Shown piece after piece: positions 1 to 64,000 of a stretch of 64,000 nucleotides of DNA; the first letter of the stretch is position 1; every line of letters starts with the position of its first letter. The DNA lies in contig CP136067.1 of NCBI GenBank assembly GCA_032622095.1, forward strand, positions 134,667,990 to 134,731,989. The letters are read 5' to 3'. The stretch is from Siphonodentalium dalli (taxonomy: Eukaryota > Mollusca > Scaphopoda > Gadilida > Siphonodentaliidae). The translations under genes were made by a program, and so were the position numbers. The notes beneath the pieces were generated by a model. The model saw only the letters and a list, made by a program, of their open reading frames with translations. It did not search any database and was not told the DNA's origin.

Positions 1-1586
1 TTTATATAATTATTATACAATGAAGTAAAATAAATAATCACTCCAAATATTAAAAAACATGTGAGTACAATGTATAGTTAGTATACAGACTGTCAATGCG
101 GTGAACGTTATTGCACCAATTTGTTGGGGCTCAAGTTCCGTGAAATATTACATGAGTGACCAGTGTCAAGTTGCATCTTGCAGCATAACACTTTAACATA
201 ACAGATAAGTCCACAATTGTTTGCCTACTCCAAGTGCAGGTGTGGTTTGGTTTTGTATTTACTACACACCAATATTCAATCAAGTAATAATATTTGTCCA
301 CTATCTAGGCAAGTTAGTTATATATTGGACATGGCAAGAAATTAAATTAATTCTCTGGTACTGGATAGGCTGTCATGCATGATGTCAAATATGTTGCGAG
401 TCTCAATGACATCAGGATTGCACTATCGTGGGCAAGCTGAAAAATTATACCAACAATGTAACTGAATTTACGAAATAGACCAAAATATTGCAGCTGTGTA
501 ATTAGAAGTAAAATAAAATAAGCTTTATTCCACACCTATTGACTATTCAACCAAATCTCACCATTGAATACCTATTATTGTATGCCTCTAGTGGAATAGA
601 AGCCGGAACTATTTTTGTTGATGTTGTCACCAAGAAAGGTGACAAACAGCTATTATAGGTACATTTAGTATGTCAACAATCAGCTTCAGGTGATGTTCCG
701 ATCATAACCGGTTATCCATCAGGCTTAAATCACAATAAAGGTAGCTGACTAATGGATTGACACAATGGTGTAGAATAAATACAGAACACAACTTGTACCA
801 TAATCTCAAATATTTTATCAAAATCATGGTGGACAGTGCATAATTACATTCTGCTCGAGTTTTGCTGTCGCAAAATATATCCATGCACATTCTGCAACTC
901 ATTTGATAAACGATTCTCGATGACACTAGGGGTAACTTAATTTTAGGATCCTGCAAATATTAAAAAAATCATATTCAATTAAACATGCTGCTGCATGAGT
1001 ATATGATTCATATTTGATTCAACATCAGCGATGAATATATCTATATAATATCCCTGTTGAGCTTCGCAGTGCTAAAATGAGTGTTCCGTAAGAAGCACAC
1101 ATCGATGGCATTGCCGTAGAGTCATAAGCACCCCCTCATTGTGAGAGTAGTTCATCTGGATGATTGATTTCAGCATCCTGACCGACTGTACATGTGCATG
1201 TAGGTTGTGATACATGTTAGTCAGATCATGTAGCCCCAATGCCCCTCAAAATTAAAAGATTAGTTGAAATGCAAAATAACATCATTATATTTTACTCACA
1301 GACACAGACTGCCATTGGAAATGTTTGTCCTCTCACAAATTCCAGAATTATTGGCAAAGTTGTCTTGCAGCAAATTCAGAGGATCACATCACTCATTCTT
1401 ACGATAAGCTGAGGTTATCTGCAAAAATTAGTAAACACTTCTTACAATATTGTTTTCATTAGAAAAAGCTATTACTCAGACTAGTTATTTAATTGCAATT
1501 GTATACATACACATGAAATCTGAAAATTGGCCACAGCAATAACTTCCAGGGCCTTAAAATCACATATGTACTTCACCAACATTCAT
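1..1586. other. Unannotated AT-rich sequence
   Basis: No gene, RNA or clear repeat end was recognised here. The open frames are short (84 residues or fewer) and look like chance frames. A small inverted motif (GTCACC...GGTGAC near 628-642) is the only local structure noticed. Confidence 0.5.
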
Positions 1587-1712
1587 CAGGGACGTGGATG
1601 GAGGGTCTCCATTGGGGAGGAACGCACCTTGAATTTGAAATGTATAAAGCTACCCACCTCCTAAAATATCCAACACATGTTGTATTATATCAGACAAGAA
1701 GTCTAATTTGTT
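1587..1712 (+). mobile_element. Left-end fragment of a hAT-like family
   Basis: The segment opens with CAGGGACGTGG and a GGGTCTCCATTGGGG stretch, matching the left terminus of the complete element at 42661-43713. No matching right terminus with a target duplication was found nearby. The internal sequence at 2946-3171 resembles the same family, so both pieces may be remains of one copy later split by the SINE at 1723-2013 and other sequence. Confidence 0.5.
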
Positions 1713-1722
1713 TTCAAGTTGG

Positions 1723-2013
1723 AGCAGGGGCCCCCGGTGGTCGAATCGGTCGAGTGCCAGGTGCATTACACCGTCACAGGCCGCCCAGCATTGACGAAAC
1801 TGGTTCGAACCCCGTCATAGGAAGGGTGACTGGAATCGTGTATCTGGGCAAGTTTGTCAGTTGCTTTCTGGGGGTCGGTGGTTTCTACACACAGTGGGAC
1901 GATTTCTTGGTGAAATCAAGCCTCTGCGTGGTCTTTCCTCCACCAGTAAAATTGACAACGTCATGTGTGGCCTAGCGGCTAGAACGACGATAAACCCTAA
2001 TAAACCAAACCAA
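1723..2013 (+). mobile_element. tRNA-derived SINE with 9-bp target duplication
   Basis: A polymerase III type head is visible: an A-box-like TGGTCGAATCGG near 1738 and a B box GGTTCGAACCCC near 1802. A body with a TTTCCTCCACCAGTAAAA motif follows, then an A-rich tail with AATAAACC. The direct repeat TCAAGTTGG lies immediately outside both ends (1714-1722 and 2014-2022), as expected of LINE-mediated insertion. The CCTCCACCAGTAAAA body is reminiscent of deeply conserved SINE core domains described from molluscs (Nin-DC type), but that assignment is from memory. It is not a functional tRNA gene: the spacing and the long non-tRNA body argue against it. Confidence 0.8.
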
Positions 2014-2228
2014 TCAAGTTGGTGCCGGTTAAAATTGTGAATTGGAACATAAGTACTAGTAGAATGTCTGCTGAACAGTCTTTTTAACGACAATAACTTA
2101 TGATGAACTTATCTTGGCCATTTTTGTCGCAAGCATCCATAGCGACTCAACTCAAATGTTGAGTTATGTTCTGCATAAAACGGGGAAAAAGAAGATACAA
2201 TAAAAAAGAGTATTCTCTGTATATGATC

Positions 2229-2725
2229 TTTGGTAGCAAGTAAAGTGCAAGTGCACTCTAACCGACTTTAAAATCGCAGATGCACAGATTCCCATGGTAA
2301 TAAATATCTGTGCCATTTAAAAAAAATTAACAAAAAATGTCGGAATAATGCAGTTTCCCATGGTACTAAATGTCTGTGAAAGTTTTGAAACAATTGACCA
2401 AAAATCTGTGGGAACAAAAGCTCAAAAGTAATACCCCTGTATAATTTATTGAAAATTTTCTTAAAGGTACTCAATCGGATAAAACTCCTCTCAATTACTA
2501 TTTCAATGGCTTCGGGGGTAAAAAATATTTGATTCGAGTCGAGGAAGCCACCCATCAAAGCTCAGATTTATTAGATATCGATTTTAGAAATCTATTATTT
2601 TTCATTATCAGGAATACTTTCTGTCCCAGAAGTTTCCCGAAAAAGCCGACCGACATACTCTCGATACTAAATTCCATTGAACAAAATGTTGCTATACAAC
2701 AGATTTTGGGCAAGACGGAGGGCTA
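2229..2725. repeat. Dispersed repeat shared with 14575-14690
   Basis: The stretch around 2505-2545 (GGCTTCGGGGGTAAAAAAT) recurs near 14589 with the same downstream order: AAAGCTCAGA, an ATATCGAT, then ATCTATTATTTTTCA. The part near 2229-2350 resembles the module at 43935-44300 (a cytosine/adenine-rich block with 'gattcccatgg'). The family is unknown and no coding capacity was seen. Confidence 0.45.
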
Positions 2726-2945
2726 AGATGTTTCCAGTACAACCCCCCACAACTTGCAGGGGGGGGTATAATAATAATTTTTGAGGGTATTAAATAATGT
2801 CCCGAGAGTCAAGGACCACAAATAGGTCCAAGGGCTGTTGATAAAACATAACGCTCATGCATGTTATTATTATTAATACAACTCCGTCCTTGTGTGATCG
2901 GTGACACAGAATTCACTGGGCCGTGTGAGAACATTTGAAATTTGA

Positions 2946-3171
2946 ACATACAAATTGCAAAATCCTATAGCATCTATTGAGTAGCCTCAAGGTTTTAGAA
3001 ACTTCAGACCTGACCTGTTGGTCTAACACAAATTATTCCACACTAATAGATTGTTTGATAATCAATCTACAAAAAGATTTCAACCTATTGTTTCTTGTTA
3101 AATTTCCGACTATAAATGTACATGTCTGGAATTCAACGATATTTAGAACAGTTGAAAATTTTGACCAAGGT
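2946..3171 (+). mobile_element. Internal fragment of the 42661-43713 hAT-like family
   Basis: The phrases GCAAAATCCTA...GCATCTA and GTTGAAAATTTTGACCAA occur in the same order here and within 43240-43660, with scattered differences. This is the inner part of that non-autonomous element; its terminus is not preserved here. Confidence 0.5.
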
Positions 3172-3324
3172 TGATGGACATAGGTTAATTGTAGCATTAC
3201 CAGTCTCTGCCCCGGCTATACATGTAGGCTGATATGATATTCGCCGAACATTCGAAGGATATACTTTACACGATACCCTTTTGCTGTATACATTGGTCTT
3301 TACCCATATAAAAATCCCCCTTGG

Positions 3325-4076
3325 TGCCACCATGGTAAAACACCACGGTAAACCATGGTAAAAAAAACCGAGATATTTTGGCCGCCCATCGTGGTGTCAC
3401 CATGGTGGTTTACCTTGGTGGTTTACCATGGTTTTACCGTGGTGGTAATACCGTGGTGGTTTACCGAGGTGTTACCATGGTGGTAAACCACCATGGTAAA
3501 CCACCTTGGTAAACCACCATGGTGACACCACGATGGGCGGCCAAAATAACTCGTTTTTTTTACCATGGTTACCATGGTGGTATACTTTGGTTTACCGTGG
3601 TGTTACCTTGGTGGTGTACTGTGGTTTACCGTGGTGTTACTATGGTTTACCGTGGTGTTACCATGGTGGTATACTGTGGTTTACCGTGGTGTTACCATGA
3701 TGGTTTACTGAGGTTTACTGTGGTGTTACCATGATGGTATACTGTGGTTTACCGTGGTGTTACCATGATGGTATGCTGTGGTTTACCGTGGTGTTACCAT
3801 GGTTCACCGCGGTGTTACCATGATGGTATACTGTGGTTTATCGTGGTGTTAACATGATGGTATAATGTGGTTTACCGTGGTGTTACCATGGTGGTATACT
3901 GTGGTGTTACCATGGTGGTATACTTTGGTTTACCGTGGTGTTACCATGATGGTATACTGTGGTTTACCGTGGTGTTACCATGGTGGTATACTGTGGTTTA
4001 CCATGGTGCTATACTTTGGTTTAACGTGGTGGTTTACACTTGTTCACCATGGTAATTTAATGTGGATAACCATGGC
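3325..4076. repeat. CCATGGTGG / TTTACCGTGGTG minisatellite (left array)
   Basis: Dozens of imperfect units built from TTTACCGTGGTGTTACCATGG and close variants fill this stretch, often with an intervening GGTATACTGTGG. The core CCATGG is self-complementary, so both strands contain the same words. The repeat creates open frames of up to about 107 residues (tyrosine, tryptophan, valine rich), which should not be taken as genes. Confidence 0.9.
3353..3568. repeat. Long hairpin inside the left minisatellite
   Basis: Arms 3353-3431 and 3491-3568 are near-perfect reverse complements. They include a unique block (GATATTTTGGCCGCCCATCG on the left, CGATGGGCGGCCAAAATAAC on the right) that is not part of the minisatellite unit. 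This shows an inverted duplication of a defined segment, rather than only the palindromic nature of the unit. Confidence 0.8.
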
Positions 4077-4469
4077 AGTTTACTGCAATATTGTACAGAA
4101 CCAAGCATATAGGTACATGTACTTAGCGGAGAACCTGCCCAGATACCAAGCACTCGAAATTTCGAAACATGACCGACGGCAAATATAACAAAGTGGCACG
4201 TTAGATTCCAATGTTGCTATGGTGTTTAAACATTGAATAAAGTACAAAACCACTCCATTGCATAGTGATAATGAAATAATCCAAATTATACATGCATTAC
4301 TTTTATTAGTATAGAACCTTGATCGTGATTTTGTACTTAAATCAAAGTTTAAGTTCTCAATTTCGGGATTTCCTGTTCCCTGCATGTGCAGTAAAATTGG
4401 TCTGAATGTCCAAAAATAATTTCTTAATTTGTGTGCAATAATAGTAGGTAAACATAAATCAAACATCTT

Positions 4470-5490
4470 GAAACTGGTCCGGATGAAACACCAATCGATC
4501 TAGAATAGCCCGATAAATAAAAAAAACTACCTTGCGATAAATCGCAAACCTTTGCAAATAGCAAACAACTTTGCAATAAGTACCGGTATATGCGATTTAG
4601 TGTAAAGGTTTTCGATTGATTACAAAAGGTTTGCGATTAATCGCAATGGTTTGTGATTTATCGCAGATATATTTTCATGCATTGGCTTGGACCTTATAAA
4701 TATAAATATAATCCGACATCTTCAACAGGTCTGTAAACCACCAATCGATCTATAATAACATGGTTGGGCTAAAATAGACCGATCGTTCTTTGACAGCCAG
4801 CATGCATGTGGATAAGGCGAGCAAACCTTCGCGATAAATCACAAAACAACTTTGCAAAAAATTACAAACACCTTTGCGATAACTCGCAAACCTTTACGAT
4901 AAATCTCCAACATCTTTACGATGACTCTCAGACTGCATACTGGGTGATTATATTTTGCGATTTATCGCAAACATTTTTGAAAAATTTCTTAATTTGCGTT
5001 TAAACATTATAAATCAGCCATCTTAAACAGGTCTCCGTGAACAACCTATCAATTTATAATTGAATGGTCGAGCTAAAATAGACCCGTCAGTCATTCACAG
5101 CCAGATGCAAGAATGATGAGAGGAGCAAAACTTTGCGAAAAATCACAAATACCTTCGCGATAACACGCGAACCATTACGATAAATCTCAAACATATTTAC
5201 GATAAATCTCAGACTACATGTACATGTACGTACTGTGTGAATAAATTTTTTGATTTATCGCAAAGATGTTTGAGATTTGTCGCAAAGGTTTTTTGGCACT
5301 AATGGGTTTCTGTGAATATCATAAATCAGACATCTTAAACAGGTCTGAGTGAACAACCTATCAATCTATGCCCGGTCGGACTAAAATAGACCGATCAGTC
5401 ATTCACAGCCAGATGCATGAGTGATGAGGGAGCAAACCTTTGCGATAAATCACAAACACCTTTGCGATAACTCCCAAACCTTTGTATTAG
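4470..5490. repeat. Tandem repeat of about 255-315 bp, four copies, rich in TTTGCGATAAATCGC
   Basis: Successive units start near 4480, 4735, 5036 and 5350. Each carries an AACAACCTATCAAT-like opening, a GCTAAAATAGACC block, a CACAGCCAG block, then several copies of AAACCTTTGCGATAAATC. The GCGATAAATCGC word is nearly self-complementary, so units can pair with each other. No coding frame spans a unit. Confidence 0.75.
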
Positions 5491-5669
5491 TGTGTGATAA
5501 GCAAAATACTCAAACATGGGGAGATCATTAACTTTGGTTAATTAAAACTGTTGTTTGAAAAATATCGCTATAGCGCTCACTAGTCCTCGCTACAAGATGT
5601 TGAATAGGTTACCAGAATTATTATCACTCTCCCAAAAAAATTGCCACGGTGTTCAGTGTTTTGCTTATC
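5491..5669. mobile_element. Possible small MITE
   Basis: GTGTGATAAGCAAAATACTC at the left and its imperfect reverse complement (GTGTTTTGCTTATCGTACAC) at the right bound a 179-bp segment without coding sequence. A target duplication could not be identified. Confidence 0.35.
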
Positions 5670-7130
5670 GTACACTTCCAATGCGCTGTATCAGTAAATG
5701 AACACATACTAAGATACATGTAACACAAAGAGAGTTTAATGTATTTAATATATGATAAAGTTTGGTAAAGCCATAGTTAATAAATTATTCTCCATTCGCA
5801 TCTATGCGTCAACATGTCAATTGCCTGATCACCAGACCCATTTTAATGTAGAATTTCGCTAATATGGTTTCCAGTTATGGACGAGGTTATTTCCTAGCAA
5901 AGCGGAAATGGCCGAATTGCTCAGAATGATAACCACACATGTAGCCAGACATGTTTTGATAAGAACATGAAGCATATGGACATTGGAATGGTCTACATGT
6001 TCATGTATGTATAGAGCTAAAGCTCTAATTGACCCCCCCCCCCCCCTGAACAACATTGGCCACCGATATTACCAGTAGTTGCGAATGTCGGTCATGTGAC
6101 CAACTTTGAATGTTAATTAAACCGTAAACAAATTATTAATTGAAATATTGTTTTGTGTATAGTTAATATGGTGCATGGCACTGACGAAAAGCTGGAGTGG
6201 GTGTTTACAAGGTGTCCATGTGAAAAATTAGTGCAGAGTACAGTGGTCGCAAAATATTATTATTTAAATAAGACTGTATAAAGATTATATGCGCCTCTGC
6301 GGTTGCCACATATCAACCACTTGACCATGGTTGAACGGCGGTATGGTATAACCGGTGTCATTAACGCCCTACAACCTTGTTAAAGGGGGATGATTAATTA
6401 GAGCGTAGCTGTAGTGCGTTACTAATAGCTTGCGATTGATTCAGTTATAACATGTGTCCCAGAATTGGATCCGTATCTCCGAGATTATCCACCATTCCAT
6501 AAATATATCAGAACAAAATCACAGCATCGCAGGCGTACTCCGTAACTGGGCGACATGGTTCTCAAATCACGTTTCGATGAAAATTGAAGAATATGATCAA
6601 TCGTCCTTTCCACAGGTACTTGTACGTTGTAGCCATCAAACTTGTTACTGACTCATGACTGATCTGTGACGTCATAACTCTGACTACAGAATTGGATGTC
6701 TCGTAATCAGAGTCACCAGTGTTTGACTGTTGTGAATTAATTGGGCGGTTTATAATGATGTGAAATTTAAGTATCTGTCTTTTGTAATTCACAATACTGT
6801 AACATGTAACCACACTGCACTCAATGACTTTTGAACTTGGTCTTCTCAGTTCACCGAAAATTGCTGATAAATGTTATACCCCGTTATTTTTTCGGAGGTT
6901 ATATATCATCTTGTCCCGTCCATGCACAACCATAATCCACACAGTGCTGGCAATATTCCAGGTTATTGAGAAGCCAGTTAGGTCCAATTATTAGCTAAAC
7001 CAAGAACAGTTTCATTGAAGAACAAAAAGCACATGGGTCGTCAACCGGAAGCACAATTTCGGGATCCCACAATTTCGTACTATTAACCTCGTACCATAAT
7101 GCCTTATTTAAGTTGTTTTCTTTGGTGTGT
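5670..7130. other. Unannotated sequence with a poly-C run
   Basis: A run of C occurs at about 6034-6047. Open frames are at most 83 residues and show no recognisable motif. No clear repeat end or RNA gene is visible. Confidence 0.45.
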
Positions 7131-7304
7131 TTTTTGCTTGCGTTCTCTCTCCCTCTTTATCTCCCCCTTTCTCTCTATCTCTCTAAGGGTGGCCACTGGC
7201 CATGATAGAGATTGGATAGTTGGGTAGTAGTGATAATTATTTATTTCGTTGATAACAAGAATAAACACATAAGAACATTAACATGAACTTGAATGAATAT
7301 GAGA

Positions 7305-7436
7305 AATTACGATGACTGAATGTGACGAACGGAGTGACGGAATGAATATGATGAATGAATATGATGAATGAATATGACGAACGAATATGACGTCATGAAT
7401 ATGACGGAATGAATATGATGAATGAATATGACTCTA
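7305..7436. repeat. AATGAATATGA minisatellite
   Basis: Imperfect 9-18 bp units of GAATGAATATGATG and variants (ATGACGAACG) run through this interval. The repeat gives a spurious histidine/serine/isoleucine-rich frame on the - strand. Confidence 0.8.
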
Positions 7437-8284
7437 TTGCATGTAAGGACATACGCACCGCCAATAAACACTGTTAAAATATATTTCGGCCAGTTTGACC
7501 GAAGTTGAATTTTACAAAAAGTGAGCATATTATATCATCACTATTGAAACAGGTATTCCACGAAGCACCAGAACAGATATGGACCCCAGGAGGACAATGC
7601 GAGCCCATGTAAACCTTCCGGGAAATTAATAACGTATTTGTGTACCGTATCTTAGATTTTCAAACCAGAGCTGTTTTTCTCCGAAAAGAGTCATAATTGT
7701 GGAAATATCTAAAATACGTAATTGTGAGATGTAAATTGTACATATTGATAAATATTGCCTGTTGTGTTGGAAGCAAACAGTACTAAATTATAACATTATA
7801 AAAGATGTATTAAAGGTAAACAAAGTCTTCCAAACAACTCCATTCAGTTTGTATATTTATTCCATAATAAAACATACATGTATTCATATTAATTATTACA
7901 TTATATACGTTTGTTCGTTAAAAGTTATAACTGAGATATAATTTATAATTATAATTAATAATATCTTCCTCGATCTAAACATTCTTATATTATGAGATAC
8001 AGCATTACATATACAACTATTGACAATGCAGTAGAATAGGAATGTGCTGTAGTATGTAAACCTGCTACATGTATACTATGACAAGCTACGTACATTGGTA
8101 CAATATGGCAGCATATTATAAACAATGACTCACCATATATCATTGCATATATTGTAAATAATAAATTAATCGAAGTATGTAAATACCATTGTAGATGCGC
8201 ATGCACGAGACCCACAACATGGTAAATAGCATTGTGGTTGAAGGTCAAAGTGAAATGTAATAGTGGTACCTTGATTGAAAACTT
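7437..8284. other. Unannotated interior of the 3303-8712 element
   Basis: No motif or frame of interest was found. The only longer frame (116 residues on the - strand) runs partly into the adjacent minisatellite and has no recognisable domain. Confidence 0.4.
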
Positions 8285-8690
8285 CACTGGTGCTGTGATA
8301 CCACCGTGGTTATACTTGGTGATACCATGGTTCACCTTGGTAGAAAAACTTTACTGTGCTACCACCGTGGTGACACCTTGGTGTCACCTTGGTAGAAAAA
8401 CCATACTGTGCTACCACCATGGTGATACCTTGGTCGGGTTTGGTGCCACCATGGTTTTACCATGGTACAAAGACTTTAGTGTGCTACCACCGTGGTACCA
8501 CCTTGGTGCCACCATGGTTTCACCTTGGTACAAAAACTTTACTGTGCTACCACCGTGATACCACCTTGGTACCATCGTGGTGTTTTCACCGTGATGCCAC
8601 TGTACTGTGCTACCACCATGGTGAACCAAGATGTCACCATGTTGAACCAAGGTGGTACCTTGGTGAAACCATGGTTGAACCAAGGTGACA
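8285..8690. repeat. CCATGGTG / ACCTTGGTG minisatellite (right array)
   Basis: Units such as GCTACCACCGTGGTGACACC and GGTACAAAAACTTTACTG alternate through the interval. The unit is related to, but distinct from, that of the left array at 3325-4076. It abuts the right inverted terminus at 8712, mirroring the left side. Confidence 0.85.
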
Positions 8691-8714
8691 CCAAGGGGGA
8701 TTTTTATATGGGTA

Positions 8715-9724
8715 TATCCAGTGATTCTGTCAGGCTACTTTATGCAAGTCGAATTCCTGTTTTCACAGACCTGCGACTGACGCGTGCGACAACTGAGGTT
8801 GTGGCTGATGCAGTTAAACCCATTCGATTTAAAAATGTGCTTAATTGCGTCAGCCACAAACCCAGTGATTTATATAATATATATGATTTGATACGTTGCG
8901 CCTATATATATAAACCCATCTAGCCTCATGTATCAGCCGCATGTCTGTAATAACAGCTTTCTACCGACATGGGTTGGCAGTCTATACATTTGTATTTATT
9001 GAATTTGTGTGCACCAGTCTCTGTCGATACTAAGTCTTCATTAAGTATATGTGACTATATTGATATACTGGTACGTATATACATCGTTTGTTCGAAGAGA
9101 GGTTCCTGTCAGCAATTGCCGCTCAGCAAATGCTGCACATGACATGTTCACCTGAATGGCGATCCCCACCACTGGGCACTTGCAGTAAAAAGGGCAGTTC
9201 GTTCAAATGGTACGAAGCCCCATGGCTACCCGTGGGCTTGCTATTGACAGTATTACAGGCAGAGGTGGAGATATTTATTCTTTCGAGGTTTCGACACAAG
9301 TTTCCAACAACTGTGGTCTGTGATAACTTGTTCGAGCTATAAAAGGTGCAAAAACTAATTTTGGCTTTTGATGACTTGTGCATATTCCATTAATTCGAAA
9401 TTAGGTGTTGTTGGAAATTGGAAATGAAATAATATTATCTACTTAGTGAGCTTTCAGACAACCACGATTCAATCATAAGTGGAAGGATTTTCGTCGTAGG
9501 AAGTAACCGATAGTTAGACTGCGCATGCTCACGTCAAAATCACAAGTCAAAAAATAATATCAAGCACAGTTTGATTTTAGATTCAAAATTGTGTCGTATC
9601 CACTTGTGACGTAATCGCAGTCGTGTGTACATAAAAATCGTGGCTGGAAAGATCGCGGGGTACTGAGGGTAGTCAATCACATGCTATACAAACAACCTAC
9701 TCAGCTGGACAAAACAAGTCTCCA
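8715..9724. other. Unannotated sequence
   Basis: Outside the DNA element described to the left and before the 8-bp target repeat of the next one. Short frames (about 85 residues) on opposite strands overlap each other and show no domain. Confidence 0.4.
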
Positions 9725-9732
9725 CTACTGTT

Positions 9733-10830
9733 TAGAGATGGGCGGTTAACCGTGGAATCAGTTCGGTTTCGGTTGTCGGGAAAAACCGGAAATGACAACC
9801 GTGGTAAGTTGGGAAAACCCGTTGTTTCGGTTGTCACAACTTCCTGTAATCATGGCAGAACACGACGAACAAACGAGTCCTGTGTGGAAATTTTTTTCAA
9901 AGAAAGATAAGAAATCTAAGTCTGCCGCCTGTAATGTATGCAGAAAGGAGTTCGCATGGTGAAATCGCGCGACGAATTAATTACGTTGCTTCCGTGTACA
10001 CCTATTTTCGCGTAGTAAACACAACACAACTTCACAAGTCAGTTTATTTCTCATGTTATTTTAATCATTAAGGCCGTACAAATACTCTGAAAGGTGAATT
10101 TGATAACGAGGATACGATATGAAAAGGTATCAATGATTGTTACCCGCATTCCCTATTAGTTTTTATCACTGTTTGGATGTTAAATCGTCAAATATATTTG
10201 TGCGCCGTTGATTAAAAATGTTATGCCGGAATCGGAGCCGGAATGAATTCTACCGTTTGTCGGTAAACTGTTGAGAAATAGCACTCATTCAGGTGACTTG
10301 TATTGAATTCATGTATAGTGTGTACAATATTATGTTCCCTAAATATGGTAATAGGCATATAGCCAGATAATGTGATTGAGAGATTCTAGTCATGTTTTAT
10401 TTTCATTTTGTTGTTTATTTCAAATTTTATTTTTCAAATCATAACTATACACATATATCTAGTCACACACATTAGTTTTATGCCAATATAAATTATCATT
10501 ATATTATTTCACACTTATGATCATATGATGCTGAATTGCAGTCATATACAATACACATACTAACTTGCATCTAGCACTGCCACTCGACATGGACATTAAC
10601 AATATACATGTAATAGTAACAATATGATACATAATTTAATATTATAAAAGGACATGTACCTCACAAGTTATGGTGATACAATTGGTGTGTTTTCTTTGTA
10701 ATATGATGAAGCATAATTAGATTTTGTTCACATTAGTAATTTTTATTAATAAAAACCGAAACCGAGACTCAACTCTTTTTCCACAACCGAAACCGAAACC
10801 GAGGCAAAATTTCACAACCGCCCATCTCTA
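9733..10830 (+). mobile_element. hAT transposon deletion derivative
   Basis: The terminal inverted repeats are TAGAGATGGGCGGTT (from 9733) and its exact reverse complement ending at 10830; both are followed inward by CGGTTTCGGTTG-type repeats. The flanking 8-mers CTACTGTT (9725-9732) and CTACTTTT (10831-10838) differ at one base, which fits the 8-bp duplication of hAT elements. Near the left end a short frame encodes the beginning of a BED zinc finger (separate entry). About 800 bp of non-coding AT-rich sequence follows instead of a transposase, so the copy is an internally deleted, immobile derivative unless supplied with transposase in trans. Confidence 0.85.
9852..9962 (+). pseudogene. Truncated BED-finger start of a hAT transposase
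   Basis: The ATG at 9852 opens 36 codons: a short acidic leader, then SPVWKFFSKKDKKSKSAAC with CNVC and EFAW, followed by a stop. SxVWxFF plus CxxC is the hallmark first half of the BED zinc finger found at the N terminus of hAT transposases and their ZBED host descendants. The histidine pair of the finger and the whole catalytic RNase H-like domain are absent; the sequence just after the stop has no continuation of the family. It lies about 120 bp inside the left terminus, where a transposase start is expected. Seen: motif and position. Inferred: relic of an autonomous parent. Confidence 0.8.
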
Positions 10831-10914
10831 CTACTTTTTAAAACCGTGGTGTGGTTAGCGTTGCCACCGCTGCCAAAATGCAAAACCTTCTACACCGATG
10901 ATCCATCTACTAAC

Positions 10915-11125
10915 TACAGTTGGGCCACAGTGTACTTGCCATTCGGCCATGGTGTACATGTAGTTGCCACGGTGTATGTTCATCAAACTGTAAAAAGACG
11001 ATACAAACTAGAAATCTAACCATGTTGTTCATGCCATTCGGCTCCGTTGTAGTTGCCTTTCGGCCATGTTGCACTTGCCATTCGGCCGCAGTGTATATAC
11101 TTGCCGTTCGGTCGTGGTGTACTTG
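10915..11125. repeat. GTGTACTTGCCATTCGGCC minisatellite
   Basis: At least six imperfect units containing TTGCCATTCGGCC followed by GTGGTGTAC or a variant occur with roughly 26-30 bp spacing. A related CCGACCGAACGGCAA word near 11507 suggests a further diverged unit on the opposite strand. Confidence 0.7.
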
Positions 11126-12830
11126 GAATTGAAACTTTTACCTTTCTTGACAGCATGAATAGCGATGCATTCCTTGCGTTTTGCCTAGGAGGGTGTATCC
11201 CAATGCAAATTGAACTGATTTGTGATGAATATCGTCTTTTCAAGCGATGTGTGAGGTTTATTTTCATCCTGTGTTCTGACTAAGTTTTATGATATCGGAT
11301 ACTTCACTATATATTTGTCTTAAACATCTTGTCTTGCAGTATATCATTCCCACAATGAATTTCTCAAGTTAAATTATATTGCATGTGTATATATGTCTTC
11401 ATGTAACTTTTGTATATATATATATTGTACCATAATGGTCTCCATATTTGGAGGAATAAACATATCTCTCTCTCTCAACTGCTACAGTTACAAACTCTTG
11501 AATCCGCGACCGAACGGCAAATACAACGTGGTGCCAATGGACAATTGTTTTGTCCAGCAGGTACGAGTACTAGTACGATATCATCATGTACTAGTACGAC
11601 AACATGATGTCAACATCGCATTCATGATCTCATCGGGCCACGATTCCTCCACTTACGTCAGCTGTCATATACGATTGTATCATGGTCGTCTGAATGTTCA
11701 CTTATAGGCAGATATTAATAAATAATATAAATGTATTTTAATTATTTATCACTCACTGTTCAGAACTCGACAGAATTTAGTTTCACTGAAAGTTTCAGAA
11801 TGCCTGTGCGTGCAGGTTGCCAGTGAACACAGTCAGTGAGTGACAGCCTGTTGGAGTTTTTTTTTCATTTAGAAAAATGAATATGTAGGCATACTTCACA
11901 TTGTTGAGAACTGAGTATAATTTAAGTAATAGTACTGCAGAAAGTGCAGTATACGTGTTATCGAACACGAAATTATGCGAATTTTTACGGCAGAAATAGA
12001 AAGGTCAAGGTTTCCGGTCGCAGGGAAAGGTAATTTCCGGACACATTTGTTCGATACCTTTACCGGATTCCGGCTTCCATAATAGACTAAATAACTTTTG
12101 AAATTTGGATATATAGTTATTAGTTCCAACTACTAGTATAAAATAACATTACCAATTGATAATGAGTCGAGTGTAAATTCCAGGACTAACGCAATAGCCT
12201 ACTGTTTCGTCGAATTTACCTTCAATCAACATTCTGTACGAAGTATCTAATTACGTTCTTCGTATGTTTGCATACATATTCTCACCTTTACTAAAGATAT
12301 TCTTCTTGTATAACGGCTCAAATTCAGTGGTCTTGGTCCTTATTGGAGTCGAAACTGTGATCAACACCAACAAACCAATATGGCTACCATTCTGAGACAA
12401 CGTGTAGATAGAGTTTTATCAGTGCGCATGACCGTACTCGATACACATATCTGTTCAAGTGTTTACACATATATGTGTAAATATAGAAAAACATACACAA
12501 CATGTGTATACACATGTATACAATACTGTATAGATATTGGAGGTACACACCATGTGTCCAGTGCCAATGGCATTCTACCTACACAGTAGTTTGCAGAGAG
12601 TGTGTAAGAATACACTGCTTTGGTCTGCTGATAGTTGATTATTTATTTTTGTCTGGCCTAAACTGACACGACTCATATTGAATTGTCAATAACCAGAGTA
12701 CAGATGAGCACGCGTTCACTATCAGTAATCATATTGAGATCACAGTAAACTGCGACGCGTGACTTCTCACCGATCTGTATACAGATCTACAGCAATGTAA
12801 ATATACATTTAATAATGGACTTCCGATATC
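11126..12830. other. Unannotated sequence
   Basis: No supported gene. It contains short AC/TG-rich palindromes (for example around 12480-12540) and frames up to about 104 residues without recognisable motifs. Confidence 0.4.
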
Positions 12831-12837
12831 ACAATAT

Positions 12838-13035
12838 ACATTGAATTAATTAGCCAGGATAAATTCCATCATTTTAAGCAACACATATCAAAATCGCCCA
12901 GAAAGTCTCTTAAATCGCGAAATTTCGAGTTGGGACATTCACCTCAGTGAAGTACATTATCAAGGAATAGATTCTAACTAAGAAATTTATTCCCCGCGTT
13001 ATTTTTTGCGACTTTATAAGGTTCCTGTCAAATTT
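12838..13035 (-). mobile_element. Partial copy of the MITE at 20831-21165
   Basis: The sequence is a close reverse complement of 20831-21015: the same order of ATTAATTxxCCAGGATAAA, AAATTTCGAGTTGGGAC, GATTCTAACTAAGAAATTTA and TTCCCCGCGTTATTTTTT. Only one terminal half is preserved. Confidence 0.7.
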
Positions 13036-13384
13036 CAAGAAGTTCCCTTGTTTTGTTTTGGTGGAAAATGTATGCATTTTGCAACTTCTTTTGATGATTT
13101 TGATCTGTTAAAAAGGCATAAAGCTCTAGTTTTTTCATGTGATATACAAGATCTTCAACTCTTTATGTTGGGGTATAATGCGTCTACGACTCGTTGTGAA
13201 TCATATTTATCAAACTCGTTTCATAAAATATAATATCCCAACAAAGAGTTGGAGATCCTCTATATACATGTACATGAAAACCGTATGATAACTAAAACCC
13301 AAGTTTTATCATGCAGAACTTCAAATGAACTTTATATGTTTACATAACAATGGTTTTGACATGCAAAATCTCGTTAATGGAGAG

Positions 13385-13860
13385 TTATTGTCTTCGGGAG
13401 ATCACACAAGTCACAGGTCGCCACAGTTATCCGATGGTTTTTAAATTTGCAATATGGATTGCTCGAGTTCGAATACGAGTGAGGTCCGCTCATTTTTACA
13501 GGAGTTATGTTCCTTATCGACTTAGAATTTACCGATTATTTTGGTTTCCGGATGATAACTTTAGTTTTAGTTATCTGATTGTTTTCAAGTTTGGTATAAT
13601 GATGGGTTACTCACATGACATTACAGGTTAAGTTCGAATATGGGTGCGGTTCATCCATCTTTACCGGAGTTATGGTCCTTGTCTATTTAGAATTTCCGAT
13701 TATTTCTGTTTCCGGATGATAATAATAGTTCCAGTTATGCGTTTGTTTTCAAATTTGGTACATGTACATGTATATGGATGCATCACATGCAAACTCATGT
13801 CATGTTTGAATATGGGTTTGATTTCCGCATCAAAACTTTGGTTTTAGTTATCAGACGGTT
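13385..13860 (+). repeat. GAGTTATG/GTTTCCGGATGATAAC tandem module
   Basis: About 150-190 bp units repeat the order GTTCGAATATGGGT, GGAGTTATGxTCCTT, CGACTTAGAATTT, GGTTTCCGGATGATAA. The same module occurs at 17760-18070 and, diverged, at 44880-45700. It is non-coding here. Such modules resemble common molluscan repeats (recollection only). Confidence 0.7.
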
Positions 13861-13874
13861 TTCTTGTATATAGA

Positions 13875-14050
13875 CTCTAGTCTGTTCATGTGATATACAA
13901 GATCTCCAACTCTTTATGTTGGGATATTATATTTTATTAAACGCGTTTGATAAATTTGATTTACAACGAGTCGTAGACGCATTATACACCAATGGTTATA
14001 CCCCAACATAAAGAGTTGAAGATCTTGTATATCACATGAACAGACTAGAG
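13875..14050. mobile_element. 176-bp MITE with long inverted termini
   Basis: CTCTAGTCTGTTCATGTGAT at the left pairs with its reverse complement ending at 14050, and the pairing continues for roughly 50 bp through ACTCTTTATGTTGGG. A second copy, partly degraded, forms the left foldback arm (13113-13265). The target duplication is unresolved. Confidence 0.6.
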
Positions 14051-14110
14051 TTGTATGCCTTTTTAACAGATCAAAATCCTCAAAAGAAGTTGAAAAATGC
14101 ATACATTTAC

Positions 14111-15139
14111 AGCGCTGACTGAGACACTCCACAACGGGGCTGACAACGGAAATATAGACCCCCCAATTTGTCTCTTTGTTTTTGTGTCTATATATATATG
14201 TCCGTTAGTGCAACGAAGTTCAACGAACAAAGCAATCATTTTGTATTGTCTGGTTTTGGTGTCATATATAAGATAATGCACATCTGGCACATGATCTTTA
14301 ATGCTGCACCAGCGCATATCTCGTCATGAAAGGGTTGATATACCATACGAGTCTTCAGTTTTATCTGTATTTTGTTAACAAACTACCTATTTGTAGTCTT
14401 AATATTGGATTTTATAAAAAAAAAAATGGTGCAGTAATTGTGAGCCGGAAGAGAAAAGCCGTCTTTAAATAGAGACGACGAATCAATCTCACGCGTGTTA
14501 TCAATTATCGCACTGCATTACACCATAAACTAACGCATTTTAAAGATACCGAATTATCCGAATTAACGCTCGCAAATTACTATCTCCTTGGCTTCGGGGG
14601 TAAAAAATATTTGATTCAAGGCCAACAAAGCTCAGAGTGATCACATATCGATGTTTGACATCTATTATTTTTCACCACCCACAATTTTAAGTGGCCCAGT
14701 AAACATTCGATGAGAAGACCTCCTCTGACCAAATTGCGGATGAATATGAATAACTCTAAAATCAAGTGGCTTTTTTGTGTCAGATATTTGACAAAGCGGC
14801 AAAATTTCGTTGAATAAACGTTGACAAATAACAGGTTTTGGGGCAATTTTATACTATAGTTGAATGTGGTTAGCATTATTTTTGGGCAATTACTCGATTC
14901 TGATAACTGAAGCGGCATTTCAAAAAATATTTGTTGTTGGAATCTGATGATATGTGGACCATCGAATCGGATTGAGTATCTTTAATGTGGTGGTGGGAGC
15001 AGCTATAGAAAAGTGATTTCTATCTTCTCAACAAATGGCTTAATTTCATCAACAGTGAACGATATCTGCCTGCATTATTATTTTAACCCAATGACATGAT
15101 TTGTGACCCAATAGCAAAACCAAAATGAACTGATGTTAA
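14111..15139. other. Mixed unannotated sequence with dispersed-repeat pieces
   Basis: 14284-14337 (CATGATCTTTAATGCTGCAC...CATGAAAGGG) is repeated in inverted form at 28618-28673. 14575-14690 matches 2505-2610. No coding region is supported. Confidence 0.45.
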
Positions 15140-17594
15140 TGCGATGTGAAACCCTCTGTATGCTGTGGATATTTGTTTGGGAATAGAGAATACTCTTGCT
15201 CAAAGTGTTATACGTATTTTCATAAGTTGTATATTCAAATAGCATCACAAAACATGATTATTCCATTCATGGAATATAAGCAGTGATTCACCATGTCAAT
15301 TGTCATTTTGATAAGCGCGATTAATCCGTTCCATCAATAATGAAGTATTTATTTACAACTGCGTATACTTCAGACGTTATAATATGATACATGAACAACA
15401 TAAACACATTAGTTTGCAAAAAATAAAAGACGGCAATTGAGTTTTACATATTGATGTGTATCAATCAATCTAGTGGGTTGGACCAAGATCTTGAGGACAC
15501 CTGGCTATCATATCTCCATGAAGATACAGATGTTTCAAAGAAATTTCCAGGTGCTCATCTGTTCATGGTGCTACATATTGGCTAAATATTCTCAGTTCAA
15601 ACGAAATGTTGCTGCGCAAGTATATCAGCTACACGTGCCAGGCACAGAGCGAGATGTTGAGTTGTTGATGTCAGGCGATGAGTCTGTTCTAAAACCCTTT
15701 TCAGATGTCAGTATTGGAGGATCCTGAAAAGTCATGTGCTACTAACTGCGTTTTCTTTTATATTAGAAGAAGCTATATTTGACTGCACACTGTGACCAAC
15801 ATTTTTGAACAGGCCTTCCATATCTCTTGACATATTGTAACTTTGTTGTGGAAACTGTATTGAATAAAACAGACTCAATTGTGTTATAATATATATGCAA
15901 TCCTCTGACGGTTCGAGGTCTCTCAGTTTGCACGAATATATGTATCTCTTAAATAGAATGTTAAATATACGTTTAATGCTTCTTCTATGTATCTCTTTTT
16001 GATAGCTCATTGTGTGAATACCCTGATTGCCGTCCCCAAATAAATATGACAGTTGAGAAGATATAATTGTTCAAGTGACTTAAGTGGGTCATCATTTGTC
16101 GAGATTGTGAAATGTGAACGCCCAAAACTCCTTAAAATGATATCGAGATGGACGGATGACTGTATATAACTTATAGGTGGATATCTGAGAATAGCAATCT
16201 TATCAATGGTAGTGCATGTCCTCTCACTATTCGTGACCCAAACGACAACAAATGTGATTTAATTCGTATATCATTCCACTTTTGACATATTTAAACCACG
16301 CCCATTAGACTCGTGGATGCATCATTCACTGGAGATGATTATATATATATATACAAATTCGTATCAAATTTAAGGTCCCCATATCTCTCACCCATAGGGC
16401 ACCAATGTGGTGTATCTAAACCACACGATAAGATTCCTCGTATCACTGAGAAGAATATGTAGCAATCTGGTGGAAATCGGCGCTAAACATATTGTTATAA
16501 TTTTGTGTGTCCCTCTCACCTCTATACACCACTAACTCGAATGGCCCAACTTGTGACATTCTTAAACCACACAATTACACTACGGATATCATGAAGATGA
16601 TTGTTTATAAGTTTGGTGATAATCGGCGACTAAACAATTTTTGTTATCAAATTTGGTGCCCACCCCCTCTCCATCTCTCACCCAAACAGCACCACTATGG
16701 CGTCTTTAAATCACACGATTAGATTCCTCGTATCACGGATAAGAACGTGTATCAATTTTGGTGGAAATTGGCGCAAAAAATTGTGCATCAATTTTTGGTA
16801 CACTTCTCCCTTTCAATGCACCCCTGACTCGAATGAGGCCACATTTGACAGATTTAAGCCGCACCATTAGACTCCTCATACCATTGGGATGATTTTGTAT
16901 AAGTGTGGTGGCAATCGGCGACTAAACCAATTATTATCAAATTTAGTGCCCCCCCCAATATCTCATCCAAGCGACAATAAGTTGGGGTTGTTAAATCGCA
17001 CAATTAGATTCCTTGTATCATGAAGAAGAATGTATATCAATATGGTGGAAATCGGCGCTAAAATCAGTTTTATCAATTTTGGTGCCTCTCTCCCCTTCCG
17101 TTCATCCCTGACTCAAATGACACCACTTTTGACATATTTAAACCACACCGTTAGATTATTCATAACATGGGGATGATTATATGTAGGTTTCGTGGCAATC
17201 TGCGACAAAAAAATTCTGCCCCTCCCCCTTTTCTGCCCCTGGTCACTTTAGAAAATTCTAACCCCGACCATTATCTTTCTCGTAAAACGTTACCCCTAGT
17301 AGATCCCTTTGGTATCATCTAGATGCTAAAATTAGTTTTATCAAATTTGGTGCCCCTCTCCCCTTCTGTGCATCGCTGACTCGAACGACGCCATTTTCGA
17401 CATATTTAAACCACACTGTTAGATTCTTCATATCATGGGGATGATTATTTGTAAGTTTCGTGGCAATCGGCGACAAAAACAACGGCGTCACTTTAGAAAA
17501 TTCTAACCCCGACCATTATCTTTCTCGTAAAAAGTTATCCGTATTAGACCCCTTTGGTATCATCTAGATGGTCCCCTGTGAATTTCTATAGAAC

Positions 17595-17625
<31 letters not shown>

Positions 17626-17645
17626 TTCGCAAATATAGATATAGA
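15140..17645 (-). mobile_element. Helitron-like repeat, family C (copy 1)
   Basis: Direct, diverged match to 47372-49074 over most of its length: GTGAAACCCTCTGT, GAATAGAGAATACTCTTGCT, GACTGCACACTGTGACCA, and then repeated modules of ATTAGATTCCTCGTATCA and TGGTGGAAATCGGCGCTAAA. The right edge carries ACAGACAGACAG then ATTCGCAAATATAGATATAGA; read on the - strand this gives a TCTATATCTATATTTGCG start. The CTAG end seen in copy 2 is missing here. Classification as Helitron-like rests on copy 2 and on analogy with the two families at 29-37 kb. Confidence 0.55.
16285..17480. repeat. Tandem modules inside family C
   Basis: Units of about 160-230 bp repeat AAACCACAC.ATTAGA, TCATATCATGGGGATGATTA, TTTGGTGGCAATCGGCGAC and TTTGGTGCCCC. 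The units vary in length and include an internal direct duplication around 17040-17500 (shared TTAGAAAATTCTAACCCCGA near 17250 and 17490). Confidence 0.65.
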
Positions 17646-17694
17646 TACGGCAATTTATGTTGAACTAATGAAACGGAACATTTAGGGTTAATTC

Positions 17695-18090
17695 TGTTAT
17701 ACGCCCGTTTGAAAAAAGGGTCGTATTATGTAAATGGGTTGTCCGTCCGTCCGTCCGTCGTCCGCTTTTGGTTTCCGGATTATAACTTTAGATTGAATCG
17801 AGTGAACTGAACCAAATTTGGTATGTTAGTTTACAACACCAAAATACAGATCAAGTTCGAATATGGGTTTCGTCCGCATAATTTTGACTGAGTTATGTCC
17901 CTTTTTCGACTTTAGATTGTACCTGATTTGCGGTTTCCGGATGATAACTTTAGATTGAATCAAGTGAACTGAACCAAATTTGGTATATTAGTTTACCACC
18001 CCAAAATACAGATCAAGATCGTCCGCATGATTTTGACTGAGTTATGCCCCCTTTTCGACTTAGATTTTAATGATTGTTGATGTGGTTATT
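17695..18090 (+). repeat. ATACGCCCGTTTG repeat with two 160-bp modules
   Basis: Begins with ATACGCCCGTTTGAAAAAAG and a TCCGTCCGTCCGTCG run. Two consecutive modules (about 17765-17925 and 17930-18065) follow, each containing GGTTTCCGGATxATAACTTT, GTGAACTGAACCAAATTTGG and GACTGAGTTATG. Same family as 13385-13860 and 44880-45700. Confidence 0.75.
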
Positions 18091-18872
18091 TATCACTGGT
18101 AACAAGGTATATTAATTTCAACTTAAAATGTTTATAGTTTGAGGTTTATGATTGATAAAAAAAATTGGTATGTGAATTTTTCAGTCAAAAATACCACACT
18201 TGAAGTTAATGTGTTTTATTTTTGTTATTATTTCGTCTTAAGTCAAAGGTTTCAAATAAATGAATTAAACCTTGCCCCACTCTACTCCAGAAACGGAATA
18301 TGCATGAACTGACAATACGTACAACAAGTACTATCACTGATGTAATGAAAAGACTTCATGACTAAAGGTTCGACTGACCAAAAGTTGCATTTCCGATGGA
18401 CAGTTGTACAACTGTCGTATATTCGGTGAGAGGCAACGGACTAGATTTCCCGGACTATACTTTACTTTAAACTTATTTTATTTGTATATTATGCATGGTA
18501 CAGAAGGGATTGGGGACATGTTACAGAAACTTACTTATCCCGTCTCTCGATTTAAACAAAATGGCGTAGAAAAGAAACAAAATCATATAATTATATAGGT
18601 TAAACATATTTACGTTAAGAGGGAGTGCGTTAAGGAGGTTTGGGGTGGGAGATGCCAAAACCGGGTTCGTTGCTAATTTGCTTAAGGTGGTTATTATCAA
18701 ATACTTTGATCTAGTCGAATTCGAATCGATTTGTCGCAGTTATAATATATACCAGGATATATAGCTTCCCGGGATTAACTGTCTATTGCGTACTGCGGCA
18801 CTTGTATTTTTGCAAATACTTCCAAGGAAGTTACATGTAGATAGACATGTAGCTTCCTCTGGAAGCATTTGC
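18091..18872. other. Unannotated sequence
   Basis: No supported gene or repeat end. The longest frame (64 residues) lacks any motif. Confidence 0.4.
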
Positions 18873-18876
18873 TTAA

Positions 18877-19079
18877 CGCTTTCAGTGCCAAGTCCGATTT
18901 TTGTATGAACCCATATTTCCTTGATCATTTTTCAATTTTATTGATTATAATAATGTGATACATTGATGGAAAGAGTTGAGCTCTTTCCATCAATGTATCA
19001 CATTATTATAATCAATAAATTTGAAAAATGATCAAGGAAATATGGGTTGATACAAAAATCGGACTTGGCACTGAAATGG
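18877..19079. mobile_element. piggyBac-like palindromic MITE
   Basis: Near-perfect palindrome: arms of about 99 bp around a 5-base loop in GGAAAGAG-TTGAG-CTCTTTCC near 18969-18989. Ends are CGCTTTCAGTGCCAAG on the left and the reverse complement of CCATTTCAGTGCCAAG on the right. TTAA flanks both sides (18873-18876 and 19080-19083). A TTAA target and a CCCTTT-like terminus are typical of piggyBac elements; here the first bases have drifted. No coding capacity. Confidence 0.75.
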
Positions 19080-19083
19080 TTAA

Positions 19084-19689
19084 ATAAGTGGCGCACAGCG
19101 TTCATTAGAGGGTTTGGGTCGTTATGGTGGTACCGTGAGTGTTATTGATACAGAGTGTGGCTTTGGACAATTTTGAGGAACCTCGATACATGTAACTTCG
19201 GAGTGGACACCATGCATAACGGGACTATTACCATACACCACCAGGTATACATAAACAGATATATATATGTAATATTGATAATTTGAATTATCCCAAAACC
19301 TCACTCAACAAAGAGACTTTCCGACGATCCATATAGATTCTCATTCTGTTTACCTATATAAAGATGGCGGTATCTCTCGCCTGAAACCGTTGTAGCAACA
19401 GAAAACAAAATATTTTGTTCCTAATATATACCCATGGAACTGGAACTGGAACTGAAACTGTTAATATGTTTTAGATAATTTGAACAGTTCAAAAAATTCC
19501 TATGGAAAGATAGTACATCTTCGATCTGATAAATCGTCTGGATTGGCTCACAACCACGACAATACTCATTTGTGATATGCCCTAAGTACCAGATTCTAAA
19601 AAGTTTTATATATGACTATAGTCTGTACAAGTGCGTGGATCTGAAATACAAGCATCTATGCTATTACGTATAGTTATACTTGTTTTAGG
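19084..19689. other. Unannotated sequence
   Basis: Contains a short GGAACTGGAACTGGAACTGA hexamer run near 19436. Nothing else recognised. Confidence 0.4.
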
Positions 19690-19824
19690 GGGTAGCAGGA
19701 AGACAGCCCGATAGGGCTAAGCTACCCCCGACAATACACTGTTATAATTTATTATGTATTACTGCCACTGTATCATTCGTGTGTATTGTAAATAAACTAT
19801 CCTATCCTATCCTATCCTATCCTA
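19690..19824 (+). mobile_element. Probable 3' tail of a non-LTR retrotransposon or SINE
   Basis: GGGGTAGC...GCTACCCCC forms a short hairpin, followed by TGTATTGTAAATAAACTATC and a terminal pentamer array (TATCC)n to about 19823. A simple pentamer tail after a short 3' untranslated stretch is typical of several LINE clades. No coding part is attached, so this is a strongly 5'-truncated copy. Confidence 0.55.
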
Positions 19825-19825
19825 A

Positions 19826-20125
19826 GCAGAGGATGCTACCCACCTGAATCCGGAATACCTGTTATTAAACGAGGGGGTGAATACTGAATACCTGTTATTA
19901 ACAGAGGGGGTGAATACTGAATACATACCAGTTTACACAGAGGGTGAATACTGAATATGTATACCAGTTAACAGAGAGGGTGAATACTGAATACCAGTTT
20001 ATATAGAGGGTGAATACTGAATACCAGTTAACAGAGAGGTGAATACTGAATACCAGTTAACAGAGGGGGTGAATAATGCATACCAGTTAACAGAGGGGGT
20101 GATTACTGAATACAGGTTAAGAAAC
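19826..20125 (+). repeat. GGGGGTGAATACTGAATACC minisatellite
   Basis: About eight units of roughly 28-42 bp contain CAGTTAACAGAGGGGGTGAA and TACTGAATACCAG. The same motif appears on the other strand at 59800-59960 and 60125-60215, and a degenerate unit lies near 20670-20710. Confidence 0.85.
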
Positions 20126-20248
20126 AAGACCTATAATCGCTGAAGGACATATAAGTCACACTCCAATATTCTATATTTTCATCATTTTCTCAATAGTAAT
20201 CATTCTGGCAAACTGTACAACATTAAGAGAAAAGTCCTGATAGTTACA

Positions 20249-20277
20249 TATGTATCATATCATATCATATCATATCA
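20249..20277 (+). repeat. CATAT pentamer microsatellite
   Basis: Five to six consecutive copies of ATCAT/CATAT. Confidence 0.85.
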
Positions 20278-20830
20278 CACATATCTTGCAAAGCGCACAT
20301 ATCACCGAGGTTTCAAGGCGCTTGACAACATTAAAATAAATTCACAAATATGCAGTTCAGACATGCGATAATTAGGTAGCCCTCATTGAAAGCTGGTTCA
20401 TTAGATCCACGCCCAAATATTCAGAATAATATTCCGTGTTTAAATGAGTTTTCAAAAGACCTTTGAATTCTTCATGTCCAGGACAGTTGTTGCACGGTTA
20501 ATCTGTGAATGCCTCCCACGGGAAAATTAGCGTCCGATTAACAGAACGAGACCCGAAAATGTACAAAAAGCCAACAAGGACCATTCTAGACATGCGTCAA
20601 ATACAACATTTTGTCGTCATTATAGTCGCGTACCAGACTTGTATTTGAATCCCGAGTACCATATGCACTTATAAAAGACGGGGGTCTAAATAATGAATAC
20701 TGGCTAACAGCGGGTATGATATAGCCTGAAATGGCCTAACTCCCGCGTACCAAAGGGGTGTGTGATACACTGAAGGCATATACCCAATGGCTACATCACT
20801 ATACTAGATAATTCCATGAAACTCTACTCT

Positions 20831-21165
20831 GACAGGGAACCTCATAAAGTCGAAAAAATAACGCGGGGAATAAATTTCTTAGTTAGAATCTATTCCTTTG
20901 TATGTAGGTGAATGTCCCAACTCGAAATTTCACGATTGAAGTGACTTTGTGGGCGATTTTGCTAAGTGTTGCTTACAATTATGGAATTTATCCTGGGTAA
21001 TTAATTCAATGTTTAGTGTTATATCGGCTTACAAAATTCACAGAAAAGCATGCAATTACGAGTTGGGACCTTCACCTACAGTTTAGTCCATTGATAAGGA
21101 ACAGATAATCACAAAGAATTATTTTCCCCGCATTAATTTTTCGACTTTATTATAAGTTCCCTGTC
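20831..21165. mobile_element. 335-bp MITE with inverted termini of about 130 bp
   Basis: The left end GACAGGGAACCTCATAAAGT pairs with the right end ACTTTATTATAAGTTCCCTGTC. Inner words pair as well: AACGCGGGGAATAAATTTCT with AATTATTTTCCCCGCATT, and GTAGGTGAATGTCCCAACTC with GAGTTGGGACCTTCACCTAC. No target duplication could be identified. A half copy lies in inverse orientation at 12838-13035. Confidence 0.75.
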
Positions 21166-21330
21166 AAAACTTCAAAAAGTTCCCAGGTTTTGTACTTGTG
21201 GAATATGATCTCTATGTGCGTTAGACAGAGTAGAGAATCATGGCATGAAACAACATCATCTACAACACTGCTTCCTAGTATTTGAGCGTTTCCTTGAATT
21301 TTTGCAGCAGATATTGTCTGGCGGTTATAG

Positions 21331-21785
21331 GCGAATATTTGACTGTAAATATCCTGCAATTGCATCTGTGCCACAGCTAACTACGTGCGAAATGTAAACT
21401 ATGTAGTTCCAATAGTAGCGATGCTAGCGAATATTTGACTGTAAATATCCTGCAATTGCATCTGTGCCACAGCTAACTACGTGCGAAATGTAAACTATGT
21501 AGTTCCAATAGTAGCGATGCTAGCGAAATTTGACTGTAAATATCTTGCAATTGCATCTGCACCACAGCTAACTACATGCGAAGTGAAAACTATAGTTCCA
21601 ATAGTAGCGATGCTATCGAAATTTGACTGTAAATATCCTGCAATTGCATCTGTACCACAGCTAACTACATGCGAAGTGAAAACTATGTAGTTCCAATAGT
21701 AGCAATGCTATCGAAATTTGACTGTAAATATCCTGCAATTGCATCTGTACCACAGCTAACTGTAAATATCCTGCAATAACATCGC
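21331..21785 (+). repeat. Tandem array, 93-96 bp unit, about 4.7 copies
   Basis: Units start at 21331, 21427, 21523, 21616 and 21711. Each reads GCGAATATTTGACTGTAAAT, CCTGCAATTGCATCTGTGCC, ACAGCTAACTACGTGCGAA, then GTAGTTCCAATAGTAGCGAT. Copies are highly similar, implying recent amplification. One frame stays open across copies (about 69 residues), a by-product of the period being a multiple of three. Confidence 0.9.
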
Positions 21786-22011
21786 AAGAATCAGTCACAC
21801 AGTTAGTTTAAGGCAACGTGTCAGTGGCACCGTTACTTGTGTGACTGCCGAAATGTTGCCTCACATGTCGCTAGATTTGGTTTATTTGCATGGTATATGC
21901 ATGTTGCCGTTCACATTCTTGCACCATATGGATTTCTAGTAGAAAATGTCTTCAAACAATGCCGTGCAAACTTGCCAGTGCATGCACGCACCTTTAATGA
22001 TATGTACACAA

Positions 22012-24240
22012 CGGTAATGGTAAAATAAACGGCATATGTAGCGAACGAGGTCTGACCCAACTGGTCACTGATAAAACGCATTTTACTGAAAATTCCTCAT
22101 CCATTCTCGACTTGCTCATGACTAGCAACCCTGACCTTGTTGATTTCCCTTGTGTTCTTGGCAACATATTCGACAACACAATTAGGTATCACTGTCCGGT
22201 CGTTGCTCAGATAAAACTTTTGAAAAATAAATCGGCTACAACTCTCACTAGACGTATCTGGCTGACTCCCATGCGAAGTGAAAACAATGTGAAAACTTAT
22301 AATCTGGCTGACTTCGATACCATGAACGAAGACTTCTTGAGCTGGAACTATGATGATAATACACCATTTGAACTATCAGCTCATGCAGATAACTTGACTG
22401 CAAAAATTCAAAAGGTATGCAGTGAAAATATCCCCAATAAGATAGTACTGATCCGGAAAGATAGTCTCCAATGGCTTACGTGTAATGTACGGAAACTGAT
22501 GAGGCAACGAAATCGATTACATAAGATAGCTAAAAGAAAAAACACACCACAAACATGGGCAAACTTCAGATCTAAACGTAATGAAACTACATCGGCTATT
22601 TGAAAAAGCAAACGTGATTATGACACCAAGAATGAGAACACATTGAATAGCCCATCACATGACCAGTCTTCTTGGTGGAAAACCCTCCAGAAAATAGTAT
22701 TTGCTACCATTGATAGATCAATACCCCCCTTGAACACCAGCGGCGACTTCCTGATCTCACCAACTGAAAAAGCAAATGCTTTCAATTCGTATTTTTGTAA
22801 AATTTCATCAGTTGATGACATCGGGAAACGCCTACCAGTCCTTGAACCGGATAACTCTATATCCACATTAAGCGATATCAAAATCACAGCCCCTGACATT
22901 TACAAAGCGTTAAAAAGTCTTAACATATCTAAGTCAAGTGGGCCCGACGGAATAAGTCCGAGAGTTTTGAAAAGTTGTGCCTCCTCGCTCTGTGAACCTC
23001 CTGAATTCTATTTTAGAACATTTACCGAAAACAGTTACTACCCACACCAGTGAAAGCGTTCACATGTTACACATATATTTAAGAGTGGTGATCCCAGTCT
23101 TATATCAAATTACCGACCAATTTCTCTACTAAGCTGCGTCTCAAAGGCCTATGAAAAATGTATTTATAAATATCTATGGGAATTTCTTGATGAAAACAAA
23201 CTCCTATCATTTTACCAAGCTGGTTTCATGCGCAACGATTCAACAGTTTTTCAACTTACCTAAATATATGACAATATATGTCGATCAGTAGACGACGGAA
23301 AAGAGGTCCGGTGTATATTCTGTGACACAAGTAAAGCATTCGATAAAGTCTGGCACCGTGTCCTCTTGAACAAACTGACAAAAATTGGTATAAGAGGAAA
23401 CGTGTATAACTTGATGAAATCGTATCTAGAATGTAGACAACAACAGGTTGTCATAGACGGCACACGTTCGGAACTACAAGATGTAACAGCGGGTGTGCCG
23501 CAGGTCTTAGTATTAGGCCCACTTCTGTTTTTAATTTATATTAATGATATCACCGAAAATATACGGTGCAACATTCGTCTATTTGCTGATGACACTTCTC
23601 TATTTCATACTATCGAAGACCCCACCATGGCCGCAAAACTAATCAACGATGATCTCGAAACTCTCATGTGTTGGGCATCAGAATGGCTTGTAAAATTCAA
23701 TCCCCTGAAAACGGAATCTCTAAAATCTCCAGGAAAGAAACACCAGTATATCATCCACATTTGACCATGGGAACCGCGACAATTGTTGAGGTTGACAGCC
23801 ATAAACATCTGGGACTTACTTTCGACAACATGGGCTCATTGGGTATCCACATCATATCTATGCTTGACAAAGCATGGAGTCGAGTAAATATAGTATGTAA
23901 ACACAGATACAGGCTAAGCAGAGTACCGCTTGAAAAATACATTATACATTTATCCGACCAATACTGGAATATGCCTCCCCTGTTTGTGATAACTGCCCTG
24001 ATTATCTTAGTGATGACATTGAAAAGGTTCAGTATGAAATGGCCCGAATAGTAACAGGTGCAACCATTAGTACGGGTAACGCGCTTCTTTTATCAGAAAC
24101 TGGCTGGGAACTCCTCTCCTCACGTCGTAGAAAACACAAACTCTGCCAATTTGTTTAAATGATACGCGGAACTGCCCCATCAATCTTAAGAAACTATGTA
24201 CGACCAATCCAGGCAAATAATTCCAGGTATAACTTCAGAT
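22012..24240 (+). pseudogene. Non-LTR retrotransposon ORF2, 5'-truncated, RT domain (first part)
   Basis: The reading begins in the linker after the endonuclease (GLTQLVTDKTHFTENSSSIL then DLLMTSNPDL) and continues into the reverse transcriptase. Visible RT motifs: SKSSGPDGISPRVLK near 22932, NYRPISLLSCV near 23105, AGVPQVLVLGPLLF near 23491 (family norm GVPQGSVLGPLLF, so one substitution), and the catalytic LFADDTSLF near 23580. The thumb region HKHLGLTFD follows near 23800. The frame changes several times and has internal stops, so it is dead. The sequence is interrupted at 24240 by a hAT element and resumes at 25889. Motif style suggests the CR1/L2/Jockey side of LINEs; the clade is not certain. 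No target duplication for the LINE itself was resolved. Confidence 0.9.
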
Positions 24241-24650
24241 TAGGGCTTCACGGTATTCCCCTTCACAATATCGACTACGATATTTGATGAAATACCGCGG
24301 TATGACTAAATACCGTCAAGAATAATTTCCAAACATTTTGCTAGTCAAAGATCCGTTGGAACATGTAGTACGCAATTCAATATTTGAGTATATTTACATA
24401 CTAAGTGTGATCATCACTAAATCCAGCATTCCGATTGGTCGGCGCCCACGTGGCTAGTTGCAATTATTTCTCGGTGAATGCGCAACAGCTAATAACTGCA
24501 GCCTCATAACAAATTCGACACGTCATTGGGTTTGGAAAGACGAACGCGTAATGTTTTGGGCGTAAATGGACTCGCGCAGGATTGACTTAATAAATCATCG
24601 GGTTTCAATATAAAGAGAAATTGTTCCTGTTAACTTTTGCCAAGGGTGCT

Positions 24651-25078
24651 ATGGGATATTTTGGGCTGGTTTTGTCGCGATACAATTTTCGATTTAAATA
24701 CATTTACAAAAGTGACTTTTTCGCTAAATGTATATAAATATAAGGATTAACTGTCATGTGGACTGTTTTTATGGAGATGTAACCGTGAGGTAAGTGGTCA
24801 TAACTTGTGCAAAACCAGAAAACACTATGGGATAATTTGGGCTGGTTTTGTCAAGATACACTTTTCGATTTAAATACATTTTCAAAAGTGGCTTTTTCGC
24901 TAAATGTATATAAATATAAGGATTAACTGTCGTGTGGACTGTTTTTATGGAGATGTAACCGTGAGGTAAGTGGTCATAACTTGTGTAAAACCCGAAGGAT
25001 TTTACATACAAGTTATGACCACTTACCTCACGGTTACATCTCCATAAAAACAGTCCACATGACAGTTAATCCTTATAT
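24651..25078. repeat. 176-bp direct repeat plus inverted partial copy inside the hAT element
   Basis: Copies at 24651-24826 and 24827-25002 share TTTGGGCTGGTTTTGTC, AAGGATTAACTGTC and GGAGATGTAACCGTGAGG. A reverse-complement copy of the last 70 bp or so lies at 25007-25078. Subterminal duplication of this kind is common in non-autonomous DNA elements. Confidence 0.8.
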
Positions 25079-25298
25079 GAATGTAGAGTCACACCGACAC
25101 ACGCAAATAGGACAACGAAATGTGATCATAACAATGTGTGTGGTCCTAATGACGTACGTCGCTTAAACAATAGAAACCATTTAATTCACAATTTTTATTT
25201 CACAACAAAGTATATACAACGCTCTAAAATAACGACGACACTGAACTGACATGTTTATCCGAACAAAGTTCACCACTACAGTAAGTAGTCCAATGAGT

Positions 25299-25409
25299 CT
25301 ACATTTTTGCTGCGAGAAACGACAAAATATTAACATTATCTGGCTTCTGACAAGAACGCTTCGGTGCAACTATCTGTCCCGACTTACCGAATAAGCGCTC
25401 AGAAGGCAC
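25299..25409 (-). pseudogene. hAT transposase C-terminal dimerisation fragment
   Basis: On the - strand the last 36 residues before the stop begin VPSERLFGKSGQIV and continue KPDNVNILSFL. This is the conserved end of the hAT dimerisation domain (family pattern xPSERxFSxAGxIV...RNRLxPxNVxxLxFL). The upstream part of the frame has only weak similarity to the family and no catalytic region was found. It lies within the hAT element at 24241-25880, which fits an element whose transposase was read on the - strand. Confidence 0.75.
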
Positions 25410-25888
25410 AATTGTGACACATTTATATACAGAGATATATATGTTCGCGCGAATTCGGACAACGTTGTATAGTTTGCATTTCGTAATTTTATGGATGGGG
25501 ATCATGATCTAATGATTGCTTCATGTGCACTACTTTGAGCTGCATATGAGACGACTATAAACACAAACCCATTAACATACGTGTTGACAGTCCCTTTGAT
25601 ATGAATGTTTTTAACACTTTCTTCAGTTTTGCTCTTGGCGTCTTGTCTGGCTGGTTATCTCCTCGTATCGCTGATTCTCGTTTCGTCTCGCTGGTTCTCT
25701 TTCATTACTTACAAGCACGCGTTATTGCCTCGGAATATATTAAATTTGTTGACGTTTGCTGTCGTAAAATACTAAATACGATATACGATATACCGACTCT
25801 TCCAGTAATCCTATACCGACTACACGGTATTAAAAATAAAACCGCGGTATGACTAAATACCGAAAAACCGTGAAGCCCTACTTCAGAT

Positions 25889-26253
25889 TTGAACATATAA
25901 GACTACCCTTGAATATTAACTACGACTATTACATGGATTCGTTCTTACCAGCGGCAACTACTGAATGGAACAAACTGCCGGAATCTACAAAGGGCAGCAG
26001 TACAATCGAAGAATTCAAAAAGGAACTCAGCCGTGACAATATGCGTCCACCAGCCCATTTTTATCATAGTAAATGCCGTAAATCTCATATCCTTCATACC
26101 CGGTTAAGACTGAATTGTAGCCACCTGAGTGGTGACCTGACAGATAATCATGTAAAAAAATTCCCCTTCTGTTTATGTGGGGACATGCACCTTGTCAACT
26201 GAGTCACATGGATCCAGTTCGTTTCACTTCCGTGATGCAGTACGAAATTGTTG
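25889..26253 (+). pseudogene. Non-LTR retrotransposon ORF2, C-terminal part
   Basis: Continuation of the LINE interrupted at 24240. The frame reads FFP-like SFLPAATTEWNKLPESTK, then LHTRLRLNCSHLSGDL and a cysteine pair in FCLCGDMH. WNxLP and HxRLRxxCSxLxxDL followed by CxCG are typical of the C terminus of LINE ORF2 in CR1-like groups. It decays after about 26205 and is cut at 26253 by the target site of the next element. Sequence from about 27100 onward may be the residual 3' end of the same LINE. Confidence 0.85.
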
Positions 26254-26261
26254 TATACAGG

Positions 26262-27091
26262 GGGAGAACATAAAACGCTGAATCAGCAGCTGATCAACAG
26301 GTTATCACCTAAAATGCTGATCAGCAGATTTCCCGAGTTCAGTTTAACTCAAATAATGACGATAGCCAGTTGTAGGTTGTGTAAATGAGACGTAATATAA
26401 GTGTTATATGCCAAGTTCAGCAGAATCTCCAAAACTCAGTTTAACCGATTTTTAACGAATATACATGTATATATATAGACTTGGAGATTCTGCTGAACTT
26501 CTCCAGATAAACTGATTAACGGGCTTTTGAACTACTGCACTGGTGTGTAGGTCGGTCAAATCTTGTTTTCTTCCTGTATTTCCTGATGGACCATCGATAA
26601 AAAGTCATTTACACAACATATACCCGACTATCCTCGTTAAAATCGATTAAACTGCGTTCGGGGAATCAGCTGATCTCCTTGACATGAACTGCTGAACGGG
26701 ATTGTTAACTGCTGAACTGGGGTGGACGTCGGCCAAATGGTTTTTCTATTCATGTACCTGGTTATGGTCCATTAGTTATACAAGTCATTTGCACAACCTA
26801 AGCACTGGTAACTTCGTTACAAATGAGTTAAACTGCGTTCGCGATAATCTGCTGAACTGCAGCCACCATATTGATGAACGGGTTTTGAACTGCTGAACGG
26901 GCATGGCGGGCGGTCAAAATGTGTCCCCTTCCTGGATTGGCATATAACACTTGTATTACGTGACATTTACACAACCTACAAGCTGATATCGTCGTTATAT
27001 TTGAGTTAATCTGAAATTGGTAAATCTGCTGATGAGCATTTAGGTGATAACCTGCTGATCAGCTGCTGATTCAACGTTGTAGGTACTCCCA
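26262..27091. mobile_element. Non-autonomous DNA element with 90-bp inverted termini and 8-bp target duplication
   Basis: The left GGGAGAACATAAAACGCTGA and the reverse complement of the right end (GGGAGTACCTACAACGTTGA) align, and pairing continues through ATCAGCAGCTGATCA and GGTTATCACCTAAA. TATACAGG occurs just outside each end (26254-26261, 27092-27099). The interior has three units of roughly 190 bp with GAACTGCTGAACGGG and CATTTACACAACCTA. No coding sequence. An 8-bp duplication suggests a hAT-like superfamily, but the GGGAG terminus is not typical. Confidence 0.7.
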
Positions 27092-27293
27092 TATACAGGT
27101 ACAGTGAAGTGTAGAGACCCATATATGTGTCGCAGTGTTCTCGTTACGCATCACTCCGCCTACAAATTACACAATAGCCAAGCAATTCACAGTGTTCTTG
27201 TCGTATGCTGCTGTATATTGCAACACGACACCATGATATATCAACCATAGCATGGGGCAGCGCGCAACCTATTCAAATATACTGTGTATAGCA

Positions 27294-27304
27294 TATATAA
27301 ATAG
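27294..27304 (+). promoter_or_regulatory. Possible TATA box upstream of the oxygenase gene
   Basis: TATATAAATAG lies about 215 bp upstream of the ATG at 27518. AT-rich words are frequent in this window, so this is weak. Confidence 0.25.
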
Positions 27305-27517
27305 TGTTTATATATGTACATGCCAGCGATGAAGATTTATACCTCAACATTAACGACCGGATTTCGTAACATGTCATATTGAGATTAAAGTCTGTGGCAT
27401 TGATGCTTGTGTCATATACATGAACGATTTTACTATCTGTTTGCTTTTCGCATGTGCATGTGCTCAGGATCTCATTTCGATAACCCTCTAGTTCTGACTT
27501 CTTGAAGCTTGCAAATC

Positions 27518-27673
27518 ATGTCCATTCCACTGGTAGATTTCTCCAGTTATAGCGTGGATCAATCTGATGACGTATCGAGCGAACTACTGAAGCCCCTTGC
27601 TTCGGATATTTTCAATGCTTTAACGACAACAGGATTTTGTTATATCAAGAACCATGGTATCAAGCAACCACTG
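27518..27673 (+). CDS. 2-oxoglutarate/Fe(II)-dependent oxygenase, isopenicillin-N-synthase-like, exon 1
   Basis: The exon encodes 52 residues from an ATG at 27518: MSIPLVDFSSYS, then LLKPLASDIFNALTTTGFCY and IKNHGI, ending at a canonical donor (CTG|GTAAGT). IPxVDFS followed by a helix and TGFxxIxNHGI is the signature start of the DIOX_N domain in isopenicillin N synthase, ACC oxidase and related animal proteins. These are cytosolic enzymes that use Fe(II), usually 2-oxoglutarate, and O2; the substrate of this one cannot be told. An in-frame upstream TTG is not needed as a start. The intron is phase 0 and exon 2 lies about 29.7 kb downstream. The exon frame is intact. Confidence 0.85.
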
Positions 27674-27726
27674 GTAAGTTCACCTGACATACTATTTTTC
27701 CGAGTCACAAAAGCAAAACATAGATG

Positions 27727-28677
27727 ATACATACGGCTTTTGACTGAATACGAGAATTATCATGAGTTGGTACAAGTAAATATCGATTTTCCGCGAGAGG
27801 TTTGCCGCGAGTGGAATATCGATATTTGCATATACCCACGAATGAGAAAATTATCGTCTTCTGTCAAAGCCGTAAGTAACTTTTTATTATATCCCTTTTC
27901 ATCATAATTTTCTCTCTCAGGCTCTTGTTTTGCTAATGTCCATTGTGCGTGTGTGTGATAAACTTATCACACGCTTTAAGCCATAGTTATTACAAAAGGT
28001 TGTTGTCGTGGGCATTGGCCAACTTAGCTAATCATATGCTCACGGACGAGAAGAGTGAAGTTTTACCAGTCGCAAAGATTTAGTATAACGCATGCAGTAA
28101 GAGGTATACACACAGCCCACAAAACACTGCACGGCGTCCATTGCAACAGTTAGCTAAATTTTCTCCAAAACTTTCACAATATGGGCCGAACACGCACTAG
28201 CGTGACCATTATGGCATTGGTGGAGTAAACCATAAACACGACCACGACCACACTTCGTATTCGAAAGAGATACTTAAAGTTGGACTTAACATTCTTCATA
28301 AGTAATGTTTGACTTGTTGTCAAAACTTATGCTGTGATTTAACAGTGCTATATTCACCCGGTGAAGACGACTGAACTTATTTTCTAAATTTTCTGTGTCA
28401 CCGTTTTCTAAATGGATATTAGATAATTCTACTTTATAATCATGTGGTCCGTTCTAAATATCTAGTTTGTCATTTTGTGCAAATGATGGCTTTTCCCCAT
28501 GAAACCTGGCACACAGCTATCGGTTTTCTCCAGGAAACATGGCACTGCGCGAGTTAAGTTTAAACTGAGCGCATATTCAATATTAACCAAATTGACAATG
28601 TTACAGCTACTTTTCAGATAACCCTTTCATGACGCGAGCTGCGCTAGTGCAGCATTAAAGACCATGTGCCAGTGCGT
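27727..28677. other. Intronic sequence without recognised features
   Basis: No coding motif or complete repeat. 28618-28673 is an inverted match to 14284-14337, showing a dispersed repeat end. Confidence 0.4.
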
Positions 28678-28726
28678 TCTCTTATATATGCGAGTCTCCC
28701 ATATGGAGCCTCGCATATATAAGAGA
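28678..28726. repeat. Perfect-looking hairpin
   Basis: TCTCTTATATATGCGAG on the left pairs with CTCGCATATATAAGAGA on the right across a short CATAT centre. A related second sequence (TTCTCTTATATAC...GCGAGGCTCC) follows at 28771-28805. Confidence 0.75.
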
Positions 28727-29494
28727 CTGTACTGACTTACAAGGTCAATGTAAATATTGTTATGCCAATGTATTCTCTTATATACTTATATATGCGAGGC
28801 TCCATTTGGGAGTATACATTGCCACATGGGTTTCGCAAAATTTCAGGAAGATCCAGTCATGGAAGGGTTATCCTCTTCCAGTTGTGCTATTCTTTCAAGG
28901 CGTTTAGACAATGATTTTCGGATAGTTGATATAACGCAGAAAATATTAAATTAGCTAGCGCTATATGTTGTAATTAACATGGTGGCAGTTTTATCCAACG
29001 TCACTATATATACGCTCTTTAAAATTGGATTTTCCGTAAGTCAAACAAAAGATCGCACCTCACAAGTATACTCACGTCGGTCCGGCCGTCCGTCTGTCTG
29101 TCCGAATTTTTCTCCCAGACTGCTGGTCCGATTTCAACCAAATTGGGTGGGGTGACTCGTGGGACACTGGTGGAGGTTATAACACCGTTAGTTTATCAAA
29201 ATTTTGAATTAAACAATTAAAAAAAATTTTTTTTTAAACAAACAAACAAATACGCTCTCTATGGGCCTATTTCAGCACCAGATGTATGCTCTTTATATAT
29301 GTTTTCACAGTGGCCCGCGCCATCAAAAACATATTAACGGGTATAAGTCCACTATGGGATTATATCATAACCAAATAAGTCCAATATGAACCAATGTCAA
29401 TATTTAGTTCCAAATATGAACCAAATATGAACCAAATATAAGCCAGATGATATATTGAAGTAGCATACCAATATTATCAACAAATATATATATA

Positions 29495-30176
29495 CTAGAA
29501 GGTGACCCGACTTCGTCCGGGCTTGGACCTTGAATTGACCATTTTGAAGGTCACGGTCAGGTGGGTTAACGATTTGACCCGTCCAAAACACTGCCCGGAC
29601 AAAAGTACCCGACAAAAGTACCCGTCGAAATCCATCCGGTTTTACCCGATTTGACCTTGAATTGATCATTTTGAAGGTCAAGGTCAGGTCGGGGTCACGA
29701 CTCGACCCGTCCAAAACACTCAGTGGACAAAAGTAACCCCACGAATCAAATTTCGTCGACATCCCATCAAAATATGAGACTCCCGATACGAAAGTACCCC
29801 CACATACCAACTTTCATCGAAACCCCGTGATATTCGGGCGTTTGACCTTGAAATGACCCGATTTCAAGGTCAAGGTCACGTCGCACGGGGAAATTAATAG
29901 GTGTATGCCACTCCCCGGCCAAATGCACCACCACATACCAAGTTTCATCGAAATCCCGTGATATTCGGGCGTTTGACCTTGACATTACCCGATTTCAAAG
30001 TCAAGGTCACGTCGCACGGGCAAATTAATATGCCTATGCCACTTCCTGGCCGAAAATACCACCACATACCAAGTTTCATCGAAATCGGATCGGCCGTTTT
30101 CGAGTTCATCGCGAACACACACACAGAGACACAGACACACAGACAGACAGACAGATCTTCCAAAATATATAATAGA
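29495..30176 (-). mobile_element. Helitron-like element, family A, copy 1
   Basis: Read on the - strand it starts TCTATTATATATTTTGGAAG, passes a (GTCT)n/(GTGT)n tract and ends with CCCGGACGAAGTCGGG, seven bases, then CTAG followed by T. The TC start, a GC-rich hairpin just before CTAG and an A/T insertion point are Helitron marks; insertion was into a TATATA tract. The body contains several 120-bp units with CAAGTTTCATCGAAATCCCG and TTTGACCTTGAAATGACCCG. Frames of 110-155 residues across the copies follow the period and are not genes. Confidence 0.65.
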
Positions 30177-30200
30177 TATATATATATATATATATATATA

Positions 30201-30795
30201 CTAGAAGGTGACCCGACTTCGTCCGGGCTTTGACCTTGAATTGTCCATTTTGAAGGTCAAGGTCAAGTGGGGTAACGATTTGACCAGTCCAAAACACTGC
30301 CCGGAAAAAAGTACCCGACAAACGTGCCCGTCGAAATCCATCCGGTTTTACTCGATTTGACCTCGAATTGATCAGTTTGAAGGTCAAGGTGAGGTCGGGG
30401 TCACGATATGACCCGTCCAAAACACACAGTGGACAACAGTCACCCCATGTATCAAATTTCGTCGAAATCCCATAAAAATTGGCGATTTGACCTTGAATTG
30501 ACCCGATTTCAAGGTCACGTCGCACGGGCAAATGAATAAGCTTATGAGACTCCACATACGAAGGTACCCCCACAAACCAAGTTTCATCGAAATCCCGTGA
30601 TATTCGGGCGTTTGACCTTGAAATGACCCGATTTCAAAGTCAAGGTGACGTCGCACGGAGAAATTAATATGCCTATGTTCGTCCCCGGCCGAAAATACCC
30701 CCACATACCAAGTTTCATCGAAATCGGGTCGGCCGTTTTCGAGTTCATCGCGAACACACAGACAGACACACATATCTTCCAAAATATATAATAGA
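30201..30795 (-). mobile_element. Helitron-like element, family A, copy 2
   Basis: Same ends as copy 1: the + strand begins CTAGAAGGTGACCCGACTTC at 30201 and finishes at CTTCCAAAATATATAATAGA. It is 595 bp and shorter by loss of internal units. It is separated from copy 1 by a TA tract. Confidence 0.65.
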
Positions 30796-30803
30796 TATAT
30801 ATA

Positions 30804-31580
30804 CTAGAAGGTGATCCGACTTAGTCCGGGCTTTGACCTTGAATTGTCCATTTTGAAGGTCAAGGTCAAGTGGGGTCACGATTTGACCAGTCCAAAACAC
30901 TGCCCGGACAAAAGATCCCGACAAACGTGCCCGTCGAAATCCATCCGGTTTTACCCGATTTTACCTTGAATTGATCAATTTGAAGGTCAAGGTCAGGTCG
31001 GGGTCACGACTCGACCAGTCCAAAACACTCAGTGGATAAAAATAACCCCACGTATCAAATTTCGTCCAAATCCCATCAAAATTGGCGATTTGACCTTGAA
31101 TTGACCCGATTTCAAGGTCAATGTCACGTCGCACGGGCAATTTAATAGGTTTATGCCACTCCCCGGTCGAAGGTACCCCCCACATACCAAGTTTCATCGA
31201 AATCCCGTGATATTCGGGCGTTTGACATTGAAATGCCCCGATTTCAAGGTCAAGGTCACGTCGCACGGGCAAATTAATAGGCCTATGTCACTCCCCTGTC
31301 GAAAATACCCCCACATACCAAGTTTCATCGAAATCCCGTGATATTCGGGCGTTTGACCTTGAAATTACCAGATTTCAAGGTCAAGGTCACGTCGCACGGG
31401 CAAATTAATAGGCCTATGTCACTCCCCGGCCGAAAATTCCCCCACATACCAAGTTTTATCGAAATCGGCTCGGCCGTTTTCGAGTTCATCGATTACATAC
31501 ACACACACACCCTAACACACACTCACACACCCTCCCTCACACACACACACACCCGCACACACACACACACACCCACAGTC
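30804..31580 (-). mobile_element. Helitron-like element, family A, copy 3 (5' end lost)
   Basis: Begins CTAGAAGGTGATCCGACTTA at 30804. It has an extra 120-bp unit relative to copy 2 and ends in a long CACA tract (31500-31580) without the TCTATTATAT start, so the 5' end has been lost or replaced by the microsatellite. Confidence 0.6.
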
Positions 31581-31837
31581 TAACGCCGTGTGTCAATTGG
31601 GGTCTTTTGCGTCAAACCTACAACCGGGTTCTACCCTTTCCGCTGTACCTACCACCTAGAAAATTCGGAAGTAGACACCGAAGGACAACTGAAGCGTTTT
31701 CAGGCAAAAATAAAACCAGTAAGTCAGTCATTTAACTTTGTGTTTTTATAATCATAACTGGGTTCAGGTGTGACACATGTGTATGACAAATGGGAAAGTC
31801 ATATGTAAATAAATGGCATCGCGCTTATGTGCACCAC

Positions 31838-32545
31838 AGTTCAATTGCGCTTCAGTTCAGCACAAAGTCGCCGCACCGCAGTGTAATTGCGCTTGGGCGT
31901 GGTGCAATGTAGCCGAACCACAGTGCAATTGCGCTTGAGCGTGGTGCAATTTAGCCGAACACAGTGCAATTGCGCTTGAGTACAGCGCAATTTCGCCGCA
32001 CCGCAGTGCAATTGCGCTTCAGTGCAGCGCAATTTCACCGCACCACAGCGCAATTGCGCTTCAGTGCAGCGCACTGCAATGCAATTACGCTTGAGTGCAG
32101 CGGAATATCGCCGCAGCGCAGTGCAATTGCGCTTGAGTGCAGCGCAATTTCGCCGCACCACAGCGCAATTGCCCTTCAGTGCAGCGCGCCGCAGTGCAAT
32201 TGCGCTTGAGCGTGGTGCAATGTAGCCGAACCACAGTGCAATTGCGCTTGAATGCAGCGCAATTTCGCCGCACCGCAGCGCAATATCGCCACACCACACC
32301 GCAATTGCGCTTCAGTACAGCGCAATGTCGTCGCACCTCAGTGCAATTGCGCTTCAGTGCAATGCAGCGCAATCGTGACCACTGTGCAATTTTGTCCCTC
32401 AGCGCAATAGTCCAAGCGTGTGCATTTGACCGCCGAAACTACGCTGGTACTCGTTCGTTGGTTACAGTGATTTCGCTGGATCGCATGTGCACAGCACAAT
32501 TTTGCTTAATTTGACTTGAGCAAAGCGCGATTGCACTTGAGTGCA
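31838..32545. repeat. GCGCAATTGCGCTT satellite-like array
   Basis: More than twenty units of about 27-30 bp contain GTGCAATTGCGCTTGAGTGC or GCGCAATTTCGCCGCACC. The core GCAATTGC is self-complementary. The array produces alanine/cysteine/leucine-rich frames on both strands up to 152 residues, all artefacts of the period. Confidence 0.9.
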
Positions 32546-33690
32546 ATTGTTCGTAATTAGTTCAGTAGTCAAATGAGTCTGCGTGCATGGTATGTAGGCA
32601 TTGTGAATTATCATACATATAAATAATGATAACCGTTTTCGCAAAAGATATATAGGAAAATAACAAAACGCAAACGTGCCTACTTCACAATCAAATTAAC
32701 CCAGTTAAATAGCCCAGGGTGTGCCCTTTCCAACGATGCATAGCACGATAGCGTGCGTTATGCCGGTCTTTGGTTATGGCGTTTTGTAATAACGAGCCTG
32801 CCTTTTAGCTGCATTTAATTTCCCTCCAGACAAATTCCTCCATAACGAATATGCCCCTGTTAGGCTGACGCAGATTCAATAGATTCCCGTCTCGCAAAGA
32901 ATTGGCCGCGCAGAAATTTCAGCGGCATGTCATTTCGCTCGAGATGACTGATTGAACCAATCTACCCTAATAAGGCGACGAGCTTCCAGGTTTTGCATCG
33001 CGCGAACGCAATTGGCCGGCTGCTTGCTAATCTGATTCAACATAGGATCGCAGGGTTTTTATTGAAATGTTTTGTCACCGTTGGCGTCAGCGAGGTAATT
33101 CGATTATATGTCCATCTGAACATGGGTCGACATGGCGGGAGCAGTCAAGATCCGACCTCAACCAAATGTGTTGTCAAGTTGATGTGGGGGGTTTACATGA
33201 CCTTGACCTTGACCCTAAAATAACCTTGACCTTTGTTGAAAGACATCTCACTTAAGGGGCTATTTTGCTAGATATGTGTTGCGATGTACGCGCTTATGTC
33301 AATATCCAGAGGCCTCGTATAGCTGTCATTGATAAATATACCAGTATCAAGGAGGCTCCTACATACTTTAGTCTGTATCTGACGAACAGACACATGGCAC
33401 TACGATATAAACTTAAACTAGACCTCCATAGAGAATAACATAGGAGTTGAGTGAAATTGTGGGTAAAATCGCGATTTGGAGATGCGCATGTTAACGGAGC
33501 TGTTTATTGAATACAATGTGTTCTGTCCGTGTCATACATATACCCCACCCGGTGAACTATACAACGTACGCCGAAAGCTGCCATATTCCACATATGAAAG
33601 TTTTGTTTCTATTGGCACAATTAGGATCTCGGATACACAATAGTTGATAGGATCACACACCAAAAATGTTAAAAACCAGATGAGTTATCC
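32546..33690. other. Intronic sequence, mostly unannotated
   Basis: A short stretch near 33195-33240 (TGACCTTGACCTTGACC) resembles internal words of Helitron-like family A. No gene or complete element is supported. Confidence 0.4.
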
Positions 33691-33699
33691 AAACGGGCT

Positions 33700-35236
33700 C
33701 AACTGGACTTTTCGTTTTCTACCTATAATTTGAGCTCTCGCGAACCCGTTTGAACGCTGTTTACAATCGGGCTCGCGGGACAAACGGGCTCGAGCCCGAT
33801 TAGAAGCATTAAAGTCTGGAATGTAAGCCCCATTGTAGGCGATTGTTAACTCACACACACACACACATACTTGTAATGTGTTACAAATGGGGTATTTTGC
33901 ATTAAACCAGCCAATCGGTATCTGGCCTTTCTAATGTACCAGGGTGAACGAAATTAATTGTAACAGGAACATATGACGGGGGCATCACACTGAACAAGAA
34001 ATAAACGTTATATCACCTTTAAATGGATTTGAGGTTTTTATCCTCACAAGTGGGTTCATTTCAAAACACATGTGTGTGACAAATGGTAACAGCCATGTGT
34101 GACAACCGAGGACAGGATACACAATACAAAAAGTGTGCGAAATGGGCACATCTTCGGCATTGAGAATGTATTAATTTTAACATCCGACAAAATGTGACAA
34201 ATGGGCACATCGTATGCATTGATAGAAATGTGTTAATTATACACACCGGACAAAGTGTGATCAATGGGCACATCCATGATACTGAGTTCCAATTGTTCCG
34301 GATTGCAACTGTGTTTTTTTTCATTCCTAGCTGATTTTCATTATATAATAAAAGCTCTATATGTGAAGGTTTTAACTTCCGAATCGCGACGCACCGATTT
34401 CGTGGTATCAAAATGATATGATGCAGGTTCAAATCTGATGAGAAATTGGTTAAACACGGAATTTTATTTTAAATATTCGATATGTATTTTCATCGTGTTC
34501 GAGTCAGCAGAGGCTTATATACACGCATAAATTATTTTTGAATATGAATGGTAACTTAATATCAATCACCAGCCGGAGGTTTCATTTATTCCGGACATAT
34601 ATACCACAGCAATTTTTCAAATGCTTTTGTATTTGCACGGAAGAGAAAATTTATTTTTACCAATTATAGGAATAGACTAACAATAAACGCTCTTTATTGT
34701 TCCAACGTGACTCGGAAATCAGAAACCAAAATACATGCATATCATACTTACGTCGATCTGATATCAGGACTTGTTTTGTTCTTCCATCTTCAGTGTTCCG
34801 AGAAATTTTACTCCAAAAATGGTAACCGGCTTGATGCAGCGTTTCCAAATTGGCGAACGTGGAGCCATGATTTACAGTGCGCATGCGCAACCCCGCGCAC
34901 CCCGGTTGTCACACACCTACGCTACGCGTGCGCACTTGTAATCCTAGTGTTGATTTTTAACAACATGAACGGGCTCACGAAAACATCAAACACACACCAG
35001 CTGTCCCAAATCTCACACAAAAACAAAAAAAATTTCTAAACGGGCTCATCTTCGGGATTTCAATTCTAAAGGTATTTTAGACCCATGGGAAGCAGCTGGA
35101 GGGCGATTCAGAAACGGGTTCGAGCCAATTTGGCCAATGTGCCCGGTTAGAAGGTATAAAGCTGGTGTATGAGCCCGATCGGTAGGTCATTACGAACTCA
35201 CAAACACACACAAACACACAGATCTTCCAAAATATA
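33700..35236 (-). mobile_element. Broken Helitron-like relative with internal insertion
   Basis: 33700-33870 and 35040-35236 both contain ACGGGCTCGAGCC / ACGGGTTCGAGCC, then TAGAAG...TAAAG, GTAATGAGCCC-like words and a CACA tract. The right edge ends CACAGATCTTCCAAAATATA, the same edge as family A. The material between (about 33880-35030) looks unrelated and includes the 62-bp tandem repeat. No CTAG end was found on the left. Confidence 0.45.
34060..34290. repeat. Tandem repeat of about 62 bp
   Basis: Three to four units with GTGTGACAAATGGGCACATC, CATTGAGA and TGTATTAATTxxACA. The units are diverged. Confidence 0.6.
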
Positions 35237-35242
35237 TATGAA

Positions 35243-35611
35243 CTAGCCGATGAGCCCGACGTTGTCCGGGCTATTCAAAAACCAAATTTCAAGTCGATAG
35301 CTCCACCCGTTTCCGAGATCTGGTCTGCGCATGCACGAAGCTGGCGTCGCACGGGCTCGGCGACCCGATAAAATTCGTATCCGGGGCAAGATACATTCAC
35401 ATAGCAAATTTCAAGTCGATAGCTCCACCCGTTTCCGATATCTCGTCTGCGCATGTGCGAAGCGGACGCCGCACGGGCTCGCCAATACGACAACGTCGAC
35501 CGCCTGGTCAAACTACAAACACGTATCAAGTTTCGTCCCGATCGGTCGAGAATCGTAGATTTGTATAAATGACATACAGACAAACAAACAGACAAACAGA
35601 GGTCTTCAAAA
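35243..35611 (-). mobile_element. Helitron-like element, family B, copy 1 (5' end lost)
   Basis: The + strand begins CTAGCCGATGAGCCCGACGT at 35243. The - strand therefore ends AGCCCG-GACAACGT-CGGGCT, six bases, CTAG, a six-base-pair hairpin. Internal 117-bp units carry CAAATTTCAAGTCGATAGCT. It is cut at about 35611 just inside the CAGACAAACAGAGGTCTTCA tract, where an opposite-strand copy begins. Confidence 0.65.
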
Positions 35612-36064
35612 TCCACAGACGATATCTCGGAAACGGGTGGAGCTATCGACTTGAAATTTGCTATGTGAATGTACCTTGCCCGGATACGAATTTTATCGGG
35701 TCGCCGAGCCCGTGCGACACCAGCTTCGCGCATGCGCAGACGAGATCTCGGAAACGGGTGGAGTTATCGACTTGAAATTTGGTATGTGATTGTATCTTGC
35801 CCCGGATACGAATTGTATCGGGTCGCAGAGCCCGTGCGACGCCATCTTCGCGCATGCGCAGACGAGATCTCGGAAATGGGTGGAGCTATCGACTTGAAAT
35901 TTGGTATGTGAATGTATCTTGTCCCGGATACGAATTTTATCGGGTCGCCGAGCCCGTGCGACTCCAGCTTCGCGCATGCGCAGACGAGATCTCGGAAACG
36001 GGTGGAGCTATCGACTTGAAATTTGTTTTTGAATAGCCCGGACAACGTCGGGCTCATCGGCTAG
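35612..36064 (+). mobile_element. Helitron-like element, family B, copy 2 (5' end lost)
   Basis: Opposite in orientation to copy 1 and facing it. It contains four 117-bp units (AGATCTCGGAAACGGGTGGA, TATCGACTTGAAATTTG) and ends with the hairpin and CATCGGCTAG at 36064. The first base after CTAG is the T that opens the next copy. Confidence 0.65.
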
Positions 36065-36601
36065 TCTCATATATATTTTGAAGACCTCTGTCTGTCTGTC
36101 TGTTTGTCTGTTTGTCTGTCATTTATACAAATCTACGATTCTCGACCGATCGGGATGAAACTTGGTACGTGTCTCTAGTTTGACCAGGCGGTCGACGTTG
36201 TCGTATTGGCGAGCCCGTGCGGCGTCCGCTTCGTGCATGCGCAGACGAGATCTCGGAAACGGGTGGAGCTATCGACTTGAAATTTGCTATGTGAATGTAT
36301 CTTGCCCCGATTACGAAGTTTATCGGGTCGCCGAGCCCGTGCGACGCCAGCTTCGCGCATGCGCAGACGAGATCTCGGAAACGGGTGGTGCTATCGACTT
36401 GAAATTTGGTATGTGAATGTATCTTGCCCCGGATACGAATTTTATCGGGTCGCCGAGCCCGTGCGACGCCAGCTTCGCGCATGCGCTGACCAGATCTCGG
36501 AAACGGGTAGAGCTATCGACTTGAAATTTCCGGCTGGGTAGAGCTATCGACTTGAAATTTGGTTTTTGAATAGCCCGGACAACGTCGGGCTCATCGGCTA
36601 G
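36065..36601 (+). mobile_element. Helitron-like element, family B, copy 3 (both ends)
   Basis: Complete by termini: TCTCATATATATTTTGAAGA at the start, then a CTGTCTGTCTG tract, three to four 117-bp units, AGCCCGGACAACGTCGGGCT, CATCGG, CTAG. It directly abuts copies 2 and 4 with no spacer. Confidence 0.75.
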
Positions 36602-36989
36602 TCTCATATATATTTTGAAGACCTCTGTTTGTCTATCTGTATGTTTGTCTGTTTGTCTGTCATTTATACAAATCTACGATTCTCGACCGATCGGGACGAA
36701 ACTTGGTACGTGTGTGTAGTTTGACCAGGCGGTCGATGTTGTCGTATTGGCGAGCCCGTGCGGCGCCCGCTTCGGGCATGCGCAGACGATATCTCGGAAA
36801 CGGGTGGAGCTATCGACTTGAAATTTGCTATGTGAATGTATCTTGCCCCGGATACGAATTTTTTCGGGTCGCCGAGCCCGTGCGACGCCAGCTTCGCGCA
36901 TGCGCAGACCAGATATCGGAAACGGGTGGAGCTATCGACTTGAAATTTGGTTTTTGAATAGCCCGGACAACGTCGGGCTCATCGGCTAG
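36602..36989 (+). mobile_element. Helitron-like element, family B, copy 4 (both ends)
   Basis: Same termini as copy 3, with fewer internal units (388 bp). Its CTAG at 36986-36989 is followed directly by the TC start of a family A element. Confidence 0.75.
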
Positions 36990-37619
36990 TCTATTATATA
37001 TTTTGGAAGATATGTGTGTGAGTGTCTGTCTGTCTGTGTGTTCGCGGTGGACTCGAAAACGCCGAACCGATTTCGATGAAACTTGGTGTGTGGGGGTACT
37101 TTCGGCCGTGGAGTGGCATGGGCCTGTTAATTTGCCCGTGCGACGTGACCTTGACCTTGAAATCGGGTCATTTCAAGGTCGAACGCCCGAGTATCACGGG
37201 ATTTCGATGACAATTAGTGTCTGGGGATACTTTCGTATGGGGAGTGTCGAAAGCCTATTCATTTGCCCGTACGACGCGACCTTGACCTTGAAATCGGGTC
37301 AATTCAAGCTCAAATCGCGAATTTAGATGGGATTTCGACGAAATTTGATACGTGGGGTTACTTTTGTCCACTGAGTGTTTTGGACGGGTAGAGTCGTGAC
37401 CCCGACCTGACCTTGACCTTCAAAATGATCAATTCGAGGTCAAATCGGGTAAAACCGGATGGATTTCGACGGGTACTTTTGTCGGGTAGTGTTTTGGACG
37501 AGTCAAATCGTGACCCCCACCTGTTCTTGACCTTCAAAATGGACAATTCAAGGTCAAATCGCGCAATTCGCCGAAAAGCAGACGGGAAACAGCCCGGACG
37601 AATTCGGGTCCACCTGCTA

Positions 37620-37620
<1 letters not shown>
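36990..37620 (+). mobile_element. Helitron-like element, family A, copy 4 (both ends)
   Basis: Starts TCTATTATATATTTTGGAAG right after the CTAG of copy 4 of family B. It ends CCCGGACGAATTCGGG, TCCACCTG, CTAG, then a TATATA tract. It is the reverse orientation of the family A cluster at 29495-31580. Confidence 0.75.
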
Positions 37621-37654
<34 letters not shown>

Positions 37655-37659
37655 ATATA

Positions 37660-37965
37660 TATATGTATAGATATATGGATACGTAGGACACACCGACACC
37701 GCCATGCGCAAGTATGGTTACTGTGTGCTGAAGTATCCCAGTACCCAGCTCTATATGTGTGTGCCATATACATATATATTCGTTTATACTCTACCCAGGG
37801 CACACCGACACCGCCACATGCCCGTATATACCGTGTGCTTTATGTACATATACATATATATTCGTTTATACTCTGCCCAGGACGCACCGACACCGACAGT
37901 ATATATACCCGTTCGTACTCTGACCAGGGCACACCGACACCGCCACATGCCTGAATAGTGGAGTA
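37660..37965. repeat. CACACCGACACCGCCACATG minisatellite
   Basis: Four units with CCAGGGCACACCGACACCGC, separated by TTCGTTTATACTCTG-like blocks. Mirrored at about 56560-56750 in the right arm. Confidence 0.85.
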
Positions 37966-40824
37966 GATTAAGTAAAATTTTCAAGGCAATTGTTCAAATT
38001 GTGACTAAAGCATGAAACTTTGCACATATGTACATATTCACACACTTATTGATATTAGATATGGAGCCACGCTGAAATTTAACTTTAACCCCTCTTTTAA
38101 TGGGTTTTCCAAATTTAAAGAGCATTTCGTGATTAAATAAGTTATTCAATATCGCAATTAATCCTACCATGAAATATACGAATTAAAATTAGGCATATAG
38201 GTAGGTATGACTCTGAGAGATATGATTCCACATGTGTAGGGTAAAACTGGAACTCCCCGTCCAAGACGGCCGTCAAAATGGCAGCTGAAAGAGGAAATTT
38301 GACGTTTTTTCACTAATATCTTCTAGATCAGGTTCGCTGTATGGAACTGGTTTGGAGATGGGACTTTATTTTGTATTGTTCGTGTTAACTGATCATTAGA
38401 GCAATGAAATATGCCATTCGTGTGATTCCAGTCCCTTCCGATCCCTCAATAATTCGATTATACAGAACTCGGTATGACATTTCACCGAAAATCATCGTTA
38501 GGATTCTAGTCATATTTTAACAAGAAATTGACAGAACTGTGCAAATTAAGTGAGGCATACAATTAATTACGAATATTTGAACTCAATCAACAAAAATTGT
38601 CACTTTGTCGGAAAATTGCTGCCAAAATGGCGGCCAAAACCGGGAAAATGGTAAATATTGCCCCAGCATGCCATGTAATCGCTTACAAGTTGTGATTGAC
38701 GAATACAATTGGCTACATTAAATTTTAGCATTTTTGATGCACATTTGTTAAGTGTTAATAATGTAACCAATGACATTGCCAGAATTATTGGATTTTTATA
38801 TCACAAGCTTGACATCAAAATTGGCAAAAATTTACTTTTCGAGTCTGGACCATTAATTCAAGTAAATGGGACTATCTTTGGTATCAAAGATGTTTATTGT
38901 TTTTGGTCTGTCTTAAATGCGTCACACTAATGTGTTTTAAGACAACATTACTCAAGATGGCTTCCAAAATGGCAACCACATTTGGTAATTTTGTTTTACA
39001 TATATCCCGAGTAGTATTCTCTGTTCCCAAGAGTTAGCAAATTGCAACTCACTTGGTTAGTAACCATATTACTTAATCCACTGACTACTACGTGTTTCAT
39101 TCTCGTTGTCCCTGTACCTTCTGGGGCATGATTAATTCATTTAAATGATGTACTGTAGTGTGGACTTTTGACAAAAATGTCTTTTGGGACTCTGGCCATA
39201 TATTTTAACGGAAAAAGGCAGAATGTCTAAACAGAACAGAGTGAAACCATATTAGCATAAAAATCAACTTAATTATATGGTGTATATCAAACTGGCAGCC
39301 AGGGAGTTATTGTATGGTCATGAATGGTGCGAAGGAGTAGCCTATACGGTGATGGGGTGGTGTGTCCATGGTGAGATGTATATGTATACAAGGGGTGACT
39401 GTATGGTCACGTGTGAGGTGAATAGCTATACAAGGATTATGTGTATGGTTATTGGAGTGGTGTATTCAGTATAGTACAGTATGTAGTCATTGTACGTCTC
39501 TTTCTTCGGTCTATAGCATGACATTAACCAATGCCCGTGTGATTTGACTTCTGAAAGTTTGATGCGTTGGCATCATTTCACTGATTGAGTGATTGTACCA
39601 CATTTTTTTGTGGTACAATTCCGAATATCTAGGGCGACACTCCATAGTTTCGAATGATCAGTAGGGGTGATTTTATAGATATAAAGTGCTAGTGGTTTCT
39701 GGCACCATTCATGTGGTATGTATATTAAGACAAGGTGGGATATGAATTTGTGTAATTTTAGAAGGTGTTCTAGACTAAGTGCAAGTGACATTGACCCCAC
39801 CCATAGACAGTAGTAGAGTTTTCTGCGAAACAGTGGCTCTGGATACTGGGTCCATTTTTTAGCACCCAAAATTTGTCATCTGCATTAAAAATTGATTTTC
39901 TGGTATTTTTAACAGCGAAAGTTTGAAATTTTTTCACATTGATGTTGGAAGCCAGAGGCGTTTACACCAACATAGGTGACCATGCTTGAAAAAATCTGGT
40001 ATTCGTGCCCCTTGGGTATGAAAATGCAATATTTTTGTCATTTTTTTAAATAAAAATCACATTTTTAATCAAAAGATCAAGGGCCATAACTATTGATAGC
40101 CTATATATTATGGAAATTATGTATCAAATTCTGAATGCCTATTCTGTACTAATTTCAGACATATATATATTGTCTATATGGTTTGGGATCATAATCCAGA
40201 TAAATTTCAATGAATCTATGGGCCCCCTATTTTTGGGCCCATTCCTGTTGAAACTGTGGAGTGTCACCTATAATTGTACCACAAAACGACGTTCGTGTCT
40301 CCATGGGAATACATGATATTGACCAATCAGGACGAGCCTTGTATGTAGGTTTAGGCAAGGTCGTATTACAAGTATATATATATAGTGACTGTATGGTAAT
40401 GTGTGGGATATACATGCCTACATTGGGTGACTATTGTCACGGATGTGTGTATATGTATGCATATGTTGGCTGTATGATCACGTATGGGATTGCGGGTGTA
40501 TGCATATATATAGGGAGTGGTTGTATGCTTATGTGCAATGTATATAGGTGTACATGGAATGACTGTATCATGATTGTTGAAGTGTACATGCATACCTGGA
40601 TCATAGCTGGGTGGTCTTTGGTGGTGTATGGGTATATATGAAGTGCCCAACTGCCCATGTGGTCATGGTTGTATGGTCATGGTTGCATATGTGATGTATA
40701 TGCATCTCTACCATATTACGTTATGGGGTGTAATGTTATGTATATTACGTGATGTCATTGATGAACAATGGGGAGCCTCGCCCTGAATTATATTCCTAAT
40801 AGGTGTATTACCGCATATTATGTT

Positions 40825-41035
40825 AAAGGGACACGATGCATTCTATGTGAATATTAAAGGGAGACAATGCGCTGGCAATGCGTGAATGTTAAAAGGACGG
40901 CACTTTCGGTATGATAATGTTAAAGCGACACGAGGTACTCATAAAGTGAATTTTAAAAGGACACTCGGCACTCACTTTGGATGAATGTTAAAGGGACACA
41001 CGGCACTCGCAGTGGGTGCAAGTTAAAAGGACACA
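40825..41035 (+). repeat. ATGTTAAAGGGACACACGGC tandem repeat
   Basis: Five to six units of roughly 40 bp with TTAAAGGGACAC and GGCACTC. Mirrored at 53525-53740, and partly present again near 50415-50470. Confidence 0.8.
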
Positions 41036-41639
41036 GAACAAAATTTTAAACTTCAAAATTTCCAAAAAAGATTAAACACTTACAAAACTTAAATTTTTTC
41101 AACAAAAAAAAAAATAGAAAACTTTAAAAACTTCAAAATTATTTCAAAAAAACAACAAAATTCTTATATTTCTAAATGTTTTCAATCTTTCAAATTGTTC
41201 ACTTCAAATTTTCGGGCTCTTAATGTACCTTTTATCAATAAGTATCTCTCGTATATCTTCTCGTATATCTTCTCGTATATGCATCATTAATTATTATGCA
41301 TGCCATTTATTAAAAAAAAGCAGCTTCGTTTGTCAACAATTCAGATGTAAGTAATATATATGATAAGGCGTTGTTGGAATAAAGCAGGACCAATGGTTAC
41401 CAGGGTTATTTGTTTTTATTTATTAATAAAATCAGTGAAAACTTGAATCCAGCTATCCGAACAACACACCCTCCCTTATTTCTATATATCAACTGGCCCA
41501 ATGGAATCGGCCATTAATCCAATTGAATTATGTGGAAGAGTAACAAGACGAATAATATATCAACATACTAGTCTTGATAGAGTGCATAACATGCGGATGT
41601 TACCTTCAAATGAAATGTTGTACGATTGTTTATTTTTTT

Positions 41640-42065
41640 GGGTTAAATAGGCTTTTTCGTAAATGGAAACAGTGAAAAATGGAATCCAACTGCCTAAATA
41701 ACATTTTCCTCTATTTCTGTTTGGGAATTTAACTAAATAACAAAGTGTGATCATGTTCACCTACCATAAGATAATTATCGGGTACGTCAATTTTCTGGGA
41801 TTCGATTTTCGGGTAAAAAAAAATGCTGTTTTGTGTGAAACATGAGAGAATTGTGGAATCACCACTTACAAGGTAGTAAACATTAATGCAGACATTTCTT
41901 ATTATAGCAATTCCCAGTTTTATCAAATTATAGTTTATGTTTTTAATATAATTAATAAATATAGTAATGTGCTGGTGGACACATGTAGGCAGGTTCTGAT
42001 GTTACCACGGCAACACGTTATTAATAATAAATGAGTGAAAACTGGAATCCGGGTCTCTGAATAGC
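41640..42065 (+). repeat. Inner inverted pair, left member
   Basis: Pairs with 49735-50150 (sum of paired positions about 91780). Shared words include AATGGAATCCA, GTGATCATGTTCACC and GTGAAAACTGGAATCC. Identity is lower than in the outer arms. A related unit lies at 41390-41520. Confidence 0.65.
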
Positions 42066-42652
42066 CCAGAACTCGACAGAAGGTTGTTGGGGTATACTGG
42101 GATCAGCTTGACTGTCCGTCCGTCGTCCGTCCGTCGTCCGTGGACACAAATTTGTCCTGAGTTTTTCTCAGTTTTTTTTTATCATTTTTCTGTGAAACTT
42201 TCCCAGCATTTATTATTTTAGGTCAATTTTTTAAAACTTGGAACATATATTTAGTACCATGGGAACCTGTGCACTTGCAATTATGACGTATGTGTGACTT
42301 TCTTTGGTGGAGTTATCTCCCTTTTTTCGCTGGTACATGAATTCGTGGATCAGATATCATTTTTATGCATATCAACAAGTCCTACAGTGCTGCTGACAAA
42401 AATTATGTGTGTACTACTGTGAAATTAGACCCCAAGGTATTCCTGCGCTGAAAGCACATCACGTAATCATTACCATAATACCTACCAGCTTCATTTCAAA
42501 CTTTGGCCAAGTAGGTATTTATTGTATTATGCAGTCTGCATGTCGTTACTGGCAAACAAATAGCCTGTCAAAGAAACCAATGCATTGAGCATTGTTATGT
42601 AAACTATGATAGCCGACATCAGATGATGTAGCATATCAAATTCGTTTCGGTG
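42066..42652. repeat. TCCGTCCGTCG-bearing dispersed repeat and unannotated sequence
   Basis: GGTTGTTGGGGTATACTGGG and a TGTCCGTCCGTCGTCCGTCC run begin a segment resembling repeat starts seen elsewhere (for example 17740, 29080). The boundaries are not clear. Confidence 0.4.
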
Positions 42653-42660
42653 AATGAATG

Positions 42661-43713
42661 CAGGGACGTGGCTCGGGGGTCTCTGTTGGGGGGCTGTCCA
42701 CCTTGGGAAATTCCAACTTCACCCCCCTTGATTGAGAATCAGACCAAACACAAATGTTGCATAAATCCATTTGCACCCCCCTTGTACCTCAATGCTCAGG
42801 TCCTATATATTCACAAGCCATGGTTCTATATTCCCGGTATGAGAACGTTCAAATATTTTAACCTGAAAAATGCACCAAAAAAAAACACCTACTGGTCTAA
42901 TTCCAGAAAAATGCACACGGCTACGGACAAGAGACCAGGACATACCGGGCCGACCATGGTTGGTCGGCCTGGTGTGAGAAAAAAATTAAAACTATACAAG
43001 AAAATCGCAAATCCTAGCATCTAGACTGGCCTCAACTGAAGTTTTCCTGGTGTTGGAAATTTCAAAACTGATACTCCCCTTCTTCAACTAATGACCATTT
43101 CTGTCCACAAGTTTGACCATATGTGGTAAAATATTGTTTTGCTGAACTAATTATCAGTTTTGTATTGGCCATGGGGAGGGGCAATGACACACCGGTCCAA
43201 CCATGGTTCGGCCCGGTGTGCGAAAATTTTGAAATCTGAACAAGAAAATCGCAAAATCCTAGCATCTAGACTAGCCTCAAGCCTTCCCCACTTAGGTTGG
43301 AAAATTCCAATGACAATGTTGACCAAATGTATGACAATATTGTTTTCTTAAATTAACTAGAAGTTTTTGACTGGCCACGGGGGAGGGACCAGGACACAAG
43401 CTTTCCAAGTGTTGGAATTTTCCAACCTGTCACCCCCCTAAGGTTGGAAAATTTCCAAATGATGACCATTTCTGTCCAAATTTTTTACCCAAAATAGGAG
43501 CATATGCAAATATTGGTCCAAAACCATTAAATTCCCCCCAATAAATTGTTTTATAATCAAACTACAAGAACATTTTCAACATATTGTTGGTATGAAATTT
43601 CCAACTAATGTTTTGGCAGGTATGAAATATCCAACTGTTGAAAAATTTGACCAAAGTTGGGGGGGGGTGAGACCCCCCCCCCCCCCCCAAATCCCCCTGT
43701 CGCCACGTCTCTG
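42661..43713. mobile_element. Non-autonomous hAT element with exact 8-bp target duplication
   Basis: Ends CAGGGACGTGGC (left) and GCCACGTCTCTG (right) are inverted repeats with one difference, and AATGAATG flanks both sides (42653-42660, 43714-43721). The interior consists of two to three diverged units with CAAGAAAATCGCAAAATCCT, TTGACCA and TTCCAACTG. It also has long C runs near the right end. There is no transposase. Fragments of the family occur at 1587-1712, 2946-3171 and 59420-59643. Confidence 0.85.
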
Positions 43714-43934
43714 AATGAATGATAATGTATTGAAAAATATTACGCTTCATCTCGTCTTCTTTGTTTTTCTATACATAAATTTTACGGCTTTTAGAAAACA
43801 GACCTTAATGTCCGATCTTTATTTCCATCTCGTATATTATATGGGTTTTTTGTTCATTCAACGCAAGAGTCGACTATTTTGTTGGTTGTTGATTTTCGTG
43901 GTTGAGCAAAAGCACGAAATCAACGAATAACTGA

Positions 43935-44320
43935 CCCCCGCGAATTAAAAGGATTTTTCAGTAAAGCATTTCTATGTCGAAAAATGGCAATATCTACCAA
44001 AAGGACTTCGACTGAACTGAACGTCTCAGGTGCGAAGTTTCCCATTATGGTTCCCACTGTGCCAAGATTTTAAAAAAATGACTGGAAAATGACCAAATAC
44101 AGACTCGGACAAAAAATGCGTCCCAGGATGTACGATTCTATGTCGAAAAGGGGCAATAACCGCCAAAGTGAGCCCGACCGACCTCAAAATTGCAAGTGCG
44201 CAGGTTCCCATGCAGGTTGATATGTGTGCCAAGTTTAAAATGACAGAATACATGCAGGCTTGGACAAAGTCCCGGACGGATGTAATGTCGGGGGGAAATA
44301 AAAGACCGATAGGCCACACA
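43935..44320 (+). repeat. Tandem pair of about 170-bp modules
   Basis: Two units share TATGTCGAAAAxxGGCAATA, CCGACCTxAAAxTTGCAxGTGC, GGTTCCCA, GTGTGCCAAG and a GGACAAAxxxTGCGTCCC block. A diverged relative lies near 2229-2350. Non-coding. Confidence 0.55.
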
Positions 44321-44875
44321 TTAATGTAGCTTTATTGGATCGGTAGCTTTTTTAGAAATGTAAAATTTGATTCCTGGAACAACCATTGGCTGCTGACAAA
44401 ACAGTAGCGATGGTATAGTATGTGTGGCGTCCTGTTATTGTGGGTTTTGTGAAAAATTGTCGTTATATAAGTACTAGCTAGCCATGTCGCCCGCTGGGTT
44501 TTCACACAATCAGTCCACTGACCAATTAGCTCATTGCGTTGTACCAAGGTTTGTCTCTACTCATTACGCATGGCTATATTCTATTCTTCTCTACGATGTA
44601 TATATAGTTGGACGATCGTTCATAATTTTGATAGACCATGGCTACCCCTCATTCATTCACTCACATGCATGTAGTACATTACATTGATATGTGCACAATT
44701 TGTCATAAGTCAAATTCTCCTATTGTGTGCGTGGTTTGGGAGAGGTTTTGAGTGCTTCTTAAAAACACTTTTATGAATAATTATCACCGTTAATTCGTCA
44801 ATTATATCCTCCTAATCACATATGCAACCTCGCGTGACACGACCGAGCTACTCTGAGTGAAAATAAATCGCCAGA
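44321..44875. other. Unannotated sequence
   Basis: No motif recognised; opposing short frames only. Confidence 0.35.
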
Positions 44876-44879
44876 TAAA

Positions 44880-45720
44880 TAGTGAACCCAGATTAAGTAT
44901 ATTTCGCTATATATTCAATCGTGTGTGTATTGGTTGTAAAAACACACATGTCAGATTCGAATTTGTTCAAAGTCCGGTCATTTTTGACCGGATGTGTGCC
45001 CCTTTTTCAACTTTGTCCAGTTTTGCGGTTGATAAGTTCAAGATGATTTTTGACATAACATTTTGGCATGTGGATCGCATTTGAGATACACAGTACATCA
45101 AGTTCGCTTTTGATTATGGTCTGATATTAGTTGATGCAGTTATCAGTCGGAATTATGCCCCTTTTCAACTTAGAATCTACATTTTTTTGGGGATGATAAC
45201 TTGACGACTAACGCTAGACATAATTGTTGAAAGACACAGTCATGTCGTCTTCTGATTTGGTGATGGTACGTTGATTGTTGGCTGAGCTCTGCCTCTTGCT
45301 CGACTTAGAAATCAAGTTTTGTTTCAGGTTGTTCGATCTGGTATGTAATTATTACTAATTAACGTTTGAACAAAAATACTGGCCAAGTTCGACCGAAAAT
45401 GGATCACGGCCTGATGATTTTTGACAGAGTTATGCATCTTTTCACACTTAGAAATAATTTCGGTTATCCGGATGATAACTTGAACAGAATTTCTTGTTAG
45501 TGGGTAAACGGTTTACAGTTCAGAAAACACAGGTCAAGTTGGAATGTTGTCATGGTTCAATGATTTTGATGGAGTTATGCGCCTTTGTTAAGAATCATCA
45601 TATTGGTGATGCCTAAATGATAACTTGAACAAACTTCAAAAGAAACTTTTGATATCTGGTATATGTTCCACCTTTGAGAACACACAGGTCATAGTCAAGA
45701 TGGAATCAAATTTTCCACAT
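44880..45720 (+). repeat. Diverged GAGTTATG tandem module array
   Basis: Five to six units of roughly 150 bp with GAGTTATGCxxCTTTT, CAACTTAGAA, GATGATAACTTGAAC and CAGGTCAAGTT. Older and more diverged than the related modules at 17765-18065. Confidence 0.6.
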
Positions 45721-47371
45721 TTCGGATCTTTTTTCTTATTCGTAGCCAACGCCACAAAAGTCACATCTTAAGCGGACGTGGGCTCACCAACATTTTTTAT
45801 TTCATAACTTGTATACGTAAATGGGCCACAGTCATCCTTATACATGGGATGTTATTAGTGGGGCGGATAGATGAAAATTTGTGCATGTTCTGGTAAAAGT
45901 GCAACATTTGGCACACATCTGAAACACATGAATAGTAACTTTGGATATCATGCCAAGCTGGAAATTTGTCATGGTTGACATGGCAACCATTTTAGTGAAA
46001 ACGGTTGTTTTCCTCCCATTCTAAGCCATTGTAAAGTACGGTTGACCAGTAACTGCGAGAAACACTGCTATGTTGGTCGGACATGTATCAGACTGTATAC
46101 CCGTTGACAACATTATCTTATATATGATGGGTAAATTCAAAATAGCGGATTAAATGGCAGCCATTTGAGCGAAATTGCAGTTCTTAAATACTATAAGTTA
46201 TGTATTGCCTGTATCCCAATTGTGGTGGAATGCGTGTACATTTCTTTTATTTCAAACATGAAAATTGCATAGACAAAACACCAATCAATGACTCCCGGCT
46301 ATGGGTCATGTGTCAAGAAAAAACCTGTTTCCATGTCAACGATATCATATATGCACATACTAATCAGCTAATATTTTGTTCCAATGACCATTAATTAGGC
46401 AACACAACAAGCATCTTCGTGATACAAAATTATTTCAGTATTGATTCTTAAACTTTACCCATTCATTGCATATATATATATACTACTAGTTATTGAAGGA
46501 TTGAGAAACTATGCTCGCATTTTATTTAGTGTACTCCTTGACAACCGTTTGTATAGAACTGATTACTCTCCTTTAACCGTTAAAGAGTGTTCAATGTAAA
46601 TTTCTATAGGGACAGTCTGATACTCGAAAATATAGATATAGATTATTATATCTTAATTAGTTTTCGACATATTACTATCATGATCGGAGGAATATTTAAA
46701 AATATATGAATATTAGAATTGAACTTAATCTTGGCATTTAAGTGCCCATGTATATGACATTGAAGCCAGTTACCGAATAACAGCGGTGCTGTAGCTCACC
46801 AGCTAAAAGCCTTCCGACGTACATCAGAAGAGCGCACGTACAAATGTACTAGAGAACAAACCCGCTCTAATGTTCCTTCCTAGCGACCTGCGCATATGTG
46901 TTTTGTCTGTATACATCGTGTTGCATACAGCTAGGTCAAAATGTAACTGACACTATAATGAAACGACCATGCACGTAGAAAAGGTGACACCACCAGTGAC
47001 CCGAGAAATATATGATAACCTCACTTTGATCATTATTTTAAATGAAATCCAGATCTCACAAATAAACTAACGCCGGTATTCCATCTATTGATGTCTTGAT
47101 GTCTTCTAGCAGTATACATTGTTCACCAACAATGACTTTATATTTACGAAGATGCGCTCGAGCATATAATCTGAAATTTCGTAATGAACTGCATATCGTA
47201 GTTATGTGACATGCAGCTGCACCTATTTATTATGACGCAATTATACAAATGTTAAGCTTTCATAACAGTTTAGGTTGACAGTCAGGAATGCGGGTGCGCA
47301 TGTTGATCGGTACACAATAATATGAATCTTATGTGAGCCCCTCTCCCTGGAAACAGCTACTATAGTGAATA
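45721..47371. other. Unannotated centre of the inverted duplication
   Basis: 46610-46650 (TTTCTATAGGGACAGTCTGA then AATATAGATATAGAT) resembles the 5' edge of Helitron-like family C. A tRNA-like word TAGCTCACCAGC near 46793 has no B box. No gene supported. Confidence 0.4.
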
Positions 47372-49074
47372 CTAGCAGGGTTACCCGGCGTTGCCCAGAA
47401 TAAAGTGATGTGAAACCCTCTGTGGATATTTGGTGGGAATAGAGAATACTCTTGCTCTCAAAGTGTTACACGTATTCTCATAAATTGTATATCCAAATGG
47501 CATCGCAAAACACGATTCTTACACATGGAATATAAGTAGTGGCTCACCTTGTCAGGCCGGAGCGATTATTATTTTGTTTATCGCGTTTAATCCGTCCCAT
47601 CAATAAAGAAGTATTTATTTATTTTACAACTACGTATACTTCAGACGTTATAGCATGAATCATGAACATCATAAACACATTAGTTCGAAAAATTAAAAGA
47701 CGACAATTGTGTTTTACATAGAGATGTATCAATCTGATTCAATCAATCAATCTAGTTTATCATATCTTCATGAAGATACGGATGTTTTAAAGATATGTCC
47801 AGGTGCTCCTCTGTTCTGGCTAATCATTTTCAGTTTAAAAGAATTGATGTTATGCGGGTATAGCAACTACATGTGTCCGACACAGCGAGATGTTTAGTTG
47901 TTTATGTTAGGCGATAAGTCTGTTCTAAAAATGAAAGAAATCTTCTGTATTGGGCAGACATACCCTTGTCAGATGTCAATATTGGAGGATCCTGAAAAGT
48001 CATGTGCTACGGACTGCGTTTTCCTTTATCTCAGAAGTAACCATATTTGACTGCACACTGTGACCACTATTTTTGAACAGGCCTGCTCTACATTTCCATA
48101 TATCTTGGTAATTGTAACTTTTTTGTGTGGAAACTATATTGAATGCGACAGACTCAATCGTGTTATATTATATACATGATCCATTCTAATATGCAATCAT
48201 CTGACGATTCAAGGTCCCTCAGTTTGAATGAATATATGTATCTCTTAAATAGATTGATATAAATATACTTTTAATGCTTTCTTCTATGTATCTGTGTTGC
48301 TAGATCATTATAGGAATGCCCTGATTTCCATCCCCATATAAATATGACAGTTGAGAAGCTATAATTGTTCAAGTGACTTAATTCGGTCACCATTTGATTG
48401 TGAAATTGGAATGCCAAAAACTCCTTAGAACGATATGGAGATGGCCTGGGAGATGACTATATATAACTTTGTTGGATATCGGCGAATTGAACAATCTTAT
48501 AAATGCTGGTGAATCTCCTCTAGCCATCCATGACCCAAACTACCCCAAATGTGATTTAATTCATCATATCATTAGCGAAGAACGTGTATGAATTTGGTGG
48601 AATCAGTACTAAATATATGTGTATCAACTTTAGTGCAACTCCCCTCATGCATGACTTGAACCGCGCCACTTTTGTCACATTTAAACCACGTCTATTAGAC
48701 TCATGCATGCATCATATAATGGAGATGATTATATATAAGTGTGGTGGTAATCGGCAACTAAACAGATTCTTATCATAGTTATTACCCCCCCCCCCCCCCC
48801 CCCACCATCTCCCACCCAAACGGCACCAATTTCGCGTCTTTAAATAACACATTTATATTCCATGTATCACAGAGAAGAATAATATATCAATTTGGTTGAA
48901 ATCTGTGCTAAGATTAGCCCCTCCCCTGACACCAACAACATCACTTTATAAAATTTTAACCCGCACCATTATCTTACTCGTAAAAAGTTACCCCTGTTAG
49001 ACCGCCTTGGTGCCATCTCGATTGTACCCTTAAAGTTATATATAGAACACAGACAGATATTCGCAAATATTTGA
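47372..49074 (-). mobile_element. Helitron-like repeat, family C (copy 2)
   Basis: The + strand begins CTAGCAGGGTTACCCGGCGT at 47372, so the - strand ends GGGCAACGCCGGGTAACCC then TG CTAG and T. The other edge reads, on the - strand, TCAAATATTTGCGAATATCT then GTCTGTG. The body matches 15140-17645 in the same order. A C run of about 20 lies at 48784-48803. The hairpin before CTAG is imperfect, probably through mutation. Confidence 0.55.
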
Positions 49075-49545
49075 TTCATTGTATCATTTGAGAAGAACGT
49101 GTATGAGTTTGATGGTAATTGGCACTAAACATATTTTTATAAGTTTTTGGTGACCCTCCCGTCCCTATTTCGGACTCAAGTGGTGCCACTTTTGACATCA
49201 TTAAACCACACACTTAGACTCATTATAGAGATGAATATAGATAAAAATTTATGAAAATTGGCGAGTATACAAATTCGTATCCCTCTCCCCCAGAAGGCAC
49301 CAATTTGGCGCATTTAAACCACACGATTAGATTATTCGTATCACGGAGAAGAATATGTGTAAATCAGGTGGAAATCGGCGCTAAACATATTGTTTATCAA
49401 TGTTTGTGTCCCTCTAACCCTCTTGGCACCCCGACTCGAATGGCACCACTTTTGACATCTTTAAACCACACAATTAAACTCCTGATATCATGGAGATTAT
49501 TATTTGTAAGTTTGGTGCGAATCTTTCACTGACAATAGATTCAAA
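49075..49545 (-). repeat. Further family C modules
   Basis: Direct continuation of the internal modules (TCACGGAGAAGAATATGTGT, GGTGGAAATCGGCGCTAAAC, TTTAAACCACACAATTAAAC) beyond the presumed 5' edge. It is therefore part of a second, truncated copy. Confidence 0.55.
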
Positions 49546-49734
49546 AAAGATGTTTTTCCCCCAAATTGTAAGCTTGCATATAATTTCATTTCTGGCTAGT
49601 AATTTTTCATATTCTACATATCCATCCGTACATTTTTAAATATAATACGTGTTTGTGGTTGGCGGCATGATTTAATTCGAATAATAAGACCCTTCCATGT
49701 ATTACACTGCACCACTACATGGAGTGTTATTTAG

Positions 49735-50150
49735 ATAGCAGGATTCCAGTTTTCACTCGTTTTATTAATAGACAATGTTTTACCCTGGTAACCCCATAAC
49801 CTGCTTAATTCCACCGAATCTTTTCTATATCTATTAATTACATTCAAGACTTAAATTATTACTCGATAAAACTGGAAAATTATATAAAAGTATATGCATT
49901 GATTATAAATATCTTATTTGTGATGGATTCCAGATTTCTCTAATTTTTCACAAAAAAGGTGATTTTTACCCCAAAAACCAACCCTAAAACTATGAAGTAC
50001 CTGAGATTTATATTACAATCGGTGAACATGATCACCGTTTGTTGTTTAAATAAGTTCCCAACCAGAAATAGAGTGAAATATAATTCAGGCAGCTGGATTC
50101 CATTTTCCACTTTTTTATTTATGAAATAGCCTGTTTTACCAAAAAAATAA
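49735..50150 (-). repeat. Inner inverted pair, right member
   Basis: Reverse complement of 41640-42065; see that entry. The order of sub-blocks is preserved, so it is a true inverted duplication and not independent insertions of short repeats. Confidence 0.65.
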
Positions 50151-50339
50151 ACAATCGTACCTCACAAAAAGGCAAATCGGTATGCTATCCGCTCAATCGA
50201 GACGAACATTTTGATATGTGTTTCAGTTTGTTACTCTCCGACATGGTTGGACCGATTTTTTGCCGGTATCCGCTGCTCCACTATATGTATTCAATGGCTG
50301 GGATTCCGTTGAATACATGTGACTCACGTCAATGGGTGT

Positions 50340-51010
50340 GGAATAAATGCCTACATTGGGTGACTATTGTCACGGATGGGTGTATATGTATGCATATGTT
50401 GGGTGAATGTTGGGTGAATGTTAAAGGGACACACGGCACTCGCAGTGGGTGCAAGTTAAAACGACACACAAAAAAATTTTAAACTTCAAAATTTCAAAAA
50501 AAGATTAAACACTTACAAAACTTAATTTTTTTCAAAAATAAAAAAAAAATGTTAAAACTTCCTAAATTGAAAATAAATTGTAATTTAAAAAAACTTCAAA
50601 ATTATTTCCAAAAAAAAAAATTAACTTCAAATATTTCAATTTTTTTTAAATCTTTCAAATTGTTCACGAATTATGATAACATTTTACCAATTTAAAAACT
50701 TCAAATTTTCGGGCTCTTAATGTACCTTTTATCAATAAGTATATCTTGTATATCTTCTCTCCCACCCAAATATGAATATATAACGAAGACGGGAATAACA
50801 TTTTGATGAAGTTTATTGAAATTGAATCATTGTCTGAATCTTCGACCGTTAGATTTATTTCTAGGAGTTTCTTGAATTTTCTCATCACTTCATCCGCATC
50901 CCTAGTCCAAGTCTTCTTGTACTAAAACCAGCTAAGATATTGGGATGGCGATGCTGGCGTTTAGTCCAAGACCGCCCTATATGCTCGCTTATGACACGGC
51001 TTAAGCGTTA
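50340..51010 (+). repeat. Third copy of the inner end of the large arms
   Basis: 50340-50760 repeats the left arm's 40415-41280 in shortened form (CTACATTGGGTGACTATTGT, GTTAAAGGGACACACGGCAC, TTTTCGGGCTCTTAATGTAC). 50760-50910 then matches the reverse complement of about 53095-53200. 50905-51005 is the reverse complement of 52180-52265 (GCTAAGATATTGGGATGGCG). On the - strand a 74-residue frame (50664-50888) reads SSLYIHIWVGEKIYKIYLL, which recurs near 53140-53210. Confidence 0.7.
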
Positions 51011-52150
51011 GTGACCCGCTCAAATAAAACCACAATTATATGAAATAAAATATCACAATTGCGACAATAAACGGATATTTTTCGCAGAAGACATGCTATT
51101 TTATCTGAAACCCACATCAGTTGTGAATTTAAAACGGTAATTTAATGCGAAAAGAGACATTTACCTCAATGTTTACAATTTTTTAAAAGTATGCGAACTC
51201 GGTTGACCTCGCGAACTGTGTTCGGCATTTTCCGTTGAAAATATTCCGTAGATTTTGGACAACAACGCAAATTACGAAGAATTCTCCATTGTAATCGTAA
51301 TTATGTGTGTCAATAAATAAAATAATAAATAGATTAATTAAACATTGAAGATATAAATGTAATACATTAAATAAATTACGGGGAATTACAACCCTCTCAA
51401 AGTTTAAAACAGTGTAAACACAACGAGTATTAGAATAAATAATATGGTGCTACATTTCCCACATTTGGTGGACTTCGGCGAAATTAAGATATATACTAAG
51501 CGAACAGAGCAATATACTGCTCTTGTTAAGCACACAAAAAATCTGTATAAATTTGTATAAATTTTTAACCTTAAGTTTGAAAAGTCCCACTAAAACGGAA
51601 GAACTATATTTCGAAACTGTGTGATTCGGTTCTCCGATTATTTTATCAACACAAACGTCAAAATGCACATGGATGAAAATCACACGGATGGAAAGTCAGA
51701 CACAAGAGTTCTAATTTGCTCCAATTTTGACAAGTTGCTTGCGAAAATTGTCAACAAAACTACCGTTCTGATCCTCCATTATGTCATTAAGTTTTTAGTG
51801 CGGGGATTGTTCTGAAAGCACATAGAAAACTGGACTTTCGGGCGATCGGTTTTCGCCATTTTTGCGGAAAACCCGCGCTATATATAGAAACGGAAAGTAG
51901 AATTCTCAGAACAAACAGCGGATTATGCCGAACTTATTCGGACCACTTCGGCTTTCGGTTAAAACGTAAACAAACAGAGAAACAAATCGATGTTTATGGC
52001 AATCAACCGGAATATTCTATGTGTAATTTAACATTAAAGTTAGATTATTATACACCATTGTGACCATAAGATGTAAGCCTTTCCGATGTATATAGCATCA
52101 TGTATTGATGTGCTAGGTAAATAGAGTAAAATACACCACAGATTCCCGCC
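51011..52150. other. Unannotated sequence in the spacer
   Basis: No recognised motif. The longest frame is 77 residues on the - strand (51450-51683), without a domain. Confidence 0.4.
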
Positions 52151-52583
52151 ACAGATCGTGGGCGTAAGTCGTGTGGTAGGATTGGTATGCAAGCGGGCTT
52201 GGACTAAACGCCAGCATCGCCATCCCAATATCTTAGCTGGTTTTAGTACAAGAAGACTTGGACTACCGCATCCCATTCATTATTATATCCACTCGGCACT
52301 GTGGATGAATGTTAAAAGGACACAGAACAAAAATTTAAACTTCAAAATTTCAAAAAAAGATTAAAAACTTACAAAACTTTATTTTTTTCTCCAAAAATAA
52401 AAAAAATGTTAAAACTTTAAAAACTGATTTTTTTCAAAAAATTGAATTTTTTTATAATTTTTCAAAAAACAAAACAAAAACAAAAACAAAAACATACGAT
52501 TAACGCGGCGGGTGTATACGAAACCATATTCTCTCTTCTTTTCGCTGATATAAGGGCGATCGTTCTTCCAATAATTCGAGATA

Positions 52584-52844
52584 ATGCACGGCTGCCATTT
52601 ATGCAGAAAGATCTTATCGACGAACTACAATCTACAAAGACATAAGAATAATAAACACGGAGTTATGTCAGGATCGAAGAAAGATATATTCGGGCGATAC
52701 GAAGATGCTGCGTATAACCGAGAAACGGTTCTAGATTCGGACGAAGATGAACGGGAAACGTTATCAGATTCGGAGGATGATACTGTCGCCGGTAGTAGAG
52801 CGGTAATCGGCCGTCAGAAAGCTGCACGATGTGCGGCGAGATGA
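52584..52844 (+). CDS. Short frame with one C2H2 zinc finger and an acidic tail (element-borne, uncertain)
   Basis: The 86-residue frame starts MHGCHLCRKILSTNYNLQRH and continues with KNNKH, giving C-x2-C-x12-H-x4-H, a single classical C2H2 finger. A stretch rich in aspartate, glutamate and serine follows (LDSDEDERETLSDSEDD). It lies in the 50.2-53.2 kb block that interrupts the symmetry of the large inverted duplication, just outside the inner end of the right arm. Immediately downstream there is further charged, helix-like coding potential, but it is not assigned here. No polymerase, integrase, ATPase or capsid-like sequence was seen nearby, so the mobile-element family is unknown. The frame looks like a remnant of an element-encoded DNA-binding protein, not a host gene; expression is unproven. 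Confidence 0.45.
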   Translation: MHGCHLCRKILSTNYNLQRHKNNKHGVMSGSKKDIFGRYEDAAYNRETVLDSDEDERETLSDSEDDTVAGSRAVIGRQKAARCAAR

Positions 52845-53194
52845 GCACATTCAAAAGTATGTTGAAACGCGTCAACGATGATGCGGAAGCGGCGTAAGTG
52901 TGGTCTGATAAGGTTGATCAACTGATGGAAGAATATAGCATGTCGGAAGAAAAGGCTGAGGAAAAAGCTCAACGAGAATGCATCAACACAGAGTTTGATC
53001 TCTTTCTCAAAATTTACAGACGGTTGATGGAATACTAGCATCGATTGAAAACATACCCCATACATAACACTATCATGAAGAAAATGGTCAAATAATAATG
53101 AATGGGCTGCGGACGAAGCGATGAGAAATGATTAAATTCATATAAATTCATCAAAATGTTATTCTCGTCTTCGTTATATATTCATATTTGGGTG

Positions 53195-56100
53195 GGAGAG
53201 AAGATATACGAGAGATACTTATTGATAAAAGGTACATTAAGAGCCCGAAAATTTGAAGTTTTAAAATTGTGAACAATTTGAAAGATTTAAAACATTTAGA
53301 AATATTAGAATTTTTTTGTTTTTTGGAAATAATTTTGAAGTTTTTGGAAATTAAATTTTTTTTGTTTAATTTTTTAATTTTTGAACATTTAAATTTTGTT
53401 TCAATTTTTGAAATTTTTCCAAGTTTTTAAAGTTTTCTATTTTTTTTTTTTTTTTGAAAAAATTTAAGTTTTGTAAGTGTTTAATCTTTTTTGGAAATTT
53501 TGAAGTTTAAAATTTTGTTCTGTGTCCTTTTAACTTGCACCCACTGCGAGTGCCGTGTGTCCCTTTAACATTCATCCAAAGTGAGTGCCGAGTGTCCCTT
53601 TAAATTCACTTTATGTGTACCTCGTGTTGCTTTAACATTATCATACCGAAAGTGCCGTCCCTTTAACATTCACGCATTGCCAGCGCATTGTCTCCCTTTA
53701 ATATTCACATAGAATGCATCGTGTCCCTTTAACATAATATGCGGTAATACACCTATTAGGAATATAATTCAGGGCGAGGCTCCCCATTGTTCATCAATGA
53801 CATCACGTAATATACATAACATTACACCCCATAACGTAATATGGTAGAGATGCATATACATCACATATGCAACCATGATCATGCAACCATGACCACAGGG
53901 GCACTTCATATATACCCATACACCACCAAAGACCATCCAGCTATGCTCCAGGTATGCATGTACACTTCAACAATCATGATACAGTCATTCCATGTACACC
54001 TATATACATTGTACATAAGCATACAACCACGCCCTATATATGCATACACCCGCAGTCCCATACGTGATCATACAGCCAACATGTGCATACATATACACCC
54101 ATCCGTGACAATAGTCACCCAATGTAGGCATGTATAGCCTAAACCTACATACAAGGCTCGTCCTGATTGGTCAATATCATGTATTCCCATGGAGACACGA
54201 ACGTCGTTTTGTGGTACAATTCTAGGTGACACTCCACATTTTCAACAGGAATGGGCCCAAAAATAGGAGGCCCATAGATTCATTGAAATTTATCTGGATT
54301 ATGATCCCAAACCATATAGACAATATATATATGCCTGAAATTAGTACAGAATAGGCATTCAGAATTTGATACATAATTTCCAGAATATATAGGCTATCAA
54401 TAGTTATGGCCCTTGATCTTTTGATTAAAAATGTGATTTTTATTCAAAAAATGACCAAAATATTGCATTTTCATACCCAAGGGGCACGAATACCAGATTT
54501 GTCAAGCATGGTCACCTATGTTGGTCTAAAGGCCTCTGGCTTCCAACATCAATGTGAAAAAATTTCAAACTTTCGCCGTTAAAAATACCAAAAAATCAAT
54601 TTTTAATGCAAATGGCAAATTTTGGGTGCTAAAAAATGGACCCAGTATCTAGAGCCACTGTTTCGCAGAAAACGCTACTGCTGTCTATGGGTGGGGTCAA
54701 GGTCACTTGCACTTATTTTTTTCATCAGTCTAGAACACCTTCTAAAGTTACACAAATTCATATCCCACCTTGTCTTAATATACATACCACATGAATGGTG
54801 CCAGAAACCATTAGCACTTTATATCTATAAAATCACCCCTACTGATCATTCGAAACTATGGAGTGTCACCCTAGATATTCGGAATTGTACCACAAAAAAA
54901 TGTGATACAATCACTCAATCAGTGAAATTCTGCCAACGCATCAAACTTTCAGAAGTCAAATCACACGGGCATTGGTTAATGTCATGCCATAGACCGAAGA
55001 AAGAGACATAGAATGACTACCTACTGTACTATACTGAATACACCACTCCAATAACCATACACATAATGATTAATCCTTGTATAGCTAATCACCTCACACA
55101 TGACCATACAGTCACCCCTTGTATACATATACATCTCACCATGGACACACCACCCCATCACCGTATAGGCTACTCCTTCGCACCATTCATGACCATACAA
55201 TAACTCCCTGGCTACCATTTTGATATACACCATATAATTAAGTTGATTTTTTATGCTAATATGGTTTCACTCTGTTCCTTTTAGACATTCTGCCTTTTTC
55301 CGTTAAAATATATGGCCAGAGTCCCAAAAGACATTTTTGGCAAAAGTCCACACTAAAGTACATCATTTAAATGAATTAATCATGCCCCAGAAGGTACAGG
55401 GACAACGAGAATGAAACACGTAGTAGTCAGTGGATTAAGTAATATGGTTACTAACCAAGTGAGTTACAATTTGCTAACTCTTGGGAACAGAGAATACTAC
55501 TCGGGATATATGTAAAACAAAATTACCAAATGTGGTTGCCATTTTGGAAGCCATCTTGAGTAATGTTGTCTTAAAACACATTAGTGTGACGCATTTAAGA
55601 CAGACCAAAAACAATAAACATCTTTGATACCAAAGATAGTCCCATTTACTTGAATTAATGGTCCAGACTCGAAAAATAATTTTTTGCCAATTTTGATGTC
55701 AAGCTTGTGATATAAAAATCCAATAATTCTGGCAATGTCATTGGTTACATTATTAACACTTAACAAATGTGCATCAAAAATGCTAAAATTTAATGTAGAC
55801 AGCATAGCCAATTGTATTCGTCAATCACAACTTGTAAGCGATTACATGGCATGCTGGGGCAATATTTACCATTTTCCAGGTTTTGGCCGCCATTTTGGCA
55901 GCCATTTTCCGACAAAGTGACAATTTTTGTTGATTGAGTTCAAATATTCGTAATTAATTGTATGCCTCACTTAATTTGCACAGTTCTGTCAATTTCTTGT
56001 TAATATATGACTAGAATCCTAACGGTGATTTTCGGTGAAATGTCATACCGAGTTCTGTATAATCGAATTATTGAGGGATCGGAAGGGACTGGAATCACAC

Positions 56101-56891
56101 GAATGGCATATTTCATTGCTCTGATGATCAGTTAACACGAACAATACAAAATAAAGTCCCATCTCCAAACCAGTTCCATACAGCGAACCTGATCTAGAAG
56201 ATATTAGTGAAAAAACGTCAAATTTCCTCTTTCAGCTGCCATTTTGACGGCCGTCTTGGACGGGGAGTTCCAGTTTTACCCTACAAATGTCTCTCAGAGT
56301 CATACCTACCTATATGACTAATTTTAATTCGCATATTTCATGGTAGGATTAATTGCGATATTGAATAACTTATTTAATCACGAAACGCTCTTTAAATTTG
56401 GAAAACCCCTTAATAGAGGGGTTAAAGTTAAATTTCAGCGTGGCTCCATATCTAATATCAATAAGTGTGTGAATATGTACATGGGTGCAAAGTTTCATGC
56501 TTTAGTCACAATTTGAACAATTGCCTTGAAAATTTTACTGAATCTACTCCACTATACAGGCATGTGGCGGTGTCGGTGTGCCCTGGGCAGAGTACGAACG
56601 GGTATATATACTGTCGGTGTCGGTGTGTCCTGGGCAGAGTATAAACGAATATATATGTATATGTACATAAAGCACACGGTATATACGGGCATGTGGCGGT
56701 GTCGGTGTGCCCTGGGCAGAGTATAAACGAATATATATGTATATGGCACACACATATAGAGCTGGGTTCTGGGATACTTCAGCACACAGTAACCATACAT
56801 CTATACATATATATATTAAATATATATATACATATAGTATATATATATATATTAAATATATATATATACATATATATAGTACATATAAATA

Positions 56892-56933
<42 letters not shown>

Positions 56934-56990
56934 GTACATATAAATATAGCTATATATATATATATATATTATATATATATATATGACCAC
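53195..56990 (-). repeat. Right arm of the large inverted duplication
   Basis: Reverse complement of 37650-41280, including the TTAAAGGGACAC array (53525-53740), the frames at 54622-55011 and 55021-55811, and the CACACCGACACCG minisatellite (56560-56750). The outer end is a long TATATA tract (56800-56985). Compared with the left arm it lacks one CACACCGACACCG unit and has a few small indels. Confidence 0.85.
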
Positions 56991-57355
56991 AGGCCCCTAA
57001 CGCACAAAGGGGCCGCAGACCAATCCGACGCTGATGGTTTAAGGCTCTTGTGGGTAGCCTGTTCCAGCTAGTATTGTTATAAAATGAATGGACATTTCGT
57101 GAACTATTCTAAGTACCGGAGAGTTGTCGGTGTTTTGCGGTGATTCTTTGTGAGCCCTGATCAGTCGCCATGATTTATCTCGATTCATATTAATCCGTTC
57201 AACGCAAGTTCACCGTGGATCGAACGCCGCGGAAACCTTCACCGTGAATTCTGGTGTTCCACGGTGGGGTCACCCGGGATTGAGTGTTTTGTTTGTCGCA
57301 AACTATTTACGTACTGTATAGCAGTTATTACTAGCTTGTCTGTTTTTTTATGTAG
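56991..57355. other. End of intron 1, unique-looking sequence
   Basis: GC-richer than the arm next to it, with a pyrimidine-rich acceptor tract at the end. No repeat recognised. Confidence 0.4.
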
Positions 57356-57471
57356 ATTGATGACGCATTCGATGTTTCAAAACAGTTCTTCTGCCTCAAT
57401 ACGGAGACGAAAATGAAGTACAAACGACCTGATGACGGCTTCTATGGTTACGATCATATGGGCCGAGAACA
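57356..57471 (+). CDS. 2-oxoglutarate/Fe(II)-dependent oxygenase, exon 2
   Basis: A pyrimidine-rich acceptor (TTTTTTTATGTAG) precedes IDDAFDVSKQFFCLNTETKM, and KYKRPDDGFYGYDHMGRE follows. The donor is GTGAGT. Joined to exon 1 it gives NHGIKQPL-IDDAFDVSKQFF, the normal DIOX_N order (NHGI..xLIDxxFxxSKxFF.LP.E.K). The exon is 116 bp and the intron after it is phase 2; the split codon CA/G encodes glutamine. GFxGY corresponds to the family's 'GYxxxxxE' segment. Intron 2 is short (533 bp) compared with the giant intron 1. Confidence 0.85.
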
Positions 57472-58004
57472 GTGAGTGTTTATGTGACTTTATCGAAAAT
57501 ATTCAGCTACAACGCATGTACATGTACATCGTCGAGTTCATTCGAAAATATTCCATGGCCACTTAATGTGTAACTATGCCATCCAATCTCCAAGTCTTTG
57601 TATTCTGTTGTAGAAATAAAATATGTTTAGTGAAATCAATTCTTCTTACCACGTGCATTTCACACAACTTTCAAATGGAATTAGTGGCACCGAAAACGAG
57701 ACTGCTTTGTATGTATAACACAGGAGCGCCGTGAAACGAAATTCACTCAGTGCGATTCTAGAAGAGTCTGTGATTCTTTTAGAAAATGGCATGGGATCAT
57801 TATAGGAGCACCACGTGATACTCTATATAAGGTTGCACACACCATGAATGCATGCAACGAGCGATATAAAGGGAAAATCAATATACACAGCCGGATTTGA
57901 ACCCCAACGGTGTGCGTCGAAGGCGTCGTTCATATATAGGGTAATCGACAAAAGCTGTTCTCACTATAATATAATGTTCCCCGTCCAATATTCTTTGTTT
58001 CCAG

Positions 58005-58071
58005 GCTAAATCCGGATAAATCCACCGGAGATGAGAAAGAAGCGCTCTCTATCAATTTTGGTAAAGATTTT
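58005..58071 (+). CDS. 2-oxoglutarate/Fe(II)-dependent oxygenase, exon 3
   Basis: The acceptor TTTGTTTCCAG opens the exon. The first G completes the split codon and the frame then reads LNPDKSTGDEKEALSINFG plus KDF, ending at a GTAAGT donor in phase 0. The segment matches the family's region where 'D.KE.F.xG' leads towards the W.P motif (here in exon 4). Length is 67 bp. The frame is compatible with both neighbours only in this phase, which supports the splice choices. Confidence 0.8.
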
Positions 58072-58681
58072 GTAAGTTAGCATTTTAGTCCTATATATAC
58101 ATATATAGTCAAGCGGTCCAGCCGATACATATATATTCTCTTGAGTTTTCCAAAATGTTACATGTAACGTGATTACCTTACCTACACGAATGACAATTTC
58201 TGAACAAAATAAGGATACATACATTTTACGAACAACGTCTTGTTGAACTGAGATCATATCTATATGACATAATTATATTTACGATATACACATGAAAACA
58301 AGAATCTACACAGTTGTGCAAAGTATCAATGTACATATAATATAAAACAATCTTAGATCGGAAAATATTCCAACTTATTGAGGGCCATTTTTTTTTAGGA
58401 AAAATGTTGAATTTTTCTACTCGTAAGCTATTGATGACACCAACATCAAGGTATATACATTTGTGCTTATATAATAAAAACAAATATGCATGACACCATC
58501 AGATCTGAATTAGTCGTCCAACGTACTATTTGTTATGATTGATAGTCATGTATACTGTTAGAGGTGATATACCCATACCGGACTGTCTTCCTATATAACC
58601 CCTGAATAGGTACACATGTATAATAATTCAAAAAGGACAACGGAAACTCAATATTATATAGCTGGACCTGTTTTCCAACTA

Positions 58682-59215
58682 CAGTACCAATCAAAAGAAG
58701 TGGTATATTAAGCGCGCTATTTTCGCGCCCATGCAATATCGCAATAATATTGCAAGTGAAAACGCTTATAAGCGCACCGCTTACGATATTATTGCAATAT
58801 TTTGCGCTTAATATCGCAATATTTCGCACTTAATATTGCGATAACACGCGCTTAATATTGCGTCATCTTGCGCTCAAAGTGGTGACATTTAAAGAAAATT
58901 ATTGCTTCTTCTATAAATTATTTATTGCCTAAATAGAGACAATGTTGAGATGTGTATATAATTATAGTTGTAAATGTTATTTGTATACTATATGTACACT
59001 ATATCTACAGTATTTTTCTTATGTAAATATAACACTATCGGGTCTGTATGAAATTTTGCGCGCTTAATATCGCAATATTTTGCGCTCAATATCGCAATAA
59101 TAAGTGCGACAGATATCTGGTATTGCGCTATAATCGCGCCTTTTTCGAAATTAAGCGCGCTCAATATCGCAATAAATACGCGCGCCCAATATACCACTTC
59201 TTCTGACTGGTATTG
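58682..59215. mobile_element. Tc1/mariner-like MITE with GCGC/AATATTGCGATA periodic interior
   Basis: The left end CAGTACCAATCAAAAGAAGT pairs with the right end ACTTCTTCTGACTGGTATTG, and the pairing continues through GGTATATT and GCGCGC. TA flanks both sides (58680-58681, 59216-59217). CAGTACCAxTCAAAAG is a typical Tc1-type terminus. The inside repeats GCGCTTAATATCGCAATATT with about 20-bp spacing and contains no coding sequence. Confidence 0.8.
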
Positions 59216-59419
59216 TATGATTGGTTTATTGTTGTTTATTGTCATTTTATCAGCTATTCCATAATTTACCACGGTGTCGATTATTATCTCCATGATTGCA
59301 ATTTTACACCACCTATAGGTTGAGCCTGTTCTCACTGTCTGATTTTCCAAACAGTAATTAGTGGTGAATTTGTTGTTTTCCGACCAACATGAAGTAGCGA
59401 ATTTTTCTAATTTTGATCA

Positions 59420-59643
59420 AAAGTTTGGTCTGAAATGGCCTCGAGCTGGAAATATTGCAACCTTGGAGGGGGGGTCATGTTGAAATTTTCCAAAGGTAGG
59501 AAAGATTGTGCCAGTTGGAAAGTTCCGACCAATGGGGTGCATATCATGTGAATCTGGTAGTTTGGGCTGGCTCATGGTGGTTGTAATTTGAAATTTCAAT
59601 GTGGACCGACCCCCCCAACGAGAACCCTCTAGCCACGTCCCTG
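59420..59643 (-). mobile_element. Terminal fragment of the CAGGGACGTGG hAT-like family
   Basis: The right edge AGCCACGTCCCTG (to 59643) is the reverse complement of the left terminus of 42661-43713. Inside it, TTTCCAACTG/GGAAATTTCCAA-type words also match. The other terminus is missing. Confidence 0.6.
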
Positions 59644-59794
59644 CATGGTTATTGTATTAGGGAAGATGGTTACTGTCACTTGCAAATCAAGCCATTTCAC
59701 GTGGAATACACAGGCCCTCGTAATATAACTGACACACTTGTCCATCCACACGGACCAGGTTAACTTCCATGTGATTTGATTATAAATTCCGCGC

Positions 59795-60215
59795 TTATGA
59801 GGGTGTCACCCCCCTCCCCCGTTGGTACGCGTGATTTAGACCATTTACAGGCGGTACGCAGGATTCACACCCCTCTGTTAACTGGTTCTCATGATTCATA
59901 TGCCCATTTTAACCGGTATTCAGGATTCAGCCACAGCGCTGCATGGTACGCAGGTATTATCTGCACCATTTGTTCAAAATTTGATTGTTTCTTAGCCAAA
60001 ATGGCATATTTTGAAGTAATTGAGTATCATACATCTTGATAGGTTGAAAGTATGACCATTACATCAACAAATGTGTGAAACTTATCATATTAGTGTGGAA
60101 TAACTATGACTGGTATTGTATAGTTTCGTATCTGGTACGCAGGATTCACCCCTCTATTGTATCTGGTACGCAGGATTCACCCCTATATTTTGTCTGTTAT
60201 TCAGGATTCATGGTG
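59795..60215 (-). repeat. GGTACGCAGGATTCACCCCT minisatellite
   Basis: About seven units of GGTACGCAGGATTCA(C)CCCCT with TAACTG spacers lie at 59800-59960 and 60125-60215, separated by unrelated sequence. It is the reverse complement of the array at 19826-20125, so one repeat family lies on either side of the oxygenase's first exon. Confidence 0.75.
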
Positions 60216-60236
60216 GTAGGGTTTACACTCTCCATT

Positions 60237-60325
60237 ATTGGGATTGAACGTAAAACCAGTTTCGCCATCGCCGTACGGCTTGTGTTATGTGCTATGCATC
60301 TTACCTACTGAGCCACCGGGAGCCC
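60237..60325 (-). mobile_element. tRNA-derived SINE head
   Basis: On the - strand GGGCTCCCGGTGGCTCAGTA leads into GGTAAGATGC: TGGCTCAGTAGG is a perfect A-box match. About 45 bases on, CGTTCAATCCC is a B-box-like word. No CCA end, acceptor-stem pairing or anticodon arm was convincing, so a SINE is preferred over a tRNA gene. Its 3' body, if any, merges into the minisatellite. Confidence 0.55.
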
Positions 60326-60360
60326 AGGATAACTATGACACTGGTTTATTAAAATATAAA

Positions 60361-61145
60361 CAGGGTTGGCGCTGGACCCAAATTTTCTCTTGCCCAAATT
60401 TTTGCCTAATGAGATTTGTTTTTGCCAAATTTAAAAATGATTTGCCAAATATTATTTGAGGATATATAATTCAGGAAATTGAACAAAGTTCTAATCTTTT
60501 TTATTTTATATAATGTAAAACCTAACTACATACACAGGTAAAATGAGCCAGCGAAGCAAGCTAGTATTACTAATATATATCAATGTGGCAATAAATATCT
60601 AAGCGACACCAGAAATTACATTTAATGTTGCTAAGACAGTTATCAAATTTAAAGTATCTGTCATCACAGCAGACATAATATTTCGTCCTGTGTCTCAGTT
60701 TTCAACAAAGCCGAACCACCAATTCCTTTCTCGCCATTCACATTCGACTGATTAACTTATTGTCTTATAATCGCTGGTCACAACACATGGATGTCATATA
60801 TATGTGGTGTACAGTAATGTGCATACAAATGGGATTAACTGTAAAATTTATAATTGCCTTTTGCGGTTGATTATCACTTTGATGGCAGTTTGATATATAC
60901 AGAAAGATATTACTGTTTTGTGAAAACTAAAGACTGATCGCTGGGTTGATAGATTTGTTGATCGGGTTTCATTGTCGGCACATGTAACGGATAATCCACC
61001 TTCGATTATGTTTTATGACTAGATAGTTCACATCACATAATTTAAAAACCCACTTGCCAAACGTTTTGCCAAATAAATTTTTGTTTTGCCAAATGAAAAT
61101 ATTTTTTGCCATTGGCAAATTTGGCAAGTGGCAGCGCGAACCCTG
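60361..61145. mobile_element. Non-autonomous hAT element
   Basis: The ends CAGGGTTGGCGCTG (left) and CAGCGCGAACCCTG (right) are inverted repeats; both are followed inside by TTGCCAAAT/ATTTGGCAA runs. AATATAAA (60353-60360) and AATGTAAA (61146-61153) flank it, an 8-bp duplication with one change. There is no transposase; 785 bp in total. Confidence 0.85.
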
Positions 61146-61593
61146 AATGTAAAGAGCTATATATCAATCACGTATCGATACAATGTCAGCACCTGCACAA
61201 AATGTGAAGAAATCGCTCATTTATTTATTTGAGACTGTTGTAGGTTATAATTCATTCTGCATTATTCTGAGAAACTGAACTGTCCATATTCATTTGAAAA
61301 TTGTCTAGATCAAGCCAGAATGAATTTTAACTGACAAAACACTTCAATGAAAGAAAACATGTCCGATTTAATAAAGATAATACGCATGCCGCCAGCGGTC
61401 AGACATAGCGTAGCGAGGGGACTGAACTCTGTTTTGCAGCTTTCTAGTAGAGTAGATATATCTGGAGGGGTGTACCAGTTATTTTTCCAATGTTGAGAAT
61501 TTGTTATTGTGTTGTTGTCCTTATTGGTTAAAGTTATAATCACATTACACATAATTTCTGTCGATATTAAACGACACTTAAATGGGTATTTGT

Positions 61594-61683
61594 ACGGCAG
61601 CTTAGAGCCGCCACACCATTTTAGTTAGTAAACTGTTATAACAGATTTCTAACTAAAATGATGTGGCGACTCTACGCTGTTGT
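61594..61683. repeat. Hairpin of about 35-bp arms
   Basis: ACGGCAGCTTAGAGCCGCCA...CATTTTAGTTAG pairs with CTAACTAAAATGATGTGGCG...CTACGCTGTT. This may be one end of a larger palindromic element whose other part is not visible. Confidence 0.65.
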
Positions 61684-62751
61684 ATCTTTACGTGCGCTCG
61701 CGCAACAGTATTGCGATCAGACAGATTCGTAGGTAGGTACGTGTCACCCTGCTCCGTTTCACCCCATGACGTCACCAAAAACGACGTAAAACCTCGTGGC
61801 GTTCTGACAATTTTACTGTGCCGCGTTTTTGCTATGTTTATTTTATGTGTTGTTTTCGATTATTTGTTTGTCGCCGATATCGCCATTTGTCGGGATTCCC
61901 TGTTTCTATATTTAAAACTGGCATGCTCGTAGTGAGCCTCGATTTCGATTTTTTCTCCCAGGTCAAAATACGTCAGAGTTATGACAAAAATAGATCGATG
62001 TACATTTTCTCCATCATAACTCTACATCAAAGAGTCTATCGACTCCTTCGGGACCTACATAGACTCCTTCATTCAGGTAATTTTACTTATAATTGGGAAG
62101 TGTTATCATTTTTGGTTCGTGCGAAGACCTCTTTCTATCGGGCGGGAAAAGAGACTTCAAAACGCGATTTCGTAATTCAACGCAATAGGCTGAATAGCCT
62201 AACCTTCAGTCGAGTTCCGGGTCAAATACGACGCATAACGTAACACAAAACAAAACGCATTTGTTGACACGAGCACCATTTGAAGAGTTTATTATTACAT
62301 AAAATGATCGTTATCGATTAATTATTGATTAATTATTGATATTTATTGTTGCATATTGGCTGCTATCAATATTTACACAAATGGTAGTAATTATTTCTTA
62401 TAATTGCTCATTTGGTCAACTTTGACTATCGGAAAATGAAAATGAAAATATGCCGCTGAAAAAAATGTAATCGATATTAAAGTCTCATCCTTTCGGCCAC
62501 ATGGAATTGGTTTTAATTACTTAAATGATTAATATAGTAATTTGCCTTTTATCTGTGATGAAATGAGAAATGGTAATTGTCTTGCTAACATTAAATTAAA
62601 TTAAATAAATTAAGTAAAATACAGTGAAATTATTTTTTATTACATTTGTGCGCACGGTGGCAACCATCTGAGTGCATTCTAGTTCCCATTTGATTTTGAT
62701 CAGAATTTAGGACAGCTGGACTGAAAACGTATTATTTTAAACTTTTCGCAG
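61684..62751. other. Intron 3 sequence, unannotated
   Basis: Two overlapping frames (89 and 141 residues) at 61663-62243 have no domain and no homologous copy elsewhere in the window; probably chance. AT-rich thereafter. Confidence 0.4.
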
Positions 62752-62865
62752 ACTTGGCCGCGCGAAGCTGAGAAATTCGAGGAGACTTTCAGAGAATTCA
62801 ACAAGGAAGCGACCAAACTAGCGTACCGTGTCTTTGATATTATCTCATTAAATTTTTGTCCACAG
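62752..62865 (+). CDS. 2-oxoglutarate/Fe(II)-dependent oxygenase, exon 4
   Basis: After the acceptor ACTTTTCGCAG the frame reads TWPREAEKFEETFREFNKEA and then TKLAYRVFDIISLNFCPQ, ending at GTAAGA in phase 0. A W-P pair followed by a long amphipathic helix (FxxxxxxFxxxxxxLAxxxxxxIxL) is standard for the end of the DIOX_N domain in this family. The iron-binding HxD...H motif and the RxS 2-oxoglutarate site belong to downstream exons beyond the window, so catalytic competence cannot be judged. Exons 1-4 total about 151 residues, roughly the first half of a protein that is usually about 300-350 residues. Confidence 0.85.
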
Positions 62866-62989
62866 GTAAGATTTTAGTTACGTATAATTATCCTCTTGCA
62901 TATAGTTATGTTCACCCTTTGTATGATATATTGTTCATCTAATATGAGGTAGGAGGGGCACGAGCATTGATAAGATTGTTTTAATCGCC

Positions 62990-63775
62990 GATATCCCCCA
63001 AAGTTATATATAGTCATCTCCACAATTCGTTCTAATGAGTTTTTGGCTTTCAAATTTCATAACCTCGATACATGCTGGCCGAATTAAATCACTTGATTAT
63101 CTTATATATTCTTTTCAATATGTATATCTGGACGGGAATCAGGGCATGCGTATTGTCAGTTACGGATACATGGAAGAAAGAATTAAAACTATAGTTATCA
63201 TTCTATTTAAGAGATACATATATTCTTTCAACATGAGGGACACTGAACCGTCAGAGGATATCATGTTAGATGACTCATGTATTATAACACAATTAAGTCT
63301 GTCCCATTCAAGATAGTTCCACAAAAAAAGATAAAACTTGTCGAGAGAGATGGAAATGTATATACATAGAAGGCCTGCTAAAATCGTGATCACAGTGTGC
63401 AGTCAAATAGAGTTTCTTCTGAGATAAAAGAAAACCACGTCCGTTAGACTCCTGATATCATGGAGATTATTAGGTATATAAGTTTGGTGGTAATCGGCAA
63501 CTAAAAAAATACTTAATTTAGTGCCCCATCTCTCACACAAACGCCACCAATCTGGCGTCTTTAAATCACAAGATTATATTTCTGGTATCATGGAGAAGAT
63601 TATGTATAAATTTGGTGGAAATCGGCGCTAAAAACAATGTTCTGCTTCTGACACCAACATCGTTACTTTATAAAATTTTAACCCGCACAATTATCTTCCT
63701 CATAAAAGGTTACCACTGTTATACCCCATTTGGTGCCATGTAGATGGTCGCTCGTGAATTTATTTATGAATAAGT
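62990..63775. repeat. Two abutting pieces of Helitron-like family C in opposite orientation
   Basis: 62990-63440 is the reverse complement of family C words at 48030-48310 (CACAGTGTGCAGTCAAATA, AGAAGGCCTGCT). 63440-63775 is direct (GACTCCTGATATCATGGAGA, GGTGGAAATCGGCGCTAAAA, TTAACCCGCAC). The join suggests rearrangement or two insertions. Confidence 0.6.
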
Positions 63776-63778
63776 CCA

Positions 63779-63970
63779 AACCTCGATGACTTCATCTATA
63801 TTGTCGAAACAGACTGCAAATGTGTACTTTGGTTGATAATAAGCCACAAGTACACTCCAACTGACGAAGATGTCATAGTAGGTGCTGTCTATATATCCCA
63901 CCGCGAAATACATCTTATTCCATCAACGATCCATACACACAACTTCAGTGTGAGTACCTTAGAATGGTAA
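63779..63970 (+). pseudogene. LINE endonuclease fragment
   Basis: Reads NLDDFIYIVETDCKCVLWLI, then TPTDEDVIVGAVY; after a one-base frame change it continues IPPRNTSYSINDPY. WLxI...DVIVGAVYIPP is a well-known stretch of the APE-type endonuclease domain of non-LTR retrotransposon ORF2. The copy is cut on the left and continues toward the window edge. It could belong to the same clade as the RT at 22012-26253, whose endonuclease part is missing. Confidence 0.75.
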
Positions 63971-63990
63971 GTACGCACAGCTACATTTTT

Positions 63991-64000
63991 CTTGCAGGCG
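63991..64000 (+). other. Possible splice acceptor for the next oxygenase exon
   Basis: TTTTTCTTGCAG followed by GCG at 63998 is a good pyrimidine-AG acceptor in the right orientation, and a phase-0 exon is expected after exon 4. Only three bases of any exon are inside the window, and it sits just after a LINE fragment, so this may be chance. Confidence 0.25.

What the first reader, a model, noticed from the sequence alone, without database searches (positions are those of the whole stretch)
35243..37620. Gapless head-to-tail chain of two Helitron-like families
Seen: three consecutive junctions read CTAG|TCTCATATATATTTTG, CTAG|TCTCATATATATTTTG and CTAG|TCTATTATATATTTTG, with no bases between. 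Two B-family copies and one A-family copy are complete by termini. Each has a TC start, a GTCT-rich tract, internal 117-120 bp units, a GC hairpin six to eight bases before the end, and CTAG. Known: Helitrons end this way, insert between A and T, and tandem arrays can arise when rolling-circle transfer reads past an end or re-targets it. Inferred: this chain arose by repeated insertion at, or read-through of, the same terminus, and a second family used the same junction.
Basis: partly seen in the sequence, partly recalled or inferred. Interest (0 to 1): 0.75.

Follow-up and report, generated by a model that had tools for sequence, protein, structure and literature searches.

The report
Helitron chains built at their heads
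In this large genome more than twenty thousand small rolling-circle transposons sit directly behind another one with no base between, most likely because the front end of each copy looks like the kind of DNA site at which these transposons insert.

Summary
The elements behave as canonical Helitrons (TC start, hairpin, CTAG end, A|T site, no target duplication at the one site that could be tested). A RepHel gene with family B's own ends was found at two loci (open frame of 1614 codons at one, a stop inside at the other). Chaining is genome-wide: of 49,095 exact heads, 22,876 (46.6%) follow CTAG directly, 20,946 follow an A. Sampled neighbours are mostly independent insertions, not read-through copies: 19 of 20 complete adjacent B pairs differ in length, 2 of 22 pairs are under 1% apart, and mixed junctions are polar (3,038 B->A, 485 A->B). 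Most likely mechanism: host targets read A|T followed by a W-rich stretch with TATA around +6, and the heads (A|TCTNNTATATATTTTG) have the same layout, so new copies dock at resident heads. Insertion behind a tail would break the A|T rule. Unequal exchange enlarges some arrays. Age order within chains was tested and gave no signal. Tandem Helitrons are known, and 5'-end self-insertion has been suggested in print; the scale, polarity and head-target likeness are added here.

The parts
36065..36601 (+). complete B copy 1 (537 bp), TC to CTAG, joined gaplessly on both sides
36602..36989 (+). complete B copy 2 (388 bp), joined gaplessly on both sides
36990..37620 (+). complete A copy (631 bp), last of the chain, followed by T and a TA repeat
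36061..36080 (+). gapless junction B tail | B head
36598..36617 (+). gapless junction B tail | B head
36986..37005 (+). gapless junction B tail | A head
35613..36064 (+). 5'-truncated B copy with intact tail, start of the + strand chain (left limit approximate)
35243..35612 (-). B copy on the - strand with intact tail and broken head, facing the truncated + strand copy (right limit approximate)
   Evidence: inverted repeats I1, I2, I15-I17
35217..35246 (-). fourth gapless junction, B tail | TT-starting head, on the - strand
36571..36592 (+). 3' hairpin of B copy 1, stem ends six bases before CTAG
36959..36980 (+). 3' hairpin of B copy 2, stem ends six bases before CTAG
36210..36529 (+). internal 122-bp tandem units of B copy 1
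37069..37364 (+). internal 131-bp tandem units of the A copy

Best explanation
These are canonical Helitrons and short derivatives of them, moved by RepHel proteins that insert between A and T where a W-rich stretch with TATA follows at about +5 to +12. Each element's own left end (TCTNNTATATATTTTG behind a host A) has the same layout. Once a copy sits in the genome its head is therefore a ready target: the next copy goes in exactly between the host A and the resident T, which gives a gapless tail-head junction and leaves A|T free again at the new head. Chains so grow at the 5' end and the upstream copy is the later one. Shown: the ends, the A|T rule, empty sites for one B copy, RepHel with B ends, the scale, the polarity, the target layout. 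Inferred: growth at the head, and that RepHel reads target and left end alike. Unequal exchange then enlarges some chains into arrays.
For: Scale and A|T rule: 49,095 exact heads, 22,876 behind CTAG, 20,946 behind A. In a third head family, 100 listed heads with A or G before them are 54 A, 45 CTAG, 1 CTTG, so G was met there only as a Helitron tail or its one-base variant. Target layout: behind 77 distinct B tails positions +5 to +12 are 88-100% A/T, TATA starts at +6 in 43 of 77 and lies within +4 to +10 in 66 of 77, against 11 of 82 for the mirrored place on the 5' side. With a matrix from these targets, 122, 48 and 21 of 13,250 A|T sites of the window score at least as high as the B, A and A' heads. 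Independent insertion: lengths differ in 19 of 20 adjacent pairs, 2 of 22 pairs under 1%; mixed junctions 3,038 B->A and 485 A->B, 0.91 and 0.16 separate loci per Mb. Mobiliser.
Against: Upstream copies are not measurably younger: in 22 adjacent B pairs upstream is less diverged in 10, more in 11, equal in 1; in A pairs 2 and 5. B is not clearly younger than A (mean pairwise divergence 9.9% for B; 13.6, 9.7 and 11.3% for three A clusters). Part of the head score is plain AT-richness: the reversed B head is reached by 4.6% of A|T sites, and the CC, TT and third-family heads by 5.6, 8.6 and 5.9%, although the third family is joined in 45 of 100. 5,273 of 49,095 heads follow neither A nor CTAG and were not looked into. 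Only one insertion site gave empty copies, a second did not. Adjacent B copies are slightly closer than random ones (p 0.03).
Confidence: 0.62

Rival explanations
1. Read-through or multimeric circles: rolling-circle copying passes the 3' terminator, or a multimer of a circle integrates, and lays down several copies in one event.
For: Known proposal for bat and silkworm arrays (passages of PMC4067079); Helraiser makes circles with exact tail-head joints (passages of PMC4778049). Here 4 of 22 adjacent B pairs are under 2.5% apart against 19 of 871 others, and one pair is 982/982 bp.
Against: 19 of 20 complete adjacent B pairs differ in length by more than 5 bases, 18 of 22 are 2.5% or more apart; 3,038 B->A junctions join different families; no near-identical B->A composite was seen at two separate loci in the sample.
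Confidence: 0.15
2. Growth at the tail: new copies are inserted directly behind CTAG of a resident copy.
For: Gives the same final sequence as growth at the head.
Against: It breaks G|T rather than A|T. Heads not behind CTAG are preceded by A in 20,946 of 26,219, and in the third family no G was listed other than CTAG (45) and CTTG (1) among 100.
Confidence: 0.07
3. Unequal exchange and segmental duplication multiply rare neighbouring insertions into chains.
For: A 2,405-bp repeated unit in L033, a 626-bp repeated unit with shared CTA|TC joints in L034 and its paralogue L044, regular arrays at C1:188.850-188.869 Mb and C1:16.0516-16.0544 Mb.
Against: It cannot make a first gapless junction, and in the first 100 heads of C1 20 of 72 runs hold two to four copies, with neighbours mostly unlike in length.
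Confidence: 0.1

Closest known systems
Helibat / Helraiser, canonical Helitron of bats (PMC4778049 and PMC5876387, passages seen)
   Same: TC and CTAG ends, 3' hairpin, A|T insertion without duplication, RepHel protein; AT-rich target preference strongest beside the 3' end of the insert; AT-rich left end near the cleavage site
   Different: Here a large share of copies is chained, families are ordered in the chains, and the W-rich target stretch matches the element's own head in place; the passages seen do not link these
Tandem Helitrons of bat, silkworm, maize and Drosophila (PMC4067079, PMC5148889, passages seen)
   Different: There ascribed to a bypassed terminator; here neighbours are mostly unlike and the order of families is polar
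Non-canonical Helitrons of fungi (PMC5148889, passages and one section seen)
   Same: Insertion of one Helitron at the 5' end of another is offered as one of two explanations for a triple tandem in Metarhizium
   Different: Helitron2-like ends and other target sites; one case, not tens of thousands
Cg_HINE elements of the Pacific oyster (PMC7492417, abstract and two sections seen)
   Same: Short non-autonomous elements with microsatellite, internal tandem units and 3' palindrome
   Different: Helentron type with TT or T-rich sites; gapless chains not described in the parts read

Membership tests
Canonical Helitron (Helitron1) | 5' TC and 3' CTRR (CTAG) ends | tested here: met
   for families A and B; one - strand head starts TT
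Canonical Helitron (Helitron1) | palindrome/hairpin shortly before the 3' end | tested here: met
   both B copies z -2.0, six bases before CTAG; the A copy only by sequence, fold no better than shuffles
Canonical Helitron (Helitron1) | insertion between A and T without target duplication | tested here: met
   A before 20,946 of 26,219 heads not behind CTAG; empty copies for one site: 33 rows cross the joint, 16 of exact length, 17 shorter by 1-6 bases, none longer; a second site gave none
Canonical Helitron (Helitron1) | RepHel protein in an element with the same ends | tested here: met
   family B: L049, frame 1614 codons with Helitron_like_N and PIF1, and the C4 copy with the same termini but a stop in its domain. 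Family A: not found in the few loci read
Canonical Helitron (Helitron1) | rolling-circle transposition through a circle | not testable with these tools
   needs an experiment
Helentron / HINE | insertion at TT / T-rich sites | tested here: not met
   A|T sites
Helentron / HINE | endonuclease domain in the autonomous protein | tested here: not met
   no endonuclease family in the Pfam scan of the B RepHel of L049; the frames of 2,500-2,860 codons were not scanned
Helentron / HINE | sub-terminal inverted repeats | not tested
   no search at that length was made

The most novel reading that the evidence does not exclude
The left end of these Helitrons doubles as their preferred target: RepHel reads target and its own nick site by the same rule (A|T, then TATA at about +6), so every insertion seeds a new target. 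Dispersed transposons thereby turn into oriented chains whose family order records the order of activity, and into seeds of satellite arrays.
Probability: 0.5. Interest if true: 0.72.

Novelty: new variant of a known kind. Interest (0 to 1): 0.55.

Why it matters
Tandem Helitrons have been read as products of replication past the terminator. Here is a genome with over twenty thousand junctions in which repeated, oriented insertion at the resident head fits most of what was sampled, with a sequence reason for it. If right, it says how a Helitron chooses its target, makes chain order a relative clock of transposon families, and gives a route from transposon to satellite DNA. It can be tested with published active Helitron systems.

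Tried and rejected
Read-through as the main cause: disfavoured on lengths, distances and mixed families. Growth at the tail: disfavoured by the A|T rule. Age order inside chains: tested, no signal. B younger than A: weak at best. Empty site of the L042 chain: other copies of the host repeat match essentially the 5' side only. RepHel with A ends: not found among the loci read (L049, L050, L051 and the C4 copy, of 151 matches).

Selections before counts; 100 printed 3' flanks, 82 unique, 77 after removing pure TA and near-identical ones; all from the first 73 Mb of C1, all with a base other than C at +2 and A or T at +21 by the search pattern, and one of the 77 is itself the remnant of a head; in retyping the 100 flanks I left out repeated strings, 84 were used after removing the pure TA one, 82 after merging near-identical ones; 36 of the 40 rows were typed (left out: the query's own two halves and those of a filled paralogue), and the 33 with at least 15 bases of 5' flank were counted; copies came from a hand-made list's chains (44 B, 34 A; 43 and 33 measurable), leaving out among others L032, L034, L041, L045, L047, L049, copies without a head, and the third unit of L033. 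The chains were chosen from listed junctions, not at random. Searches used coordinates or strings retyped. The fuzzy table holds a few false ends (for example in L029, L045, L060 and at the - strand junction of the window).

Full report
What was claimed and what is there. All three are exact, at 36061, 36598 and 36986, and so are the complete copies between and behind them: B 36065-36601, B 36602-36989, A 36990-37620. The number expected in the window by chance is 0.01 with two mismatches allowed. Two details need correction. The internal units are 122 bp (B) and 131 bp (A). The stretch from 35243 to 36064 is a broken B copy on the - strand facing a 5'-truncated B copy on the + strand. A fourth gapless junction lies on the - strand at 35243 and joins a B tail to a head that starts TT.

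Scale. The window lies in a genome of 2.23 Gb in nine contigs. Exact heads TCTNNTATATATTTTG number 49,095 (reversed control 168). Of these 22,876 stand directly behind CTAG (reversed control 1), 20,946 behind an A (reversed control 46), and 5,273 behind something else, which I did not look into. Exact patterns miss mutated copies, so the counts are lower bounds. In the first 100 heads of contig C1, a contiguous sample, 38 are joined; they fall into 72 runs, 52 of one head, 14 of two, 4 of three and 2 of four. The 46.6% of the whole genome is thus raised in part by local arrays.

What the elements are. In the fetched loci, A and B heads that are not behind a Helitron tail have an A before them, and intact outer tails are followed by T (one search also lists a few false fuzzy ends). 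For the solo B copy in L041, the joined flanks are found uninterrupted at many paralogous places: 33 listed rows cross the joint with at least 15 bases of 5' flank, 16 of them at exactly the query length, 17 shorter by 1 to 6 bases, none longer. So there is no target duplication there. A second site, L042, gave no clear empty copy.

The mobiliser. The genome holds at least 151 matches to the Helitron Rep domain, several in frames of about 1,600 codons, others of 2,500 to 2,860. One, at C1:13743912 (L049, frame of 1614 codons), lies between a B head and a B-like tail 8.7 kb apart. A second copy on C4 is 98.9% alike over 3.5 kb but has a stop inside its domain. Its ends, fetched separately, are CATCTA|TCTCATATATATTTTG and CATCGGCTAG|TATG; its likeness to L049 stops at the tail and within seven bases of the head. 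About the first 310 bases of the L049 element align with the short B copies, internal units included. The L049 protein has Helitron_like_N, PIF1 and a Rep match just under its cut-off, and no endonuclease family. So short B is best read as a derivative of a canonical Helitron. L050 and L051 hold related RepHel proteins with other tails; the tail of L051 is itself joined gaplessly to a head, TCTATATATATAAAACC. I did not find the 5' end of L051's own element, so I cannot say that it mobilises that head family.

How chains arise. If a chain were laid down in one event, neighbours would be alike. Over 167 aligned columns, 22 adjacent B pairs differ by 5.3% on average against 6.5% for 871 pairs from different loci; the difference is small but not nil (p 0.03). 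Under 1% are 2 of 22 adjacent pairs and none of 871 others; under 2.5% are 4 of 22 and 19 of 871; 19 of 20 complete adjacent pairs differ in length by more than 5 bases. Mixed chains are common and polar: 3,038 B->A junctions, 485 A->B. Many of the latter lie in local arrays; listed hits merged within 50 kb give 0.91 B->A and 0.16 A->B loci per Mb. In the C1 sample no run has A before B. Independent insertion at one place therefore dominates in the sample, with some tandem copying or unequal exchange on top (L033, L034).

Which place. Head and tail insertion give the same final sequence, but the first breaks A|T and the second G|T. Host insertions follow A|T. In the third head family, 100 listed heads with A or G before them are 54 A, 45 CTAG and 1 CTTG. 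The host side then gives a reason. Behind 77 distinct B tails the flank is 88 to 100% A/T at each of +5 to +12 and has TATA starting at +6 in 43 of 77, within +4 to +10 in 66 of 77. The mirrored place on the 5' side has TATA in 11 of 82. The heads carry TATATAT from +6. Scored with a matrix from host targets, B, A and A' heads are reached by 122, 48 and 21 of 13,250 A|T sites in the window, and by 36, 31 and 22% of the host targets themselves. A resident head is thus about as good as the better third of real targets. Part of this is plain AT-richness: the reversed B head is reached by 4.6% of sites, the CC, third-family and TT heads by 5.6, 5.9 and 8.6%.

What did not come out. The model predicts younger copies upstream. 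In B pairs upstream is less diverged in 10 and more in 11; in A pairs 2 and 5. B is not clearly younger than A. The direction of growth is inferred from the A|T rule and the target layout, not shown by age.

Against the literature. [quoted passage not shown] Helraiser inserts at A|T with an AT-rich preference strongest beside the insert's 3' end, has an AT-rich stretch near the left cleavage site, and forms circles (PMC4778049; PMC5876387). In fungi one triple tandem might be insertion into another Helitron's 5' end (PMC5148889). Passages of a 2026 wheat paper give an AT preference (PMC13286980). A maize study that, as I recall, found Helitrons inserting near other Helitrons was not seen. In the listings (one search found nothing) I noticed no paper that ties chains to the likeness of left end and target, but six papers were opened, each in part.

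Verdict. The elements are canonical Helitrons; chaining is a known phenomenon, here at large scale, with evidence for oriented insertion at resident heads and a sequence reason for it.

Noticed in passing
window 29495-30804 (- strand): Two A copies and one A tail in a row on the - strand, but with TA-rich spacers of 8 and 24 bases instead of gapless joints.
   Followed up: no
L034, L044: Paralogous chains of three and two B copies whose joints read CTA|TC, the last G of the tail missing, shared by both.
   Followed up: partly
G000:C1:13.75-13.79 Mb: 18 listed B->A junctions within 35 kb on one strand, a few kb from the RepHel-bearing B element of L049.
   Followed up: no
G000:C1:188850288-188868830: 17 A->B junctions spaced 1,055 to 1,197 bases: a higher-order array built from a Helitron pair, like a young satellite.
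   Followed up: no
window 47369-47641 and 15135-15370: Stretches 95% and 80% like the 3' end of the RepHel element in L050, the first with its CTAG tail: derivatives of another Helitron family.
   Followed up: no
G000, for example C8:82475387 and C8:164614114: A second group of Rep-domain matches in open frames of about 2,500 to 2,860 codons, possibly another Helitron class.
   Followed up: no
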